Of a stretch of DNA of 64,000 bases, positions 1 to 64,000 are shown piece by piece. The stretch is from Bacteroidota bacterium. Lineage in GTDB: Bacteria; Bacteroidota; Bacteroidia; B-17B0; Aurantibacillaceae. The notes beneath the pieces were generated by a model. The model saw only the letters and a list, made by a program, of their open reading frames with translations. It was not told where the DNA came from and ran no database searches. The position numbers and the translations under genes were made by a program. The DNA is taken from the NCBI GenBank assembly GCA_030692515.1, contig JAUXZS010000028.1, forward strand, positions 124,001 through 188,000, in the 5' to 3' direction. Each line of letters begins with the position of its first letter. Within the stretch, counting starts at the first letter, position 1.

Positions 1-1466
1 TGTATTATTTCTTACCAAAAATAGCACAACGTCCGGTTTATTCTTATCGTTTATCTATAATCCATTTTTGGGCATTAATCTTTTTATACATATGGGCTGG
101 TCCTCATCATTTATTGTACACCTCTGTTCCTGACTGGGCACAATCATTAGGCGTTGTTTTTTCTATTATGTTAATTGCTCCATCATGGGGTGGAATGATA
201 AACGGATTACTTACATTAAGAGGAGCTTGGGACAGAGTACGCGACAATGTAGCTTTAAAGTTTTTAGTTGTTGCTGTAACTGCTTACGGTATGGCAACGT
301 TTGAAGGCCCAATGTTGTCTTTAAAAAGTGTAAGTGCAATTGCTCACTACACAGATTGGATTGTGGCACATGTTCATGTTGGCGCTTTAGGTTGGAATGG
401 TTTTATGACGTTTGGTATTTTGTATTGGTTAATACCACGTTTATTTCAAACAAAACTATATTCTGAAAGATTAGCAAACATGCATTTTTGGATTGGAACT
501 TTAGGTATTGTTATATATGCTGTACCAATGTATTGGGCAGGTTTTATGCAAAGCTCTATGTGGAAAGATTTTACTCCTGAAGGTCAATTAAAATGGCAGT
601 TTTTAGATACTGTAACTAAAATGATTCCCTTTTATATAGCACGTTCAATAGGCGGCACTTTATTTTTAACTGGTGCCATAATGATGACTTACAATTTAAT
701 TAAAACAATTAAAATTGGGACGTTTTTAGAAATTGAAGAAGATGAAGCTCCAGCTTTAACCGGAGAATATCAATCTCATTCAAAAGATCATTGGCATCGT
801 TGGATTGAACGCAAACCAATTCAACTTATGATAATAAGTTTAGTAGTAGTTGCAATTGGTGGGTTAGTAGAATTTGTTCCAGTATTTTTAGTAAAATCAA
901 ACATTCCAACTATTGCAAGCGTTAAGCCTTATACACCTTTAGAGTTAGAAGGTAGAGATATTTATATTCGAGAAGGTTGTTATACCTGCCATTCACAAAT
1001 GATTCGTCCGTTTAGAAGTGAAACTGCGCGTTATGGTGAGTACTCAAAGGCTGGAGAATTTGTTTATGATCATCCTTTCCAATGGGGAAGTAAAAGAACC
1101 GGACCCGATTTAGCACGTATTGGCGGAAAATATCCTGATAGTTGGCATTATAATCATATGTTAGACCCTACCTCTATGGCCCCAGGTTCAATCATGCCGC
1201 AATATCCTTGGTTATTAGAAGATCAATTGGATGGAAATTCAACCATGGCTAAAATAAAAGCCATGAAACGTTTAGGTGTTCCATACCCTGATGGTTTTGA
1301 AAAAATTGCCATGCAAGAAATGGAAAAACAAGCTAAAGAAATTACCGAAAACTTAAAAAAAGATGGTATTGAAACATTGGCTGACAGAGAAATTGTTGCG
1401 CTAATTGCCTACCTACAACGTTTGGGAAAGGATATAAAAGCAGAAGTATTAAAAGCTGAAAAATAA
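1..1466 (+). CDS. ccoNO: cbb3-type cytochrome c oxidase, fused CcoN-CcoO subunit (5' partial)
   Basis: Catalytic core of the high-affinity cbb3 terminal oxidase of the inner membrane: CcoN (heme-copper subunit I) and CcoO (mono-heme c subunit II) in one chain. The frame is open from base 3 to the left edge, so the true start is outside the window; the in-frame TTG at 114 lies inside conserved CcoN sequence and is not a start. Counting from base 3, a His-His pair at residues 35-36 fits the CuB ligands and HVH at 123-125 the heme ligands. Transmembrane helices follow, then a linker, one more helix, and the CcoO domain with CYTCH at 326-330 followed by QMIRPF. This fusion is common in Bacteroidota. 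It is the first visible gene of ccoNO-Q-P-G-H. Confidence 0.95.
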   Translation, partial: YYFLPKIAQRPVYSYRLSIIHFWALIFLYIWAGPHHLLYTSVPDWAQSLGVVFSIMLIAPSWGGMINGLLTLRGAWDRVRDNVALKFLVVAVTAYGMATFEGPMLSLKSVSAIAHYTDWIVAHVHVGALGWNGFMTFGILYWLIPRLFQTKLYSERLANMHFWIGTLGIVIYAVPMYWAGFMQSSMWKDFTPEGQLKWQFLDTVTKMIPFYIARSIGGTLFLTGAIMMTYNLIKTIKIGTFLEIEEDEAPALTGEYQSHSKDHWHRWIERKPIQLMIISLVVVAIGGLVEFVPVFLVKSNIPTIASVKPYTPLELEGRDIYIREGCYTCHSQMIRPFRSETARYGEYSKAGEFVYDHPFQWGSKRTGPDLARIGGKYPDSWHYNHMLDPTSMAPGSIMPQYPWLLEDQLDGNSTMAKIKAMKRLGVPYPDGFEKIAMQEMEKQAKEITENLKKDGIETLADREIVALIAYLQRLGKDIKAEVLKAEK

Positions 1467-1490
1467 TTTTAATTAATAAAAAATTTAGAT

Positions 1491-1658
1491 ATGAAATTTA
1501 TAAACTATTTGGAAAGTATATCTGGCATAGGAATATATCCATTAATCTCACTAATTGTTTTTGTAGGTTTTTTTGCTTTGGTTACTCTTTATATAATAAA
1601 AGGTAATAAAAACCATTTCGAAAAATTAAGGAATTTACCACTAAACGAAAAAAACTAA
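1491..1658 (+). CDS. ccoQ: CcoQ-like small cbb3 oxidase subunit
   Basis: A 55-residue protein read directly from the sequence, ATG at 1491 and TAA at 1656-1658. It has one hydrophobic segment (about residues 14-37, PLISLIVFVGFFAL core) and a charged C-terminus rich in Lys, Asn and Glu. Position between ccoNO and ccoP, size and topology match CcoQ/FixQ, a single-span accessory subunit that stabilises the oxidase. The identification rests mostly on synteny, because CcoQ proteins are poorly conserved. It begins 25 nt after the ccoNO stop and ends 9 nt before ccoP. Confidence 0.75.
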   Translation: MKFINYLESISGIGIYPLISLIVFVGFFALVTLYIIKGNKNHFEKLRNLPLNEKN

Positions 1659-1667
1659 CCTAGTCGT

Positions 1668-2849
1668 ATGAAAAATTTTACTAAAATAAAATTGTTGGCA
1701 TTTGCAATGATGTTTCCATTTTTGGGGTTTTCGCAGAATCAAGCAGGCCAAGAAAATTCAACCTATTTTTCGAATGCTTTATTTCTAACTTTATTGGTAA
1801 TCATAATAGTGCTTGCTATAGTTATTGTTGCATTTAGTAGTGCATTTAAAAATATTGCAGACAGTAATTTTTTAATTAATAAATACAAAAGTAAAAAGCC
1901 AGAAGATGCTACAAAAATCGGTAAAATAACTATTCTTGTTTTATTATTGTCTTCAATTTCCATGATGGCTCAAGACAATTCTGCAATTCAAGTAAAAAGC
2001 ACCGACCTTATTGGAGGTTTAGATCCATTTACTTTTTACTTCATGTTATTCGTAATATTTGTTGAATTACTTGCCATGTATTTAATGTTTTACCAATTTA
2101 ATTTTTTGGTTAAATCAAAGTTTGATTCTACAAGTGATATAACAAAAAAAGCAGAATCAAAATTAATGATGACTTTAACGGATGCTGTTGCTGTTGAGGA
2201 TGAAGAAAGTATTTTATTAGATCATGATTATGATGGCATTAAAGAATTAGATAACAATTTACCACCTTGGTGGAAATATGGTTTCTATCTTACAATAATT
2301 GTTGGCGTAATTTATTTAATTAATTTTCATGTACTTGGAACAGGTGATTTACAAGGTAAAGAATATGAAAAGGAAATGGCTCAAGCAAAAATTGATGTGG
2401 ATGAATTCATGAAAACATCTGCTAATAATGTGGATGAAAATACGGTAAAACTTATAACAGACGCAAGTGAAATTAAAAGCGGTAAAGAAATATTTATTGC
2501 CAATTGCGCAGCCTGTCACGGTAAACTGGGAGAAGGGACTGTGGGTCCAAATTTAACAGATGAATATTGGGTACATGGCGGTAGTGTAAAAGATATTTTC
2601 AAAACCATTAAATACGGTTGGGTAGAAAAAGGTATGAAATCTTGGAAAGAAGATTTATCACCCATTCAAATTGCACAAGTTACATCCTTTATTAAAACAC
2701 TAATTGGCACTAATCCTCCAAATGCTAAACCACCATTAGGCGATTTATATACAGAAACAACTGCTAACATTTCAACAGATTCTACATCAGTACTAAAAGA
2801 CAGTTTAAACATTCAGGTAAAAGTGGATAGTTTAAGTACCAAAAAATAA
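1668..2849 (+). CDS. ccoP: cbb3-type cytochrome c oxidase subunit III (CcoP)
   Basis: Membrane-anchored c-type cytochrome that feeds electrons to the cbb3 core. The N-terminus looks like a signal peptide ending near GFSQ, followed by a TM helix, then a second signal-like stretch ending near MMAQDN, then further TM helices (about residues 120-145 and 205-222). A single heme motif, NCAACH, is at C280-C283-H284, followed by the cytochrome c fold with GPNLTD. Proteobacterial CcoP usually has two hemes c; only one CxxCH is present here. It is cotranscribed with ccoNO-Q and followed by ccoG after 2 nt. Confidence 0.9.
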   Translation: MKNFTKIKLLAFAMMFPFLGFSQNQAGQENSTYFSNALFLTLLVIIIVLAIVIVAFSSAFKNIADSNFLINKYKSKKPEDATKIGKITILVLLLSSISMMAQDNSAIQVKSTDLIGGLDPFTFYFMLFVIFVELLAMYLMFYQFNFLVKSKFDSTSDITKKAESKLMMTLTDAVAVEDEESILLDHDYDGIKELDNNLPPWWKYGFYLTIIVGVIYLINFHVLGTGDLQGKEYEKEMAQAKIDVDEFMKTSANNVDENTVKLITDASEIKSGKEIFIANCAACHGKLGEGTVGPNLTDEYWVHGGSVKDIFKTIKYGWVEKGMKSWKEDLSPIQIAQVTSFIKTLIGTNPPNAKPPLGDLYTETTANISTDSTSVLKDSLNIQVKVDSLSTKK

Positions 2850-2851
2850 TA

Positions 2852-4279
2852 ATGACCAATAACGATAATAAGCAATCAGATATACACGACGAATCATTTA
2901 GAGATAGCATTGCTACTATTAACAAAGAAGGTGAAAGAGCTTGGGTATTTCCAACAAAACCACATGGTAAATATTATAACCTAAGAACTTATTTTACATG
3001 GTTGTATCTGGCTATATTTGTCACAATTCCTTTTCTAAAATATAACGGAGAGCCGCTTTTTTTATTTAATATTCCAGAAGAAAAATTTATTTTATTTGGT
3101 GCTATTTTTTGGGCTCAAGATTTTTTTATTTTTGGTTTAGGCATGCTCATTTTTATTGTGTTTATTGCCTTATTTACAGTAGTTTTTGGAAGATTGTTTT
3201 GTGGTTGGGTTTGCCCTCAAACAATTTTCATGGAAATGATTTTTCGAAAACTTGAATATTTAATCGATGGTGACGCTAATTATCAAAAGGCTCTAAAAAA
3301 TTCACCATGGACTGCTGAAAAAATAAAGAAACGTACTTTAAAATTTATTGTTTTTTATAGCCTATCATTTATTATAGCTAACATTTTACTAAGCTATTTC
3401 ATAAGTCTAGATCATGTAATAACCATTTTAAAAAACCCAGCTGAACATGCTGGAGCTTTCATAGGAATATTCATTTTCACTACTATTTTTTTCTTTATTT
3501 ACTGGTGGTTCAGAGAGCAGGTATGTTTAATTGTTTGTCCATACGGAAGAATGCAAGGGGTTTTACTTGATAAGAATTCGGTTGTTGTAGCTTATGATTA
3601 TGTTAGAGGCGAAGAAAGGCACAAATTCAAAAAAAATGAAATTAGAACTGGCGGAGATTGTATTGATTGTAATCTATGTGTAAAGGTTTGCCCTACTGGA
3701 ATTGATATTAGAAATGGAACACAACTAGAATGTGTGAGTTGCACTGCTTGCATTGACGCCTGTGACCATATAATGGAGAGCGTTGGTTTAGAAAAAGGAT
3801 TAATTCGTTATGATTCAGAAAACGGAATTAAGAATAAAGTTAAACTTGCCTTTACAAATAGGATGAAGGCCTATAGCATCGTTTTAATAATTTTAATAGG
3901 CGTTGAAGTTGCTTTACTAACAACCCGATCTGATTACGACGCCACAATTTTAAGAGCAAAAGGAATGCTATATCAGGAAAGACCTGACGGGCAACTTAGT
4001 AATTTATTTACAATAAAATTAGTTAACAAAACCCGCAAACAATTACCGGTAGAATTAAAAATAGAAAATTTTAATTTTTATAAATTACAACTAATAGGGA
4101 AAGATATTGTGGTAAAGGAACAAGGAGTAACTGAAGGGGAGTTTTTTGTTTTCCTTAATAAATCAGATGTTACTGAGAGAAAAGTAAAATTGTTAATTGG
4201 TGTATATTCTAACGGAAAAAAAATAAAAACTGTAAAAACTAATTTCTTAGGTCCAATTAAATTTAAAAACAACAACTAA
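2852..4279 (+). CDS. ccoG: CcoG/RdxA/FixG polyferredoxin, cbb3 oxidase assembly factor
   Basis: Membrane iron-sulfur protein needed for cbb3 assembly; CcoG proteins have been described as cupric reductases that supply Cu(I) to the oxidase. Several TM helices lie in the N-terminal half (near residues 47-67, 85-120, 160-185, 200-220), with the FCGWVCPQ motif near residue 124. Two 4Fe-4S ferredoxin motifs follow, with cysteines at 270/273/276/280 and 294/297/300/304, then another TM helix near 330-348 and a beta-rich periplasmic domain. Length (475 aa) is normal for the family. It starts 2 nt after ccoP. Confidence 0.93.
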   Translation: MTNNDNKQSDIHDESFRDSIATINKEGERAWVFPTKPHGKYYNLRTYFTWLYLAIFVTIPFLKYNGEPLFLFNIPEEKFILFGAIFWAQDFFIFGLGMLIFIVFIALFTVVFGRLFCGWVCPQTIFMEMIFRKLEYLIDGDANYQKALKNSPWTAEKIKKRTLKFIVFYSLSFIIANILLSYFISLDHVITILKNPAEHAGAFIGIFIFTTIFFFIYWWFREQVCLIVCPYGRMQGVLLDKNSVVVAYDYVRGEERHKFKKNEIRTGGDCIDCNLCVKVCPTGIDIRNGTQLECVSCTACIDACDHIMESVGLEKGLIRYDSENGIKNKVKLAFTNRMKAYSIVLIILIGVEVALLTTRSDYDATILRAKGMLYQERPDGQLSNLFTIKLVNKTRKQLPVELKIENFNFYKLQLIGKDIVVKEQGVTEGEFFVFLNKSDVTERKVKLLIGVYSNGKKIKTVKTNFLGPIKFKNNN

Positions 4280-4290
4280 AATAACAAATT

Positions 4291-4725
4291 ATGAATTTTG
4301 GAGTCAAAATAACAATATTGTACATAAGCTTTGTAGTATTAATACTTACTCTTGTTTTTATGTGTTTTAATAAAAAGGTTGAATTGGTTAGTAAAGATTA
4401 TTATGCGCAAGAATTAAAATTTCAAGATAAAATTAATGCGATTAATAATGAAAAAGGTTTGGTAAATAGCATTAATCACATTGTAAATAGCAAAACAATT
4501 ACTCTGTCAATTGATTCAACGTTGATGAGTAAAGATTTTGAAGGGACAATTAATTTTTTCCGTCCATCTGATTCAAGTAAAGACGTAAAAATAAAAATGA
4601 ATTTTTCAAACCAAGGACAAATTATTAATTGTGACCAATTTATTCATGGGGTTTATAAAATGGAGTTGTCATGGGTGAGTAATAAAATAAATTTTTATAA
4701 AGAAGAAATAATCTTTATTAATTAA
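4291..4725 (+). CDS. ccoH: FixH/CcoH family protein
   Basis: A 144-residue protein with an N-terminal TM helix (about residues 7-26) and a periplasmic domain containing KDYYAQELKFQDKI, which is typical of FixH. CcoH is a single-span assembly factor or subunit of cbb3 oxidases. It lies between ccoG and a COG2836 membrane protein whose ATG follows the stop codon immediately, so the genes are probably translationally coupled. The assignment rests on the YYAQEL motif, topology and order. Confidence 0.85.
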   Translation: MNFGVKITILYISFVVLILTLVFMCFNKKVELVSKDYYAQELKFQDKINAINNEKGLVNSINHIVNSKTITLSIDSTLMSKDFEGTINFFRPSDSSKDVKIKMNFSNQGQIINCDQFIHGVYKMELSWVSNKINFYKEEIIFIN

Positions 4726-5478
4726 ATGGAAATATTAATTGCAGCCATATCTTTAGGTCTATTAGGCAGTTTTCATTGTATTGGAATGTGCGGGCCAATT
4801 GCGCTAGCATTACCTGTGCATACTTATAAACCCTTTAAAAAATATATAGGCATTATTAGTTATAATTTAGGCAGGGCAATTACATATAGCATTTTAGGTG
4901 CGATGTTTGGTTTATTGGGTCAATCCTTTTATTTGGGTGGCTTTCAACAAAATTTATCTATTGTATTAGGTATAGTAATGCTATTAATTATTTTATTTTC
5001 ATATACGCCACTTAAATCAAAAATTAAATTTCAATTTTTAAATCATTCTCTAAATTCATTAAAAAATACGCTTGGTAAATTGTTCAATAAAAAAGGTATT
5101 CAATTTTTATTTTTGATTGGTTTGTTAAATGGTTTATTGCCTTGTGGTTTTGTTTATATTGCTATTGCAGGCGCTACAGCCACAAGCAATTATTTAAACG
5201 GCGCTCTTTTTATGTTTTTATTTGGCATGGGAACTCTTCCGGTTATGCTTTCTCTATCTGTAATTGGGCAATTTATAAGCGTACAATACAGAAACGCAAT
5301 TCATAAGTCTGTACCAATATTAATTAGCTTCATGGCAATTTTATTAATTGTAAGAGGTTTAAATCTGGGTATCCCATTATTGAGTCCGCAGTATAAAAAG
5401 GAAATTGTATGTACTAATAATGAACCAAAAAAACATGTTACAATTAAATGTTGTGTTCCTTCAAAAAATAAAAAATAG
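4726..5478 (+). CDS. COG2836 TauE/SafE-like membrane protein of the cbb3 locus
   Basis: Polytopic inner-membrane protein of 250 aa with the N-terminal HCIGMCGPI motif (about residues 17-25) and a second Cys motif, LLPCGF, near residue 139, both typical of the COG2836 sulfite exporter/DsbD-like family that accompanies ccoGHS in many bacteria. Its substrate is not established; the context suggests copper or thiol handling during oxidase assembly. The C-terminus is Cys-rich (a Cys near 228 and a KCC pair near 241-243), which could bind metal. The start codon directly abuts the ccoH stop. Confidence 0.8.
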   Translation: MEILIAAISLGLLGSFHCIGMCGPIALALPVHTYKPFKKYIGIISYNLGRAITYSILGAMFGLLGQSFYLGGFQQNLSIVLGIVMLLIILFSYTPLKSKIKFQFLNHSLNSLKNTLGKLFNKKGIQFLFLIGLLNGLLPCGFVYIAIAGATATSNYLNGALFMFLFGMGTLPVMLSLSVIGQFISVQYRNAIHKSVPILISFMAILLIVRGLNLGIPLLSPQYKKEIVCTNNEPKKHVTIKCCVPSKNKK

Positions 5479-5496
5479 TTTTTAAAAGAAAACAAT

Positions 5497-6747
5497 ATGT
5501 ATTGGGAAAAATATTCATACGAAAAAATTAAACACAAAGTTTTTGAAGCTATTAGCCAAAACACCAATTACAATACCGAAGAAATATTAGGATTACCAGG
5601 CACTTTATTAGATTCAGAAGTATTTTATGATGACGCTCCTTTCTTAAAAGATGCTCCATTCTTATCCACTTTAATAGCAAATCCTAATCATATAGGAGTG
5701 CACACACTTGGTGATGAACACGAAGATTTTTTTAAAGGTACGCATGAAATAGAAAAAGATTTAATAAAAATTTGTGCTGAAGAAATATTTGGTGCTGAAC
5801 CCTTGTCATATGATGGATATGTTGCAAGTGGAGGAACTGAGGCAAATATTGAAGCTTTATGGATTTATAGAAATTTTTATTTACAAGAATATAAAGCAGA
5901 TGTTAGCGATATTGCAGTTATTTATTCGGCAGATACCCACTACTCTATTCCAAAAGCTGTTAATCTATTAGGATTAAAAGGTGTTGAAGTAATTGTAGAT
6001 CAAAAAACGAGAGAAATAAATTTTAAAGATTTAGAAGCTAGTTTACACGACCTTTTATTAGCGGGATACAAATATTTTATTGTTAATGTAAACATGAGCA
6101 CAACAATGTTTGGTTCAATAGATGACGTCGATAAAATTGCAGCTTTATTAGATTTATTTCACTTAAATTATAAAATTCATATTGATGGTGCTTATGGTGG
6201 TTTTATCTTTCCATTTACAAATCCAGAAAATCCTTTTACATTTAAAAACAAATCAATTTCTTCCTTTTCCATTGATGGACATAAAATGCTACAAGCACCC
6301 TATGGTACGGGAATTTTTCTGATTAGGAAAGATTTTATGAAATATGTTTGCACGAATGAAGCTGGTTATGTAAAAGGGAAAGATTATACTTTATGCGGAA
6401 GTCGTTCCGGTGCAAATGCAGTTTGTGTATGGATGATATTGCGTATTCATGGCTCTATTGGTTGGAGCGTTAAAATGCATCAATTAGTGGATAGGGCAAA
6501 TTCTATTTGTGAAAATTTAAATACACTGGGTATTAATTATTTCAGGCATCCCAATTTAAATATTGTTACAATTGATTCAGAATTTATAAGTAAAGAGTTA
6601 GCCCACAAATATCATTTAGTGCCTGATAATCATAACCAAAAACCAAATTGGTACAAAATTGTTGTAATGCCTCATGTAAAACAAGGAATTATTGATAATT
6701 TTTTGAATGAACTAAAAAACGAACGACATTTAAGATCAAAAACATAA
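5497..6747 (+). CDS. PLP-dependent group II decarboxylase family protein
   Basis: A 416-residue fold-type I PLP enzyme. SGGTEAN near residue 110 is the cofactor phosphate-binding loop, HIDGAYGG near residue 229 carries the Asp that contacts the PLP pyridine nitrogen, and SIDGHKML provides the Schiff-base lysine K263. These features place it among glutamate/tyrosine/aspartate decarboxylase-like enzymes. The substrate cannot be read from sequence. Its stop overlaps the hemN start by one base, so it is probably cotranslated with hemN, yet no decarboxylase step is known between the oxidase and heme synthesis. A role in amine production or acid stress is possible. Confidence 0.75.
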   Translation: MYWEKYSYEKIKHKVFEAISQNTNYNTEEILGLPGTLLDSEVFYDDAPFLKDAPFLSTLIANPNHIGVHTLGDEHEDFFKGTHEIEKDLIKICAEEIFGAEPLSYDGYVASGGTEANIEALWIYRNFYLQEYKADVSDIAVIYSADTHYSIPKAVNLLGLKGVEVIVDQKTREINFKDLEASLHDLLLAGYKYFIVNVNMSTTMFGSIDDVDKIAALLDLFHLNYKIHIDGAYGGFIFPFTNPENPFTFKNKSISSFSIDGHKMLQAPYGTGIFLIRKDFMKYVCTNEAGYVKGKDYTLCGSRSGANAVCVWMILRIHGSIGWSVKMHQLVDRANSICENLNTLGINYFRHPNLNIVTIDSEFISKELAHKYHLVPDNHNQKPNWYKIVVMPHVKQGIIDNFLNELKNERHLRSKT

Positions 6748-8078
6748 TGAATTTAATTTCAAAATATAATGTGCAAGCACCTCGCTACACGAGTTATCCA
6801 ACTGTTCCATATTGGGAAAATAATCTTAACGAGGAAAAATGGATTGAACATTTAAAAAACTCCTTTATTAAATATAATCATGAAGGAATAAGTTTATACA
6901 TTCATTTACCTTTTTGCGAAAGTCTTTGCACATACTGCGCTTGTAATACAAGAATAACAGTAAATCATAAAGTTGAAGTGCCATACATAGAAACATTATT
7001 AAAAGAGTGGCAACTATACCTTAAGCAGTTTAATGAAAAACCACTCATCAAAGAAATTCATTTAGGTGGAGGAACACCAACCTTTTTTTCAGCAGATAAT
7101 TTGCAGTACTTATTGAGTTCAATTTTAAAAACTGTTAATATTGCAAATGATTATGATTTTAGTTTTGAAGGTCATCCAAGCAACACAACTAAAGAACATT
7201 TAAAATTACTATTTGATTTAGGTTTTAAACGTGTTAGTTTTGGTATACAGGATTTTAATGAAAAAGTTCAGTATACAATTAATCGATATCAAACATTTGA
7301 AGAGATAAAAACCGTAATAGATAACGCAAGAGAAGTTGGTTACACATCAATTAATTTCGATTTAGTTTATGGCCTACCCTACCAAACTATTAGCACAATT
7401 AATGACACCATTACCCAAATTATTTCTCTAAAGCCTGAAAGAATAGCGTTTTACAGTTATGCCCATGTACCTTGGTTAAAACCTGGTCAAAGAAAATACT
7501 CAGAAAAGGATTTGCCAACAGATATATATAAACGTAATTTATACGAAATAGGCAAACAATTATTTGTGGCGGCTAATTATTCTGATATTGGCATGGATCA
7601 TTTTGCATTACCAAATGATAGCTTGTTTGAAGGATTCAAAAAAGGAAGTCTACATCGTAATTTTATGGGTTATACTACTAATACCACTAAATTATTAATT
7701 GGCTTAGGCTGCTCATCTATAAGCGATACCTGGGATGCTTTTGCTCAAAATATTAAAACTGTAGAGGAATATCAAAATAAAGTAAATGAGGGTTTTTTCC
7801 CAATTTTTAAAGGGCACGTATTAACAAAAGAAGATCTTACAATTCGCCAACATATTTTAGATTTAATGTGCAAACACCAAACGCTTATTGATTCAAACTT
7901 TGAGGAAGCAAAAGAAAAGTTTCTCGAATTTATTAACGATGGGTTAATTGAATTAGTTGTAAATAAAATAGTTATTAAAGAAACAGGTAAAATGTTTTTA
8001 AGGAATATTTGTTTGGCCTATGATAAACGCTATTGGGCAAAGATTCCACTAGGGAATGTTTTTAGCACTACCGCATAA
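6747..8078 (+). CDS. hemN: oxygen-independent coproporphyrinogen III oxidase
   Basis: Radical SAM enzyme that decarboxylates coproporphyrinogen III to protoporphyrinogen IX without O2, supplying heme for the cbb3 oxidase under low oxygen. The 4Fe-4S motif is C57-ESL-C61-TY-C64 followed by ACN, as in true HemN rather than HemW, and GGGTPTF near residue 111 is the SAM-binding glycine motif. Length (443 aa) fits HemN. The ATG shares one base with the upstream stop codon. Heme supply fits cotranscription with the oxidase genes. Confidence 0.93.
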   Translation: MNLISKYNVQAPRYTSYPTVPYWENNLNEEKWIEHLKNSFIKYNHEGISLYIHLPFCESLCTYCACNTRITVNHKVEVPYIETLLKEWQLYLKQFNEKPLIKEIHLGGGTPTFFSADNLQYLLSSILKTVNIANDYDFSFEGHPSNTTKEHLKLLFDLGFKRVSFGIQDFNEKVQYTINRYQTFEEIKTVIDNAREVGYTSINFDLVYGLPYQTISTINDTITQIISLKPERIAFYSYAHVPWLKPGQRKYSEKDLPTDIYKRNLYEIGKQLFVAANYSDIGMDHFALPNDSLFEGFKKGSLHRNFMGYTTNTTKLLIGLGCSSISDTWDAFAQNIKTVEEYQNKVNEGFFPIFKGHVLTKEDLTIRQHILDLMCKHQTLIDSNFEEAKEKFLEFINDGLIELVVNKIVIKETGKMFLRNICLAYDKRYWAKIPLGNVFSTTA

Positions 8079-8109
8079 TAACGACTATTTTTACTTAAAT
8101 AAAATTTAC

Positions 8110-8152
8110 TGACAATAATCATGTTTATAGCTTTATACTTTTTGTAAATTAG
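8110..8152 (+). promoter_or_regulatory. motif A operator and candidate promoter for 8171 gene
   Basis: TGACAATAATCA at 8110-8121 fits the palindrome TGAY-N4-RTCA. Its centre (8115.5) is 33.5 bp from the TTAG of a TAAATTAG element at 8145-8152, which takes the position of the Bacteroidota -7 box TAnnTTTG. The geometry equals that of the other motif A promoters here. The -7 match is imperfect and no second operator copy is seen. Confidence 0.4.
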
Positions 8153-8170
8153 TTATAAAGTTAAAGTGAT

Positions 8171-8518
8171 ATGCAGCCAATTGAAATAGATGATGAATGG
8201 GAAAATTTATATTTGTTTGCGAAAAACTTATTAGAGAATCACATAAGTTTTCATGAAATTGAAAAACAATTATTAGAAAAAACAACTAATCAAATTCTAG
8301 TAACTGACATCATAAAACAAATCAAACAAGTTCATTACGCCGTAAAAAGAAAAAACGGTTTAATAAAACTTGGTATTGCTTCGGTTTCATTATTGGTTGG
8401 CTTTCTCATTACATGTTTTAACTTTCACTCTAATCAATCATTCACTGTTGTGATGTATAGTTTCACAAGCATTGGTTTAGCGCTTCTATTTTGGGGGCTA
8501 TACGAAATCATCGGTTAA
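8171..8518 (+). CDS. hypothetical small membrane protein
   Basis: A 115-residue protein that I do not recognise. The N-terminal 60 or so residues look helical and soluble (EIDDEWENLYLFAKNLLENH, then KQLLEKTTNQILVTDIIKQI). Two TM helices follow at about residues 70-86 and 92-112, ending at the C-terminus. It stands alone between hemN and paaA, about 90 nt from each, and has its own motif A operator, so it may respond to the same oxygen- or redox-type signal as paaA. Base composition is like that of its neighbours. Confidence 0.7.
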   Translation: MQPIEIDDEWENLYLFAKNLLENHISFHEIEKQLLEKTTNQILVTDIIKQIKQVHYAVKRKNGLIKLGIASVSLLVGFLITCFNFHSNQSFTVVMYSFTSIGLALLFWGLYEIIG

Positions 8519-8531
8519 AAATTTACTTTTC

Positions 8532-8597
8532 TGATTATTATCATCTTATCATAATGATGTAAGTCATGCAAAGTAAACTTTACTACAGATACATTTA
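8532..8597 (+). promoter_or_regulatory. tandem motif A operators and -7 element for paaA
   Basis: Two TGAY-N4-RTCA palindromes, TGATTATTATCA (8532-8543) and TGATGTAAGTCA (8555-8566), lie 23 bp apart centre to centre. TACATTTA at 8590-8597 resembles the -7 box TAnnTTTG, and its TTTA begins 33.5 bp from the proximal operator centre. This predicts operators near -41 and -64 from the transcription start and a leader of about 15 nt before the paaA ATG at 8615. Confidence 0.6.
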
Positions 8598-8614
8598 TAA
8601 CAAATTTATATCTT

Positions 8615-9559
8615 ATGTATAACGAACATTCAGACGCTCATTTTCAAATGAGAATTGATAAAGGAGAGCATATTGAGGCAAAAGATTATATGCCTGAAAA
8701 TTATCGTAAACATTTAATCAGACAAATTTCACAACACGCTAATTCGGAAGTTATAGGAATGCAACCTGAGGGTAATTGGATTACACGTGCCCCAAGTTTA
8801 AGAGCTAAACAAATTTTATTAGCAAAAATACAAGACGAAGGTGGGCATGGCTTGTATTTATATTGTGCCGCCGAAACTCTTGGTGTTTCGAGAGTTGAAT
8901 TAATTGAAAACTTGCATGAAGGAAAAGCTAAATACTCAAATATTTTTAATTACCCAGCTCTAAATTGGGCAGATATTGGAGCAATTGGTTGGTTAGTGGA
9001 TGGTGCAGCAATTGTTAATCAGGTTTCGCTGCAACGCACATCTTATGGTCCGTATAGTAGAGCTATGGTACGTATTTGTAAAGAAGAAAGTTTTCACCAA
9101 AGACAAGGTTATGAAATCATGGCTAAAATGATGAAAGGTACTAAAGATCAACAAGCCATGGCACAAGATGCAATGAATAGATGGTGGTGGCCTGCATTAA
9201 TGATGTTTGGTCCGCATGATACAGATTCTCCCCATAGCAGTGACGCTGTTAAATGGAAAATTAAAAGAGAAACGAATGATGAATTACGTCAGAAGTTCAT
9301 TGATAAAACAATTCCTCAAGCTGAATTAATTGGATTAAAAGTTCCTGATGGAAAAATTAAGCTTAACGAAAAAACCGGACATTACACAATTGGAGAAATT
9401 AATTGGGAAGAATTTTATCGTGTAATTGCAGGACATGGCCCTTGTAATAAACAGAGGATGGAACACCATATTAAATTTCATGAAGAAGGCGCTTGGGTAA
9501 GAAAAGCCGCAGTAGCGCATAAACAAAAACATTTGAAAAAAGAATTACAAACAGTTTAA
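8615..9559 (+). CDS. paaA: 1,2-phenylacetyl-CoA epoxidase, catalytic subunit A
   Basis: Di-iron oxygenase subunit that epoxidises the ring of phenylacetyl-CoA with O2, the committed step of aerobic phenylacetate breakdown. The ferritin-like fold carries two ExxH iron motifs, DEGGH near residue 75 and KEESFH near residue 160; [14 protein letters not shown] and [10 protein letters not shown] are family-typical. Length (314 aa) matches PaaA. It heads paaA-B-C plus a short DUF59 gene with gaps of about 10 nt or less. No paaE reductase, paaK ligase or paaG/Z is in the window. Confidence 0.95.
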
Positions 9560-9568
9560 TTAAAAAAT

Positions 9569-9859
9569 ATGAGTTTAGATTCGCAATTTGATTTATGGGA
9601 AGTATTTATTCAAAGTAAATCAGGACAACCATACGTTCATGCAGGGAGCATACATGCTTGTGATAACAAAATGGCAATGCAAAATGCAAGAGACACTTAT
9701 ACAAGAAGAGGAGAAGGAACAAGCATTTGGGTTATGCCTTCAAAATATATTGTTGCTTCAAATCCTGACGATAATGAAATGTTGTTTGATCCAGCAAATG
9801 ATAAAGTTTATCGTCACCCAACGTTTTATGTAATGCCAGAAGGAGCTAAAAATATTTAA
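9569..9859 (+). CDS. paaB: 1,2-phenylacetyl-CoA epoxidase subunit B
   Basis: A 96-residue structural subunit of the phenylacetyl-CoA epoxidase, bridging PaaAC heterodimers. The sequence WEVFIQSKSGQPYVHAGS near the start and ARDTYTRRGEGTSIWV in the middle are characteristic of the PaaB family. It lies 9 nt after paaA and 9 nt before paaC. The same DNA is also open in another frame (9588-9833), which is a shadow. Confidence 0.95.
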   Translation: MSLDSQFDLWEVFIQSKSGQPYVHAGSIHACDNKMAMQNARDTYTRRGEGTSIWVMPSKYIVASNPDDNEMLFDPANDKVYRHPTFYVMPEGAKNI

Positions 9860-9868
9860 TTTTTTATT

Positions 9869-10627
9869 ATGACAACACAAGAAGCAATTTACAAATATGC
9901 TCTCCGCTTAGGTGATAATTCATTAATACTAGGACATAGATTATCTGAATTATGTAGCAGAGGTCCAATTTTAGAAGAAGATTTAGCCCTCACAAATATT
10001 TCATTAGATATGATTGGGAGAACACAAGCATTACTAAAATACGCCGCTGAAATTGAAGGAAAAGGAAAAACAGAAGATGATTTAGCCTACCGAAGACCAG
10101 AAAATAATTATTACAATAATTTGATTACAGAACAACCAAATGGCGATTTTGCTCACACAATTACAAGACAGCTTTTTATATCGGTATTTGAATACTTATT
10201 TTATTCCCAATTAGAAAAAAGTAAAGATGAAACTTTATCGGCTATTGCTAAAAAAACCGTAAAAGAAATAAAATATCACATGCAACACGCCACCGATTGG
10301 ACAATTCGTTTAGGAGATGGAACTGAAGAAAGTCATAAACGTATGCAAAAAGCCGTCAATGATTTATGGATGTATACCGGTGAATTATTTGAAATGGATG
10401 AAGTAGATACCCTCCTGTTTAGAGAAGGTATTTCAGCAGACTTAATCCCTATTAAAGCACAATGGCAAAATGATATCAAAATAATATTAATTGAAGCAAC
10501 GCTAACTCTACCGGAAGATTCTTTTATGCAAACAGGTAGTAAACAAGGAATTCACACCGAAAATTTAGGTCATATATTAGCAGAAATGCAGTATTTACAA
10601 AGAGCTTATCCAGATGCAAAATGGTAA
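9869..10627 (+). CDS. paaC: 1,2-phenylacetyl-CoA epoxidase subunit C
   Basis: Ferritin-like structural subunit that pairs with PaaA but does not itself bind a functional di-iron centre in characterised enzymes. Family features include LGDNSLILGHRLSELCSRGP at the N-terminus, LTNISLDMIGRTQALL, and EIKYHMQHATDWTIRLGDGT near residue 135. Length (252 aa) is normal. Its end overlaps the start of the following DUF59 gene by 7 nt, indicating translational coupling. Confidence 0.95.
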   Translation: MTTQEAIYKYALRLGDNSLILGHRLSELCSRGPILEEDLALTNISLDMIGRTQALLKYAAEIEGKGKTEDDLAYRRPENNYYNNLITEQPNGDFAHTITRQLFISVFEYLFYSQLEKSKDETLSAIAKKTVKEIKYHMQHATDWTIRLGDGTEESHKRMQKAVNDLWMYTGELFEMDEVDTLLFREGISADLIPIKAQWQNDIKIILIEATLTLPEDSFMQTGSKQGIHTENLGHILAEMQYLQRAYPDAKW

Positions 10628-10881
10628 CAACGCATAACAAAATAGAAAAAGTTTACAGTATAATTTCAGATATTTCATTTGATGCTATAGATGATGATGA
10701 TGTAAATCCTAAGGATATATTAAAAAATGTAGAATTTGAGGTTGAAGGTTGCATAGTAAAAATAACCGCTATAAATGAATCTTGCCCAACAAAACAATTA
10801 ATAAAAAATCAAATTGAAGCAATTTTAACTGCCAATAAAATTAATCGAGTTACAGCTGAAATAACTTTTACCAAATCATAA
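10621..10881 (+). CDS. paaD: short PaaD-like DUF59 (MIP18) protein
   Basis: An 86-residue DUF59 domain protein in the position of PaaD, which is implicated in iron-sulfur maturation of the epoxidase system. The family's conserved CP dipeptide is in NESCPTKQL near residue 60. Typical PaaD is about twice as long, with a C-terminal Cys-rich zinc-binding domain; that domain is absent and the frame ends with a clean stop. The ATG lies inside the end of paaC. It may be a minimal PaaD or a general SufT-like Fe-S factor recruited to the operon. Confidence 0.7.
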   Translation: MVTTHNKIEKVYSIISDISFDAIDDDDVNPKDILKNVEFEVEGCIVKITAINESCPTKQLIKNQIEAILTANKINRVTAEITFTKS

Positions 10882-10937
10882 ATAAAAATTGTTAAATACA
10901 TAGAGTTATTTTCAATTTTACACAGATAATATATTTA

Positions 10938-10983
10938 TGTAACATTTATTACACATTTTTCACTTTCATTAATCTTATCTTTG
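10938..10983 (+). promoter_or_regulatory. motif B operator and consensus -7 element for the DUF983-rhodanese operon
   Basis: TGTAACATTTATTACA at 10938-10953 matches the 16-bp motif TGTAACA-NN-TGTTACA with one mismatch. A consensus -7 box TATCTTTG (TAnnTTTG) lies at 10976-10983, with its TTTG 34.5 bp from the operator centre. The spacing matches the other motif B promoters of the sulfur island even though this one is about 14 kb away. Confidence 0.55.
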
Positions 10984-11017
10984 TATAGTAAAAACGCAAA
11001 ATAAATAAATTTAAGAA

Positions 11018-11395
11018 ATGATGCTTTTAAACATATTTTACTCAATGATTATGAACAAATGTTCAAGGTGTCATCAGGGTGATGTTTTTGTTTCTAAAAA
11101 CCCATATAATTTATTTAGAATGTTTGAAGTCCACAAAACTTGTAGTCATTGTAATTTAAAATACGAAAAGGAACCAAGTTTTTTTTATGGCGCAATGTAT
11201 GTTTCATACGCTATTTCTTCGGGTTGGTTTATGATATGGTATGCTTTAGAAAGCACTTTGTTAAATTGGGAAACTTTAAATTTTGCCTTGTTCGTCACTG
11301 GCTTTATTATTGTAGTTTCACCACTAACCTTAAGATGGTCGAGATTAATTTGGCTAAATTTCTTTTATAAATACAAGCCAGAATATAAAAACTAA
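11018..11395 (+). CDS. DUF983 family membrane protein
   Basis: A 125-residue protein of the DUF983 family: an N-terminal zinc-ribbon-like CSRC motif (about residue 14), a second CSHC motif near residue 41, and two TM helices (about residues 58-78 and 88-108). Function is not established; DUF983 genes often neighbour oxidase or redox genes. It is the first gene of a + strand operon with rhodanese, small membrane protein and thioredoxin genes, behind a motif B promoter. Confidence 0.75.
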   Translation: MMLLNIFYSMIMNKCSRCHQGDVFVSKNPYNLFRMFEVHKTCSHCNLKYEKEPSFFYGAMYVSYAISSGWFMIWYALESTLLNWETLNFALFVTGFIIVVSPLTLRWSRLIWLNFFYKYKPEYKN

Positions 11396-11424
11396 AATGT
11401 AATTACTGATAAAAAAATATCCAT

Positions 11425-11739
11425 ATGATAAATACAATAAAAAACATACTCGGTTTAGGTCCGAAAGTTGACTACAAAGAACTCTTAAAAAATGGCGCTC
11501 AAATTATTGATGTTAGAACAGCCGGAGAGTATTCAACAGGACACGTAAAAGGAAGTATTAATATTCCGTTAAATGCTTTGTCTGCTAATATTAAAAAAAT
11601 AAATAAAGATTTACCAGTAATTACTTGTTGCGCAAGTGGTATGAGAAGCGGCGCTGCAAAATCAACACTAAAATCTATGGGATTTAAGGAGGTGCATAAT
11701 GGTGGTGGCTGGACAAGTTTAAATTTGAAACTTCATTAA
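11425..11739 (+). CDS. single-domain rhodanese-like sulfurtransferase
   Basis: A 104-residue rhodanese domain. DVRTAGEYSTGHVKGSINIPL is the conserved N-terminal region and CCASGMRSG the active loop, with the catalytic cysteine near residue 74. No signal peptide is evident; the first 20 or so residues form a short helical leader, so it probably acts in the cytoplasm or at the membrane face. It likely moves sulfane sulfur to or from thiols such as the neighbouring thioredoxin. It closely resembles the rhodanese at 25115, including the leader and the final GGxW motif. Confidence 0.85.
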   Translation: MINTIKNILGLGPKVDYKELLKNGAQIIDVRTAGEYSTGHVKGSINIPLNALSANIKKINKDLPVITCCASGMRSGAAKSTLKSMGFKEVHNGGGWTSLNLKLH

Positions 11740-11764
11740 TCTTAAACTATTTAAATAAATAAAA

Positions 11765-11959
11765 ATGAAAGAGCGTTTATTAAAAAACTGGACATTGTGG
11801 AGAATAATACGACTTGTATTAGCAATAACTTTTATTGTGATAGGTATAATTAAGATAGATTATATTTTAATTTTAGCCGGTGCATTTTTAATGTTTCAAG
11901 CACTGGCAAACACTTGCGTATCATGCGTAGGTGGTAATTGTGAAATCCCTCAAAAATAA
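11765..11959 (+). CDS. small membrane protein with C-terminal Cys motif
   Basis: A 64-residue protein with two short hydrophobic segments (about residues 14-30 and 33-48) followed by CVSCVGGNC (cysteines near 52, 55, 60). It resembles the small DUF2892/YgaP-type membrane domains that accompany rhodaneses. Position between a rhodanese and a thioredoxin suggests that the cysteines take part in sulfur or thiol transfer at the membrane. The stop at 11957-11959 is 4 nt before the thioredoxin ATG. Confidence 0.65.
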   Translation: MKERLLKNWTLWRIIRLVLAITFIVIGIIKIDYILILAGAFLMFQALANTCVSCVGGNCEIPQK

Positions 11960-11963
11960 AATT

Positions 11964-12260
11964 ATGGAAAACTTTAATAAAATAATAAATTCAGAAAAAC
12001 CTGTATTAGTTGATTTTTTTGCAGAATGGTGTGGTCCTTGTAAAACTATGGGACCAATTCTAAAGGATGTAAAGTCTCAACTCGGAGATAAATCTACAAT
12101 CCTTAAGGTTGATATAGATAAAAATCCTGAAGCGGCTGCGGCATATCAGGTAAGAAGTGTGCCCACATTAATGATTTTTAAAAATGGAAAACAAGTGTGG
12201 AAGCAATCTGGCGTAGTTCCTGCAACAGAATTAGTTAGATTATTTAACCAATTTCAGTAA
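11964..12260 (+). CDS. thioredoxin
   Basis: A 98-residue thioredoxin with the active site WCGPC at about residues 23-27 and the cis-proline loop VRSVPTL. It is a cytoplasmic disulfide reductase; here it may reduce rhodanese persulfides to release sulfide. I take ATG 11964 as the start: it opens a standard thioredoxin N-terminus just after the upstream stop, whereas the in-frame GTG at 11931 would add 11 residues overlapping the previous gene. A strong hairpin terminator follows. Confidence 0.9.
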   Translation: MENFNKIINSEKPVLVDFFAEWCGPCKTMGPILKDVKSQLGDKSTILKVDIDKNPEAAAAYQVRSVPTLMIFKNGKQVWKQSGVVPATELVRLFNQFQ

Positions 12261-12274
12261 TTAAATTTTTTAAT

Positions 12275-12315
12275 AAAAAAACGGGCTTAATTAAAATTAA
12301 GCCCGTTTTTGTTTA
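12275..12315. terminator. bidirectional intrinsic terminator
   Basis: An inverted repeat ACGGGCTTAATT / AATTAAGCCCGT around 12281-12305 is preceded by an A-tract and followed by a T-tract. It therefore fits a Rho-independent terminator for the thioredoxin operon on + and for the convergent gene ending at 12313 on -. Confidence 0.85.
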
Positions 12316-12696
12316 CATCCATTTGGCTGCAAAATTTTTAAATTCTGTTCGTAATTCATTAAAGTTTTTTTCAAAAGTATCCACTGTTTCTTTTTCTTTA
12401 TTATGGTAAGGAGCTGAGCGATGATCTACTGCTATAGGATTGTTCTTAATATCCTGTTGCAAAGCTTGTTCATCTATTTTAATTGCATGAGAAATTTCAT
12501 CAACATTATTTTTTTGAATAATCATTTGATTTTGAAAATGCTCTACCTCTACTAAAACATCTTTATCAGTATTTTTAGAAGCAATTTCAGCTAAACGATT
12601 CTTAATTACAGTAATTTCATCTCCATAAAATTTCATTTTGCTCATCCAATCACTATGTTCTAAATGTTGGTTATAAACTTTTTCTTCTGTTTTCAT
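12313..12696 (-). CDS. hypothetical coiled-coil protein
   Basis: A 127-residue hydrophilic protein with no signal peptide or TM segment that I do not recognise. It is highly charged and predicted helical or coiled-coil through most of its length (MKFYGDEITVIKNRLAEIAS, EVEHFQNQMIIQKNNVDEIS). It is transcribed divergently from hmgA, and the shared 140-bp gap holds two motif A operators with a perfect -7 box (TAACTTTG on -) on its side. It is thus a likely member of the same regulon, perhaps a stress- or hypoxia-associated protein. Confidence 0.65.
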   Translation of the reverse strand: MKTEEKVYNQHLEHSDWMSKMKFYGDEITVIKNRLAEIASKNTDKDVLVEVEHFQNQMIIQKNNVDEISHAIKIDEQALQQDIKNNPIAVDHRSAPYHNKEKETVDTFEKNFNELRTEFKNFAAKWM

Positions 12697-12721
12697 ACAT
12701 ATTTATTTTTAATTGTTTATA

Positions 12722-12816
12722 CAAAGTTAGATAGTCTGTATAGCGTAAAACTGACTTTAATCATAAGCATAACTGAAAAATGTCATCTAATTTATCCTAA
12801 GAATTTTAATCCTTTG
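12722..12816. promoter_or_regulatory. bidirectional motif A promoter region (12696 gene / hmgA)
   Basis: TGACTTTAATCA (12752-12763) and TGAAAAATGTCA (12774-12785) lie 22 bp apart; the second departs from motif A only in having A for Y. On the + side, TTTG at 12813-12816 begins 33.5 bp from the nearer operator centre, although the preceding TA is replaced by AT. On the - side, CAAAGTTA at 12722-12729 reads TAACTTTG, a perfect -7 box, 32.5 bp from its nearer operator centre. One operator pair could therefore drive both divergent promoters. Confidence 0.6.
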
Positions 12817-12836
12817 TTCTAACTAAGTACATAACT

Positions 12837-14012
12837 ATGTCTATATATCAAAAACACGGTAAAATACCAAGTAAACGCCACGTTGTATTTCGCAAACCAA
12901 ACGGAGAACTATATCATGAAGAATTATTTGGAACAGAAGGTTTCTCAAGTACTTCATCATTAGTTTATCATTTATATCCGCCAACTATGGTTAAAGAAAT
13001 TGGTGAACCAATAAATGTTAGGCCGGTAGTTGCTATGGAAGATAATTTAAAGTGTTTAAGTTTTATGGGTTATGATGTTGAACCAAATAATGACTATTTA
13101 GAGAGTAGAAAGGTTTTTTTATTTAATGATGATATGCAAATAGGAATGGCTTGTCCTAAAAAGTCAATGGAAAACTATTTTTTCAAAAATTCTGATGCCG
13201 ATGAAATGTTGTTTATTCATAAAGGTAGTGGGCGCTGCAAAACAATGTATGGTACAGTTGATTTCGAATATGGAGATTATGTAATTATACCAAGAGGAAC
13301 AGTTTATAAATTAGAGTTTGATACTTCTGGAAATAAAATCTTGTTTGTAGAATCTAATAGTCCAATTCGCACACCGAAACGTTATCGTAATGAGTTTGGA
13401 CAACTTTTAGAGCATTCGCCTTTTTGTGAAAGAGATTTTAAATTGCCATATAATTTTGAAACTCACGATGAGCATGGCGATTTTAAAATAATGATAAAAA
13501 AAAGAGGTTTAATTTATCCTTACACTTATGAAACACATCCATTTGATTTAGCTGGGTGGGATGGTTATAGCTACCCATATGCTTTTTCGATTTTTAATTT
13601 TGAACCAATTACAGGTCGCATTCATATGCCCCCTCCTATTCATCAACAATTTGAAGGAAGAAATTTTGTGATTTGTTCTTTTGTACCTCGCATGTATGAT
13701 TACCACCCAGATGCTATACCAGCACCTTACCATCATAGTAATATTGATGCCGATGAAATTTTGTATTATGTTGATGGTGATTTTATGAGCAGAAATAACA
13801 TCAAACAAGGTCAGTTTACATTGCACCCTGCAGGTGTTACGCACGGTCCTCATCCCGGATCTATAGAGCGTAGTATTGGTAAAAAAGAAACTAAAGAATT
13901 AGCGGTAATGATTGATCCATTCAACCCCTTAAAAATTACAACCGAGGCTATGAAATATGAAGTAAAAGATTACTATAAATCATGGATGAGTAAACCAGAA
14001 TCAACACATTAA
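12837..14012 (+). CDS. hmgA: homogentisate 1,2-dioxygenase
   Basis: Non-heme Fe(II) cupin dioxygenase that opens the homogentisate ring to maleylacetoacetate with O2, in tyrosine catabolism. Family features: MCxPxK-like and ENYFFKNSDADEMLF near residue 115, the HHSNIDADEILYYVDGDF stretch near residue 300 with iron-ligand candidates, and HPAGVTHGPHPG near 330. Length (391 aa) fits the shorter bacterial type. It is 10 nt upstream of hppD, giving the two consecutive steps 4-hydroxyphenylpyruvate to homogentisate to maleylacetoacetate. No maleylacetoacetate isomerase or fumarylacetoacetase gene is seen nearby. Confidence 0.93.
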   Translation: MSIYQKHGKIPSKRHVVFRKPNGELYHEELFGTEGFSSTSSLVYHLYPPTMVKEIGEPINVRPVVAMEDNLKCLSFMGYDVEPNNDYLESRKVFLFNDDMQIGMACPKKSMENYFFKNSDADEMLFIHKGSGRCKTMYGTVDFEYGDYVIIPRGTVYKLEFDTSGNKILFVESNSPIRTPKRYRNEFGQLLEHSPFCERDFKLPYNFETHDEHGDFKIMIKKRGLIYPYTYETHPFDLAGWDGYSYPYAFSIFNFEPITGRIHMPPPIHQQFEGRNFVICSFVPRMYDYHPDAIPAPYHHSNIDADEILYYVDGDFMSRNNIKQGQFTLHPAGVTHGPHPGSIERSIGKKETKELAVMIDPFNPLKITTEAMKYEVKDYYKSWMSKPESTH

Positions 14013-14022
14013 TCTAAAAATC

Positions 14023-15180
14023 ATGACAACAACAGATTTAACCAAAGTAAAAAACTACGATTATTCCGGCGAAAAAATTTTCGAAAAAGCTCAAGACTTT
14101 TTACCAATCAATGGAACTGATTATGTTGAATTATATGTTGGTAATGCCAAACAAGCAGCACATTTTTATAAAACCGCTTTTGGTTTTCAGGAATTAGCTT
14201 ATGCAGGCCTAGAAACAGGAATGAGAGATAGAGTTTCATATGTTTTAGTGCAAGATAAAATTCGTTTAGTGCTTACTAGTCCTTTTGATCCTGATAGTGA
14301 AATTTCTCATCACATTCGTAAGCATGGCGATGGCGTTAAAGTTATTGCATTATGGGTGGATGATGCTCGTAAAGCTTTTGAAGAAACTACGAAGCGGGGC
14401 GCTAAACCTTATTTTGAGCCCATAGTTACAAAAGATGAATTTGGTGAAATAGTAAAATCTGGCATTCATACTTATGGCGAAACAATACATGTTTTTGTGG
14501 AGCGTAAAAATTACCAAGGCGTTTTTATGCCTGGATATGAGAAATGGGAAACTGAATACCAGCCGAGTTCTGTTGGCTTAAAATATATCGATCACATGGT
14601 TGGTAATGTTGAAATGGGAGCTATGAATAAATGGGCAGCTTTTTACGCAGATGTAATGGGCTTTGCAAATTTAGTAACCTTTGATGATAAAGATATTTCA
14701 ACAGAATATACTGCGTTAATGAGTAAAGTAATGACTAATGGCAACGGACGTATAAAGTTTCCAATTAACGAACCCGCTCATGGAAAAAAGAAATCGCAAG
14801 TTGAAGAATATTTGGATTTTTATCATGGTCCAGGATGCCAGCATATTGCAGTTGCAACAGATGATATTGTATTTACAATTTCTGAAATGCGTAAGCGAGG
14901 TGTCGAATTTTTATATGTTCCAGGTACCTACTACGACACTGTAAAAAATCGTGTAGGTATTATTGAGGAAGATATGGAAGTATTAAAAAAATGGGGAATT
15001 ATGGTTGATAGAGATGAAGACGGGTATTTACTTCAAATATTTACAAAACCTATTGAAGATAGACCGACTTTATTTTTCGAGATCATTCAGCGAAAAGGCG
15101 CAAAATCATTTGGTAAAGGAAATTTTCAAGCATTATTTGAATCTATAGAAGCTGAACAAGCAAGAAGAGGGACTTTATAA
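14023..15180 (+). CDS. hppD: 4-hydroxyphenylpyruvate dioxygenase
   Basis: Fe(II) dioxygenase converting 4-hydroxyphenylpyruvate to homogentisate. Two vicinal oxygen chelate domains are visible: FLPINGTDYVELYVGNAKQA opens the first and KYIDHMVGNVEMGAM the second. The C-terminal domain carries the iron triad: His in YIDHMVGN (about residue 190), His in GPGCQHIAVATDD (about residue 275), and Glu in LFFEIIQR (about residue 356). Length (385 aa) is normal. It follows hmgA after 10 nt; the next gene starts 2 nt after its stop. Confidence 0.95.
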   Translation: MTTTDLTKVKNYDYSGEKIFEKAQDFLPINGTDYVELYVGNAKQAAHFYKTAFGFQELAYAGLETGMRDRVSYVLVQDKIRLVLTSPFDPDSEISHHIRKHGDGVKVIALWVDDARKAFEETTKRGAKPYFEPIVTKDEFGEIVKSGIHTYGETIHVFVERKNYQGVFMPGYEKWETEYQPSSVGLKYIDHMVGNVEMGAMNKWAAFYADVMGFANLVTFDDKDISTEYTALMSKVMTNGNGRIKFPINEPAHGKKKSQVEEYLDFYHGPGCQHIAVATDDIVFTISEMRKRGVEFLYVPGTYYDTVKNRVGIIEEDMEVLKKWGIMVDRDEDGYLLQIFTKPIEDRPTLFFEIIQRKGAKSFGKGNFQALFESIEAEQARRGTL

Positions 15181-15182
15181 CT

Positions 15183-16187
15183 ATGCAACTTTCTCTATTA
15201 GATAAAATTAATTATGGCAATGTTGCCTTAATTGTTATTAGTACTGCTATTGCTATATTTTTTCCATTTGAGCTCTTTCTTTTTTCCTATGCAATTTTAG
15301 GGCCTTTACATTACCTTACCGAAATAGGTTGGCTGCACGATAAACAATATTATACTAAAAAGAAATATGATTTTTCTTTGCTTGTTGCCTTATCACTACT
15401 TATCGCTTTGCCTGTTATCGGACTGTTACTTCATTTTAAAACCGGAATTAGTAGTGAGCAAATTAACCAATTCATGTATATTGCCGTAGTCGCCGCCATT
15501 ATTTTTGTATTTGTAGAAAAACCCATTTATAGAATAGTAGGTTTTGCGTTGGCTATCTTAACACTCAAATTTTCGAATAATTTTTATCTCGTATTATCTG
15601 TGTTTTTACCAACCTTAATTCACGTTTTTATTTTTACAGCATTATTTATGCTTTATGGTGCGTTAAAAACAAAAAGCAAAAGTGGTTATATTTCTTTTTG
15701 GACAATGATTCTGTTTCCTGTAATCATAATTTATATTTTTTCAGGTTATACGAGTTATACAATTTCTGATTATGGATTTAATGCTTATAAAAGTTTTGAA
15801 GCTATAAATTTTTTCTCCTTGAAAAATTTCTCAACAATCAATACAAGTACAAATGAAACAATAACCCAAGGAATTTATTTTTCAAAAGCTGGTATTATAT
15901 TAATGAGATTTATTGCATTTGCATACACTTACCATTATTTAAACTGGTTTTCTAAAACCGAAGTAATAAAATGGCACAAGGTTCCGAAAAGGAGATTATT
16001 AATTATTGTAATACTATGGTTAATTTCAATAGCAGCTTATGCATTTGATTATAAAACAGGCTTTCAATGCTTATTCTTTTTGAGTTTTCTACATGTTTTA
16101 TTGGAATTGCCCTTAAATATTATTTCTATAAAAGGTATTTTCTCTGAATTGTTTAATTCTTCAACTAAGAAAGTATTAATTAAGTGA
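15183..16187 (+). CDS. polytopic membrane protein of the tyrosine/tryptophan catabolism cluster
   Basis: A 334-residue protein with about eight hydrophobic segments that I do not recognise with certainty. Several His residues lie in or near membrane segments: GPLHYLTEIGWLHD near residue 40, TLIHVFIF near 145, YTYHYLNWF near 250, FLHVLLELP near 308. This pattern recalls the Brp/Blh beta-carotene dioxygenase-like superfamily, in which intramembrane histidines bind iron, but the resemblance is weak. It starts 2 nt after hppD, so it is probably cotranscribed; it could be an aromatic transporter or a membrane oxygenase. Confidence 0.6.
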   Translation: MQLSLLDKINYGNVALIVISTAIAIFFPFELFLFSYAILGPLHYLTEIGWLHDKQYYTKKKYDFSLLVALSLLIALPVIGLLLHFKTGISSEQINQFMYIAVVAAIIFVFVEKPIYRIVGFALAILTLKFSNNFYLVLSVFLPTLIHVFIFTALFMLYGALKTKSKSGYISFWTMILFPVIIIYIFSGYTSYTISDYGFNAYKSFEAINFFSLKNFSTINTSTNETITQGIYFSKAGIILMRFIAFAYTYHYLNWFSKTEVIKWHKVPKRRLLIIVILWLISIAAYAFDYKTGFQCLFFLSFLHVLLELPLNIISIKGIFSELFNSSTKKVLIK

Positions 16188-16216
16188 AAATTAATTAATA
16201 CTTTAGTTTCACAATG

Positions 16217-16231
16217 ACCAATTTATTTGGT
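16217..16231. promoter_or_regulatory. inverted repeat upstream of tryptophan 2,3-dioxygenase
   Basis: ACCAA-N5-TTGGT forms a perfect 5-bp-arm palindrome in the 93-bp gap before the tryptophan 2,3-dioxygenase gene, and it overlaps a -7-like TTTATTTG. It could be a local operator. It is short and unsupported by other copies in the window. Confidence 0.25.
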
Positions 16232-16280
16232 TAAAGACATTAATAATCTCAATTAAAAAACAAAATTTAATTATTATCCT

Positions 16281-17195
16281 ATGACTGAGCATCAAGAATC
16301 CATTAATAAACGAATAGAAGAAAAATATAAGGCTATAGATCAAAATCCTGACGTTCATTTAGAAGGGCTTGTTTGGGCAAAACCAATTACTTATTGGGAT
16401 TACATTTTACCAGATGCCTTATTAAATCTTCAGATTCAGCGTACAACGCAACCTGATGAAATGGTTTTTGTAATGTATCATCAAATAAATGAATTGTTGT
16501 TTAAAATGATTTTATGGGAGATTAATCAGGTAAGCAATAGTTCAACAGTAACGGCAGAATTCTTTACCGAAAAATTAAGACGTATTAGTCGTTATTTTGA
16601 TATGCTTTCAACTTCATTTGATATTATGGGTGATGGTATGGAAAAAGAACAATACATGAAGTTTAGAAATACCCTTACACCTGCAAGTGGATTTCAAAGT
16701 GCTCAATACCGATTGATTGAATTTTCTTCAACTGAATTAATAAACTTAATTGATTATAGATTTAGAGCAACTATTGATAGAAATACCCCGTATGATCACG
16801 CATTTGAACATTTGTATTGGCAAGCTGCCGGAAAAGATCATGCAACTGGCAAGAAAAATACCATGTTAAAATTATTCGAAGAGCGGTATAAATCAGAGTT
16901 TTTACTGAAAATGGAAAAATATAACACTTGCAATTTATGGACTAAATTTAAAGAATTACCTAAGGATGTGAAAAGTAATCCGGAATTAGTCAAAGCAATG
17001 CGTCATTATGATTATACCGTAAATGTATCTTGGGTAATGGCACATTATCATGCCGCAGGAAAATATCTTGGCGTTTCAGAAGCCACTGGAGGAAGTGATT
17101 GGAGAAAGTATATGCATCCTAAATATCAAAGGCGTATTTTCTTTCCTGAACTTTGGAGTAAAGAAGAATTAGACACCTGGGGCGAAAATGTTTAA
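16281..17195 (+). CDS. kynA: tryptophan 2,3-dioxygenase
   Basis: Heme dioxygenase that converts L-tryptophan to N-formylkynurenine with O2. Family signatures: VMYHQINELLFKMILWEI near residue 70, RNTLTPASGFQSAQYR near 133, YDHAFEHLYW, and VMAHYHAAGKYLGVSEATGG near 255, containing histidine candidates for the heme ligand. Length is 304 aa, slightly longer than typical bacterial enzymes because of an N-terminal extension. No formamidase or kynureninase gene is in the window. It is followed by a good hairpin terminator. Confidence 0.93.
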   Translation: MTEHQESINKRIEEKYKAIDQNPDVHLEGLVWAKPITYWDYILPDALLNLQIQRTTQPDEMVFVMYHQINELLFKMILWEINQVSNSSTVTAEFFTEKLRRISRYFDMLSTSFDIMGDGMEKEQYMKFRNTLTPASGFQSAQYRLIEFSSTELINLIDYRFRATIDRNTPYDHAFEHLYWQAAGKDHATGKKNTMLKLFEERYKSEFLLKMEKYNTCNLWTKFKELPKDVKSNPELVKAMRHYDYTVNVSWVMAHYHAAGKYLGVSEATGGSDWRKYMHPKYQRRIFFPELWSKEELDTWGENV

Positions 17196-17216
17196 ATTTC
17201 AGCCTTACAAAACAAA

Positions 17217-17254
17217 AAAACCACTTAAACTTTTACTTTAAGTGGTTCTTTTTG
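17217..17254 (+). terminator. intrinsic terminator after tryptophan 2,3-dioxygenase
   Basis: ACCACTTAAA and TTTAAGTGGT (about 17220-17245) form a hairpin with a 7-nt loop, followed by TCTTTTTGCTTTT. The remaining 130 bp before the next gene end is AT-rich with nothing else recognised. Confidence 0.75.
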
Positions 17255-17383
17255 CTTTTCGTTAATTATTAACTAAACAAAACGAAATAATAGAAACTAT
17301 TAAGAAACAATAGTTGTGTTATAATTAAAATAATTCTGCCTAAAAAGAAGTTCTATATAAACAGAATTAAAAATTCAAAATTA

Positions 17384-17728
17384 TTATAGGTTAGCAAGTA
17401 TAAATATTGTGCTAACTGCTGCGTTAAGTATGAAAGTACCCACAACCCACTTTGTTGGAGCTTGAGCAATACCTGAAGTATTATTAGCCATGGCAATTGC
17501 CGCAATTGTACATAATTGCCAAATTGGAGCATTATTATCTAATACAACACTCGCTGCAATTCCAGCTATAATACTGCCAATTAAAATTGTCATACTAATT
17601 AAACCAAAATAACTAAATTCTAGTTTTTGTATTAATTTTCCGTATGCACTTAACTCTCTTTGTGCACTAACATTTTTTGTTGAATAAGATGCCGTTTGGC
17701 CCGACTTTAAATTTATTGTTGATTCCAT
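17384..17728 (-). CDS. hypothetical membrane protein
   Basis: A 114-residue protein that I do not recognise. A polar N-terminus of about 35 residues (many Ser, Thr, Lys) precedes three hydrophobic helices at about residues 40-62, 66-82 and 95-112. It is monocistronic, with divergently placed motif A operators and a consensus -7 box (TAAATTTG on -) 33.5 bp from the proximal operator, so it is probably strongly regulated by a Crp/Fnr-type factor. No function can be proposed beyond that. Confidence 0.65.
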   Translation of the reverse strand: MESTINLKSGQTASYSTKNVSAQRELSAYGKLIQKLEFSYFGLISMTILIGSIIAGIAASVVLDNNAPIWQLCTIAAIAMANNTSGIAQAPTKWVVGTFILNAAVSTIFILANL

Positions 17729-17744
17729 GGTTATATTTTTTTAT

Positions 17745-17840
17745 CAAATTTAGAGCTATACAGAGCGAAATGAATTGACAAAAATCAGGATTATGACTGA
17801 TTCTTATCAGTTAAATCCCTTTTAAAAAGATAGAAATTTG
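17745..17840. promoter_or_regulatory. bidirectional motif A promoter region (17728 / 17855 genes)
   Basis: TGACAAAAATCA (17776-17787) and TGATTCTTATCA (17798-17809) are exact matches to TGAY-N4-RTCA, 22 bp apart. On the - side, CAAATTTA at 17745-17752 reads TAAATTTG, 33.5 bp from the nearer operator centre. On the + side, TTTG at 17837-17840 also begins 33.5 bp from the nearer centre. The exact symmetry suggests that one operator pair drives both divergent genes. Confidence 0.65.
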
Positions 17841-17854
17841 TAAAAAAAAGATTG

Positions 17855-18214
17855 ATGACAATAATTAAAATAGATAAGCCCTTGATGGTTTCTGAAATAA
17901 AAAAGACATTTAGCGACCGTTTTCCTTATTTAAAGATTGAGTTTTTCAAGAATAAACATAAAAATTTAGAAGGTTCATTAAAAAAGGATTTAATAACAAC
18001 TGATTTTGAAATAAAAGCTACTCAAAAAGATAACTCGATTGTGTTTAGCGAAACCATGCTAGTATCTGAATTAGAACAACAGTTTGCTGAAAAATTAAAA
18101 CTATCGGCTCAAATATTTAGAAAATCAGGTAGAACTTGGTTAGAAACTACCTATACAGATAGCTGGTCATTAGAAAAACAAAATGAAGAGGGCTTAGCTT
18201 TAAGTAAAATTTAA
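17855..18214 (+). CDS. hypothetical protein
   Basis: A 119-residue soluble protein that I do not recognise, mixed alpha/beta by eye. It contains KIEFFKNKHKNLEG near residue 28, SETMLVSELEQQFAEKL near 67 and SGRTWLETT near 98. I take ATG 17855 rather than the preceding TTG at 17852. It is convergent with the Crp/Fnr gene (6 nt between stops) and transcribed from the shared motif A region. It may belong to the same stress regulon as its divergent neighbour. Confidence 0.65.
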   Translation: MTIIKIDKPLMVSEIKKTFSDRFPYLKIEFFKNKHKNLEGSLKKDLITTDFEIKATQKDNSIVFSETMLVSELEQQFAEKLKLSAQIFRKSGRTWLETTYTDSWSLEKQNEEGLALSKI

Positions 18215-18220
18215 TAGACT

Positions 18221-18853
18221 TTAAAAAGTACTCAGTAATTTAATTTCATTTCTATACAATAGCAATTTCTTATCATTTTCAAGTTGCTTTAATAGTCGGG
18301 ATATTACTACCCTACTCGTTCCCATTTCTTCTGCTATTTGATTATGAGAAAGTAAAATAGATGATTTGCCGGTAACTTTTGTTTTATTTTTCAAATATTT
18401 AATCAAGCGCTCATCTAATTTATGAAAAGCAATACTCTCTATTGATTTTAAAAGCTCATTAAATCGTTGAGTAAAACTATTAAAAATATAACTCTTCCAA
18501 CTCGGAAATTTCACCAACCACTCATCTAGTTTTTCGTGAGGAATAGCAATTATTTCAACACTATCTTCTGCGATTGCTTTAATTTCACTTTTTCTAGCAT
18601 CCATACAACAGGTATAAGCCATGGCGCAACTTTCGTTTGAACTTAAATAATATAAAAGAATCTCTCTGTCTTCCTCATCTTTTCTCATCACCCTAATAGT
18701 TCCGCTTAATATCAATGGCATGAATTTTATTTTTTTGCCATAGTCCATTATTACATCACCTTCGTTAAAAGTCATTCTATTGCCAATAGAAATTATTTCA
18801 TCTATTAACTTCGGTTCAAAAATGTGTTTCAATTTATCTTTTATGTTTGACAT
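18221..18853 (-). CDS. Crp/Fnr family transcriptional regulator with Cys cluster
   Basis: A 210-residue Crp/Fnr regulator. The N-terminal cupin-like effector domain spans about residues 10-115, a dimerisation helix follows, and the C-terminal winged HTH has LSHNQIAEEMGTSRVVISRL near residues 162-181, containing the recognition helix. It lacks the N-terminal Cys cluster of E. coli FNR, but ESCAMAYTCCMDARKS places C76, C82 and C83 in the effector domain, suggesting redox, nitrosative or persulfide sensing. It lies 27 nt downstream of the SoxB-like gene, at the end of the run of sulfur genes that starts behind a motif B promoter at 25443-25487. It is the natural candidate to bind motif B or A. 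Confidence 0.85.
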   Translation of the reverse strand: MSNIKDKLKHIFEPKLIDEIISIGNRMTFNEGDVIMDYGKKIKFMPLILSGTIRVMRKDEEDREILLYYLSSNESCAMAYTCCMDARKSEIKAIAEDSVEIIAIPHEKLDEWLVKFPSWKSYIFNSFTQRFNELLKSIESIAFHKLDERLIKYLKNKTKVTGKSSILLSHNQIAEEMGTSRVVISRLLKQLENDKKLLLYRNEIKLLSTF

Positions 18854-18880
18854 ATAAAGTTTTAAATTACTAAAAATAAA

Positions 18881-20626
18881 TTATCTAAACTCATAGGTTG
18901 TACCCTTAAGTTGCGTTAATAAAGTTGGAGGCTCATCAGTTGCAGTTGCTCTTCCTTCTATTTTTGGAGAAACTGGCGAATGTACTTTTAAATAATCTAT
19001 AATTACATCATGCATTAATGTAGGCGTTTTTTTTGGATTTTTTACATGTTCAATTCTGCACAAGGTATCATCAGGATCGCCTTCACGCTCACATGCAACA
19101 ATACTATACTCTTTAGTTAAATCAATTGGCTCTCCAGCTACTTTAACAGAGTTTACACGTTTTCCAAATTCATTACCTATAGTGTAATTTACTTCGATAC
19201 CATTATACCTAACAAACCAACCACCAAAACGTTTTGACGGATCTTTAGCGAATGCATTTTGTAATTCTTTTTCTAACCAGTCCCAAACTTGCTTACCAGA
19301 AACAATACCAGTTTTTGCTTCACTATTTACGGGTAACATGTTCCATAAAAACTCCTTTGTAATTGTTGCTAAACCAGTTTTAGGATCAACTGCTAAAGGT
19401 TGGCAAAATCTAAAGCCATTTGATAAAGCAATATCTGGTTTAAATTTCCATTTAATAGCATCTGTAATTAAATTATCCATTGGCGTTTCCATAACAAAAT
19501 AACGCACTAAAGGAGTTTTACTTGTGCCAATAACAGTTTGCAGATCAATTTTAAAAGGCTCATAAGCTTTATCAACCAATGCTTGCATTTCTTTATCTGC
19601 CGGATATTTGACAGGGTCTACATCTAAGAGTTGGTAATCAATATTTACTAATTTATTATTTTCAATCTCTAATTCAAGTTTACCTAGAAAAGAACCAAAT
19701 GCTCCGCACTCAACAACTTTTGTGTATTTAGCTTGAATAGGAACTCTAACTCGCTCATGTGTATCGGCACCAATAATAATATCAACTCCTTCAGCCGCCG
19801 GGTTATTGGCTAAACCAACTTGTTGCGCCAATCCCATATGCGTTACAACTAGTATTACGGCACATCCTTCTACCTCGCGTAATAACTTTACATATTTCGC
19901 AATATTTTTTTCTGCATGTTCAAAACTTAAACCTTCGCTGTAAGCTGGCGATTGTCTTTTTGGAATTAAGTGATCTGTATACCCAATAAAACCAAGTTTT
20001 ACTCCTCCAATGTATTTAATCCAATATGGAGGATAAACTAATTCACCATTATCTGAATCATTCGTTTTATGATACATATTAGCGCAAATTTTCGCTGCAT
20101 TAACATGACCAAGGTCATACAACATTTTTTTCTTTTTATAAACAACTTCCCAATTACCGGGAAGCATCATATCATAATTTAAATTATTAAAAATAGGAAT
20201 TAGTGCCTCACCTTCTGTTAGAGAAGCCACAGCGTGCCCATGAAAAAAATCACCTCCATCATAAACAATTGTAGTTAACGGATTTTTTTTGCGATAACTC
20301 TCAATCATTGTTTTTAAAACTGCTAATCCACCGCGTTTACGATAAACAGAAGTATTATTTTCCCAAAAAAATTCATCGTGTGTATTTAATTGAGAATGAA
20401 TATCTGAGGTAATTAATATTGTAATGTTTTTAGATGTAATATTGTTGTTATTTAAATCTACTGTCAAATCTTTTGTAGGAATCACACCTTCTGCAAAATT
20501 TGATAATGGGTTAAAAGCAACAGCAACTCCAGCCAAGGCAGATTTTTTTAAAAAATCTCTACGATTATCAGATTTCATTTCTTTATTTTCTTTAGAATTC
20601 ATTTTAATTTCATTAATGCTTAACAA
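18881..20626 (-). CDS. soxB: SoxB-like Tat-exported metallohydrolase (5'-nucleotidase superfamily)
   Basis: A 581-residue periplasmic protein with a twin-arginine signal (NRRDFLKK at residues 21-28, then a hydrophobic stretch and SNFAEG). The metallophosphatase domain has SDIHSQ (74-79), GGDFFHG (124-130), GNWE (157-160), VTHMG and GADTHE. In ordinary 5'-nucleotidases the third motif is GNHE; a Trp at that place is a feature I associate with SoxB, the thiosulfohydrolase that releases sulfate from SoxY-bound thiosulfonate. The C-terminal 5'-nucleotidase domain follows. No soxYZ, soxAX or soxCD is in the window. An ATG at residue 9 is an alternative start. It may instead be another phosphoesterase. 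Confidence 0.65.
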   Translation of the reverse strand: MLSINEIKMNSKENKEMKSDNRRDFLKKSALAGVAVAFNPLSNFAEGVIPTKDLTVDLNNNNITSKNITILITSDIHSQLNTHDEFFWENNTSVYRKRGGLAVLKTMIESYRKKNPLTTIVYDGGDFFHGHAVASLTEGEALIPIFNNLNYDMMLPGNWEVVYKKKKMLYDLGHVNAAKICANMYHKTNDSDNGELVYPPYWIKYIGGVKLGFIGYTDHLIPKRQSPAYSEGLSFEHAEKNIAKYVKLLREVEGCAVILVVTHMGLAQQVGLANNPAAEGVDIIIGADTHERVRVPIQAKYTKVVECGAFGSFLGKLELEIENNKLVNIDYQLLDVDPVKYPADKEMQALVDKAYEPFKIDLQTVIGTSKTPLVRYFVMETPMDNLITDAIKWKFKPDIALSNGFRFCQPLAVDPKTGLATITKEFLWNMLPVNSEAKTGIVSGKQVWDWLEKELQNAFAKDPSKRFGGWFVRYNGIEVNYTIGNEFGKRVNSVKVAGEPIDLTKEYSIVACEREGDPDDTLCRIEHVKNPKKTPTLMHDVIIDYLKVHSPVSPKIEGRATATDEPPTLLTQLKGTTYEFR

Positions 20627-20633
20627 TTTACAA

Positions 20634-22049
20634 CTAAATTTTAAAATCTAATACAAAATTTAAGTTAATCATATTTACTTTATTGTAAACATATTTTAAA
20701 TTATTATAAGTCTCTCCTTGTTTAAGCTTATATGCCACAAGTATTTTCATTTCTAACCCTCTTAAAAAACGACTGAAAGTGTAGGATGCATCATAATTGA
20801 TTTGATGATAAGATGGTAAGCCGTATTTGTTTAATCTGTAATTTTTTACATCTGGTAAACTATAGTAACCATATCCTATACCGGTTTTAAATTTGTCATG
20901 AAATGCATTAATGGAACTTTTTATCATAAATGCATTAACATCCCCCAAGCCTTCATTTCGTTCACGAGGTAAAAAAGTGTAAAATGGTTCCTTACCCCAC
21001 TCACGAGGCATTAGATATCTGCCATCCCCAGTAATGTGTGTATAATTAACTGAAGTGTTTATTTTTTTTGTTTTAAATCCAAATTGTGCACTAATTACGT
21101 TTGATTGAGCTCCCTTGTTAATATAAGTTTTTTTCTGGTCTACATTTCCTCCATTATTAATTGCGTCTTGATGGAGATAAATTAAACCTTGATATAATTT
21201 CAAATTTTCATTTAATGTTTGATTAGTATTAATTTCGATCATTGCCGTATTCATAACGTTTTCTAACATCGCATTCCATACACTAAATTTTATTTTTTTT
21301 GTAGGTGCAAAATATATATTGGATATAGCCATACCTGTAGTAGAAATTTGTCCGTCATACTCAGATTTTGTTCCATCTAAATTAACCCCTGATGGATAAA
21401 CACCAATTGAGTTGGCGATAGAAAACCACTCAACGGTTGATCGGGGAGATATTTTCCAAAACCAACCTCCGTTAAATCCAATTTTTTTTGATTCATTAAT
21501 ATTTAACCAAACACCTTCTTCAAGTGTTGGTCGCATTCTACCATCTTGCGGATTTAAAAAAGGTGTGTTGATGTTCATCTTACCAAATACAATTGCACTT
21601 TTTGAAAAATTATATTTCAAGTATAATTCTTCTAATCTATCTAAATCTTTTCTATTTTTTGGATTTTGAATATCAAATAAGCCTAACTCATATCTATTTT
21701 GGTTACCTGTTAATGAGTCTAAGATTTCTATTTTTGTTGAGTATAAATTATAAATAAAAAAACCACTAATACCAATTTGGAATCCATATACCGGTTTCGT
21801 TAACACTCCAATTCCAGCTCCAGATGCCAATGCATAATCATCTTTCAGCGCGCCTTCATTTATTGTATTCATGAAAAATGTTCGGGAACGTGCTTCCCAA
21901 TGAGCTCCTAAAAAACAATCTTTTAAACAAGTAGAATCGTTTGGTTTTAAAAAAATATGATGGCCATCTTCTCCATTCTGATGAACTTGTTCTTGAGAAA
22001 AGATACCAGAAAACAATAGAGATAATAATCCTATTAAATAATATTTCAT
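20634..22049 (-). CDS. outer-membrane beta-barrel porin (OprD-like)
   Basis: A 471-residue protein with a signal peptide (cleavage near IFSQ), alternating aromatic/polar strands and a terminal FVLDFKI strand ending in an aromatic/hydrophobic pattern typical of barrels. AHWEARSRTFFMNT near residue 50 and PLATERNG-type mid-barrel loops resemble OprD-family specific porins. Position between tsdA-like and soxB-like genes suggests uptake of a sulfur compound or export of its product. It is 7 nt upstream of the soxB-like start; the 139 bp separating it from tsdA shows no operator of either class. Confidence 0.7.
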   Translation of the reverse strand: MKYYLIGLLSLLFSGIFSQEQVHQNGEDGHHIFLKPNDSTCLKDCFLGAHWEARSRTFFMNTINEGALKDDYALASGAGIGVLTKPVYGFQIGISGFFIYNLYSTKIEILDSLTGNQNRYELGLFDIQNPKNRKDLDRLEELYLKYNFSKSAIVFGKMNINTPFLNPQDGRMRPTLEEGVWLNINESKKIGFNGGWFWKISPRSTVEWFSIANSIGVYPSGVNLDGTKSEYDGQISTTGMAISNIYFAPTKKIKFSVWNAMLENVMNTAMIEINTNQTLNENLKLYQGLIYLHQDAINNGGNVDQKKTYINKGAQSNVISAQFGFKTKKINTSVNYTHITGDGRYLMPREWGKEPFYTFLPRERNEGLGDVNAFMIKSSINAFHDKFKTGIGYGYYSLPDVKNYRLNKYGLPSYHQINYDASYTFSRFLRGLEMKILVAYKLKQGETYNNLKYVYNKVNMINLNFVLDFKI

Positions 22050-22188
22050 ATTATTTGTTATTTAAATTAAAATAAAAGTTTGTAGTTTTCTTTAATAATT
22101 TTAATGCAAGCTTTGTTTTATGTACCAAAATGAGTCAATTAAAAAAAACTGTAATAATTTTTTTTAATGATTATTTAGATTAAATTAA

Positions 22189-23286
22189 TTATGCTTTTTT
22201 TTGTTTTTTCATTGCTTCTTGTTTCTCTTTTATTTGCTTAAAAGGGCCGTACTTATGTTGTTCCTCAGAAAAGCCATCTTTATATGGACCAAAAGGATGA
22301 TCAAATGGTTTTTCTTCAATTTTTGGCCAATCATTTTTCAAATCTTTTTTTGGTCGTGGTTGAGAATTAACAAAAGCCGCAACATCCCAAGCTTCTTCAT
22401 CACTTAATTGTGCTTCGTTGTGCGAAACTCCTAAAGGCATATTATATTTAACATACTTAGCGAAATTAGAAAGTCGATATAGTCCGGCACCATCATTATA
22501 ACTATTAGGTCCCCAAAGTGGCGGATAAGTGTAAGCAGATTTATCTCCGTTTAACGTTCCTAATCCATTAGACTGATGACAACTCTGGCATTTTAAAATG
22601 TATACTTCTTTACCTTTATCAGAGTCAGCTGCTCTGTCTAAAAATGTTATATCCTTAAAGCCAGAACCTTCCGGTTTTTTTCCTTTCACAACATCTTTAC
22701 CTATCCAATTAATATAAGACACAATAGCTTTCATTTCTTTGGAGGTTGTATCTAGCGCCTTCCCGTTTAAACTTCTTTCAAAACAATCGTTTACACGCTT
22801 GTAAATATTTTCAACAGCACCAGATCGTGCCCTAAATTTTGGATAAGTAGAAGATACAGCGCTATAATTATTTCCAAACACTTTTGTACCTGCCTCTAAA
22901 TGACAATTCTGACAATTCATTCCATTTATTGAGCCAATAAACACTTTACCTTTTGGACCAAAATAATCTGCGGTATGCGCAATTAAATCTTTCCCGTAAA
23001 GAATCTCATCTTTTTTTGGATTATCATTTAGTTCAGTTTCATTAGGTGCATGCCAATAAACAGAATTATCCTTTACAAGTTTTGCATTTTGTTTTGCTGC
23101 TTCAGTAAAATTCCCAAATTCATCGGGTGCAGGTATTTCAACCTTCTTTGTTGGTTTAGATTGCGGTAAATAAATTGCCAACAAAATTAGAAGAGCAATA
23201 ACAAATACCACCAAAACAACAATTATATTGTTTAGTTTAATAACTATTGGTGCTAAGGGATTTTCCTGATTCTCTTCCTTGTTCAT
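22189..23286 (-). CDS. tsdA: TsdA-like diheme cytochrome c (thiosulfate dehydrogenase / tetrathionate reductase)
   Basis: A 365-residue membrane-anchored periplasmic diheme cytochrome. A TM anchor is at about residues 18-40. Heme 1 motif is C125-QN-C128-H129; heme 2 motif is C233-QS-C236-H237. NDCFERSLNG with C168 corresponds to the unusual cysteine ligand of the active-site heme in TsdA, and PPLWGPNSYNDGAG (about 255-268) and M283 match the family's second domain. TsdA interconverts thiosulfate and tetrathionate. The Lys-rich C-terminal tail (365 aa total) is longer than in soluble TsdA. It lies in a run with YeeE/YedE, rhodanese and the SoxB-like gene. Confidence 0.85.
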   Translation of the reverse strand: MNKEENQENPLAPIVIKLNNIIVVLVVFVIALLILLAIYLPQSKPTKKVEIPAPDEFGNFTEAAKQNAKLVKDNSVYWHAPNETELNDNPKKDEILYGKDLIAHTADYFGPKGKVFIGSINGMNCQNCHLEAGTKVFGNNYSAVSSTYPKFRARSGAVENIYKRVNDCFERSLNGKALDTTSKEMKAIVSYINWIGKDVVKGKKPEGSGFKDITFLDRAADSDKGKEVYILKCQSCHQSNGLGTLNGDKSAYTYPPLWGPNSYNDGAGLYRLSNFAKYVKYNMPLGVSHNEAQLSDEEAWDVAAFVNSQPRPKKDLKNDWPKIEEKPFDHPFGPYKDGFSEEQHKYGPFKQIKEKQEAMKKQKKA

Positions 23287-23298
23287 ATCATTTTTTAA

Positions 23299-23712
23299 TT
23301 AATGCGGGAGCTTATCTTTTATAATACCATAAACATAAGTGCCGATAATTGCAAAAACAAAGACTACAATCATTGATAAATAACCATAGCCAATATTTAC
23401 AACCATAGGACCAGGACATGCTCCACTTAATGCCCAGCCTAACCCGAATATTGTGCCACCAATTAAATAACGTAGCACTGATTTTTCTTTTGGAAAAAAA
23501 CTTATTGGATTTCCAGAAAAATCACGAATCTTATATTTTTTAATTAATGATACACCAATTACTCCCAGAATAACTGCTGTGCCAATAATACCATACATGT
23601 GAAAAGCTTGAAACCGAAACATTTCCTGAATTCGAAACCAAGAAAAAGCTTCAGATTTTGCCATTACAATTCCAAACATAGTACCTAGTACTAAAAATTT
23701 AATAAATTTCAT
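23299..23712 (-). CDS. YeeE/YedE family membrane protein (second half)
   Basis: A 137-residue protein with about four TM helices and the conserved SGACPGPMVVNIGYG motif (Cys near residue 99). YeeE/YedE proteins import thiosulfate or related sulfane sulfur species through membrane cysteines; split two-gene versions (PmpA/PmpB) occur with persulfide dioxygenase genes. The partner half lies 4 nt upstream. Both are probably needed for one transporter. Confidence 0.85.
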   Translation of the reverse strand: MKFIKFLVLGTMFGIVMAKSEAFSWFRIQEMFRFQAFHMYGIIGTAVILGVIGVSLIKKYKIRDFSGNPISFFPKEKSVLRYLIGGTIFGLGWALSGACPGPMVVNIGYGYLSMIVVFVFAIIGTYVYGIIKDKLPH

Positions 23713-23716
23713 ATTC

Positions 23717-24274
23717 TTATAGAATTAAAGGGAGTAAAACAAATGTCATTAATAATCCACCAATAAAAAACCCAATCACGGCGATTAATGATGGTAGTTG
23801 AAGGTCTGATAATCCGCTGATAGCATGACCAGATGTACAGCCCCCAGCGTAACGAGAACCAAAACCAACCATTAATCCACCAAGCGCAAGAATTAGAAAT
23901 CCTTTTAATGAAAAAAGAGCTTCCATACTAAATAATTCATTTGGTTGAACTGATGTTGGCGCTGATATTCCAAGAGTTGCCAAATCGCTAATGGTGGCTT
24001 CTGAAATTAGGATAGGCTCCCCAGTAGAAAGAAATTGTTTTGCAATAAACCCCCCAAGGATTGCACCTATTAAAAAAACTAAATTCCAAATTTGGGAACG
24101 CCAGTTAAAATCAAAAAACTTTACAAATTTTCCTCCACCCGCTGCAGAACAAATGGTTCTTAAATTTGAAGAAAATCCAAAAGATTGTCCAAAAAACAAA
24201 AGTAAAAACATGGTTCCTGAAATGATAATTCCTGATACCCACCACGACCAGGGTTGACTAATATATTCTAACAT
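23717..24274 (-). CDS. YeeE/YedE family membrane protein (first half)
   Basis: A 185-residue polytopic protein with the second conserved YeeE/YedE motif, GSRYAGGCTSGHAISG (Cys near residue 147), plus a Cys in RTICSAAGGG. It forms a split transporter with the following gene (4 nt apart), by analogy with PmpA/PmpB and the full-length TsuA thiosulfate transporter. Its start is 2 nt after the preceding stress-protein gene, so the operon is very compact. Confidence 0.85.
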   Translation of the reverse strand: MLEYISQPWSWWVSGIIISGTMFLLLFFGQSFGFSSNLRTICSAAGGGKFVKFFDFNWRSQIWNLVFLIGAILGGFIAKQFLSTGEPILISEATISDLATLGISAPTSVQPNELFSMEALFSLKGFLILALGGLMVGFGSRYAGGCTSGHAISGLSDLQLPSLIAVIGFFIGGLLMTFVLLPLIL

Positions 24275-24276
24275 AA

Positions 24277-25113
24277 TTAATTATTTAAATGAAATGAAAT
24301 AATTGGTTTAAATAAATGTGCTACTAACTTTTCTGTTGTGCTTTTATTTAAAAACCCACTTTTACCTTTATTACCAATACAAATTATATCCATTTCATGC
24401 ATTTGATTAAAATGGATTACTCCACTTTCAATATCGGTATCATTCAATAAGTGTTTTTCGTAGTTAGTTATTGAATTTAAAGTTGCAAACAAATCCATCT
24501 TTTGAAGAATCGTTTTTTTATCCTCTTCAGATTGATCTGTAATTATTTGAAGTAAATGAGCTTTTGTATTAAATGCAGAAATTAGTTTATGTAACAAATC
24601 TAAATTCTCGTTCTTTGAATTTGTAAAGTCATGAACTAATAATACATTTTCAATTAATAAATCAGATCTATCACACATTAATGATAGTAATGGTATTTTG
24701 GAATGCCTTGAAATAACTTGAACTTCACTTCCAGACAGGGTTTCTTTTATCCCCCATGAACCTTTAGTACCCATTGCAATAAGGTCAAATTTGTTTTGTT
24801 CAGAATACATCACAATTTGGTCGGTTACTTTCCCTAAAACAAAATGTGTTTGTACACTTTCTCCATAAATAGTTTTTAGGTCGTTTAATTTTCTTTCAGC
24901 AATATTTTTTTGAGAAATCACAAAATCAAGGTTGATTTCCCCACAAGTATCTATATTACCATTTTTATCCATTGTTACAGTATCTGGAACATTTAGAACG
25001 TGGAGAAAGTGAATTTCTACAGGTATTTTTTCTTCGAGTTTTTTAACCATCAGATATGCATACTCCGCTTGAACTGAAAAATCAGTAGGGATTAAAACTT
25101 TTAATGATTCCAT
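24277..25113 (-). CDS. universal stress protein, tandem UspA domains
   Basis: A 278-residue cytoplasmic protein of two UspA-like domains. The N-terminal domain starts KVLIPTDFSVQAEYA and has an ATP-binding-like GTKGSWGIKETLSGSEV stretch (about 125-140). The second is more degenerate, ending CIGNKGKSGFLNKSTTEKLV. It lies 1 nt after the rhodanese stop and 2 nt before the YeeE/YedE pair. USP genes recur twice more in this window. Its role in sulfur stress is inferred from context only. Confidence 0.85.
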   Translation of the reverse strand: MESLKVLIPTDFSVQAEYAYLMVKKLEEKIPVEIHFLHVLNVPDTVTMDKNGNIDTCGEINLDFVISQKNIAERKLNDLKTIYGESVQTHFVLGKVTDQIVMYSEQNKFDLIAMGTKGSWGIKETLSGSEVQVISRHSKIPLLSLMCDRSDLLIENVLLVHDFTNSKNENLDLLHKLISAFNTKAHLLQIITDQSEEDKKTILQKMDLFATLNSITNYEKHLLNDTDIESGVIHFNQMHEMDIICIGNKGKSGFLNKSTTEKLVAHLFKPIISFHLNN

Positions 25114-25114
25114 A

Positions 25115-25426
25115 TTATTTTATGTGTTTATTTACGTTTTGCCAGCTTCCGCCGTTTGTTACATTTTTAAATCCTTTAGCTTGTAGTGTGCGCTGAGCCA
25201 TACCACTTCTGTTACCACTACGACAACACACAATAATATGGTTGTGTTTTTTTAGTTTATCACTGTTAGAACCAATATTTTCTAAAGGAATATTTACAGA
25301 ACCTTTTACATGTCCAGATGAAAATTCAGCTTTACTTCGAACATCAATAACAACAGCACCTTCTTTTATTAATTGGGATAAGTCAACTGAGTTTGATTTG
25401 AATAGATTTTTGAATATTGATAGCAT
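25115..25426 (-). CDS. single-domain rhodanese-like sulfurtransferase
   Basis: A 103-residue rhodanese with DVRSKAEFSSGHVKGSVNIPL near residue 28 and the active loop CCRSGNRSG (catalytic Cys near residue 69). It is very similar to the 11425 rhodanese: same short leader with L-x-x-GA-x-VIDVR and same C-terminal NGGSW ending. It is the first gene of the - strand run rhodanese-usp-yedE-yedE-tsdA-porin-soxB-crp and lies directly behind a motif B promoter. Confidence 0.88.
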   Translation of the reverse strand: MLSIFKNLFKSNSVDLSQLIKEGAVVIDVRSKAEFSSGHVKGSVNIPLENIGSNSDKLKKHNHIIVCCRSGNRSGMAQRTLQAKGFKNVTNGGSWQNVNKHIK

Positions 25427-25442
25427 ATATGTTTATTTTCTA

Positions 25443-25487
25443 CAAATTTAAATACAAGTTAATAATTTAACGGTTACAAATGTTACA
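25443..25487 (-). promoter_or_regulatory. motif B operator and -7 element of the rhodanese-tsdA-soxB run
   Basis: GGTTACAAATGTTACA at 25472-25487 matches motif B with two mismatches in the left arm. CAAATTTA at 25443-25450 reads TAAATTTG on -, a consensus -7 box whose TTTG begins 33.5 bp from the operator centre. The predicted transcript begins just before the rhodanese ATG (25426) and could reach the Crp/Fnr gene. Confidence 0.6.
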
Positions 25488-25494
25488 TAGCAAA

Positions 25495-25519
25495 AAAAGT
25501 GTCCAAATTGAACACTTTT
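25495..25519 (-). terminator. intrinsic terminator after cstB-1
   Basis: AAAAGTGT and ACACTTTT form an 8-bp stem with a 9-nt loop. Read on -, the stem ends in a run of seven T, as expected for termination downstream of the persulfide dioxygenase gene ending at 25547. Confidence 0.7.
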
Positions 25520-25546
25520 AAAGCAAAAAAACATTAAGATTTAAAA

Positions 25547-26965
25547 TTATAAAAGAGTAGTTGGACACACGTAATCAGTTACTTTAAATCTTGCACTACC
25601 CTTTAGTGCGTTAAAACCACCTGCAATATCAATAAGATTTCTGTAGCCTCTTGCCTGAAGAATCGAAATAAACACCATTGATCGGTAACCAGAAGCGCAG
25701 TGCACATAGTAAGTTTCGCTTTTATTAATTTTAAACATACTCTCATTAATAGTATCAAGAGGTGCATTAACAGCATCTAAAATATGTTCACTTTGATACT
25801 CACTTAGTTTTCTTACATCTAAAATATTTACTGTACCCTTATTATTTATTTCTGCTAAATCATTGGCACTAATTGATTTTATTGTATCAACTTCTTTCTT
25901 AGCATCAACCCATACAGGAAACCCACCTTTTAAATAACCTAATGCATTGTCGTAACCAACTCTTGCCAAACGGGTAATAACTTCTTCTTCCCTTCCCTCT
26001 TCGGCAACAATTAAGATTTCTTGTTTTAAGCTAGGCACTAATGTGCCAACCCATGTTGCAAAGCTTCCATCAATACAAATATTAATAGAATTAGGAATAA
26101 ATCCTTTATTAAAAACTTGTGAATTTCTTGTATCAATAATTAATGCTTGGGTTTCATTTGCTGCTACCTCAAACTCGTTTGCAGATAAAGCTCTTGTTCC
26201 CCTTTTCATAACATTGTCAAAACTCTCATATCCCTTAATATTTAACAAAACATTTTGAGGAAAATATCCTGGAGGGGGCACTAAACCAGTTAAAATTTCT
26301 TTTATAAATTGCTCTTTAGTTAATTTAGGATTAAGCGCATAGTTAACTTGTTTTTGATGACCTAGAGTATCGGTTGTTTCTTTGCTCATATTTTTTCCAC
26401 AAGCACTACCTGCTCCATGATTAGGATAAACAATTAAATCATCGCTTAACGGCATAATTTTATTTCGCAATGAATCGTAAAGATGTCCGGCTAATTTTTC
26501 TTCTGTTAATTCCGCAATAACATGTTGTGCTAAATCAGGTCGACCAACATCGCCAATAAATAAGGTATCGCCACTAATTATGCCGTGCTCTTTATTATTT
26601 TCATCAATTAATAAATAGGTTGTACTTTCCATAGTGTGACCAGGTGTATGAATCACCTTTACGCTGTATTTTCCAACTTTAAAAATTTGATTATCCTCAG
26701 CTACTATAGCTTTATATCCTGGTTTTGCAGTTGGTCCAAACACTATTTCTGCTCCGGCATTTTTAGCTAAATCTAAATGTCCACTAACAAAGTCTGCATG
26801 AAAATGTGTTTCAAAAACATATTTAATTTTTGCATTGTCTTTTTTTGCTCTGTCAATATAAGGCTGCACTTCTCTTAAAGGATCAAAGATTGCTGCCTCG
26901 CCATTGTTTTCTAAATAGTATGCTGCATGAGCAATACATCCTGTATAAATTTGTTCTACTTTCAT
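25547..26965 (-). CDS. cstB: CstB-like persulfide dioxygenase-rhodanese fusion (copy 1)
   Basis: A 472-residue cytoplasmic fusion. Residues 1-240 form a metallo-beta-lactamase persulfide dioxygenase domain with H54-F-H56-A-D58 and H63, HTPGHTMES near 110 and GDVGRPDLAQ near 157. A first rhodanese domain (about 265-350) lacks a catalytic Cys; its loop reads AEEGREEE. A second, active rhodanese (about 370-465) has HCASGYRS with C423. This is the CstB order (dioxygenase, pseudo-rhodanese, rhodanese), which oxidises low-molecular-weight persulfides to thiosulfate and so could feed TsdA and SoxB. It is closely related to the copy at 32552. Confidence 0.9.
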   Translation of the reverse strand: MKVEQIYTGCIAHAAYYLENNGEAAIFDPLREVQPYIDRAKKDNAKIKYVFETHFHADFVSGHLDLAKNAGAEIVFGPTAKPGYKAIVAEDNQIFKVGKYSVKVIHTPGHTMESTTYLLIDENNKEHGIISGDTLFIGDVGRPDLAQHVIAELTEEKLAGHLYDSLRNKIMPLSDDLIVYPNHGAGSACGKNMSKETTDTLGHQKQVNYALNPKLTKEQFIKEILTGLVPPPGYFPQNVLLNIKGYESFDNVMKRGTRALSANEFEVAANETQALIIDTRNSQVFNKGFIPNSINICIDGSFATWVGTLVPSLKQEILIVAEEGREEEVITRLARVGYDNALGYLKGGFPVWVDAKKEVDTIKSISANDLAEINNKGTVNILDVRKLSEYQSEHILDAVNAPLDTINESMFKINKSETYYVHCASGYRSMVFISILQARGYRNLIDIAGGFNALKGSARFKVTDYVCPTTLL

Positions 26966-27077
26966 TTTATTTATTTTTAAAATATTTATATTATAATTGA
27001 TTTTCGATAATTCAGAAATGCTTTATGGGCATCTACTGTGACAAGCTTTTTTCATAACGCTGTTGTTAAATAATTGG

Positions 27078-27194
27078 TTAATCTTTTTCGTTTATTTGAA
27101 CCGTTTTTTTAGAGGGCGATAATTTATAAATCAAATAACCAAAACCTACGGCTAAATGTAAAAGGATAACAGTAAAAATTACAGTTGATAACAT
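27078..27194 (-). CDS. 38-residue single-span membrane protein
   Basis: Read directly from the - strand: ATG at 27194-27192, TAA ending at 27078. A hydrophobic helix (STVIFTVILLHLAVGFGYLI) is followed by a Lys-rich polar tail. It lies in the only gap above 300 bp without a larger gene (26966-27368), 112 nt upstream of cstB-1 on the same strand. Support: the motif A operator at 27252-27263 has a TTTG -7 box at the standard spacing, placing the transcript start about 20 nt before this ATG. Whether it is translated is unproven. Confidence 0.45.
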   Translation of the reverse strand: MLSTVIFTVILLHLAVGFGYLIYKLSPSKKTVQINEKD

Positions 27195-27220
27195 AACACT
27201 ATTTTTAAATGTTTACGATA

Positions 27221-27263
27221 CAAATTTCGGCTAGTAAACTATAAATTTTTATGACCTAAATCA
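27221..27263 (-). promoter_or_regulatory. motif A operator and -7 element for the 38-aa gene / cstB-1
   Basis: TGACCTAAATCA at 27252-27263 is an exact motif A match. CAAA at 27221-27224 reads TTTG on - and begins 33.5 bp from the operator centre; the full octamer is GAAATTTG, one base off TAnnTTTG. A degenerate second half-site (ATCA) lies about 20 bp further upstream. Confidence 0.5.
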
Positions 27264-27297
27264 GTTTTTAACGTAATAAATCAAAAAGTAAAAGTTG

Positions 27298-27343
27298 AGT
27301 AACAATTGTTACTAATAAATTAGGTGTATGCGTTGTATCTTTA
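27298..27343 (+). promoter_or_regulatory. motif B operator and -7 element for the 27369 gene
   Basis: AGTAACAATTGTTACT at 27298-27313 is a perfect 16-bp palindrome of motif B type. TATCTTTA at 27336-27343 is a near-consensus -7 box whose TTTA begins 34.5 bp from the operator centre. With 27221-27263 this makes a divergent region carrying one motif of each class, A facing left and B facing right. Confidence 0.5.
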
Positions 27344-27368
27344 TACTAACAATTAAAACCAAGAAATC

Positions 27369-27764
27369 ATGAAAGATGAAATAATAATTGGAAAAAGAGA
27401 AAGTTCAAATTTTTTAATGAAAACAGAAACTTTACTAAATCTTGAAAAAGGATTATATAAAATATTTGAAAAATCATTTGGTTTTGGATCTGGTGAATGG
27501 AAGAAGATTCCTAAACTGGATTACATTTTATTATTTAGACCATTATACGTTAAATGTGAAGGCTGTTCAGTAGACAACTTTGAGAAAGATTCTGTTTATC
27601 AATTAAGTTTAGTTTACAATAAAAATCAAAAAATTATTGTTCACGAAACAGATAAAAAAGATGAAGTATTTAATCTTGCAGAAAAGCTTAGCTCATTTTT
27701 TAAAATAAAAGTTAGAGATTCGGCAAGTGACAGAAGAAATCCGAAGTGGATACTAGCTTCATAA
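27369..27764 (+). CDS. hypothetical protein of the sulfur island
   Basis: A 131-residue soluble protein that I do not recognise. It contains LLFRPLYVKCEGCSVDNFEKDS with a CxxC pair near residues 65-68, followed by beta-rich sequence and LAEKLSSFFKIKVRDSASD near the C-terminus. It is the only + strand gene in the 18-36 kb island and ends at a bidirectional hairpin shared with the multicopper oxidase gene. A motif B promoter suggests it responds to the same signal as the persulfide genes. Confidence 0.65.
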   Translation: MKDEIIIGKRESSNFLMKTETLLNLEKGLYKIFEKSFGFGSGEWKKIPKLDYILLFRPLYVKCEGCSVDNFEKDSVYQLSLVYNKNQKIIVHETDKKDEVFNLAEKLSSFFKIKVRDSASDRRNPKWILAS

Positions 27765-27788
27765 ATAAAAGTACATAAAACTAAATCA

Positions 27789-27828
27789 TAAAAAAGCTAA
27801 ACTTATTTAATTAAGTTTAGCTTTTTAT
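27789..27828. terminator. bidirectional hairpin terminator
   Basis: AAAAAGCTAAACTTA and TAAGTTTAGCTTTTT (about 27791-27825) form a long stem with a short loop, flanked by A and T tracts, between the + gene ending at 27764 and the - gene ending at 27803. The hairpin overlaps the last codons of the multicopper oxidase. Confidence 0.75.
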
Positions 27829-29521
27829 AAATTATGCCTTTTGATGTTTTAATTTCTATCAAATAAAACCCAGAAGGAAAAGTAATCAAATCAAATTCAT
27901 TTTCGTTTTGTAGCAATTTGTTTTTTGAAAGAATAACTTTTCCAAGATTATCAAAAATTGTAATTTCCGAAATTGGTTGGTATGCATTTGATTTAATTTT
28001 TATTTTGTCAGAAGTTGGATTGGGGTATAAAATTATATCCTCCATTTTATAATCAATTTCTTCAATTCCTACATTAATTGGACAGGTAACAACAAATTGT
28101 CCCATCATACCCGCATCTTCGTGTGGCAACATATGACAATGATACATGTATTTAGCAGTGCTATCGCAAAAAGTTTCATATTTCGCAATAAACTTTACAG
28201 TTTGTCCTGCAGGCACTAAAACAACATCTTTTCTCCCCGCCAAATAGGAAGGAGCTGGGCCACCATTATATTCAGTAATATAAAATTGAACATCATGTAT
28301 ATGAAAAGGATGCGCTATGGGAGATTGGTTAGTAAGCGTCCAAACTTCGATATTATTTAATGGAATTGAATAATTAACAACATTCATATTAAAACTTGTA
28401 TTATTAATTAAAAAAGGGCCTTGAATTGCAGTTGGCCCCATGTTAACAGGTGTAAAGGTTAATGTTTTAAATCCATTTGCATTGGCTATAGACCAAGGAG
28501 TATTTATTACAAGTGCCGAAGGAATAGTTGTTACCGGAGAGGCCGTTTGTGCAACAACACTAAATGTCATTAAATTAAAATTGGCACCATTTAAAACATT
28601 TGAAGTATAACCAGGTATAACTTGTCCTGGTCCCATGCCTGGTTGTGTTGCACCATAAATAGCACTCGGCAATTCAGAGGCAAAACTCATTAAATTAATT
28701 GATTGTCCCATTTTACCAGTAAAGTCAACTAACAATTCAGCTCTTTCTCCTGGAGCTAATCTCAATCTGGTTAATGCGAGTGGTGCATTTAGCAAACCGC
28801 CGTCGCTTCCTATTTGATAAAAAGTTAAATTTCCTTGAAGCCCAATATTATATACTCTTTCTGAAGAGGCATTTAAAACTCTAAATCTAACAACCTGTGC
28901 AGGAGTTGGTAAATAGGCTTTAAGAGTACCATTTACCATTACTACACTGTCGGAAGCGTTATTAATTAAAATTTGTTTTGTTGTATTAAAACATTTGGTT
29001 TGCAATACTAATGGAAAATCATCTACGCCATATTTTCTAGGTAAGTTGAGCGCCCTTTCAGCAGAATCTCTGACAATAATCAAACCAGCGGCACCTAAAG
29101 ATACGTGTAAGTTTGTCATCATATGTAAGTGCGGATGATACCAATAAGTTGCAGCATGATCTCTCACTTTAAATTTTGGATTCCAAGTTGTATTTGGTGG
29201 AATAAAAATCTCGGGACCACCATCATTTTTTGCAGAAACGTGTAATCCGTGCCAATGAATGGTTGTTGTATCCATTAACTGGTTAAAAACATTCATACTT
29301 ACAGAATCCCATTTATTAAGAAATACTGTTGGTCCAAGATATTTCCCATTAACACCAAAAGTGTTGGTTGTATAACCAGTATAAAATACTTTAGAAGTAT
29401 CGTAAATGTTTAAATTAAAATTAGTTCCTGAAAGTGTATCAGGAATTGCTAATAGATTTTGCGCCCTACTAAAATTAAAAAATAAGGTTAAAGCAATTAT
29501 AATGGTAAACGATTTTTTCAT
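27803..29521 (-). CDS. multicopper oxidase with T9SS C-terminal sorting domain
   Basis: A 572-residue secreted protein: signal peptide (cleavage near SRAQ), three cupredoxin domains and a C-terminal type A T9SS sorting domain starting at ILYPNPTSD. Copper ligands appear as HWHGLH, WYHPHLH, HPFHIHDVQFY and the type 1/trinuclear motif YHCHMLPHEDAGMM. It is predicted to be exported across the outer membrane and surface-attached or released. The substrate could be Cu(I), Mn(II), phenols or a reduced sulfur compound. A motif B operator with a weaker -7 box precedes it; the kelch-like T9SS gene lies upstream. Confidence 0.9.
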   Translation of the reverse strand: MKKSFTIIIALTLFFNFSRAQNLLAIPDTLSGTNFNLNIYDTSKVFYTGYTTNTFGVNGKYLGPTVFLNKWDSVSMNVFNQLMDTTTIHWHGLHVSAKNDGGPEIFIPPNTTWNPKFKVRDHAATYWYHPHLHMMTNLHVSLGAAGLIIVRDSAERALNLPRKYGVDDFPLVLQTKCFNTTKQILINNASDSVVMVNGTLKAYLPTPAQVVRFRVLNASSERVYNIGLQGNLTFYQIGSDGGLLNAPLALTRLRLAPGERAELLVDFTGKMGQSINLMSFASELPSAIYGATQPGMGPGQVIPGYTSNVLNGANFNLMTFSVVAQTASPVTTIPSALVINTPWSIANANGFKTLTFTPVNMGPTAIQGPFLINNTSFNMNVVNYSIPLNNIEVWTLTNQSPIAHPFHIHDVQFYITEYNGGPAPSYLAGRKDVVLVPAGQTVKFIAKYETFCDSTAKYMYHCHMLPHEDAGMMGQFVVTCPINVGIEEIDYKMEDIILYPNPTSDKIKIKSNAYQPISEITIFDNLGKVILSKNKLLQNENEFDLITFPSGFYLIEIKTSKGIIYKKLNLIK

Positions 29522-29555
29522 TTATAATAAATTAAAACTTGGTATTTATAGATTT

Positions 29556-29601
29556 TGAAGGTATTATTTTTTATTTCTATTCTTATGTAACAAATGTTAC
29601 A
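29556..29601 (-). promoter_or_regulatory. motif B operator and weak -7 element for the multicopper oxidase
   Basis: TGTAACAAATGTTACA at 29586-29601 is a perfect motif B palindrome. TGAAGGTA at 29556-29563 reads TACCTTCA on -, a two-base variant of TAnnTTTG, with TTCA 34.5 bp from the operator centre. A poor -7 box beside a perfect operator fits activator dependence. Confidence 0.5.
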
Positions 29602-29690
29602 TAATTTTCTTTCTAAAACTTTAAGATTTAACAAAATCAGACATGTAAATTATTTTTTCAATTGAATTTATTAAATCGGACCATTTTCAT

Positions 29691-31298
29691 TTATTGAGTA
29701 ATAATTACCTTTTCAATGGCATTAAACTTTCCATCAAAAACAAAATTGAAGGAATATACACCACTACTTAATTTTACTTTATCTGATATATCAATTGTTT
29801 GATTACCAGAATTTAAATCACGAAAAGTTTTTTCAACAACAATTTTTCCATTTACATCTGTAATAAACAAATCAAGATCACCGCTAGTTGGCAATGTTAA
29901 TTTAAAACTAATTTGCTTTTCAGTTGGATTTGGAAAAACTGTAACTTTTAAAGGGTTCGTTCCATCTAGCGGTTTAAAACCACTTACCTGGCTTTTAACA
30001 ATCCAAACCTCATAAATTACATTATGCGCATTTGTTACGCCAGTGTTGTTTGCTGTAAATGGATTAATTTGGGGACTATAAATTCCACCATAAAAATGGC
30101 CAATCAAAGTTGAGTCGCTAGTAATTTGAGATAACTTTATTATTTCAGATTCATAATGAGGCACTAAATGATTTGGTATAAATTCTGCACTAGCGCCAAT
30201 TAATGCAGGCATTTGGTTCGGGAAAACATTTTCTTGTAAGTTCCCATTTGCATCTCTCGAAACACGGCTAATTGTTTTCACAAAAGGTACATTATTATCT
30301 TGTGTTAAAACATTATTTATGTAAGAATATTGACTCATACCACCAAAAAAAATGGAATGCATTACGTTATTAATACTATCATATAAAGCAGTTTTTGCAG
30401 AATGATAGTTACTCAAATATTGATTAAAAGTAGTAACCGGAAAATGTCCACTAGCTTTTATATCTACCGGATATAAAAATGGAAGATCTAAGCCAATTTG
30501 AAAAACACCAGAAGAAATTGTGTAACCCTCCTCACCATTTGGAAAAATTTGAGGCATTAAATTATAATCCCTTCTGTGTAAATGAACTTGATCGCTAACT
30601 GTGGTGTAATTAGTATAACTTAATTGAGAACCTGAATTATTTATTTTAAACTTTTTTAAGCCATCAACATAAGTTTGCGTGTATGTAGGATTTCCCATTG
30701 GATTATACCTCCCATCAAAACGATGACCTCCAACTAAATAAAAAGTTGAACCAATTTTACCTAAATATCCTCCATTAACAGCAAAATTTTGATCAGTGAT
30801 TTGTTTAAAATAGGGTGTAATTGAATTTGCATTTACTATAGCATTTATTAAACCACTGACTGAAATTGAAGTCAGATTTGGATAAGTAATATGGTCAACA
30901 GCAGTGCTACTATAGCCATAACCACCAATGATATAAAGCGAATCTTTATCTTGATAAAAATTCATATTGGTAGATTGTAATTGTTCCTTAAGACCAGTAG
31001 GTAATCCATTAACTGAAGCTGTCCAAAATTGCTGCGTGTTAACATCAATTACATAAATATCAGTATTGCTACTTGCAACAGGAAATGCGTTAAAAGGTTG
31101 ACGTGCATGAATACCATCTTTTCTACCACCAATTACTAACCACTTGCCATTATATTGAGCAACAGCATATGAATGCAAGCCTGGAAGGTTATTAATTGTT
31201 ATAGGTTTAATTTTTACAGCATAATTAAATGGAATAGTTTGTGCAAATCCAAAAGATGTAGCTATGATTATTGAAAGAAAAAATATTTTTGTTTTCAT
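29691..31298 (-). CDS. kelch-like beta-propeller protein with T9SS sorting domain
   Basis: A 535-residue secreted protein: signal peptide (cleavage near GFAQ), kelch-type repeats recognisable by GG pairs after hydrophobic strands (WLVIGGRKDG, LYIIGGYGY, FYLVGGHRFDG), and a C-terminal T9SS domain beginning near FPNPTEKQ. No catalytic motif is evident; a propeller could be a binding partner or oxidase of galactose oxidase type, but copper ligands are not identified. It has its own motif B promoter and lies next to the T9SS multicopper oxidase, suggesting a surface pair. Confidence 0.8.
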   Translation of the reverse strand: MKTKIFFLSIIIATSFGFAQTIPFNYAVKIKPITINNLPGLHSYAVAQYNGKWLVIGGRKDGIHARQPFNAFPVASSNTDIYVIDVNTQQFWTASVNGLPTGLKEQLQSTNMNFYQDKDSLYIIGGYGYSSTAVDHITYPNLTSISVSGLINAIVNANSITPYFKQITDQNFAVNGGYLGKIGSTFYLVGGHRFDGRYNPMGNPTYTQTYVDGLKKFKINNSGSQLSYTNYTTVSDQVHLHRRDYNLMPQIFPNGEEGYTISSGVFQIGLDLPFLYPVDIKASGHFPVTTFNQYLSNYHSAKTALYDSINNVMHSIFFGGMSQYSYINNVLTQDNNVPFVKTISRVSRDANGNLQENVFPNQMPALIGASAEFIPNHLVPHYESEIIKLSQITSDSTLIGHFYGGIYSPQINPFTANNTGVTNAHNVIYEVWIVKSQVSGFKPLDGTNPLKVTVFPNPTEKQISFKLTLPTSGDLDLFITDVNGKIVVEKTFRDLNSGNQTIDISDKVKLSSGVYSFNFVFDGKFNAIEKVIITQ

Positions 31299-31323
31299 AC
31301 TATTAGAATTTAGAATTATATCT

Positions 31324-31368
31324 CAAATTTAAAACAGAAAAAGAGTAATTATTGTAACATTAGTTACA
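31324..31368 (-). promoter_or_regulatory. motif B operator and consensus -7 element for the kelch-like gene
   Basis: TGTAACATTAGTTACA at 31353-31368 matches motif B with one mismatch. CAAATTTA at 31324-31331 reads TAAATTTG on -, a consensus -7 box, with TTTG 33.5 bp from the operator centre. Confidence 0.6.
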
Positions 31369-31383
31369 AAACCAACTAAAAAA

Positions 31384-31410
31384 CAAAACCCCTATTACAT
31401 AGAGGTTTTG
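31384..31410 (-). terminator. intrinsic terminator after the 31432 gene
   Basis: AAAACC-C-CTAT and ATAG-A-GGTTTT form an 11-bp stem with one mismatch and a 3-nt loop. It lies just downstream (-) of the DUF2892 gene and upstream of the kelch-gene operator, so it insulates the two units. Confidence 0.6.
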
Positions 31411-31431
31411 AATTATAGAAAAGATATTTAA

Positions 31432-31638
31432 TTATTTTTCTTTTGGGCAAGTATTAGCGCCAAACAATGTATATAGAGGACAAAAGCTAATCATACTCGT
31501 TAATAAAAACACTCCTGCTAGTATTAAGAATACAATTGCTAAAACTCCAGTAATTACATTAGTAAAATATAAAACAGCAATTACAAGTGCAATAACTATT
31601 CTAATCAATCTGTCGGCTAAGCCCATGTTTTTTTTCAT
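31432..31638 (-). CDS. DUF2892 (YgaP-like) small membrane protein
   Basis: A 68-residue protein with the DUF2892 pattern: MGLADRLIRIVIALVIAVLY, two TM segments, then LLTSMISFCPLYTLFG and a final CPKEK. Cysteines near 53 and 64. In YgaP this domain anchors a rhodanese and may pass persulfide or thiocyanate; here the rhodanese is a separate gene (32149). It is the last gene of the cstB-2 - strand run. Confidence 0.85.
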   Translation of the reverse strand: MKKNMGLADRLIRIVIALVIAVLYFTNVITGVLAIVFLILAGVFLLTSMISFCPLYTLFGANTCPKEK

Positions 31639-31683
31639 AATAAGTCTGTTTTAATTTCTGTAAAGGTAAGGTGAAAGAAATTT

Positions 31684-31929
31684 TTAATTATGACTATTAT
31701 CAGTATAGTTTTGCTTTTTTACATTTTTAAGATTGGGTTTAATAATGCTCATCAATAAACCTCCCAAAACAGAAAAATACAATACACTTAAATAAGGGTT
31801 TCCAGAAATCATGCAGCCACCATTAATACAACCAACCTGTTTGTAATAAATAAACCCTGCAATGCCTCCAATTAAACCACCTATAATATTCGCACTATTA
31901 TTTAATAAGAACTTCTTCATATTCAACAT
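31684..31929 (-). CDS. DUF6132-like small membrane protein
   Basis: An 81-residue protein with two glycine-rich TM segments (NIIGGLIGGIAGFIYY and LYFSVLGGLLMSII) separated by CINGGCMISGNPY, with two cysteines near residues 34 and 39. The GCxxGxCxIxxNP pattern resembles DUF6132. Function is unknown. Its start overlaps the end of the upstream small gene; an in-frame ATG at 31920 is an alternative start. Cotranscription with rhodanese and persulfide dioxygenase suggests sulfur transfer or transport. Confidence 0.7.
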   Translation of the reverse strand: MLNMKKFLLNNSANIIGGLIGGIAGFIYYKQVGCINGGCMISGNPYLSVLYFSVLGGLLMSIIKPNLKNVKKQNYTDNSHN

Positions 31930-32146
31930 CTGTTAAATCGTTATTTTTTTTATTATTATCTTTTTTGTAACCATTGCTACAACTATTATCGCTGCAACAT
32001 CCAACATTAAAAAAAGCCATACCTCCAACAACAAATCCAAGAAGACCAAGAACAATATCTTTTGAAATAATGGCTTGAACTATTGCAACAACACCAAAAA
32101 CTAATCTTAATGCGCGCATGATGCTTAATGACTTTATAAAATTCAT
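31898..32146 (-). CDS. small membrane protein with Cys-rich tail (DUF2892-like)
   Basis: An 82-residue protein with two TM segments (ALRLVFGVVAIVQAII and IVLGLLGFVVGGMAFF) and then NVGCCSDNSC (cysteines near 49, 50, 55), followed by a Lys/Asn/Asp-rich tail. It resembles the 11765 protein, which also ends its second TM segment with a multi-Cys motif beside a rhodanese gene. It starts 2 nt after the rhodanese gene and overlaps the next small gene by 32 nt. Confidence 0.7.
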   Translation of the reverse strand: MNFIKSLSIMRALRLVFGVVAIVQAIISKDIVLGLLGFVVGGMAFFNVGCCSDNSCSNGYKKDNNKKNNDLTDVEYEEVLIK

Positions 32147-32148
32147 AT

Positions 32149-32520
32149 TTATTTTACTTTACAGGTTACGTTTTGCCAAGGCCCTAGATTTTCAATTTCC
32201 TTGGTATACCCAGCTTCAACTAATTTATGTTTTGCTAATCCAGCACGATTTCCACTTCTGCAAACCAAAACAACCTTGTCGTACTTTTTTAGTTCCTCAA
32301 TTTTATTTTCAAATTGATCTAATGGGTAATTTACAGAACAATCTGCATGACCATCTTCATTCCATTCTTCAGTTGTTCTAACATCTACAATAATTTCGTT
32401 TTTTGTTATTCCGGTGTTATTTGAATTTTCCATGTCGTTTTTAGTTTTAATTTGTGAGTCGCATTGTGTTATTGAAAACAATAAAACTGCGGTCCCAAGT
32501 AGTGATTTAATTTTTTTCAT
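32149..32520 (-). CDS. exported (probably lipoprotein) rhodanese-like protein
   Basis: A 123-residue rhodanese domain with an N-terminal signal whose LLFSITQC suggests a lipobox (Cys near residue 20), so it is probably periplasmic and lipid-anchored. DVRTTEEWNEDGHADCSVNYPL opens the domain and LVCRSGNRAG is the active loop (Cys near 87). It differs from the other two single-domain rhodaneses in being exported. It lies 31 nt after cstB-2 in a compact run with three small Cys-containing membrane proteins. Confidence 0.85.
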   Translation of the reverse strand: MKKIKSLLGTAVLLFSITQCDSQIKTKNDMENSNNTGITKNEIIVDVRTTEEWNEDGHADCSVNYPLDQFENKIEELKKYDKVVLVCRSGNRAGLAKHKLVEAGYTKEIENLGPWQNVTCKVK

Positions 32521-32551
32521 TTATTTTTTTTATGTAATTCATCCTATTTAA

Positions 32552-33967
32552 TTAAGACTTTTGTAATTTGCTTTGGCAAACAAAATCTGTTTTAGGAACT
32601 GCTGTATCAGCAATAGCTTTAAAACCACCTTCAATCTCTTTAAAATTATGAACGCCTCGAGATTTTAAAATACTTGATGCAATCATACTTCTGTAGCCAC
32701 CAGCACAGTGAATATAAAATGGTTTTTCATTATCCATCTCTGCAAACCATCCATTAATTTGATCTAAAGGCTTATTAAAAGCTTCGTCAACGTGCTCTGC
32801 CGAATATTCGCTTTCTTTTCTCACATCAACAATTGTATCTGCTTTTGTATTTATTTCTTTAGCGAATTGTGAAGCAGTAATTCTGTTTACGGTATCAATT
32901 TCTTTCCCTGTTTTTGCCCAAGCTTCAAAACTTCCTTTTAAATGCCCCAGTATATTATCAAAACCAACACGACTTAAACGCGTCACCGTTTCCTCCTCTT
33001 TACCAGGCTCTGTTATTAATAAAATAGGTTGATTAACATCTTTAATTAAAGCTCCAACCCAAGGTGCAAAATCACCATTAATACCAATATTAATTGACTT
33101 AGGAATAAATCCTTTTGCAAATTCAGCGGAGTCTCTAGTATCAATCATTATAGCATCTGTAGTTTCTGCAGCGGTCTCAAATTCTAAGGGTGATAAAGCT
33201 CTCATGCCGTTATTTAAAACAGTATCAAAACTTTCATAACCTTTTTTATTCATAGCTACATTCATTCCAAAATAACCTGGAGGCGGAAGTAATCCATCAG
33301 TAACTGCCTTTACAAACTCTTCTTTATTAGGTTGATTTAAAGCATAATTTACTTTTTTCTGATTACCTAAAGTGTCAACCGTTTCTTTCATCATGTTTTT
33401 TCCACAAGCACTTCCAGCGCCATGAGCAGGATAAACAACTACATCATTTGCCAATGGCATTATTTTGTTGTTTAATGAATCATACAATAACCCTGCTAAT
33501 TCTTCTTGCGTCATAGATGCAGCTTTTTGAGCTAAATCAGGGCGACCAACATCTCCTAAAAACAAAGTATCGCCACTAAATAATGAATGATCTTTACCAT
33601 TTTCATCTCTCAAAAGAAAACATGTGCTTTCCATTGTGTGGCCAGGAGTATGCAATACTTTAATTGTAATATCTCCTAATTTAAACTCTTCACCATCTAA
33701 AGCTATAATTGCTTTAAATTCTGGATTTGCTGTTGGTCCATAAACTATTGGTGCACCAGTTTTTTTACTTAAATCTAAATGACCAGAAACAAAATCAGCA
33801 TGAAAGTGTGTTTCAAAAATATATTTTATTTTAACGCCATCTCTATTTGCGCGATCAATATATGGTTGCACCTCTCTTAAAGGATCAATAATTGCTGCTT
33901 CACCATTAGACGTGATATAATAAGCTCCTTGAGCTAAGCATCCTGTATAAATTTGTTCTATTTTCAT
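32552..33967 (-). CDS. cstB: CstB-like persulfide dioxygenase-rhodanese fusion (copy 2)
   Basis: A 471-residue paralogue of the gene at 25547 with the same layout. The MBL persulfide dioxygenase domain has THFHADFVSGH near residue 53 and HTPGHTMES near 110; the first rhodanese lacks a catalytic Cys (loop TEPGKEEE); the second is active with HCAGGYRS, C421. The two copies are alike throughout but clearly diverged, so this is not a recent duplication. This copy heads the run cstB-rhodanese-three small membrane proteins behind a motif B promoter, whereas copy 1 is behind motif A. Confidence 0.9.
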   Translation of the reverse strand: MKIEQIYTGCLAQGAYYITSNGEAAIIDPLREVQPYIDRANRDGVKIKYIFETHFHADFVSGHLDLSKKTGAPIVYGPTANPEFKAIIALDGEEFKLGDITIKVLHTPGHTMESTCFLLRDENGKDHSLFSGDTLFLGDVGRPDLAQKAASMTQEELAGLLYDSLNNKIMPLANDVVVYPAHGAGSACGKNMMKETVDTLGNQKKVNYALNQPNKEEFVKAVTDGLLPPPGYFGMNVAMNKKGYESFDTVLNNGMRALSPLEFETAAETTDAIMIDTRDSAEFAKGFIPKSINIGINGDFAPWVGALIKDVNQPILLITEPGKEEETVTRLSRVGFDNILGHLKGSFEAWAKTGKEIDTVNRITASQFAKEINTKADTIVDVRKESEYSAEHVDEAFNKPLDQINGWFAEMDNEKPFYIHCAGGYRSMIASSILKSRGVHNFKEIEGGFKAIADTAVPKTDFVCQSKLQKS

Positions 33968-34001
33968 ATTTTATGTTTTTTATTTCTTGTTTAATTTAAT
34001 T

Positions 34002-34085
34002 CAAAGTTACGTTGTTATTCATTTTTTTTCGGTAACAAATATCACACTTAAACATCGGTTTAAAACGGATGTGATAAATGTTACA
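34002..34085 (-). promoter_or_regulatory. two motif B operators and perfect -7 element for cstB-2
   Basis: GGTAACAAATATCACA (34031-34046, degenerate) and TGTGATAAATGTTACA (34070-34085) lie 39 bp apart. CAAAGTTA at 34002-34009 reads TAACTTTG on -, a perfect -7 box with TTTG 33.5 bp from the proximal operator centre. TGTGATA in the distal copy shows the link to the classic Crp half-site TGTGA. Confidence 0.6.
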
Positions 34086-34089
34086 TAGG

Positions 34090-34890
34090 CTATTTTAAAA
34101 GCGTTTCCTTTATTATAATATAAATACCCATTAATAATACAAACCAACCAAAGATTGGTTTAAGTTTTGCTCCATCAATTTTTTTAGAAAAGTAAATACC
34201 TATAAAAATACCAACAGTTGCAAATGCAGAAACCATTGCTAATAAACTCCAGTCAATTACAGCCTCTCCCCCTTCTCCAAAAAATCCAATTAGAGATTTT
34301 GCTGCTATAATAACAAGCGAAGTTCCAACAGCTTCTTTCATTGGTAGTTTTGATAAAAGAACTAATGCTGGAATAATTAAAAATCCACCGCCTGCTCCAA
34401 CTAAACCAGTAACTAAACCAACAACAGCTCCTTCAATTAAAATCACAGGGTAATTAAATTTTTGAGGACCAAAATCCGTATCCTTTTTCTTTTTATCTTT
34501 TTTAATCATGCTATAAGAAGCAGCAACCATTAATATTGCAAATAACAACATCATTAAAATGCTTTTGGTAACAACAAAATCACCTACAGCAAATACCTCT
34601 TTTGGAATTGCAGGTACTATATAAGCTCTTGTTAAAAAAACTGAAATAATGGAAGGGATTCCAAAAACCACAGCTGTTTTAATATTTACTAGACCCTTTT
34701 TGAAATAACCAACTGAGCCAACTGCACTTGTAAAACCAACAATAAATAAAGAATATGAGGTTGCAGCCACCGCATCAATTGAAAAAAGATATACCAAAAC
34801 AGGCACAGTTAATATACTACCACCACTGCCTATAAGACCAAGTGAAACACCTATTAAAATTGAAGATACATATCCGATAATTTCCATCAT
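34090..34890 (-). CDS. TauE/SafE family sulfite exporter
   Basis: A 266-residue inner-membrane protein with about eight TM helices. Duplicated TauE/SafE signatures are visible: IGSGGSILTVPVLVYL near residue 20 and VGAGGGFLIIPALVLL near 167. Family members export sulfite, sulfoacetate or related anions; here it could remove sulfite made by persulfide dioxygenase. It has its own motif B promoter and lies upstream of cstB-2 on the same strand. Confidence 0.9.
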   Translation of the reverse strand: MMEIIGYVSSILIGVSLGLIGSGGSILTVPVLVYLFSIDAVAATSYSLFIVGFTSAVGSVGYFKKGLVNIKTAVVFGIPSIISVFLTRAYIVPAIPKEVFAVGDFVVTKSILMMLLFAILMVAASYSMIKKDKKKKDTDFGPQKFNYPVILIEGAVVGLVTGLVGAGGGFLIIPALVLLSKLPMKEAVGTSLVIIAAKSLIGFFGEGGEAVIDWSLLAMVSAFATVGIFIGIYFSKKIDGAKLKPIFGWFVLLMGIYIIIKETLLK

Positions 34891-34913
34891 AATTTATTTG
34901 TTTTTTTATGATA

Positions 34914-34958
34914 CAAAGATGGAGAGTTAATACTCATATAACGGTTACATTTGTTACA
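34914..34958 (-). promoter_or_regulatory. motif B operator and -7 element for tauE
   Basis: GGTTACATTTGTTACA at 34943-34958 has the same variant left arm as the operator at 25472. CAAAGATG at 34914-34921 reads CATCTTTG on -, one base from TAnnTTTG, with TTTG exactly 33.5 bp from the operator centre. Confidence 0.55.
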
Positions 34959-34999
34959 ATTCAATTTGAAATGCTTGATACTTAAATAAAACTATATTA

Positions 35000-36184
35000 T
35001 TAATAAATCTTGTTTCTTGTAGCGCTAGAAAAAGAAACCAAAAAATAAAAAATTATTATTAAAGTTATTATTCCTGTTATTAAAAACGTAACATTTGCGC
35101 CAAAAACAAACCAAATTAATCCAGCTAATGAACTTGCTATCATTGTAAAAATACTTTGAAATGCCGAATAAGTTCCAATGGCTGTAGCCGTATCTTTTTT
35201 CTCAGAAACATTGCTAATCCAAGCTTTTGAAATACCTTCTGTAGCAGCAGAATATAAACCGTAAACAAAAAACAAAGCAATTATTATATAAATGTTATCG
35301 CTTAAACCAAAACCAAAATAAACTATCGCAAAAAAAGAAAGTCCAATCATATACATATTTTTCAATCCAATTTTATCAGCAATGCTTCCAAATGGAAAGG
35401 CAAATAAAGCATAACTTAAATTATAAAAAATATAAGCACCTATAACTAAAGTATCGTTTAAACCAGCATCTTTAGCTTTTAATAATAAAAAAACATCAGA
35501 ACTATTAAAAAGAGTAAAACCCAATAATCCGATGAGTAATTTTCTGTATTCGGGATTAGCTACTTTCCAATAACCCATAAAAGAAAAAAAAGGAGTTCGT
35601 TTTTTTTCTATTGGCACGTCTACTCTTTTATCTTTTAAAAAAAGAGTAGCTAAAACTGATAATAATCCAGGTATAAATGCTATGAAAAATAAAGTTTTAT
35701 AATCTTCCGGATAAAAATACAAATACAATAACGCGATTGAAGGTCCTAGCACAGCTCCAAAAGTATCCATCGAGCGATGAAATCCAAAAACTTTTGCTTT
35801 TGTCTCAGGAGTGGCTTCGTCTGAAATCATAGCATCGCGTGCCCCGGTCCTTAAACCTTTCCCAAATCGATCAAGTGTTCTTGCAAAAAATATCCATAAT
35901 GGAAAAACAAATAGGGCCATCATAGGCTTAGATAGAGTACTTAACAAATATCCAAATTGAACAAAAGGAAGTCTTTTACCCGAATTATCAGAAAGCTTAC
36001 CAAAATATCCTTTACTTAATCCTGATGTAGCTTCCGCAATTCCTTCTAAAATTCCAATTAAAAAAACAGAAAAACCAATGGTTTTTAAATAAAGAGGCAT
36101 TATGGGATATAACATTTCGCTGGAAGTGTCTAAAAACAAACTAACAAATGATAATATCCAAATAGTGCGAGTTATGCTTTTCAT
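35000..36184 (-). CDS. major facilitator superfamily transporter
   Basis: A 394-residue MFS protein with about 12 TM helices. The loop 2-3 motif reads GKLSDNSGKRLP near residue 62 and its repeat SIADKIGLKN near 268; RTLDRFGKGLRTGARDAMIS near residue 105 is characteristic of a bacterial MFS group of unassigned function. Substrate unknown. It is monocistronic, between the TauE gene and the divergent metal-efflux operon, without a motif A or B operator. Confidence 0.85.
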   Translation of the reverse strand: MKSITRTIWILSFVSLFLDTSSEMLYPIMPLYLKTIGFSVFLIGILEGIAEATSGLSKGYFGKLSDNSGKRLPFVQFGYLLSTLSKPMMALFVFPLWIFFARTLDRFGKGLRTGARDAMISDEATPETKAKVFGFHRSMDTFGAVLGPSIALLYLYFYPEDYKTLFFIAFIPGLLSVLATLFLKDKRVDVPIEKKRTPFFSFMGYWKVANPEYRKLLIGLLGFTLFNSSDVFLLLKAKDAGLNDTLVIGAYIFYNLSYALFAFPFGSIADKIGLKNMYMIGLSFFAIVYFGFGLSDNIYIIIALFFVYGLYSAATEGISKAWISNVSEKKDTATAIGTYSAFQSIFTMIASSLAGLIWFVFGANVTFLITGIITLIIIFYFLVSFSSATRNKIY

Positions 36185-36278
36185 TTATAGTTTATTAAAT
36201 AATTACTAAAGTAATCAAATTACAATTTAAATAATTAATATCATTTTTTGAGTAAATAATATATTGTACATTTGTATA

Positions 36279-36665
36279 TTGAAAAGATTTTTAGCAATAT
36301 CATTATTATCATTTTATATCCTTTCCATTACTGAATTAAATCAGTTGGTTAAATTGCCTTTATTATTTGAGCATTATAATGAACATAAAGAAAAGGATAG
36401 CAAAATAACCTTGTTAGAATTTCTTTCAAAACATTACGCTGAAGATGAAGATAACGATGGTGATGAAGATAAAGAAATGAAGTTACCATTTAAATCACAT
36501 GATGGATGTATAAACAACATTTCTAATGCTTTTGTTTCAAATAATTTTGAAGGGCTTTTCATAAAACCTAATTACTCCAAAAACAAACCATATTATATTT
36601 ACACTGAACAGTTTTTAACTTCAACTTTTCTATCCTCAATTTGGCAACCGCCAAAATCTTGTTAG
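36279..36665 (+). CDS. small exported protein upstream of the metal RND pump
   Basis: About 128 residues: N-terminal hydrophobic segment, then LLFEHYNEHKEKD, an acidic stretch rich in Asp/Glu (EDEDNDGDEDKE), MKLPFKSHDGC, and an SIWQPPKSC tail. The layout resembles small exported proteins I associate with CusA/CzcA-type operons in Bacteroidota; function is unknown, but His, Asp/Glu and Cys content would suit metal binding. The start is uncertain: no ATG is usable, TTG at 36279 gives MKRFLAIS, and TTG at 36264 would add five residues. It lies 94 nt before the pump gene. Confidence 0.6.
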   Translation: MKRFLAISLLSFYILSITELNQLVKLPLLFEHYNEHKEKDSKITLLEFLSKHYAEDEDNDGDEDKEMKLPFKSHDGCINNISNAFVSNNFEGLFIKPNYSKNKPYYIYTEQFLTSTFLSSIWQPPKSC

Positions 36666-36759
36666 TCCAAATTAATTAATTGAGTTCGCAATTACATTTT
36701 GTATTTGTGTTTTCGCGATTTTTTTTACATTTTTTAATAAAACATTAACAGGATAAACT

Positions 36760-39700
36760 ATGCTAAATAAAATTATTGAGTTTTCAATTAAAAACAAACT
36801 CATTGTTGGTCTTTTCATAATTGCCCTAATTGGATATGGAACATATGAAATAACTCAATTACCAATAGATGCAGTACCTGATATTACCGACAATCAAGTA
36901 CAAGTAATCACAGTTGCTCCATCTTATGGTGCAACGGATATTGAGCGTTTAATAACCTTTCCAATAGAGCAGGCTAATAATAACATCTCTGGATTAAAAG
37001 AAATAAGAAGTTTTTCTCGATTTGGTTTATCGTTAGTGACAATTGTATTTGATGATGCTACCGATATTTATTGGGCTAGACAGCAAGTTGGAGAACGGTT
37101 ACAAAATATTAAATCACAAATACCACAAGGTATTGGCACGCCAGAATTAGGTCCAGTATCAACAGGGCTTGGCGAAATATATCAATATGTACTTAGGCCT
37201 AAAAAAGGCTATGAAAAAAAATACAACGAAACCGAATTAAGAACAATTCAAGATTGGATTGTACGCAGACAACTTTTAGGTGTTAATGGTGTAGCCGAAG
37301 TAAGCAGTTTTGGTGGAAAATTAAAACAATACGAAATTGCAGTAAATCCAAACAAACTACAATCTCATAACATTACTATAAACGATGTTTTTTTAGCAAT
37401 TGAAAAAAATAATCAAAACACAGGAGGTGCGTATATTGAAAAAGGACCAACGGTATTATTTATAAGAAGTGAAGGTTTAATTGGCAGTATAAATGATATC
37501 GAAAACATTTCTATTAAATCTACTGAAAATGGAACACCTTTATTTATTAGAGATGTTGCGGATGTTAAAATTGGTTACGCCACAAGATACGGAGCTATGT
37601 GTTATAATGATGAAGGAGAAGTTGCAGGAGCAGTTGTAATGATGCTTAAAGGCGCAAACAGTAGTGATGTAATTAAAAATGTTAAAGAACGAATTGCTCA
37701 AATTGAAAAAACACTTCCCGAGGGTGTTATCCTTGAACCATTTTTAGATAGAACTAAAATGGTGAACAACGCAATTGGTACTGTTGAGAAAAATTTAATG
37801 GAAGGTGCGCTAATCGTAATTTTTGTTTTAGTTTTATTTTTAGGAAATTTTAGAGCTGGTTTATTAGTGGCATCTGTAATCCCATTAGCCATGCTTTTCG
37901 CCGTAATTTTAATGAATACTTTTGGCGTAAGCGGAAACTTAATGAGTTTAGGAGCTTTAGATTTTGGTTTAATAGTGGATGGTGCTGTAATAATTGTTGA
38001 AGCGGTAATGCATCAATTAAGTCAGAATAAAAGATTCAAAGATGTTAATCAACTAAACCAAGTTCAAATGGATGGTGAAGTTAGCCATTCCGCAAGTAAA
38101 ATGATGAATAGCGCCGTGTTTGGACAAATTATTATTTTAGTTGTTTACCTACCCATTTTTACATTACAAGGAATTGAAGGAAAAATGTTTAAGCCTATGG
38201 CGCAAACGGTAGCATTTGCATTAATAGGAGCTTTTATATTATCACTCACCTATATACCGATGATGAGCGCCTTGTTTTTAAGTAAAAAAACAAAACATAA
38301 GCCTAATATTTCTGATAAATTAATGCATAAAATAGAAACGGCCTATCAAAGCACATTAATTAAATTATTACGACATCCTAAAATGATTTTAACAATTGTA
38401 ATTACACTATTTATAACGTCGTTAATAACACTTTCTAATTTAGGAGGAGAATTTATTCCAGCATTAGAAGAAGGGGATTTTGCTGTTGAAACAAGAGTCT
38501 TAACAGGAAGCAATATATCTACAACTATTGAAAATACTCAAAAAGCTGCAAGCATATTAAAACAACAATTTCCAGAGGTAGAAAAAATAGTAACTAAAAT
38601 TGGAAGTGGTGAAGTTCCCACCGACCCAATGCCCATGGAAGCAGCTGATATGATGATTATTTTAAAAGATAAATCAGAATGGACTTCTGCCAAAACATTT
38701 AATGAGTTAGCCGAAAAAATGGGAGAGGCTGTTTCGCAGGTACCTGGTATTACAACAAGCTTTCAATACCCTGTTCAAATGCGCTTTAACGAATTAATGA
38801 CTGGCGCTAAACAAGATGTTGTTTGTAAAATATTTGGAGAAAACTTAGATACCCTAGCAGCTTATGCTCAAAAACTAGGAGATATAATTACTCATGTAGA
38901 AGGTGCGAAAAATATATTTATTGAACCTGTTACTGGTATGCCAGAAATAATTATTGACTATAATAGAGCATCTATTGCACAATATAATTTAAGTATAAAC
39001 GATATAAACAAAATTGTTAATACTGCATTTGCAGGACAATCTTCTGGACTTATTTTTGAAGGAGAGAAACGCTTTGATTTAGTTGTTCGTTTAAATACCA
39101 ATTTGAGAAATGATTTGGAAGATGTAAAAAATTTATTAATCCCAACAGAAAACGGCACACAAATTCCATTGTATCAATTAGCAACAGTAGAAATTAAAAA
39201 TGGCCCTAATCAGATACAAAGAGAAGACGCCAAACGAAGAATAATTGTTGGATTTAATGTTAGAGGCAGAGATGTTGAAAGTATTGTAAATGAATTACAA
39301 AATAAAGTTGATAATCAAATTAAATTTCCAACTGGTTACTATATAAAATACGGTGGGGCTTTTGAAAACTTGAATGCAGCAAAAAAGAGACTAATGATTG
39401 CAGTACCCGTTTCATTAATTCTTATTTTCTTATTACTATTTTTTACTTTTAATTCAGTTAAGCAAGGCTTATTAATTTATTCGGCAATTCCATTGTCTGC
39501 AATTGGTGGTATTTTCTTTTTAGCATTTAGAGGTTTACCTTTTAGTATAAGTGCCGGAGTAGGATTCATAGCCTTGTTTGGTGTAGCAGTATTAAACGGA
39601 ATAGTTTTAATTTCTGAGTTTAATCGTTTAAAGAAAGATGGGAAAACTAACATATACCGAATAGTTGTTTTAGGAACAAAACTTCGTTTAAGACCGGTGT

Positions 39701-41109
39701 TAATGACAGCATTTGTAGCTTCTTTAGGTTTTTTACCAATGGCTTTAAGCAATGGTGCTGGCGCCGAAGTTCAAAGGCCTTTAGCAACCGTTGTAATTGG
39801 CGGATTGATGATTGCTACGTTTCTTACATTATTTGTTTTACCAATTTTGTATATACTCTTCGAGAAGGGAGTAAAAATTAAGGTAAAACCAATTGGAGCT
39901 ATTATAATAATTCTGGCTTTTTGTCTATCTTCTATAAAAGGAAGCGCACAAACTGCTATCAACATTCAAAGTGCAATTGACACGGCCATTAAAAATAATC
40001 TCAGCGTTAAAAACGAAAAATTAAAATCAGAATATCAGCAAAAAATAATAAAAACTGGCGCATCAATTCCACAAACAAATGTGTTTGGCGAATATGGGCA
40101 GTTAAATAGTTCATACAACGATAATCGTTTTGGAATTTCACAATCTTTCAATTTTCCATCTGTATATGTAAATCAAAAACAGTTACTTAATGAAGAGTGG
40201 AAAACATCCGTCCTAAACGTATCTTTAAAAGAGGCCGAAACAAAAAAATTAGTAAGGCAAGTGTTTTATACCTATATCTATTTAAAAGAAAAAGAAGCAC
40301 TATTATTAAAGAACGATAGTATTTATGCTACATTTTTAGAGAAAGCCAATTTGCGTTTTTCAAAAGGCGAAAGTAATATCCTAGAAAAAACTACTGCTGA
40401 AACACAAAGAGGAAACATCACCATACAGCTTTACCAATTACAGCAAGATATAGAGTTAACCTTGCTTCAATTTAATTTGGCGCTTAATTCTTCAACTCAA
40501 TTTATTCCAACAGAAATTAATCCAAAATTAAATTTAGATGTAAGCATGGATAACAGCTTAATAAATCAACACCCTTCTTTAAAAATAGTAGAGCAGCAAA
40601 AAAAGACATCTATCATTAATCAAAAATTGGAGAAATCGCGTTTGTTACCCGATCTTAATGTTGGCTATTATAACATGACCATGAAAGGTTCAGGGGCAGA
40701 TAATTTAATTTACACTTCTTCTACAAGATTTCAATCGGTTCAAGTTGGTGTAGGAATTCCTTTATTTTTTGGCGCACAAAGGGCTAAAATAAACTCTTCT
40801 AAAATAAATCAAATCATATCAGAGAATAATTATTTACAGGAAGTAAACTTATTACAATCGCAATACAAATCTACATTGCGGCAATACCAATCTAATTTAG
40901 CTACTGTAAATTATTATGAAAACACGGCACTTAAAAATGCAGCAGTAATTTATGAAATTGCTAATAAACAATTTGCAAATGGAGAATTAAATTATTTAGA
41001 ATGGGTTATTGTCACTAATCAAGCAATCTCAATCCATTCTAATTATCTAGATGCTGTAAAAAACTTAAATGAAACTATCATTCAAATCAATTATTTAATT
41101 ACTAAATAA
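36760..41109 (+). CDS. cusA: CusA/CzcA-type heavy-metal RND pump fused to TolC-like channel
   Basis: A 1449-residue fusion. Residues 1 to about 1040 form a heavy-metal RND pump with TM1 near the N-terminus, LPIDAVPDITDNQVQV near 30, porter domains, and the TM4 proton relay GALDFGLIVDGAVIIVE near 400. After the last RND helix there is a second hydrophobic stretch (about 1044-1060) ending GSAQ, which looks like a signal peptide with cleavage near 1063/1064. A complete TolC-like outer-membrane factor of about 385 residues follows. Such fusions are known in Bacteroidota. The metal could be Cu(I), Zn, Co or Ni. The adaptor gene follows after 6 nt. Confidence 0.92.
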   Translation: MLNKIIEFSIKNKLIVGLFIIALIGYGTYEITQLPIDAVPDITDNQVQVITVAPSYGATDIERLITFPIEQANNNISGLKEIRSFSRFGLSLVTIVFDDATDIYWARQQVGERLQNIKSQIPQGIGTPELGPVSTGLGEIYQYVLRPKKGYEKKYNETELRTIQDWIVRRQLLGVNGVAEVSSFGGKLKQYEIAVNPNKLQSHNITINDVFLAIEKNNQNTGGAYIEKGPTVLFIRSEGLIGSINDIENISIKSTENGTPLFIRDVADVKIGYATRYGAMCYNDEGEVAGAVVMMLKGANSSDVIKNVKERIAQIEKTLPEGVILEPFLDRTKMVNNAIGTVEKNLMEGALIVIFVLVLFLGNFRAGLLVASVIPLAMLFAVILMNTFGVSGNLMSLGALDFGLIVDGAVIIVEAVMHQLSQNKRFKDVNQLNQVQMDGEVSHSASKMMNSAVFGQIIILVVYLPIFTLQGIEGKMFKPMAQTVAFALIGAFILSLTYIPMMSALFLSKKTKHKPNISDKLMHKIETAYQSTLIKLLRHPKMILTIVITLFITSLITLSNLGGEFIPALEEGDFAVETRVLTGSNISTTIENTQKAASILKQQFPEVEKIVTKIGSGEVPTDPMPMEAADMMIILKDKSEWTSAKTFNELAEKMGEAVSQVPGITTSFQYPVQMRFNELMTGAKQDVVCKIFGENLDTLAAYAQKLGDIITHVEGAKNIFIEPVTGMPEIIIDYNRASIAQYNLSINDINKIVNTAFAGQSSGLIFEGEKRFDLVVRLNTNLRNDLEDVKNLLIPTENGTQIPLYQLATVEIKNGPNQIQREDAKRRIIVGFNVRGRDVESIVNELQNKVDNQIKFPTGYYIKYGGAFENLNAAKKRLMIAVPVSLILIFLLLFFTFNSVKQGLLIYSAIPLSAIGGIFFLAFRGLPFSISAGVGFIALFGVAVLNGIVLISEFNRLKKDGKTNIYRIVVLGTKLRLRPVLMTAFVASLGFLPMALSNGAGAEVQRPLATVVIGGLMIATFLTLFVLPILYILFEKGVKIKVKPIGAIIIILAFCLSSIKGSAQTAINIQSAIDTAIKNNLSVKNEKLKSEYQQKIIKTGASIPQTNVFGEYGQLNSSYNDNRFGISQSFNFPSVYVNQKQLLNEEWKTSVLNVSLKEAETKKLVRQVFYTYIYLKEKEALLLKNDSIYATFLEKANLRFSKGESNILEKTTAETQRGNITIQLYQLQQDIELTLLQFNLALNSSTQFIPTEINPKLNLDVSMDNSLINQHPSLKIVEQQKKTSIINQKLEKSRLLPDLNVGYYNMTMKGSGADNLIYTSSTRFQSVQVGVGIPLFFGAQRAKINSSKINQIISENNYLQEVNLLQSQYKSTLRQYQSNLATVNYYENTALKNAAVIYEIANKQFANGELNYLEWVIVTNQAISIHSNYLDAVKNLNETIIQINYLITK

Positions 41110-41115
41110 AAAATA

Positions 41116-42252
41116 ATGAAAAACATACTATTAATATTTATCGGAGTTCTAATTATGACTTCATGTGGTGGTGAAAAAATTCAAGAGAAAGAATTAAATC
41201 CAACCGAAATCGAAAACAATGTAACTTTAACAGAGGCTCAATTCAAAAACGCCAATATACTACTTGGAAAAATTGAAAATAGAAACATATCTACTACCTT
41301 AAAGTTAAATGGCAAAATAGATGTACCACCTCAAAACATGGTTTCGGTGAGCATGCCATTAGGAGGTTTTTTAAAAACCACGAAATTACTTCCCGGCATG
41401 CACATTAAAAAAGGCGAAGTTATTGCAACAATGGAAGATCAGCAATACATACAGTTGCAACAAGAATATTTAACTGCTAAATCAAAATTAGCATTTGCAG
41501 AAAACGAATTTAAACGCCAGAAAGAATTAAACAGTAGTAAAGCAAGCAGCGATAAAATTTATCAGCAAAGTGAAATGGATTATAATACACAAAAAATAAA
41601 CTTAAGTGCATTATCTGAAAAATTAAGATTAATTAATATTAATCCAGAAATTTTAAATGAAAATAATTTGTCTCGTAGTGTAAACGTTTATTCGTCTATT
41701 GATGGTTTTGTATCGAAAGTAAACGTTAACATTGGTAAATACGTAAATCCTTCAGATATTCTTTTTGAATTAATTAATCCATCAGATATTCATTTAAACC
41801 TAAAAGTATTTGAAAAAGATTTAGATAAACTATCCATTGGCCAAAAACTATTAGCGTATAATAACAATCAACCAGATAAAAAACATCCTTGCGAAATTAT
41901 TTTGATAAGTAGGGATTTATCAGCTGACAGAAGCGCCGAGGTTCATTGTCATTTTGAGGATTACGACAAAACACTTTTACCTGGAATGTATATGAATGCA
42001 GAAGTTGAACTGAAGATCAGCAATACACAATCTATAAATGAAGATGCGATAGTTAGTTTTGAAGGAAAAGATTTTGTTTTTGTTTCAAAAGGAAATAATA
42101 ATTTTGAATTATTAGAAATTAAAAAAGGTGCTTCAGAAAATAATTTTACTGAGTTAATTTCATTAGAAGGCAAAAATATTTCAAATAATACCTTTGTAAT
42201 TAAAGGAGCCTATTCTTTATTAATGCAACTAAAAAATAAATCTGAAGATTAA
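41116..42252 (+). CDS. cusB: RND efflux periplasmic adaptor (CusB/HlyD family) lipoprotein
   Basis: A 378-residue membrane fusion protein linking pump and channel. The lipoprotein signal has its lipobox at IMTSC (Cys near residue 17). Barrel-sandwich/lipoyl halves flank an alpha-hairpin (about residues 110-180, LQQEYLTAKSKLAFAENEFK); YSSIDGFVSKVNVNIGKYV is the second lipoyl half, and LPGMYMNAEVEL the beta-barrel domain. No N-terminal Met/His-rich metal-binding extension is present. It lies directly after the pump-channel fusion and 10 nt before a cytochrome-like lipoprotein gene. Confidence 0.9.
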   Translation: MKNILLIFIGVLIMTSCGGEKIQEKELNPTEIENNVTLTEAQFKNANILLGKIENRNISTTLKLNGKIDVPPQNMVSVSMPLGGFLKTTKLLPGMHIKKGEVIATMEDQQYIQLQQEYLTAKSKLAFAENEFKRQKELNSSKASSDKIYQQSEMDYNTQKINLSALSEKLRLININPEILNENNLSRSVNVYSSIDGFVSKVNVNIGKYVNPSDILFELINPSDIHLNLKVFEKDLDKLSIGQKLLAYNNNQPDKKHPCEIILISRDLSADRSAEVHCHFEDYDKTLLPGMYMNAEVELKISNTQSINEDAIVSFEGKDFVFVSKGNNNFELLEIKKGASENNFTELISLEGKNISNNTFVIKGAYSLLMQLKNKSED

Positions 42253-42262
42253 ATAAGACAAT

Positions 42263-42895
42263 ATGAAAAAAGTTTATATTTTATTAATTTTTAGTTGTAT
42301 GTTATTACTAACCACATGCATTAGCGATATATCTTCTCCTAACGCCTGCTTTAATGAGGATGTTCTACCTATTTTCATATCCAACTGCACTTATGCAGGC
42401 TGTCATAATGCTACCGAAAAAAAAGCGGATTATAACCTCACTTCTTATGAAGCAATCATGAAAGGAATAACACCAAAACATCCTTTACAAAGTGAAATAT
42501 ATAATACAATAAAGGGTTCAAATCCCTCGATGCCACAAACTCCATATCCAATGCTAAGTAAAAAAGATGTTTATACTATAAAAACTTGGATTCAAATGGG
42601 TGCTCGTAATACTTCTAACTGCAAAACTTGCGACACAACAAATTTCACCTACGGAAACAGAATTTCAACAACTTTACAAACTTGGTGCGTAGGTTGTCAT
42701 AACTCTAATAATCTTGGTGGTGGTTTCGATTTATCTAATTATAACGGTGCAGTTAGCGCTGCTGAAAACAATAAGCTGCTAGGAAGCATTAAACATCTTT
42801 CCGGATTTTCGGCAATGCCAAAAAATGGAGCTCAACTTTCAATATGCGAAATATCCGCTATCGAAAAATGGATAAACAAAGGTTTTCCACAGTAA
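42263..42895 (+). CDS. cytochrome c-like lipoprotein with CX4CH and CxxCH motifs
   Basis: A 210-residue exported protein with a probable lipobox (LLLTTC near residue 19). It has two similar halves: NCTYAGCHN near residue 44, a CX4CH spacing, and WCVGCHNS near residue 147, a standard CxxCH. Each is followed by a DLSNY/NLTSYEA-type segment and a C-terminal KTWIQMGA / EKWINKGFP repeat, the pattern of planctomycete-type cytochrome c repeats. It could be a diheme electron-transfer lipoprotein. Placement after a metal-efflux adaptor suggests periplasmic metal redox, but that is inference. Confidence 0.7.
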   Translation: MKKVYILLIFSCMLLLTTCISDISSPNACFNEDVLPIFISNCTYAGCHNATEKKADYNLTSYEAIMKGITPKHPLQSEIYNTIKGSNPSMPQTPYPMLSKKDVYTIKTWIQMGARNTSNCKTCDTTNFTYGNRISTTLQTWCVGCHNSNNLGGGFDLSNYNGAVSAAENNKLLGSIKHLSGFSAMPKNGAQLSICEISAIEKWINKGFPQ

Positions 42896-42931
42896 ATAGA
42901 AAGAATAATCGTATAGGCCGGAAATTAAACA

Positions 42932-42996
42932 TGATAAAAATCACTTTTGCTGCTGATATGCGTCACAATTGCAAAATAGACACTTCCCTACTTTTA
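42932..42996 (+). promoter_or_regulatory. tandem motif A operators and -7 element upstream of doxX
   Basis: TGATAAAAATCA (42932-42943) and TGATATGCGTCA (42954-42965) lie 22 bp apart. TACTTTTA at 42989-42996 is a near-consensus -7 box whose TTTA begins 33.5 bp from the proximal operator centre, predicting a leader of about 140 nt before the doxX ATG. A second, consensus -7 box TATATTTG at 43119-43126 could be an independent promoter nearer the gene. The rest of this 247-bp gap is AT-rich. Confidence 0.5.
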
Positions 42997-43142
42997 TTTA
43001 GAGATTAAAAAAAATTGCCAAATTTTAATTGAAAAAAAAAAATTAAATTGAAAATTTATTTAATATTTTCTTTTCATAACTAAAAGTGCTGATTTTTTTA
43101 ATTTAAGCTTAAAAATATTATATTTGGGTTAAAAGTATAAAA

Positions 43143-43568
43143 ATGGAAATTATTAATCAATATCACGAAATTGCCGCGATTTTTATTGCAAGAGTCTTTT
43201 TAGGCATATTATTCTTTTTTCAGGGATATGATGCGATATTTAATATAAAAATATCGAATGTTATAGAAACTTATCAAAACACATTTACAAATGTGAGAAT
43301 GCCAAGGTTTTTAATAGTTTTAGCTACATGGTTTACGTCTTATACTGAACTTATTTGTGGATTTCTTTTAATTATTGGATTATTTGAATATGTTGCACTC
43401 TTTCTTTTAGGGTTAAATTTAATTATTGCAGCAATTGGTTTTGGCATTAATACAGCTATGTGGGATTCGAAATATGTTTTTCCAAGATTAGTTTTAATTC
43501 TACTACTTTTAATTGTACCAGAAACTTGGGATGCGTGGTCGCTTGATAGTTTATTTTTTAAATATTAA
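43143..43568 (+). CDS. DoxX family membrane protein
   Basis: A 141-residue protein with four TM helices. ARVFLGILFFFQGYDAIF near residue 16 and FTSYTELICGFLLIIGLFEY near 65 fit the DoxX/DoxD-like superfamily. Members have been linked to quinol oxidases and oxidative or thiol stress, but the role here is unknown. It is 15 nt upstream of a universal stress gene and follows a tandem motif A promoter, so it may be the first gene of an oxygen-responsive unit. Confidence 0.75.
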   Translation: MEIINQYHEIAAIFIARVFLGILFFFQGYDAIFNIKISNVIETYQNTFTNVRMPRFLIVLATWFTSYTELICGFLLIIGLFEYVALFLLGLNLIIAAIGFGINTAMWDSKYVFPRLVLILLLLIVPETWDAWSLDSLFFKY

Positions 43569-43583
43569 AAACAATTTATTTTT

Positions 43584-44408
43584 ATGAAAACAATTCTTGT
43601 TCCTACAGACTTTTCAAAGATTTCACGTAACGCCATAAACTACGCTGTTGAAATCGCGAAACTTACAAAATCTAAGATAATATTGTTTCACGCTTACTAT
43701 GTCCCAATTGTAACAACTGATGTGATGGTTGTGCCACCATTAGTAGAGATAGAAGAAGGTAACATGAGCGTTTTAAAAAAAATAGAAAAAAATATACGTG
43801 CTAAACATGGTGACAAAGTTGTAATTGAAAGCAAATGCAAATATGGTTTACCAACAGATGAAATAAATCAATTTGCAAAAAAAAACAAAGTTGATTTAAT
43901 AATTATGGGTATGCATGGTAGTGGTGTACTTTCACAGAAATTTATCGGAAGTACAACAACGTCTTTAATTAGAAAGTCAAAAACTCCGATATTAGTAATT
44001 GATAGACGCGTTAAATTTAAAAAGATAAAAAAAATTGCCTTGGCATGCGACTTTGAAGAAATACCAAAAAAATCAATATTAAATCCACTAAAAGAAATTG
44101 TTCATTTATTTAAAGCGCATGTGAATGTCATAAACATTGTTGATGACATAAAAAAGCTTCCTACAGTGAAAAAAGCCGTCGTAGGTATAAAATTAGAACA
44201 TGCTTTGGAAGACATTAATCATACATTTTATTTTGCTGAAAATAAAAATGTAGTTGAAGGAATAAATCAATTTATAAAAGAAAAAAAGATGGATATGGTA
44301 GTTATGATTCCTCGTAAACATTCTCTTCTTAAAAGAATTTTTAATGAACCACAAACAAAACGAATTGCGTTTCATACAAACGTACCGTTATTGGCTCTAC
44401 ACGAATAA
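43584..44408 (+). CDS. universal stress protein, tandem UspA domains
   Basis: A 274-residue two-domain UspA protein. The first domain starts KTILVPTDFSKISRNAINYA and ends with GMHGSGVLSQKFIGSTTTSL (about 110-130), the ATP-binding signature GxxGxnxxGSxT-like. The second domain is degenerate. It is probably cotranscribed with doxX (15 nt gap) and followed by another USP gene after 120 nt. The role is inferred as stress or low-oxygen survival. Confidence 0.88.
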   Translation: MKTILVPTDFSKISRNAINYAVEIAKLTKSKIILFHAYYVPIVTTDVMVVPPLVEIEEGNMSVLKKIEKNIRAKHGDKVVIESKCKYGLPTDEINQFAKKNKVDLIIMGMHGSGVLSQKFIGSTTTSLIRKSKTPILVIDRRVKFKKIKKIALACDFEEIPKKSILNPLKEIVHLFKAHVNVINIVDDIKKLPTVKKAVVGIKLEHALEDINHTFYFAENKNVVEGINQFIKEKKMDMVVMIPRKHSLLKRIFNEPQTKRIAFHTNVPLLALHE

Positions 44409-44528
44409 TTAGTGATTTTTTAAATTACTAACTTTAACAAGTTGCTACTAACGAACACGGAATAAAAAAAGCACAATGCATTTTTTAATTTCTAATTTTA
44501 AAGTACTTTAATCATTAAAGAAATAATT

Positions 44529-45332
44529 ATGAAAACAATTATCACTGGTACGGATTTTACGCCATCTTCGATTAATGCTTGTAGGTACGCAGCGTTTTTA
44601 GCAGAAAAGCTAAACTGCAAACTCACTATTTTTAATATGTTTGAGGCCCCGATAATTCATTCTAACATGGGATTGTTTGGAATATCTTATACTACTCAAA
44701 GAAAAGTAAGCGAGAATAAAGCGGCAAAACTAATTAGTGACCTTCAGAAATTATTCCCGAAAATCAAAATTAATGAACTTGTAACAAGTGGGAGTTTTAA
44801 AAATGAACTTGAAAATTTTACAAATGCGCATCAAGTAGAATTAATGGTAATGGGACTTGCCGCTAAAGATAGGATATCAAAATTTATTTATGGAAGTCGC
44901 GGCGTAAATATCGCAGGAAAAATTAATTGTCCTGTTGTAATTGTTCCTGAAAAATACACTAAACATAAATTATCAACAGTATTATTGGCCGTAGACAATA
45001 ATGAAAAATTATATAAATCTTCCCTCAAAGGATTTGAAAAATTTCTCCAAAAATCAAAAGCTAAATTAAATCTTTTACATATCAGAACTGAGAATGAAGT
45101 CTTTGATCCAGTTATGAAGACTATAAAGATTAATGGCGAAAAACTGCCAATTTCGGTTATTAATGCTAGAGATATGCAAGACGGTATGAAAAAATGTTGC
45201 GCCCCTGGCAAAGTTGATTTGGTTACTATTATTAGTAAAGAACACTCTGTGTTTTATAATTTGTTTGTGGAATCCAATACCAAAAAGGTGGCTTTTGTCG
45301 CTAAAGTTCCTGTAATGGCAATTCATGAATAA
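44529..45332 (+). CDS. universal stress protein, tandem UspA domains
   Basis: A 267-residue USP with an N-terminal domain opening TIITGTDFTPSSINACRYAA and GSRGVNIAGKINCPVVIVP (about 120-138), and a second domain ending KVAFVAKVPVMAIHE. It is similar in layout to the preceding USP but divergent in sequence. It is 15 nt upstream of mlaE, so it may be cotranscribed with the lipid transporter. No motif A or B is seen in the 120 bp before it. Confidence 0.85.
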   Translation: MKTIITGTDFTPSSINACRYAAFLAEKLNCKLTIFNMFEAPIIHSNMGLFGISYTTQRKVSENKAAKLISDLQKLFPKIKINELVTSGSFKNELENFTNAHQVELMVMGLAAKDRISKFIYGSRGVNIAGKINCPVVIVPEKYTKHKLSTVLLAVDNNEKLYKSSLKGFEKFLQKSKAKLNLLHIRTENEVFDPVMKTIKINGEKLPISVINARDMQDGMKKCCAPGKVDLVTIISKEHSVFYNLFVESNTKKVAFVAKVPVMAIHE

Positions 45333-45347
45333 AATTTAAAATATTAT

Positions 45348-46115
45348 ATGAAATCATCCGGCTTTAGAAAATTTTTATCAGAAACAGGAGATATCGCTCG
45401 ATTTACTGGGCGATTTTTTACTGAATTATTTAAACCGAGATTTGAGTTTGCTGAGTTCTTTCGTCAATGTTATTTTATTGGTTATAAATCTTTACCCTTA
45501 GTTGCAATTACAGCTTTTATTATGGGGCTAGTAATAACTATTCAATCTCGACCTACACTTGTGGAATTTGGAGCAGAAGCCTGGCTGCCAAAAATGGTTT
45601 CGGTTTCTTTAGTGCGCGAAATTGCGCCAGTAATAACAGCCCTAATTTGCGCTGGAAAAATTGGTTCTGGTATTGGCGCCGAGTTAGGATCTATGAAAGT
45701 TACCGAACAAATTGATGCAATGGATGTTTCTGGAACTAATCCATATAAGTTCCTTGTAGTTACTAGAGTAATGTCTACTACTTTAATGATTCCTATTCTT
45801 GCAGTTCTCGCAGATGCCGTTTCACTTTATGGCGGTTTTTTGGGAACAAATATTCGGGGTGTTTGTAGTTGGGATTTATATTGGAATCAGGTATTTGATA
45901 CACTAACTTACGGAGATGTAATTCCATCTATTGCAAAAACTTTTTTGTTTGGATTTGCAATTGGAATAATCGGATGTTATAAAGGATTTAATTCAAGTAA
46001 AGGAACCGAGGGTGTTGGTCAATCTGCAAATTCAGCTGTTGTAATTTCTTCACTTCTTGTTTTTGTACTCGACCTTTTAGCTGTTCAAATAACCGACCTT
46101 CTACAACTTACATGA
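45348..46115 (+). CDS. mlaE: MlaE/YrbE family ABC transporter permease
   Basis: A 255-residue permease with about five or six TM helices and the family motif RPTLVEFGAEAWLPKMVSVSLVREIAPVIT, here broken by normal substitutions, plus KIGSGIGAELGSMKVTEQIDAM (about 105-126). It carries phospholipids between the inner and outer membranes together with the ATPase and MCE protein that follow. Its end overlaps mlaF by 4 nt. Confidence 0.9.
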   Translation: MKSSGFRKFLSETGDIARFTGRFFTELFKPRFEFAEFFRQCYFIGYKSLPLVAITAFIMGLVITIQSRPTLVEFGAEAWLPKMVSVSLVREIAPVITALICAGKIGSGIGAELGSMKVTEQIDAMDVSGTNPYKFLVVTRVMSTTLMIPILAVLADAVSLYGGFLGTNIRGVCSWDLYWNQVFDTLTYGDVIPSIAKTFLFGFAIGIIGCYKGFNSSKGTEGVGQSANSAVVISSLLVFVLDLLAVQITDLLQLT

Positions 46116-46891
46116 TTGCGGAAACAAATAGTGAACCTAAAGTTAATAGTGATACAGAAAATAAAACTGTAATACAAATACGTAATTTATCTAAGTCGTT
46201 TGGGGAGAATCATGTATTACGTGACTTTAACATGGATTTAAACAAAGGTGAAAACATTGTTGTGTTAGGGAAATCAGGTTCAGGAAAATCAGTTTTAATA
46301 AAATGTATTATTGGTTTAATTAAACCAGAAACAGGGACTATAAAAGTATTAGGACAAAATATACCAGATTTAAATCGCGAAGATTTAGATAAAATAAGAG
46401 TGAAAGTTGGATTTCTCTTTCAGAGCAATGCCTTATATGACTCTATGACGGTTAGAGAAAACCTAGAATTTCCTTTAAGAAGGCATTCGGTTCAAAAGTC
46501 AAATGAGAAAGAAAACGACTTAATTATGGAAGCATTAACCAATGTTGGGCTAGCTCATACAATTGATTTAATGCCTTCTGAACTTTCTGGTGGAATGAAA
46601 AAAAGAATTGCTCTTGCAAGAACGCTTATTCTTAAGCCAGAAATAATTTTATACGACGAACCAACAACAGGCCTCGATCCTATTACTGGCAAAGAAATAA
46701 GTAATTTAATGAATGAGCTCGCCAAAAAATATAACACATCTTCTATTGTAATTTCACACGATTTAAATTGTGTAAAACGTGTTGCGAGTAAAATTGCAAT
46801 GTTAATAGATGGGAAATGTTATGCGCAAGGAAGTTATGAAGAATTAGAAAAATCAACCGACCCAAAAATCAAACACTTTTTTGAATTATAA
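46112..46891 (+). CDS. mlaF: MlaF-type ABC transporter ATPase
   Basis: A 259-residue ATPase with Walker A GKSGSGKS (about residues 53-60), signature LSGGMKKRIALAR (about 158-170), Walker B ILYDEPTTGLDP and the switch His in VISHD. It energises lipid transport by MlaE and MlaD. ATGA overlap with mlaE and a 5-nt gap to mlaD indicate a single operon. A short N-terminal extension precedes the ABC core. Confidence 0.92.
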   Translation: MIAETNSEPKVNSDTENKTVIQIRNLSKSFGENHVLRDFNMDLNKGENIVVLGKSGSGKSVLIKCIIGLIKPETGTIKVLGQNIPDLNREDLDKIRVKVGFLFQSNALYDSMTVRENLEFPLRRHSVQKSNEKENDLIMEALTNVGLAHTIDLMPSELSGGMKKRIALARTLILKPEIILYDEPTTGLDPITGKEISNLMNELAKKYNTSSIVISHDLNCVKRVASKIAMLIDGKCYAQGSYEELEKSTDPKIKHFFEL

Positions 46892-46896
46892 TAAAT

Positions 46897-47859
46897 ATGG
46901 CAGCAAAAGATTTTAGAAATGTTAGACTTGGAATATTTGTATTAGTAGGTACTGGCTTACTTATTGCAGCCCTTTATTTAATTGGCAGCAAACAAAATTT
47001 ATTCGGCTCTACTTTTCACATAAGTGCAAATTTTAATAATGTAAGCGGCTTAATGAAAGGTAATAATGTACGTTTTGCCGGAATTAATGTAGGTACCGTT
47101 GAATCTGTTGAAATAGTAAGCGATACTTCTGTAAACGTAGTTATGATTATCGAAAATAGTGTACAGAAATTTATTAAAAAAAATGCCCTAGCCAGTGTTG
47201 GAACTGATGGTTTAATGGGAAATAAATTAGTAAACATAAATTCTGTAAATGAACCAAGTGAAAGTATTGAAGAAGATGATGTTTTGCAGAGTTTAAAACC
47301 TGTAGAAATGGATCAAATGGTTAGAACGCTTGATGTAACTAATGAAAACATAAAAGTAATCTCAACCAACCTTAGAAACATTACTGATAAAATTAACAGT
47401 AAAAATAGTTTATGGAATTTACTTATGGATACTGTTGTGGCAGAAAACGTAAAATCTTCGATTGTAAATATGAAACTAATGAGTAATGAAGGATTGTATA
47501 TTACCGGCGATTTAAAAGCAATTACACAAGGAATCAAAAATGGTAAAGGAAGTATAGGTGCATTAATTACAGATACCTTAATCTCTTCTAAAATTAAACA
47601 ATCGGTTATTACACTTCAGAAATTAAGCGATACTGCTGCTATTGTTACTGGCGACATTTCTCAAATAGTGAGAAACCTAAAACATGGAAAAGGTACAATG
47701 GGTGTTTTATTAACAGATACTAGTCTAATTCATAATTTAAATACAAGTGTAAAAAGTATAAATAAAGGAGCTGTGACGTTTGATGAAGATATGAAGGCAC
47801 TACAATCTTCTTGGCCATTTAAAAAGTATTTTAAAAAGCAGAAAAAAGCAAAAAAGTAA
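46897..47859 (+). CDS. mlaD: MCE-domain lipid-binding protein (MlaD family)
   Basis: A 320-residue inner-membrane-anchored protein: one TM helix near residues 11-28, the MCE domain (about 38-115, GLMKGNNVRFAGINVGTVES), then a long helical C-terminal region with two related segments, GDLKAITQGIKNGKGSIGAL and GDISQIVRNLKHGKGTMGVL, which look like an internal repeat. It forms the periplasmic lipid-carrying ring of the Mla system. The Lys-rich tail ends the chain. Confidence 0.88.
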   Translation: MAAKDFRNVRLGIFVLVGTGLLIAALYLIGSKQNLFGSTFHISANFNNVSGLMKGNNVRFAGINVGTVESVEIVSDTSVNVVMIIENSVQKFIKKNALASVGTDGLMGNKLVNINSVNEPSESIEEDDVLQSLKPVEMDQMVRTLDVTNENIKVISTNLRNITDKINSKNSLWNLLMDTVVAENVKSSIVNMKLMSNEGLYITGDLKAITQGIKNGKGSIGALITDTLISSKIKQSVITLQKLSDTAAIVTGDISQIVRNLKHGKGTMGVLLTDTSLIHNLNTSVKSINKGAVTFDEDMKALQSSWPFKKYFKKQKKAKK

Positions 47860-47897
47860 TTCCATTAAAAGAATTAAAATTTAAAATGCAATAAAAA

Positions 47898-48761
47898 ATG
47901 GCTGAAGAAATTTTTATAACAAAAGCATCCGGCGAAAAAACCAGATTCTCCGAAAATAAGATACGCAAGTCTCTAAAGCGTATTGGTGCATCAGAAGAAC
48001 AAATCGAATATATTGTCAACGAAATTTCTTCAAAGCTTTATGAGGGAATGACAACAAAAAAAATTTACCAATTAGCTTCCAAATTATTAAAAGGCGATAA
48101 ACGACACTTGGCGGCTCGCTATCATTTAAAACAAGCCATTATGGAGCTTGGGCCATCGGGTTATCCTTTTGAAAAATACGTTGCTGAAATTTTAAGTCAC
48201 CAAGGATATGCAACCAAAGTAGGAGAAGTCATGCAAGGGAATTGTGTTACCCATGAAGTTGATGTAATTGCAGAGAAAGAAAATCATTATTATATGATTG
48301 AATGTAAATATCATAATAAACGCGGATTATTTTGTGATGTAAAAATTCCATTATACATACAATCACGATTTAAAGATTTAGAAACGAAGTGGTTAACGCT
48401 TCCAAAACATAAAACAAAAAGTCATCAAGGCTGGGTAGTTACAAACACACGTTTTTCGACAGACGCTATTCAATACGGTAAATGTGCAGGACTAAATCTA
48501 ATTGGTTGGGATTATCCAGATAAAAAAAGTTTAAAAGAACAAATTGATACCTTAGGCTTATACCCAATTACTTGCCTTACATCTCTCACCAAATCTGAAA
48601 AACAAAAATTGATAGATAAAAATATAGTTTTAGCAAGCGAAATTTGTAAAAACGAAAAATTACTTACTGATATTGGCGTTAAATTTTCTCGTATAAAAAC
48701 CGTTATTAAAGAGGCTAATGAATTGTGCGGCCACTTAGATAAAAAGGATTCTAAAAAATAA
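47898..48761 (+). CDS. ATP-cone domain fused to Mrr-like restriction endonuclease domain
   Basis: A 287-residue protein. Residues 1-88 form an ATP-cone (FITKASGEKTRFSENKIRKS, then EGMTTKKIYQLASKLLK), the nucleotide-sensing domain of NrdR and ribonucleotide reductases. Residues about 93-210 form a PD-(D/E)xK nuclease of Mrr type: GYPFEKYVAEILSHQGY, then HEVDVIAEKENHYYMIECKYH with catalytic Asp, Glu and Lys near 117, 130 and 132. The C-terminal 70 residues are helical and contain ITCLTSLTKSEKQKLIDKN. No methyltransferase is nearby, so this is not an ordinary restriction-modification system. Role unknown. Confidence 0.8.
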   Translation: MAEEIFITKASGEKTRFSENKIRKSLKRIGASEEQIEYIVNEISSKLYEGMTTKKIYQLASKLLKGDKRHLAARYHLKQAIMELGPSGYPFEKYVAEILSHQGYATKVGEVMQGNCVTHEVDVIAEKENHYYMIECKYHNKRGLFCDVKIPLYIQSRFKDLETKWLTLPKHKTKSHQGWVVTNTRFSTDAIQYGKCAGLNLIGWDYPDKKSLKEQIDTLGLYPITCLTSLTKSEKQKLIDKNIVLASEICKNEKLLTDIGVKFSRIKTVIKEANELCGHLDKKDSKK

Positions 48762-48851
48762 AACAACTAGTTTCATATATTTATACTGCTTAAATAAGTA
48801 ATATAGAAATCAAACAATTTTTTTATTTGAATTCTAATTTACAATAAAAAT

Positions 48852-48882
48852 TTTGTCATCTCGCTACTTGGTGGTATCTTTC
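48852..48882 (+). promoter_or_regulatory. predicted promoter of efp
   Basis: TTTG at 48852-48855 as -33 element and TATCTTTC at 48875-48882 as -7 element, separated by 19 bp, fit the Bacteroidota vegetative promoter (TTTG, about 19-21 bp, TAnnTTTG) with one mismatch. No Crp/Fnr-type operator is present. Confidence 0.45.
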
Positions 48883-48904
48883 TACTCTTAAAAAAACAAA
48901 AGCT

Positions 48905-49456
48905 ATGGCTACAACTTCAGATATTTCAAAAGGTGCATTTTTTAGATACAATAACGAACTAGTTACAGTTCTTGATTATGACCATATTACACCTGGCAAA
49001 GGTAACGCTATTTACTCGGTAAAATGCCGTAACGTAGAAACCGGAAAACAAAGTGAAATTCGTTTTCGTTCTGGCGAAAAAATAGATTTTATCCGAGTTG
49101 ATGAATTTGACATGCAATATTTGTTTCCTGAAGGAGATTCTTTAGTTTGTATGAATCAAGAAACTTTTGATCAGGTAAATATCCCAAAAGTAATTTTTGG
49201 CGATGCTATTAAATTTCTTCAAGAAGGAATGATTTTAACTATTCGTTTTGATGAAAACGAAAAGCCCTTAAGTGGTAATTTACCTAAATATGCAGAATTG
49301 GTTGTAACATACACAGAAGAAGGTGTTAAAGGGAAATTATTAAAGCCTGCAGAAGTTGAAGGTAATATTAAAATTCAAGTGCCTTTGTTTGTAAACATTG
49401 GCGATAAACTTAAAATAAGCATTGATACTAGCGAATATGTTGAGCGCGTAAAATAA
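48905..49456 (+). CDS. efp: translation elongation factor P
   Basis: A 183-residue EF-P that relieves ribosome stalling at polyproline. Three beta-barrel domains are recognisable: the KOW-like N-terminal domain with the tip loop TPGKGNA and K32 as the modifiable lysine, the middle OB domain starting MQYLFPEGDSLVCMN, and the C-terminal OB domain with PLFVNIGDKLKI. The last domain's signature lacks the usual TGAxVxVP wording but keeps VPLFVNIGD. The start is ATG 48905. Confidence 0.9.
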   Translation: MATTSDISKGAFFRYNNELVTVLDYDHITPGKGNAIYSVKCRNVETGKQSEIRFRSGEKIDFIRVDEFDMQYLFPEGDSLVCMNQETFDQVNIPKVIFGDAIKFLQEGMILTIRFDENEKPLSGNLPKYAELVVTYTEEGVKGKLLKPAEVEGNIKIQVPLFVNIGDKLKISIDTSEYVERVK

Positions 49457-49467
49457 TTTTTGAGTTA

Positions 49468-49872
49468 ATGAGTACCGGAAAATTAATATTACTTCGAAAG
49501 AAAAATTTTAACGGCTTAGCTGTTGCAATAGATGTATTCATTAACGACCAACCACAAGGTAAAATGGTAAGTGGCGAAAAAAAAGAATTTGATTTAGAGC
49601 CGGGTTCTTATAAAATTAAAGTACAGCAAAATGTAAAAAGTGGCGAACAAACAGTAATTATATATCCCGGTAAAACTATTTCCTATTCTTATTTCCCAAG
49701 TCTTTTAAGCATTGTTTCCTTTCTATCTCCATTATTAGGATTAGGTTTATTATTTTTATTTAAAATACCTATAATTATTGCCGGTTTAATTTTATTACCT
49801 GGAGCAATTGTTTCAATTTACCTTTTATCCTCTGGTAGAAGCAAGTACTTTTTGTTTAAGGCTATTCACTAA
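49468..49872 (+). CDS. hypothetical membrane protein with PEGA-like N-terminal domain
   Basis: A 134-residue protein. Residues 1-72 are a small beta domain with IDVFINDQPQGKMVSGEKKEFDLEPGSYKIKV, which resembles PEGA or carboxypeptidase-regulatory-like folds. Two TM helices follow (about 79-98 and 102-122). Function is unknown. It lies 11 nt after efp and 11 nt before an acetyltransferase gene, so it is probably cotranscribed with both. Confidence 0.7.
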   Translation: MSTGKLILLRKKNFNGLAVAIDVFINDQPQGKMVSGEKKEFDLEPGSYKIKVQQNVKSGEQTVIIYPGKTISYSYFPSLLSIVSFLSPLLGLGLLFLFKIPIIIAGLILLPGAIVSIYLLSSGRSKYFLFKAIH

Positions 49873-49883
49873 TTGTCCTAACT

Positions 49884-50432
49884 ATGTTAGAACTTAATTT
49901 TAAACCCTTTCCCACAATAGAAACAAAACGTTTAGTGCTTCGTGAGATTATTAAAAAAGATGTGGATAATTTTTTTTTATTAAGAAGTAATAAAGATGCT
50001 ATGCGGTTTATTGATAAACCTCTTGCTATTTCTAAAGATGAAATAAAGACCTTCATAAAATACATTGATAGAAAAAGAAAAGATAACCAGGCTATTTCAT
50101 GGGGCATTTCATTAAAAGGTAATACTGATTTAATAGGTACCATTTCTTTTCATAGTATCGAAAAAGAAAATCACAGAGCCGAATTAGGTTATATGCTTAT
50201 GCCGGAATACTGGAACAAAGGTCTAATAAGCGAGGCAATTCCAAAAGTAATAGATTATGGCTTTAAGAAAATGAAACTACATAGTATTGCTGCAAACATA
50301 AATCCCAAACACAAAGTTTCAAGAAAAGTTCTCGAAAAATTTAAATTCAAAAAAGAAGCTTACTTTAAAGAGAACCACTTTTTTAATGGTTTGTTTTTAG
50401 ATACCGAAATTTATTCGCTGTTAAAATCATAA
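49884..50432 (+). CDS. GNAT family N-acetyltransferase (RimJ/RimL type)
   Basis: A 182-residue GNAT enzyme of the Acetyltransf_3 group: PTIETKRLVLREIIKKDVDNF at the N-terminus, AELGYMLMPEYWNKGLISEA with the acetyl-CoA-binding loop near residue 105, and HSIAANINPKHKVSRKVLEKFKF near 132-154. Relatives acetylate ribosomal protein N-termini or small amines; the substrate here is unknown. It is in a + strand run with short gaps on both sides. Confidence 0.85.
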   Translation: MLELNFKPFPTIETKRLVLREIIKKDVDNFFLLRSNKDAMRFIDKPLAISKDEIKTFIKYIDRKRKDNQAISWGISLKGNTDLIGTISFHSIEKENHRAELGYMLMPEYWNKGLISEAIPKVIDYGFKKMKLHSIAANINPKHKVSRKVLEKFKFKKEAYFKENHFFNGLFLDTEIYSLLKS

Positions 50433-50483
50433 GTATACATTATTTGTTTGACTGATTACTATTCTGTAATTTTAATCAAACAA

Positions 50484-51056
50484 ATGCAACTTAATCATCC
50501 AAAATTAGTAAATCTCTTAAAGCAAGCTTATTCTGCTGAAAAGGCTGCGTCATTTGCCTACCAAGGACATGCCGCTGCTGTAAAAAATCCAGAAGAAAAA
50601 AAAGCAATCAGACAAATAGAGTTGGATGAATGGGGACATAGAGATGAAGTTCTTAAAATAATGAAACAATACAATGTTCCTATTTCAAAATTTTACGAAT
50701 TCAAATTTCATGTTATTGGAAAAATAATTTCGGGAAGTTGTTTTGTAATAGGTTGGTTTATGCCTTTTTATTTTGCAGGAAGATTAGAAAGCGGTAACGT
50801 TTGCGAGTATTTTAGAATGAAACAATACTTTAACTCATTAGGAATTACTGAACACGATACTATTTTATACGAAATGGGCATTAAAGAAAAAGAACACGAA
50901 GTTTATTTTCTTGAACAAATAAAAAAAAATAAACTCCTACCCTATTTTGAAAAATTGTTTAAATGGGGATTAGTTGAAAGTATGAATAACATCGATTTAG
51001 ACAAAAAATACCCTGTGGAAAAATCGGACGAATATTGTAAAAACACTACTGAATGA
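50484..51056 (+). CDS. ferritin-like/COQ7-like di-iron protein
   Basis: About 190 residues, helical, with ferritin-like iron ligands: YSAEKAASFAYQGHA, IELDEWGHRDEV (ExxH) and KEKEHEVYF (ExxH). A hydrophobic pair in the middle (about residues 86-104) recalls membrane-associated demethoxyubiquinone hydroxylase (COQ7) relatives, although this organism more likely uses menaquinone, so the substrate is unclear. I choose ATG 50484 (MQLNHPKL); the earlier in-frame TTG at 50448 would add a poorly conserved stretch. Overlaps the next gene by 4 nt. Confidence 0.7.
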   Translation: MQLNHPKLVNLLKQAYSAEKAASFAYQGHAAAVKNPEEKKAIRQIELDEWGHRDEVLKIMKQYNVPISKFYEFKFHVIGKIISGSCFVIGWFMPFYFAGRLESGNVCEYFRMKQYFNSLGITEHDTILYEMGIKEKEHEVYFLEQIKKNKLLPYFEKLFKWGLVESMNNIDLDKKYPVEKSDEYCKNTTE

Positions 51057-51511
51057 AAAAAATAATATTTTTTATAGTAGTCATATTAACTTTTCAAGGC
51101 TGCTCTTGGCAAGAATATTTTGTCATTATTAACCAAACTAATTCAGACATTACAATTGAATATGAAATAGAACAACCTAAAAGTGGTTTTGCGATATTTG
51201 ACAATCGTCAAACAATCCATAAATTATCAAAAAACGGAGATATTGATTGGAATGAGACATTAGAGGTCAATGACTTAGATACGTCGAGATTTATTATTAA
51301 ATTACTGTTAGCCCCAAATACCGTGGTTACCATTGGAAATTTATCAAACGACACTTATAAAAAACACGATCAGTATTTTATTAACGGAAGAACATTCAAC
51401 TTAAAAAATTTAAAAATCCTAAACAGTAAACCCATAATAGAAATTACTCCAGAAAATTTTGATAATTTTTTTGTAAAGAAAAACGGAATAATTGCTTTAC
51501 GATTGAAATAA
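51053..51511 (+). CDS. hypothetical lipoprotein
   Basis: A 152-residue protein with a lipoprotein signal (LTFQGCSW, Cys near residue 17). The mature part is beta-rich by eye (VIINQTNSDITIEYEI, APNTVVTIGNLSND). I recognise no family. It overlaps the preceding ferritin-like gene by ATGA, suggesting translational coupling, and lies 5 nt before a DsbA-family gene. Confidence 0.65.
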   Translation: MKKIIFFIVVILTFQGCSWQEYFVIINQTNSDITIEYEIEQPKSGFAIFDNRQTIHKLSKNGDIDWNETLEVNDLDTSRFIIKLLLAPNTVVTIGNLSNDTYKKHDQYFINGRTFNLKNLKILNSKPIIEITPENFDNFFVKKNGIIALRLK

Positions 51512-51516
51512 AAACC

Positions 51517-52176
51517 ATGCAAAACAAATTTAAAATAGAAATATGGTCTGATATCCTTTGCCCCTTTTGTTATATAGGCAAACGTAAATTAGAAAAAGCA
51601 TTAGAAAATTTTAATGGAAAAGAGTTTATTGAAATTGATTGGCGCAGTTATCAATTAGACCCCGATGCAACTTCGTCGCCAAATACAGATGTTTTTGATT
51701 ATTTAGCAAAACGCAAAGGTCAAACAAGAGATTGGTCAATTAAAATGCATGAGCAGGTAACAAACACTGCAAAAGAAATGGGTTTAAATTATAAATTCGA
51801 AAAAGCCATCATTGCAAATTCTTATAATGCTCATCGTTTAATCCATTTAGCAAAAAAATATAAATTAGGAAACGAAGCCGAGGAAAAAATATTTAAAGCT
51901 TATTTTACTGATGGAAAAGACATTGCCGATAAAGAAACTCTTATTACAATAGGAAAAGAAATTGGTTTAAAAGAAGATGAAATAAAAGATGTTCTAAACT
52001 CAGATAGATATAGCAGCGAAGTAAAAGCGGATATTGAGGAGGCCCAGAAAATTGGGGTAAGAGGCGTACCATTTTTTGTAATGAATAGAACCCATGCTGT
52101 TTCAGGGGCTCAGCCAGTTGAAATTTTTGCAGAAACATTAGAAAAATCTTTTGAAAGTTGGAAAAATAAAAATTAA
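51517..52176 (+). CDS. DsbA-family oxidoreductase (FrnE-like)
   Basis: A 219-residue thioredoxin-fold protein of the FrnE/2-hydroxychromene-2-carboxylate isomerase-like group. The active site is CPFC in SDILCPFCYIGKRKLE (about residues 15-18), followed by the helical insertion and the cis-Pro loop GVRGVPFFV near residue 185. There is no signal peptide, so it is cytoplasmic, like FrnE disulfide isomerases linked to oxidative stress. Its 3' end overlaps the convergent gene by 4 nt. Confidence 0.88.
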   Translation: MQNKFKIEIWSDILCPFCYIGKRKLEKALENFNGKEFIEIDWRSYQLDPDATSSPNTDVFDYLAKRKGQTRDWSIKMHEQVTNTAKEMGLNYKFEKAIIANSYNAHRLIHLAKKYKLGNEAEEKIFKAYFTDGKDIADKETLITIGKEIGLKEDEIKDVLNSDRYSSEVKADIEEAQKIGVRGVPFFVMNRTHAVSGAQPVEIFAETLEKSFESWKNKN

Positions 52177-52685
52177 TTTACTCGCTTAAAAGGAAACTGA
52201 ATAGTCTTTTCTTTTCCGTCTTGTAAACCCGAAATTTCAGCTAACATTGAATCGTTTGTTATTAAAGAATAAGTTATTTTTTGCGGAAAATCATGTTTAG
52301 GATTTTCAAAAATAAGTTTATTCTTTTTTGATTCTGATAAAATAAATTGAACTGGTTTGCCATTGTTTTGATTTTTTACAATTGGAACAAACGAAACTTC
52401 GTTACCTTTTTGAATTAAGCTAAAAGTTTCTAAAAAGGCAGTGTCTTTTTTAAATAGTAAAAAACTTGTTCCCGAAAAAACAGAGTCGTTTTCTTTTTTC
52501 CATATTTCGGTACCAATTCCGTTCGAAGAACTATTTTGCCAAGAACCAATAAGCCAAGTTGCTTTACCAATTTTAGAATAAGTCTTAAGTTCTTTTATTA
52601 CATTTTTCTCATTTTTTATTTCAGAGCAAAATGAAAACGAAATTATTAAGCAAAGAACAATTAAACTTTTAATTTTTCTATACAT
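52173..52685 (-). CDS. DUF6265-like lipoprotein
   Basis: A 170-residue protein with a lipoprotein signal (ISFSFCSE, Cys near residue 20). WLIGSWQNSSSNGIGTEIW near residue 44 and FENPKHDFPQKITY near 130 are features I associate with DUF6265, a lipocalin-like fold. Function is unknown. It is 2 nt downstream of the metalloprotease gene on the same strand and convergent with the DsbA-family gene. Confidence 0.7.
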   Translation of the reverse strand: MYRKIKSLIVLCLIISFSFCSEIKNEKNVIKELKTYSKIGKATWLIGSWQNSSSNGIGTEIWKKENDSVFSGTSFLLFKKDTAFLETFSLIQKGNEVSFVPIVKNQNNGKPVQFILSESKKNKLIFENPKHDFPQKITYSLITNDSMLAEISGLQDGKEKTIQFPFKRVN

Positions 52686-52687
52686 CC

Positions 52688-54724
52688 CTATTCTTTTATA
52701 ACTTTAATAACTTTTGTTCCTTTATCAGAACTAAGTTTTAAAAAATAAATTCCACTTGTAAGATGTTGAATATTAAATGCTGAATGTTGAATGACTGGCG
52801 TATCATTAATTAAAACTTGTCCTAGAGCATTTAATAATTGAATTTTTACGTTCTTATCATCTAACATTTCAAATTCAACATTTAAAATTTCACTTGATGG
52901 ATTTGGATAAACTGAAATGCTATTTAAAAAACTAGTGTTTTCTTTTACACCAACTGTACCGCTAATATTAATATCATCAATAAAAATATTATTTCCGGGC
53001 GCTGAAACAAATGGTGTAAATTCAAATTTTAAAACTAAGTTTTGATTACCAATAAATGAAGATAAGCCAACAGTTTCAGTAACCCATTCATTTGGTTGAG
53101 GCATTAAATAGGGAGTTGAGCTTAAGGTGCCTGTAGTGTTTAATTGAGTTCCACTTTTTGAATAAAGTTGCGTCCAAGTAGTACCGCAATTTATAGATGC
53201 AAAGACTTTTAAGGCATCATTATTTGTAGCCACTTGTTGCGTATAAGCATATTTAAAAGTTAATTGAGGAGCATTAATTATATTTTGAAAATTATACATT
53301 GGACTGTAAATGCTTACTGCCCCGTTTGGATTATCGTAAAAATTATTAACCCAAACACAATTTGTTCCGGTTGCAGCGGTTACTGTATTAGTAATAAAAC
53401 TGCCACCATATTGGGGAATAGAAGCTATCCAATTATTATCGGGAAATACTCCAGTTTCAAATCCCTGAATTAAATTTAAAGTTCCACTATTTGTTCCTGC
53501 TAATACAATTAAATTTTGCTTTACAACAGAATCTTCACCAAAAGCATTTCCAACTTTTAATTTTACTGAAGTAATTCCTGAATTTGTAAAACTTAAAACG
53601 CCATTTTGTAAGGTAGAAGTATTCATTGCAAAAGGACTACTCCATAACCAATTTGTGGCTTGTCCGTTAAAGCTGTAGTCTGTAAAAGAAAAATTATTAC
53701 CAATACAAGTTACAGGATTAAAAATAAACTCTGCCGTTGGTGCGCAACCGGTAACAGGATTAATAACTCCGGTAGCAATTAAATTTGAATTACTAGATAA
53801 ATTGTTTCTTCCGGCAACGCCACTAATAATACAATTATGCATTCTTGTTTTTTGACCTTGAGTAAACATTCTAGAACAATAAGCATATTCCATATAATTT
53901 TGAACATTTTCCACAACACCATTTGTGCAAACCGCTGAATTTAAATTGCAGCTATTATGTCCTTTTGTTATTGGTGTATCACCTACTCCATCATCTCCAC
54001 AAGCAACACCAGGTTGGTTGGTACTACCCCAAACATGTTGCAAATTAAACCAATGTCCTGTTTCATGCGTTAATGTACGAGAGCTAAAACCGTTTGATGT
54101 TCCAATACTTCCAACATAACTATGCAAAACTACAATAGCATCGGCAACCGCCCCTACAGAACCTGGCAAATAGGTGTATCCTGCAGCACCATTTTGCAGA
54201 GTTCTAACAACATAAAAATTTAAATATTTAGATGGGTCCCATGTATAAATATAATTGCTAAAACTGGTTGTCCAATCTGTTTTTTGCGTGTAGTGACGAG
54301 TTATACCATTTGTGCAATTTCCATTCTCATCTAAAGTTGCCAATTTAAACTCAATTTGACAATCGGCTGCTATTGGTTTATATAAAGAAATAATACTGGT
54401 TGTATCTGGATTTTTTTTAGCGAAATCTCTATTTAAAATAACCATTGCATTATTAATTTGAGCATCGCTAATATTTTCACTACCACCCAAATGCAGAATA
54501 TGAAAAACCACTGGTATTGTATAGGTTGAGGCAACTGTTTTTAGTTGAGAAGAATTTAGAGATTGCTCATTAGCATTTTTGATAAGAGTCTCCACTCTAC
54601 TTTTTGCGGTTTTATCTTGCGAAAATAAATAGTCATAAGCTTCAATTTGACCGCATTTAAAGCCATTCTGAGCCTTAGTAATAAAGCCGATTATTAAAAG
54701 TGAGTATAGTAAAATATTTTTCAT
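52688..54724 (-). CDS. secreted M43 (pappalysin/cytophagalysin-like) metalloprotease with T9SS domain
   Basis: A 678-residue exported protease. Signal peptide ends near ITKAQ. The catalytic zinc motif is H220-ETG-H224-WFNLQ-H230 with Glu221, and the Met-turn region is NYMEYAYCSRMF near 278. A PKD-like domain (about 335-410) and a jelly-roll domain (GVFPDNNWIASIPQ, about 420-580) follow. The C-terminal T9SS sorting domain starts at ISVYPNPSSE. It is predicted to act outside the cell on protein substrates. The next gene on - is 2 nt downstream. Confidence 0.9.
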   Translation of the reverse strand: MKNILLYSLLIIGFITKAQNGFKCGQIEAYDYLFSQDKTAKSRVETLIKNANEQSLNSSQLKTVASTYTIPVVFHILHLGGSENISDAQINNAMVILNRDFAKKNPDTTSIISLYKPIAADCQIEFKLATLDENGNCTNGITRHYTQKTDWTTSFSNYIYTWDPSKYLNFYVVRTLQNGAAGYTYLPGSVGAVADAIVVLHSYVGSIGTSNGFSSRTLTHETGHWFNLQHVWGSTNQPGVACGDDGVGDTPITKGHNSCNLNSAVCTNGVVENVQNYMEYAYCSRMFTQGQKTRMHNCIISGVAGRNNLSSNSNLIATGVINPVTGCAPTAEFIFNPVTCIGNNFSFTDYSFNGQATNWLWSSPFAMNTSTLQNGVLSFTNSGITSVKLKVGNAFGEDSVVKQNLIVLAGTNSGTLNLIQGFETGVFPDNNWIASIPQYGGSFITNTVTAATGTNCVWVNNFYDNPNGAVSIYSPMYNFQNIINAPQLTFKYAYTQQVATNNDALKVFASINCGTTWTQLYSKSGTQLNTTGTLSSTPYLMPQPNEWVTETVGLSSFIGNQNLVLKFEFTPFVSAPGNNIFIDDINISGTVGVKENTSFLNSISVYPNPSSEILNVEFEMLDDKNVKIQLLNALGQVLINDTPVIQHSAFNIQHLTSGIYFLKLSSDKGTKVIKVIKE

Positions 54725-54792
54725 GTATTTTATTAGATATTTAAAGGTATCAATATTAGTTTAATTATCTTTACCCTTCAAATAATTGAAAC

Positions 54793-55932
54793 ATGAATAA
54801 AACCATTCAACAAATAAGTATAGGAATTTTAGGTGGTGGACAATTAGGGAGAATGCTTATTCAAAGCGCAATAAATCTAAATTTAAACATTTCTATTTTA
54901 GACCCCGATAAAAATGCTCCAAGTAGGCATTTAGTGAAAAAATTTACTCTTGGCGATTTAAATGATTATGATACGGTTTATGATTTCGGAAAAGATAAAG
55001 ACTTAATAACAATTGAGATTGAGAATGTAAATGTGGAAGCATTAAAAACTTTAGAAAAAGAAGGGAAAAAAGTATATCCACAGCCTCATATAATTGAACT
55101 GATTCAAGATAAAGGTTCGCAAAAAATGTTTTATCAAAGAAATGATATTCCTAGTCCTGACTTTTTTTTGGTAGAGAATAAATTACAAATTTCTAAGTAC
55201 GCAAATTACTTTCCGTTTTTTCAAAAGTTACGTAAAGGTGGTTATGATGGAAAAGGAGTGGTAAAATTAGTTAACCCCCATCATATTGAAAAAGCATTTG
55301 ATGAACCCTCTGTTTTAGAGCGCTTAGTAGATTTTGACAAAGAACTCTCTGTTATTGTTGCCCGCAGCGAGAGTGGTGAAATTAAATGTTTTCCGGTGGT
55401 AGAATGTGAGTTTAATCCAGAAGCTAATTTGGTTGAATATTTATTTAGCCCGGCAAACATTAAAAAAAATATTGAAAAAGATGCTATTAAACTTGCTACT
55501 GAAGTTGCCGAAAAACTCGGAATAATTGGTTTACTAGCTGTTGAATTATTTTTGACAAAAGAAGGTAAATTATTAGTGAATGAAATTGCGCCTCGCACAC
55601 ACAATAGCGGTCATCAAACAATAGAAGGAAATATTACTTCTCAATTTGAACAGCAATGGCGTGCAATTTTAAATTTACCATTAGGAGATACTAGTATCAT
55701 AAAAGCAAGTGTAATGGTTAATTTACTGGGTGATTTTGGCTATTCAGGAACCGCAATCTATCAAGGCTTAGAAGATATTTTAAAATTTAGCGGTGTTTAT
55801 ATTCATTTGTACGGAAAAACAAATACAAGACCTTTTCGTAAGATGGGCCACGCCACCATTGTAGATGAGGATATTTTAAAAGCAAAACAAAAAGCCAAAA
55901 TAGTAAAAAACACTTTGAAAATTATAGCTTAG
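54793..55932 (+). CDS. purK: 5-(carboxyamino)imidazole ribonucleotide synthase
   Basis: A 379-residue ATP-grasp enzyme of purine synthesis that carboxylates AIR to N5-CAIR with ATP and bicarbonate. IGILGGGQLGRMLIQSA is the N-terminal nucleotide/glycine-rich region, LRKGGYDGKGVVK (about 149-161) the ATP-grasp loop, and NEIAPRTHNSGHQTIEG (about 265-281) the active-site signature. Length is normal. A near-consensus -7 box TATCTTTA lies about 25 nt before the ATG. No purE is in the window. Confidence 0.93.
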   Translation: MNKTIQQISIGILGGGQLGRMLIQSAINLNLNISILDPDKNAPSRHLVKKFTLGDLNDYDTVYDFGKDKDLITIEIENVNVEALKTLEKEGKKVYPQPHIIELIQDKGSQKMFYQRNDIPSPDFFLVENKLQISKYANYFPFFQKLRKGGYDGKGVVKLVNPHHIEKAFDEPSVLERLVDFDKELSVIVARSESGEIKCFPVVECEFNPEANLVEYLFSPANIKKNIEKDAIKLATEVAEKLGIIGLLAVELFLTKEGKLLVNEIAPRTHNSGHQTIEGNITSQFEQQWRAILNLPLGDTSIIKASVMVNLLGDFGYSGTAIYQGLEDILKFSGVYIHLYGKTNTRPFRKMGHATIVDEDILKAKQKAKIVKNTLKIIA

Positions 55933-55947
55933 TATTTATATTTATAT

Positions 55948-56307
55948 ATGGAAAAACGTACTTGTCCAGAATGTAGTGAAGTAATAAAAGGAAGGGTTGA
56001 TAAAAAGTTTTGTAGCGATATGTGTCGCAATGCTTTTAATAATAAAATTAATAGCGATACCAATAACTACGTTAGAAACATTAATAATTTTTTACGTAAA
56101 AACAGAAGGATTCTTGAAGAGAATTTAAAGGGAGATACTACCAAAATTGCTAAGCAAAAACTAATAGATAAAGGCTTTAATTTTAATTTTTACACGAACA
56201 CAATTACAACAAAAAATAATCATACTTATATTTATTGTTACGAGTTTGGTTATTTACCGCTTGAACAAGATATGATTTTGATAGTGAAAAAGAAGACAGA
56301 GAATTAA
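55948..56307 (+). CDS. zinc-ribbon protein
   Basis: A 119-residue protein with an N-terminal zinc ribbon CPECSEVIKGRVDKKFCSDMC (cysteines near residues 5, 8, 21, 25), resembling the DUF2116 type. The rest is basic and helical, followed by a beta-rich segment (NFYTNTITTKNNHTYIY). It may bind nucleic acid; the function is unknown. It lies between purK and the META-domain gene with short gaps. Confidence 0.7.
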   Translation: MEKRTCPECSEVIKGRVDKKFCSDMCRNAFNNKINSDTNNYVRNINNFLRKNRRILEENLKGDTTKIAKQKLIDKGFNFNFYTNTITTKNNHTYIYCYEFGYLPLEQDMILIVKKKTEN

Positions 56308-56327
56308 ATAATTTAAAAACTGAGCTC

Positions 56328-56744
56328 ATGAAAAAATATCTAACACTACTAATTTGTCTGTTTATTCTTTCAATAAAAGCTCAATCAGATGCGAAAACAG
56401 ATTTCAAAAATATCACTTGGGTGCTTCGTCAAATTCAGGATAACAAAGAGAATGCAACCCTAAAGATTAATAACGAATACTCTATTTTACGTTTTAGCGA
56501 TAGTACATATACAGGATATGGCTGCAACGCTTTTAAAGGCAAATATAAAGTTTCGGGAAATAAAATTAATTTTTTTGGAGGTATGTTAAATACAGATAAA
56601 GGCTGTACCGACCCTGAAGATTATAAAGCTGAAGATTATGTAATGTTAAATTTTTTGCAGCTAGATTATAAACAAAAAGGAGATACGCTAATTTTAAACA
56701 AAGGAAACAAAGTAATTTTTACTTATACAAAAAGAAAAAAATAG
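56328..56744 (+). CDS. META domain (HslJ-like) exported protein
   Basis: A 138-residue protein with a signal peptide (cleavage near IKAQ) and a META/HslJ domain: ITWVLRQIQDNK, SDSTYTGYGCNAFKGKYK, and TDKGCTDPED near residue 90, carrying the family's Cys pair. META proteins are small envelope proteins often linked to stress or resistance phenotypes. It is the last gene of the purK run and convergent with the nucleoid-associated protein gene. Confidence 0.82.
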   Translation: MKKYLTLLICLFILSIKAQSDAKTDFKNITWVLRQIQDNKENATLKINNEYSILRFSDSTYTGYGCNAFKGKYKVSGNKINFFGGMLNTDKGCTDPEDYKAEDYVMLNFLQLDYKQKGDTLILNKGNKVIFTYTKRKK

Positions 56745-56747
56745 CTA

Positions 56748-57803
56748 TTAACCTTGCTCCTCGTTTATATAAAATAGCTTATAGTACTTTAAACCTTTCT
56801 CTTCATCAAAACCGCGCTCAACATAATCATGACGCGCATGTATATAAATGTGGAAATTTTTATCAAGTTTAACAACGCTACGCATGTATTTTTGATTTTT
56901 TTTTACGGCAGTTTGCGAAACATCAAATTCATCTATTGCAGTTAAATCCATTTTTTTGGTGAAGTCTTTCCGGTATTCTTTAAACGCGCCAATTAATTCA
57001 GGCTCCACCAAAACTTCTTTTTCAAAATCTTTTAAATCAAATTTATCTTTTTCTTTAAAGTACGATGTGCTTCTGTTTAACATCATCATTTGGTCTTGCT
57101 TATTTACATTATTTGCTTCCGTTAAAATCTCTTCACAAAAACCCCTTGAGGTATCAATAAAGTTTTTAGTGTGGTAATAACCATTTGGTTTAATTACCGC
57201 GTTTAAAAAGTCTTCTTCCCAATAAAGCGCGCATTCTGCGTTTCTATTATTAGTATCAATTATGCTCAGTTTGTAACCCTTGTTTTTATCAATTTCAAAA
57301 ACCAAACATCCTTTATCTAATTTATTTATATTAATGCCATTATCACAATCAATATCAAACTCATCCACATGCTGATATACTTTTAAATAGGTTTCTTTAT
57401 TTTCTGTCTTAAAAAAACCAATAGCATCCGTTAATTCACCATCAACCATGGCATCTTTAAAAAAGCAAACATAAAATTCTCCTCCTTTTATTTTAGGATG
57501 CATGCTTTGATTATATAAATGAGTAGCGATTTGTTTGCTTTGCTCAACAAACTCTTTTCTGGAAGAAAACAAATCTTCGCAGGCGTTAGCCACACTGGCT
57601 AATGAAACATCTACTTTTCCTTTAAACTGATAATATATATCGGTTTTAAAAGGGCTTAAAAAATATCTTAAAACAGTTTCTTTTACAAAATCATCCTTAA
57701 ATTCAAAAGTTTTATCGCTTAGGGTTAACTCCTCACCCAAGCCTTTATTACCCACAAAATGAACACAAAAATGCGTTAAAGCCGCACGAGAAAAATCTAT
57801 CAT
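56748..57803 (-). CDS. nucleoid-associated protein (NdpA/YejK family)
   Basis: A 351-residue cytoplasmic protein of the 37-kDa nucleoid-associated family: RAALTHFCVHFVGNKGLGEEL at the N-terminus, FYVCFFKDAMVDG near residue 108, GCLVFEIDKNKGYKLSIID near 165, and HIYIHARHDYVERGFDE near 325. It presumably binds DNA in the nucleoid. It is monocistronic on -, divergent from the prc-like gene. Confidence 0.85.
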   Translation of the reverse strand: MIDFSRAALTHFCVHFVGNKGLGEELTLSDKTFEFKDDFVKETVLRYFLSPFKTDIYYQFKGKVDVSLASVANACEDLFSSRKEFVEQSKQIATHLYNQSMHPKIKGGEFYVCFFKDAMVDGELTDAIGFFKTENKETYLKVYQHVDEFDIDCDNGININKLDKGCLVFEIDKNKGYKLSIIDTNNRNAECALYWEEDFLNAVIKPNGYYHTKNFIDTSRGFCEEILTEANNVNKQDQMMMLNRSTSYFKEKDKFDLKDFEKEVLVEPELIGAFKEYRKDFTKKMDLTAIDEFDVSQTAVKKNQKYMRSVVKLDKNFHIYIHARHDYVERGFDEEKGLKYYKLFYINEEQG

Positions 57804-57942
57804 AATTTCTTTATTTACTCGCTAAATATAACAATCTTAAACTGCTATCATTTAACAATATTTAAACAAGTTTTTACCAAGTATGGCAAAATATGTGATT
57901 GTGTAATATGATATTACGTATTAAAAATTTAAATTTGTACAT

Positions 57943-60039
57943 ATGCAAAAATTCGTTTCCAAAATAGCCAAAAAAACACTCATTCTTGTTGGGGTTATTA
58001 TTCTTACTTCGTTTACGTTATTTAAATATGTATTTGATAAAAACGATGTAATTTTTGAATTACTTTTTGGGAGTTTAAACCAAAACCATTATTCCCCTCT
58101 AAAAATAGACGATTCTTTTAGCGAAAAAGTATTTGAGCTTTATATTAAAAGATTAGATTACAATAAGAAATTTTTACTACAAAGCGATATTGATGAACTT
58201 GCCAAGTCACGAAGAGATATCGACAACCAACTTTTAAACCAACACCACGATTTTTACACTAAATCTCTTGAAATTTACAATAAACGTTTAAAAGAAAAAG
58301 AAAATTGGAATAAAGAAATTTTATCTAAACCAATTGACTTTACCGTTAACGAAGAATATGAAATTGATTATGAAAAAACAACTTACGCAAAAAACGAAAC
58401 TGATTTAAAAAATGAGTGGCGCAAAATGGTAAAGTATCAAGTTCTTCTTCGTTTAGATGATATGTTAGATAGACAAGAAAAAGCCATTGAGAAAAAAGAT
58501 ACAGCTTACAAAGTAAAATCATTTGATACCTTAGAAGTTGAAGCTCGTCGTAAAACATTAAAAGCAAATGACGATTGGTTAAAACGCTTAAATAAAATTA
58601 CACCACGCGAACGTTTTTCAACATTTGCAAATGCAATTACAGGTGCTTATGACCCACACACCGAATATTTTGCACCAAAAGAAAAAAAGAAATTTGATCA
58701 AATTATGAGTGGTCAGTTTGAAGGTATTGGTGCTCGTTTACAAACTAAAGATGGTGTTTTAACCATAAGTGAAATTATTGTTGGAAGTCCTAGTTATAAA
58801 CAAGGAGAATTAAAAGCTGGAGATCAAATATTAAAAGTGGCTCAAGGAAGTGGAGAACCAGTTGATATTACCCATCTTGAAATTGATGAATCTATAGATT
58901 TAATAAAGGGAAAAAAAGGAACAGAAGTTAGATTAACCGTTAGAAAAACAGATTTAAGTATTAAAGTAATTCCAATTATAAGAGATGTTATTGAAATTGA
59001 AGAAACCTTTGCGAAAAGTGCAATTCTTGATAACAAAAATAAAATTGGATATATTTATTTACCATCCTTTTATACAGATTTTGCTCGTACAGGGTCTGGA
59101 CGAGGTTGCTCAAACGACATGCGCAAAGAAATTGAAAAGCTTAAAAAACAAAAAATAAAAGGTTTAATTATTGACTTAAGGGACAATGGCGGAGGTTCGC
59201 TTCAAGAGGTTGTAATGATGGCTGGATTATTTTTTCCAAAAGGACCAGTAGTTCAGGTACAAGGAAAAAATAATACTCGCAATGTGATGGAAGACAGAAA
59301 TCCTGACGTTGCATGGGATGGCCCTTTAACTATTATGATAAACCACAACAGTGCAAGCGCCAGTGAAATTTTAGCTGCTGCCATTCAAGATTACAAACGA
59401 GGCGTAATTCTTGGAACACCAAGTTTTGGGAAAGGTACAGTACAATCCTTTGTTGATTTAGATAATTTTTTATTACCACAATTTGATACTATTAAACCTA
59501 TAGGTCAGGTAAAAATTACACAGCAAAAATTCTATCGGATTAATGGTGGTGCTACACAATTAAAAGGAGTTATACCCGACATTTTACTTCCCGACCCTTA
59601 TGCATATATAGATTTGGGTGAAAAAGAAATGGATAACCCTATGCCTTGGGACGAAATTTCTAAAGCAACATATACTGAATTTACCGATATAAATTATTCA
59701 TTAGTAACAAAAAATAGTCAATCTCGTATTAAGAAAAGCACACAGTTTAATTTAATTGAAGGTCAGGCAAAGGAAGTGAAATCTAAAAAAGAAGATACTA
59801 AATATAGTTTAAATTTAGAAAAATTTAGAGCCGAACAAAAAGAATTAAGAGATCAAAATAAAAAATACGACGAATTAAGAAAGGAAATAAAAGGTTTCTC
59901 TGGACAATTATTACCAGATGATATTACCAAGTTTGGAAGTGATACAACTCGTTTAAATAGAGAAAACAGATGGGTTAAAAATATCACAAAAGATATTTAT
60001 ATTCATGAAGCGTCCAATGTAATTAACGATTTTAAATAA
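57943..60039 (+). CDS. prc: carboxy-terminal processing protease (Prc/tail-specific protease, S41)
   Basis: A 698-residue periplasmic serine protease. An N-terminal signal or anchor lies at about residues 10-28, then a helical domain, a PDZ domain (about 245-335, GIGARLQTKDGVLTISEI, GSPSYKQGELKAGDQIL), and the S41 core. Catalytic SASASE is at 470-475, with K497 in FGKGTVQ; DLRDNGGGS near 407 is the substrate-carboxylate region. A C-terminal DUF3340-like helical tail completes the Prc length. It processes or degrades envelope proteins from their C-termini. A consensus -7 box TAAATTTG ends just 5 nt before the ATG. Confidence 0.93.
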   Translation: MQKFVSKIAKKTLILVGVIILTSFTLFKYVFDKNDVIFELLFGSLNQNHYSPLKIDDSFSEKVFELYIKRLDYNKKFLLQSDIDELAKSRRDIDNQLLNQHHDFYTKSLEIYNKRLKEKENWNKEILSKPIDFTVNEEYEIDYEKTTYAKNETDLKNEWRKMVKYQVLLRLDDMLDRQEKAIEKKDTAYKVKSFDTLEVEARRKTLKANDDWLKRLNKITPRERFSTFANAITGAYDPHTEYFAPKEKKKFDQIMSGQFEGIGARLQTKDGVLTISEIIVGSPSYKQGELKAGDQILKVAQGSGEPVDITHLEIDESIDLIKGKKGTEVRLTVRKTDLSIKVIPIIRDVIEIEETFAKSAILDNKNKIGYIYLPSFYTDFARTGSGRGCSNDMRKEIEKLKKQKIKGLIIDLRDNGGGSLQEVVMMAGLFFPKGPVVQVQGKNNTRNVMEDRNPDVAWDGPLTIMINHNSASASEILAAAIQDYKRGVILGTPSFGKGTVQSFVDLDNFLLPQFDTIKPIGQVKITQQKFYRINGGATQLKGVIPDILLPDPYAYIDLGEKEMDNPMPWDEISKATYTEFTDINYSLVTKNSQSRIKKSTQFNLIEGQAKEVKSKKEDTKYSLNLEKFRAEQKELRDQNKKYDELRKEIKGFSGQLLPDDITKFGSDTTRLNRENRWVKNITKDIYIHEASNVINDFK

Positions 60040-60056
60040 GATTTCACTTTTATTTT

Positions 60057-60800
60057 ATGAGCGAAAAAGCATTTATACCAGGCAAAGGCGTGAGGCTTTT
60101 ATCTTTTGAAGACCAACAACCAAATTGCGAATATGATGTAAATGTCCCTGCTTATGATTTAGAACAACTTGTAAAAAAAGGATACAAAAAAGTTGTAGAT
60201 ATTGGTTGTGGTTATGGTCGAACAAAAAAAATAGTTGAAAACGCTGGTGGAACTTGGGTTGGCGTTGAACCTTTTGAAGGTGGAGCTCACACAGTTGTTG
60301 CAAATGCAGAAGATCTTCCTTTTGACAATGAAAGTTTTGATTTAGCTAATATGTCGTCTGTTTTAGAGCACATTCCTGATGTTGAAAAAGCTATCGCCGA
60401 AGTAAGTAGAATACTAAAACCAGGTGGCTTATTTGTTGGATATGTAGCTTTTATGGAATGTTTTCATGAAATATCTTATAATCACATGTCTTATTTTTCA
60501 TTAGAATTTTATGCTAATAAACACGGTATGAAACTAGAGAAAATTACCGGTGGAAGAAGATTTGGAATTGATTATCATAAAATGGTTTTATGGAGCCCAA
60601 TACCATTTAATAAAATGCGAGCCTTCATAGCTTTTAGAATAAGAACCTGGAATAGATTAAAATCAAAACTTATGTATTTGAATTTAATTCTTAGAAAAAA
60701 ATTAGATTCAAAAACTGCAATTACAAAAGCTAATATTTATTACAAAGTAGAATGTTTACGGCAAAGTAACGGCTATAATTTTGTAATTAAGAAACTCTAA
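60057..60800 (+). CDS. class I SAM-dependent methyltransferase
   Basis: A 247-residue enzyme with the SAM-binding motif I VVDIGCGYGRT (about residues 43-53), acidic motif II GVEPFEGG, ANAEDLPFDNESFDL and LEHIPDVEKAI, as in UbiE-like methyltransferases. The C-terminal 90 residues are basic and include an amphipathic region. Substrate unknown. It lies 17 nt after prc and may be cotranscribed. Confidence 0.85.
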   Translation: MSEKAFIPGKGVRLLSFEDQQPNCEYDVNVPAYDLEQLVKKGYKKVVDIGCGYGRTKKIVENAGGTWVGVEPFEGGAHTVVANAEDLPFDNESFDLANMSSVLEHIPDVEKAIAEVSRILKPGGLFVGYVAFMECFHEISYNHMSYFSLEFYANKHGMKLEKITGGRRFGIDYHKMVLWSPIPFNKMRAFIAFRIRTWNRLKSKLMYLNLILRKKLDSKTAITKANIYYKVECLRQSNGYNFVIKKL

Positions 60801-60928
60801 TAAAGCATAATGTTTTTTTATTTTCTGATTGAAAATTAAATCTTAGGATTAATCGGGAGTAAACTACAAGTTGATTATAAAAAATTTTTTTAGTGACAAA
60901 AAAATTGTTGATTATTGCAGTTAATTAA

Positions 60929-62083
60929 ATGGAAAAAAAGAAGAATATAGCAATAATTGGCAGTACTGGGAGTATTGGTACACAAGCTTTAGAGGTAATT
61001 AGAGAAAATCCGGATTATTTTGTAGCCGAAGTTTTGGTTGCCAATTCAAATGCCGACTTATTAATTAAACAAGCCCTAGAATTTAATCCTAATGCTGTTG
61101 TTATTGCAGATGAAACACATTACACAAAGGTAAAAAAGGCGCTAGAATCATCAGACATTAAAGTTTATGCTGGTGCAAAAGCTGTTGAACAAATTGTAGA
61201 AATGGAAACTATTGATTTAGTTTTAGCTAGTATTGTTGGTTACGCAGGTTTAGCATCTACAATTAACGCCATCAAACATAAAAAACAAATTGCGCTTGCC
61301 AACAAAGAAACTTTAGTTGTTGCTGGCGAACTAGTAACAAAATTAGCTTTAGATAACGCAGTAAATATTTATCCAATAGATAGCGAACATTCAGCTATTT
61401 TTCAATGTTTAGCAGGAGAATGGGACAATAAAATCGAAAAAATATATTTAACCGCAAGTGGTGGCCCTTTTAGAGGCAAAACACGTAACGATCTTTTAAA
61501 TGTTACAAAGGCACAAGCGCTTAAACATCCAAACTGGACAATGGGTGCGAAAATTACAATAGACTCTGCAAGCTTAATGAACAAAGGTTTAGAGGTGATT
61601 GAAGCAAAGTGGCTATTCAACATCGAAGCGTCTAAAATTGATGTAATTGTTCATCCACAAAGCATTATTCATAGCATAGTTCAATTTGAAGATGGTAGTA
61701 TGAAAGCACAAATGGGATTGCCTGATATGAAGTTACCTATACAATATGCAATTGGTTTTCCAAATAGAATTAAAAATACCTTTCCTCGTTTTGATTTTTT
61801 AAATTATCCAGAATTATCCTTTGAAAAACCCGATTTAGAAACATTTACAAATCTTAAATTAGCTTTTAGCGCATTAAATAAAGGTGGTAATATGCCCTGC
61901 GTGTTAAATGCTGCAAATGAAGTAGTTGTTAAAGCATTTTTAGAGGATAAAATTGGTTTTTTACAAATGAGCGATATTATTGGTAACACACTAGAAAAAT
62001 CAAGCTACATAAAAAGCCCTACATATCAGGACTATATTGATTGTGACAGAGAAGCGAGGGTTTTAGCCAATGAACTATTATAA
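60929..62083 (+). CDS. dxr: 1-deoxy-D-xylulose 5-phosphate reductoisomerase
   Basis: A 384-residue enzyme converting DXP to MEP in isoprenoid synthesis with NADPH and a divalent metal. GSTGSIGTQALEV (10-22) is the nucleotide-binding motif, ALANKETLVVAG near 118, PIDSEHSAIFQ near 149 with metal and substrate residues, TASGGPFRG near 176, and KGLEVIEAKWLF near 219. Length is normal. The 128 bp upstream hold no recognisable operator. rseP follows, an order often seen in Bacteroidota. Confidence 0.95.
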   Translation: MEKKKNIAIIGSTGSIGTQALEVIRENPDYFVAEVLVANSNADLLIKQALEFNPNAVVIADETHYTKVKKALESSDIKVYAGAKAVEQIVEMETIDLVLASIVGYAGLASTINAIKHKKQIALANKETLVVAGELVTKLALDNAVNIYPIDSEHSAIFQCLAGEWDNKIEKIYLTASGGPFRGKTRNDLLNVTKAQALKHPNWTMGAKITIDSASLMNKGLEVIEAKWLFNIEASKIDVIVHPQSIIHSIVQFEDGSMKAQMGLPDMKLPIQYAIGFPNRIKNTFPRFDFLNYPELSFEKPDLETFTNLKLAFSALNKGGNMPCVLNAANEVVVKAFLEDKIGFLQMSDIIGNTLEKSSYIKSPTYQDYIDCDREARVLANELL

Positions 62084-62204
62084 GTTCATAATAATGCTTA
62101 AAACAACCGTTTTTTCTTTAAAACTCACCCAAATAAATGTAACTTTACCTGCCTAATTAATTACACTTATCATTGGTAATTACTTAATAAAATAAAAACT
62201 AATT

Positions 62205-63536
62205 ATGTTTATAAAAATCGCTCAACTATTTTTAAGTCTTACAATACTTGTATCCCTTCATGAATTTGGTCACTTTTGGTTTGCCAAAAAATTTAAATGC
62301 CGTGTAGATAAATTTTATCTGTTTTTCGACTTTTTATTTCCGTTTGCAAACATTATGAATTTTGCAATCATTAAAAAGAAAATTGGTGATACAGAATATG
62401 GCTTAGGATGGTTTCCTTTTGGAGGTTATGTTCAAATTGCCGGAATGGTAGATGAACAAATGGACAAATCTATCATTGACCGTCCCGCTGAACCATGGGA
62501 ATTAAGGAGCAAACCAGCGTGGCAACGTTTATTAGTGATGATGGGTGGCATTATTGTTAACTTTTTATTAGGAATTTTTATTTTTTGGTTAGCAATATTT
62601 GCTTGGGGAAAAGACACATTGCCAGTAACTAATTTACCTCATGGTTTAATGGTAGATAGCTCTGCGTACGAAATGGGATTAAGAAATGGAGATTATATAA
62701 CTTCCTTAGACGGAAAAACTGTAAAATCGATTAACCGAATTCCTGTTGAAATAATTATGAATGGTGTTACAACAATTGAAGGTGTTCATGCTGACGGTAA
62801 AAAATTCTCGCTTCCTGTTGATGATGATAATCGCGCAAGAATTTTAAAACGCCTAAAAAAATCTAAATTTGTAGAACCAAGATTTATCCCTGTAGTTTTA
62901 GGCATTGATAGTACGAGTTTTGCTTCTAATTCTGATTTAAAAGTTCAAGATAGAATTATTGCAGTAAACAATGTTCCAGTAAAATATTATGATGAACTAA
63001 AAGCACAATTACTTATTAATAAAAGTACTAAAGCTGAACTTACGCTTTTAAGAGGTAATGATACCGTAAAAACCAGCAGTCAAGTTACGCCAATAGGTAC
63101 TATAGGTTTTTGGCCGGGCGCTCTTACTATTCCAAAAATAGAAGAACAAAAATTTGGCATCGGTCAAGCGTTTGTGCAAGGAGTTAAAGATGGCATGGAG
63201 CAAATAGTTATGCAAGCAAAACAGTTTGTAGTCATATTTACGGTTAAAGAAGCTCATAAACAAGTTGGTGGATTTTACACCATGGTGCAACAAATGAATC
63301 CTGAATGGGATTGGCAAAGTTTTTGGATGTTTACTGGATTTTTATCATTAGCCTTAGCATTCATGAATTTTTTACCAATTCCAATGTTAGATGGTGGATA
63401 CATTATGTTTATTTTGTGGGAAATGGTAACAGGCAAAAAAGTATCTGATAAAGTGGTTTATTATGCAAATAATGTTGGCTTATTTATTGTATTAGGACTA
63501 ATGGTTTATGCCAATACAGATTGGCTACGTAATTAA
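62205..63536 (+). CDS. rseP: site-2 intramembrane metalloprotease RseP
   Basis: A 443-residue membrane protease that cleaves anti-sigma factors within the membrane. The zinc motif H19-EFG-H23 is in TM1 and the third ligand is in PMLDGGYI near residue 395. Two PDZ-like regions lie between (about 140-215 and 225-310), the first with MGLRNGDYITSLDGK and the second with DLKVQDRIIAVNN. A near-consensus -7 sequence TAACTTTA lies about 66 nt before the ATG. It is followed by a secreted protein gene after 30 nt. Confidence 0.93.
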   Translation: MFIKIAQLFLSLTILVSLHEFGHFWFAKKFKCRVDKFYLFFDFLFPFANIMNFAIIKKKIGDTEYGLGWFPFGGYVQIAGMVDEQMDKSIIDRPAEPWELRSKPAWQRLLVMMGGIIVNFLLGIFIFWLAIFAWGKDTLPVTNLPHGLMVDSSAYEMGLRNGDYITSLDGKTVKSINRIPVEIIMNGVTTIEGVHADGKKFSLPVDDDNRARILKRLKKSKFVEPRFIPVVLGIDSTSFASNSDLKVQDRIIAVNNVPVKYYDELKAQLLINKSTKAELTLLRGNDTVKTSSQVTPIGTIGFWPGALTIPKIEEQKFGIGQAFVQGVKDGMEQIVMQAKQFVVIFTVKEAHKQVGGFYTMVQQMNPEWDWQSFWMFTGFLSLALAFMNFLPIPMLDGGYIMFILWEMVTGKKVSDKVVYYANNVGLFIVLGLMVYANTDWLRN

Positions 63537-63566
63537 TTTTTTAGATTGTATTTAAAAGTTAATCTT

Positions 63567-64000
63567 ATGAAGACAAAAAATCTTATACTCGTTTTAACTT
63601 TCAATGTAATTTCAATTTTTTGTATTGGTCAAAGCACCACTGTTGGCGCCAGTAAAAATAATCGCGAGGCGGTTGCTGCTCATAAAGTAATGCTTATTCC
63701 TTTTGAATCTCGCCTGTACATGAGCGAAATTGATCAAAATATAAATGCCGAAACCAAATTAACAGCAAAAGAAATAAAATATAAATTTCGCGATGGTTTG
63801 AATGAACAATTATTCAAAGCATTTAAAATCAATAAATTTAATGTGGTTGATTTGATGGATGACACCACAAAATACAGAAAAGATTTAGATGGTATTTATC
63901 AATACCTCACTTACGAATTTCAAAAAATTCCTAATCAAGAAAACTACCAAGCTCCAAAAAAAGAAAAAGATCAAAAGAAAATCGAAAAAGGACAATTAAA
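63567..64000 (+). CDS. secreted protein of unknown function (3' partial)
   Basis: Read directly from ATG 63567 and open to the right edge (144 codons visible). A signal peptide ends near FCIGQ; the mature part begins STTVGASKNNREAV, then VMLIPFESRLYMSEIDQNI near residue 42 and FRDGLNEQLFKAFK near 75, a mixed alpha/beta pattern with a Lys-rich stretch at the end of the visible part. I do not recognise the family. Its start 30 nt after rseP suggests cotranscription. Confidence 0.75.
   Translation, partial: MKTKNLILVLTFNVISIFCIGQSTTVGASKNNREAVAAHKVMLIPFESRLYMSEIDQNINAETKLTAKEIKYKFRDGLNEQLFKAFKINKFNVVDLMDDTTKYRKDLDGIYQYLTYEFQKIPNQENYQAPKKEKDQKKIEKGQL

Follow-up and report, generated by a model that had tools for sequence, protein, structure and literature searches.

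A SoxB-like protein encoded with TsdA in a Bacteroidota genome lacking SoxY and SoxZ: a likely relative of the Erythrobacter flavus thiosulfate route

The window, a 64,000-nucleotide stretch of a Bacteroidota genome, carries a co-directional run of nine genes on the minus strand (18221-26965, identified by ORF calling and domain profiles) which likely represents, in Bacteroidota, the route through TsdA, SoxB and a sulfur dioxygenase known from Erythrobacter flavus. By the tests applied, its SoxB-like protein fits neither canonical SoxB nor the 5'-nucleotidases. It belongs to a clade of 24 proteins comprising the window protein, 18 sampled orthologs, copies on two Runella plasmids and one Pontibacter plasmid, and two Erythrobacteraceae copies (called X below). 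The genes of the run are spaced by 1-139 bp, and ORF coordinates and domain matches bear out the order rhodanese-usp-yedE-yedE-tsdA-porin-soxB-like-crp given in a preliminary description of this DNA (Table 1). That list did not include the MBL-rhodanese fusion gene that comes next in the same orientation.

Table 1. Genes of the run and outlying sulfur-related genes in the window.
Feature	Positions	Strand	Domain matches and remarks
Crp/Fnr-type regulator, 210 aa	18221..18853	-	PF00027 (cNMP_binding) and PF13545 (HTH_Crp) above cut-off
SoxB-like two-metal hydrolase (putative), twin-arginine signal	18881..20626	-	Metallophos PF00149 and 5_nucleotid_C PF02872 above cut-off
OprD-type outer-membrane porin	20634..22049	-	PF03573, E 2e-15
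TsdA, diheme thiosulfate dehydrogenase	22189..23286	-	PF21342 (SoxA/TsdA cytochrome) and PF00034 (Cytochrom_C)
YedE half, DUF6691/PmpB-like	23299..23712	-	PF04143 (Sulf_transp) and PF20398 above cut-off
Second YedE half	23717..24274	-	PF04143 (Sulf_transp) above cut-off
Universal stress protein (Usp) family	24277..25113	-	PF00582
Single-domain rhodanese	25115..25426	-	PF00581
MBL-rhodanese fusion, sulfur/persulfide dioxygenase-like	25547..26965	-	PF00753 and two PF00581 stretches
Second rhodanese (outlying, membership uncertain)	32149..32520	-	PF00581; lipoprotein-like N-terminus by eye
Second MBL-rhodanese fusion (outlying, membership uncertain)	32552..33967	-	61% to the fusion at 25547..26965 (470 aa)
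TauE/SafE exporter (outlying, membership uncertain)	34090..34890	-	PF01925, E 1.2e-44

TsdA matches the solved A. vinosum-type enzyme 4wqc (E 1.1e-43) and keeps the CFERSLNG stretch; a hydrophobic stretch is visible at its N-terminus. The MBL-rhodanese fusion of the run matches 3tp9 (E 1.2e-65) and ETHE1 4chl (E 2.5e-10) as well as a homolog in an Erythrobacteraceae genome (G680; 31% over 467 aa), and scores 42 bits with the SDO model NF040641, far below the cut-off of 625. Homologs of the Crp/Fnr-type protein, which probably regulates the run, are found at 39-41% identity in three ortholog clusters (L035, L041, L045). The OprD porin, which would admit sulfur oxyanions, was matched in 9/18 ortholog neighbourhoods, and the TauE/SafE exporter is 61% identical to TauE of the ortholog cluster L031. 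No signal peptide was seen by eye on the single-domain rhodanese. Rfam and tRNA searches of the window found nothing above threshold and no tRNA, respectively. A single scan of viral contigs with the SoxB-like protein returned zero matches, and a virus link for this gene was dropped.

The preliminary description had suggested a previously undescribed sulfur oxidation module, a claim that finds no support: for E. flavus 21-3, a TsdA-SoxB(-sulfur dioxygenase) route that dispenses with the Sox complex appeared in 2020 (PMC7608252), with an extension in 2022 (PMC9426585). As far as the available parts of these two sources go, the genetics show SoxB acting on free, TsdA-made tetrathionate, so that carrier-free action of a SoxB on this compound is not new. 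When the soxB gene 01365 is deleted, hardly any sulfur is formed and tetrathionate increases; supplied tetrathionate is still converted to sulfur by a tsdA mutant. Bacteroidetes, too, are already listed among the genomes with tsdA and soxB homologs (PMC7608252, available text). The literature considered here further includes PMC12345210, PMC12172448, PMC10267684 and PMC11582611, likewise in part.

The link between the window protein and the required E. flavus SoxB comes from gene order. Pelagerythrobacter aerophilus (G395) and G680 carry a cluster with three SoxB-like genes, X, Y and Z, plus TsdA; since the two clusters are 95-100% identical, they count as one observation. X and TsdA are separated by five genes (YAcAr, SBP, COX1, FixO and cytochrome c), TsdA and Y by one (metal ATPase), and Y and Z by five (kinase, regulator, redoxin, DsbA and DsbD). 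If locus tags run in steps of five, as we infer, the E. flavus tags 01365 (soxB), 01395 (tsdA), 01405 and 01435 leave room for identical gaps of 5, 1 and 5 genes. On the far side of soxB the numbers disagree, with three tags separating it from sdoA in E. flavus versus about five genes in the cluster of the relatives. By this gene order X would correspond to 01365. X is 40% identical to the window protein and falls inside the window clade in both trees described below; it has an in-frame stop in G395 and in G680, at different places. The window run resembles the E. flavus route in having TsdA and an MBL-rhodanese dioxygenase, in lacking a Sox complex and in its SoxB-like protein being of a kind annotated as metallophosphatase/5'-nucleotidase; judged by gene order, the required SoxB would belong to the window clade as well. 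It differs by the addition of OprD, the YedE pair, Usp and Crp, by a single SoxB-like gene versus three, and by the absence of oxidase and Dsb genes from it. Against an Erythrobacter-type reading, later work, in its available part, mentions two E. flavus SoxB homologs.

TsdA was found in 14/19 sampled genomes with the clade versus 30/376 without it (Fisher p 4e-11, kinship ignored). The two genes lie at most 12 kb apart in 11 of the 14 genomes having both and are unlinked in three; within 20 kb of the SoxB-like gene, TsdA is near full length at 9/18 ortholog loci and present as a fragment only at two more. Counting against the Erythrobacter-type route, five of the 19 clade genomes have no TsdA at E 1e-30 and five of the 18 neighbourhoods match no other query gene. 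Among orthologs without linked TsdA, L037 and L042 adjoin a c-type cytochrome gene (L042 also an M20 peptidase gene), L044 has similar surroundings by eye, and L047 and L048 have DoxX and DsrE-like genes nearby, the DsrE of L047 being below cut-off.

DsrE-type genes bear on a different reading, in which the substrate of the SoxB-like enzyme is a thiosulfonate attached to a carrier that stands in for SoxYZ, such as a periplasmic DsrE or a rhodanese. Such DsrE-type genes occur close to the SoxB-like gene in six ortholog clusters (L031, L032, L035, L038, L041, L043) and on both Runella plasmids, adjoin it in L048 and are weakly matched, below the Pfam cut-off, in L047; some of their products start with a signal-like stretch by eye, and the rhodanese at 32149-32520 looks like a lipoprotein. 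However, no DsrE match occurs within the window, and the single DsrE of the genome (G000) is on another contig, so DsrE as a needed carrier was rejected; the E. flavus data also favour free tetrathionate. We regard a substitute carrier as unlikely. Where the preliminary description had named a thiosulfonate or a polythionate as free substrate, the relation to the E. flavus system makes free polythionate from TsdA the best-supported candidate.

The best NCBIfam match of the window protein is SoxB (TIGR04486, 248 bits, cut-off 550); in a genome scan with this model it scored 240.7 bits versus 844-851 bits in four controls. Its predicted fold is closest to T. thermophilus SoxB (Z 39.5, rmsd 2.1), compared to Z 36.7 and rmsd 3.2 for the best nucleotidase. 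In the tree, the window clade forms one group with 100/100 support apart from canonical SoxB, and it persists in a second tree after omission of seven long or odd rows. L083 was omitted from both trees, and the second tree further omits six rows that were either long-branched or hard to classify (two Cetobacterium, Haloarcula, G079, G047 and Meiothermus). Canonical SoxBs form their own group, with 100/100 support for five rows and 100/99 for four rows in the second tree. The window protein lies outside the nucleotidase group in both trees, and the grouping with 5'-nucleotidases that the preliminary description had considered was not found; the deep order of the trees is unsure because the nucleotidases form long branches.

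At the columns of UshA His117-Asp120, which we take to be the catalytic pair, the window protein has W159 and V162, i.e. the pair is absent. Trp occupies the position of the nucleotidase catalytic His in 24/24 clade members and in 4/4 canonical SoxBs, and Val or Ile replaces its Asp partner in all 24 clade members; these and the other counts are not independent, because they include near-copies (L007/L061, L010/L011 and the two X). A metal-ligand His is changed to Asp in 23/24 members (L008 has Gly there). The UshA nucleotide-binding Arg and Phe columns are not conserved in our alignment, a weak point because near two of these columns an Arg sits at most two columns away. The DxH-to-GGD spacing is 47-48 residues in 24/24 clade members versus 89-91 in four canonical SoxBs, as the clade lacks an insertion of about 42 residues. 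A periplasmic 5'-nucleotidase or other phosphohydrolase lying in a sulfur run by accident would fit the PF02872 and PF00149 matches, the shared overall fold and the public annotation of relatives ('bifunctional metallophosphatase/5'-nucleotidase'), but the residues and the trees led us to reject this identity; with sulfur-gene neighbours recurring as well, we consider it very improbable.

The possibility that SoxYZ is encoded elsewhere in the genome, raised in the preliminary description, was addressed by profile searches of G000, an assembly of 68 contigs rated 100% complete. In the 30 genomes searched for SoxY (PF13501), 4/4 control genomes of family f19 were positive and 0/26 others, G000 included; SoxZ (PF08770) likewise had no match in G000 (4/4 controls positive, 0/21 others). 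Family f19 is taken for Chlorobi-like because canonical sox genes are present. The remaining 18 sampled clade genomes were likewise negative for both SoxY and SoxZ. For SoxA (TIGR04484), two TsdA-like cytochromes of G000 reached 41 and 33 bits versus a cut-off of 110 passed by 3/3 controls, and SoxC (TIGR04555) had no match in G000, with a positive Paracoccus control; G300, a genome with the clade, is SoxC-positive. A canonical SoxB whose SoxYZ fell into a gap between the 68 contigs or diverged too far to detect is hardly credible, given the completeness rating, the absence of both proteins from all 19 clade genomes with 4/4 positive controls, a score about 300 bits under the SoxB cut-off and the lack of the insertion common to four aligned canonical SoxBs.

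Canonical SoxB (Paracoccus, Meiothermus, family f19) shares with the window protein the overall fold, most metal positions and the Trp, at about 25% identity. It differs in that the window protein belongs to a separate clade without SoxYZ in the genome and has Asn, not His, at the UshA N116 column and DTHER, not HTHD. A sister SoxB-like group (Sphingomonadales, Bradyrhizobium, Bacillota, archaea and, by gene order, E. flavus 01435) also has the Trp and showed no SoxY or SoxZ match across 80 loci, but keeps HWE and GHTHN and is 27-33% identical to the window protein; its putative E. flavus member is dispensable for sulfur globules. The fold of TetH differs from the nucleotidase/SoxB fold. The window protein has the latter. 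TetH of Acidithiobacillus is similar in its proposed reaction on tetrathionate and is described for acidophiles in the available text of PMC10859504. According to the accessible passage of PMC5336275, a canonical SoxB acts on free trithionate, which favours carrier-free action; the passage also says that Sox enzymes in isolation fail to turn over the substrates proposed for them, which counts against it.

We propose that thiosulfate would enter via the OprD porin and that periplasmic TsdA would convert two thiosulfates to tetrathionate. The SoxB-like enzyme, probably a periplasmic tetrathionate hydrolase, would be exported by the Tat system and, presumably with two metal ions, split free tetrathionate into sulfate and a sulfane-sulfur product without SoxYZ. 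The YedE pair may import sulfane sulfur (or thiosulfate); counting against this role, the available text on Hyphomicrobium gives no sign that PmpAB, a two-part YedE, serves sulfur oxidation. The rhodaneses would relay sulfane sulfur, the MBL-rhodanese dioxygenases would oxidise it to sulfite, and TauE may export sulfite.

The run is thus probably a further, related case of a known route, carrier-free SoxB-type splitting of tetrathionate, while showing some distinctive features. Possible novelties are the altered metal site, the plasmid clusters of Bacteroidota and the transport genes. No description of the DTHER clade or the plasmid clusters was found in the open-licence literature, which is not proof of absence. 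There is an even chance, in our estimate, that the clade is a distinct kind of enzyme: a relative of SoxB that hydrolyses polythionates without a carrier, lacks the insertion, has Asp for His at one metal ligand and is encoded with TsdA and YedE on Bacteroidota chromosomes and plasmids. It also occurs in some Alphaproteobacteria, and databases list it as a 5'-nucleotidase. Sulfur-cycle surveys read soxB as a marker for the Sox pathway and rely on trees to tell it from 5'-nucleotidases (for example PMC6704655, available part). If the clade is a carrier-free tetrathionate hydrolase, Bacteroidota would have a route from thiosulfate to sulfur that can escape such surveys, and the residue marks NWE and DTHER would help to distinguish the clade from canonical SoxB and 5'-nucleotidases. 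The window protein would then be a simple enzyme for studying SoxB chemistry without SoxYZ.

Intergenic gaps within the run (see the table) measure 1 to 139 bp, consistent with transcription as one or two units. The encoded TsdA matched a solved thiosulfate dehydrogenase (E 1.1e-43), and the SoxB-like protein carries a twin-arginine signal (TIGR01409 above cut-off, NRRDFLKK at residue 21), as expected for a periplasmic enzyme. The Crp-type regulator contains a Cys-rich stretch, SCAMAYTCCM, and CAISMIC occurs at the same place in Crp homologs of two loci around relatives (L041 and L045), both with sulfur genes; the regulator could sense sulfane sulfur.

Sulfur-related features of the window
Feature	Position	Strand	Place
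MBL-rhodanese fusion	25547-26965	minus	first of the run in transcription order
Rhodanese, universal stress protein, two YedE halves, TsdA, OprD porin		minus	following, in this order
SoxB-like protein	18881-20626	minus	after the OprD porin
Crp-type regulator	18221-18853	minus	last of the run
Second rhodanese, second MBL-rhodanese, TauE-type exporter	32149-34890		beyond the main run

The best family match of the SoxB-like protein was the NCBIfam SoxB model, at 248 bits versus a cut-off of 550. When it was compared with SoxB and 5'-nucleotidases, as the preliminary description had proposed, it fell into a clade of its own, apart from the nucleotidases: in a 69-protein tree it grouped with 21 other Bacteroidota proteins (42-60% identity to it) and two Erythrobacteraceae proteins (support 100/100), five canonical SoxBs formed a separate group (100/100), and four nucleotidases together with one protein from genome G079 stood behind a 96/97 branch. 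A second tree with six rows fewer retained the clade (100/100) and the SoxB group (100/99). Aligned on E. coli UshA, all 24 clade members keep the residues at D41, H43, D84, N116 and H217 and have Trp at H117 and Val or Ile at D120, where four canonical SoxBs have Trp/Thr; at H252, 23 of the 24 have Asp and one has Gly. H117 and D120 are catalytic residues of UshA. Motifs one and two are separated by 47-48 residues in the clade versus 89-91 in four canonical SoxBs. T. thermophilus SoxB was the closest structural match to the predicted model (mean pLDDT 78.4, residues 1-63 unreliable), with Z 39.5 and an rmsd of 2.1 over 480 residues; nucleotidases came next (best Z 36.7, rmsd 3.2). Family score, trees, residues, the shorter spacing and the predicted fold together indicate that the protein is related to SoxB yet, by the tests made here, not a member of canonical SoxB.

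More distant relatives were also seen. Among the matches listed, a sister SoxB-like group (L079-L158, e.g. L101, L105, L115 and L126) included methanogens, Asgard and Bathyarchaeota MAGs, Bacillota and Chloroflexi, and a DsrE-like gene directly followed the SoxB-like gene in three Methanoculleus loci. On a Haloarcula plasmid (L075 2899-5896), a distant SoxB-like gene precedes an MBL-fold gene, with thioredoxin and glutaredoxin genes nearby.

The preliminary description was right that the run lacks SoxYZ, and the absence extends beyond the 64 kb to the whole genome holding the window (4.33 Mb, 68 contigs, rated 100% complete). In a search of 30 genomes, SoxY was found in all four control genomes from a family with canonical sox genes and in none of the 26 others, this genome included; SoxZ was found in the same four and in 0 of 21 others (25 genomes searched), again with no match here. 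SoxA exceeded the cut-off in none of three genomes of the window's kind versus three of three controls (two genomes of the control family and one Paracoccus plasmid record); in the window's genome the weak SoxA matches were to the TsdA of the run and to another TsdA-like gene, located on a separate contig. The latter encodes a cytochrome with 43% identity to the window TsdA (G000:C1:17878-18738). SoxC was not found in this genome and was above cut-off in G300, a genome with a clade member. The main rival explanation, that a substitute carrier takes the place of SoxYZ, draws on DsrE genes in several ortholog clusters as candidate carriers, but the window has no DsrE gene.

The neighbourhood recurs. 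At E 1e-30 the SoxB-like protein was matched in 47 of 395 genomes of the phylum, of which 19, the window's own included, hold a member of the clade (E at or below 1e-151) and the others have weaker relatives. TsdA (44 of 395 genomes, E 1e-30) occurred in 14 of the 19 genomes with the clade versus 30 of 376 others (Fisher p 4e-11, uncorrected for kinship), and the two genes lay no more than 12 kb apart in 11 of the 14 genomes having both. Within 20-kb stretches around 18 orthologs, TsdA was near full length in nine and a fragment in two, a YedE half was present in nine, OprD in nine and MBL-rhodanese in ten; five stretches matched no other query gene. Three named plasmids, from Runella rosea, R. 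slithyformis and Pontibacter akesuensis, hold most of the gene set, and a search verified TsdA on two of them; the Pontibacter plasmid, the only one of them typed as mobilizable, has no annotated OprD in its stretch. In three genomes of one genus (L037, L042 and L044), a c-type cytochrome, assigned by family test for L037 and L042, lies beside the SoxB-like gene and TsdA elsewhere in the genome. DoxX and DsrE-like genes adjoin the SoxB-like gene at L047 9441-11932 and L048 9258-11793; neither of these two genomes has a TsdA match at E 1e-30, and a DoxX-type protein might make tetrathionate there instead.

A TsdA-SoxB pairing is known from Erythrobacter flavus 21-3, which, according to PMC7608252, lacks most of the typical genes for thiosulfate oxidation. 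Sulfur globules were almost abolished there when either tsdA or soxB (D0Y83_01365) was deleted, and the soxB mutant still converted thiosulfate to tetrathionate but made no zero-valent sulfur. PMC9426585 reports that the tsdA mutant made sulfur when given tetrathionate. A search at E 1e-25 gave matches to the window protein in five of 298 genomes of the Pelagerythrobacter family; two of these (G395, Pelagerythrobacter aerophilus, and G680) have three SoxB-like genes, X, Y and Z, in one cluster with TsdA; the clusters are 95-100% alike and were counted once. In both, 5, 1 and 5 genes lie between X, TsdA, Y and Z, a spacing that the E. flavus tag numbers 01365, 01395, 01405 and 01435 allow; on the dioxygenase side the spacing differs (about 5 versus 3). 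X, which by gene order may correspond to 01365, is the copy within the window's clade and shares 40% identity with the window protein. In-frame stops interrupt X in both genomes, though not at the same place (L175 10991-12646; G680:C1:1567084-1568616), which either decay or sequencing error could explain. A later paper of the same group names SoxB-277 and SoxB-285; from the spacing, our guess is that these are 01365 and 01405.

The E. flavus mutants and the position of X make it probable that the substrate is, as had been suggested, a free polythionate made by TsdA. TsdA would produce tetrathionate, the SoxB-like enzyme would hydrolyse it carrier-free, sulfane sulfur would enter through YedE, and rhodaneses with MBL-rhodanese dioxygenases would finish it. 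Carrier-free hydrolysis is plausible given a report of canonical SoxB acting on free trithionate (PMC5336275), the same passage of which states that isolated Sox enzymes did not turn over proposed substrates. Import through YedE is the weakest step, since a 2024 study in Hyphomicrobium (PMC11582611) saw no indication that the two-part YedE, PmpAB, takes part in sulfur oxidation. A 2025 metagenome study (PMC12345210) has already used TsdA together with a SoxB lacking the other sox genes as a marker for this route, a combination seen in 8 of its 21 genomes.

The module is thus not undescribed, the E. flavus TsdA-SoxB route being already published (PMC7608252, PMC9426585). Searches of an open-licence library found no published description of the clade, which is weak evidence of novelty. 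Both systems combine TsdA, a SoxB-like protein and MBL-rhodanese; the simplest account is that the window's run is the Bacteroidota form of the E. flavus route. The enzyme's position in its own clade, its altered metal site and its own gene setting may be new.
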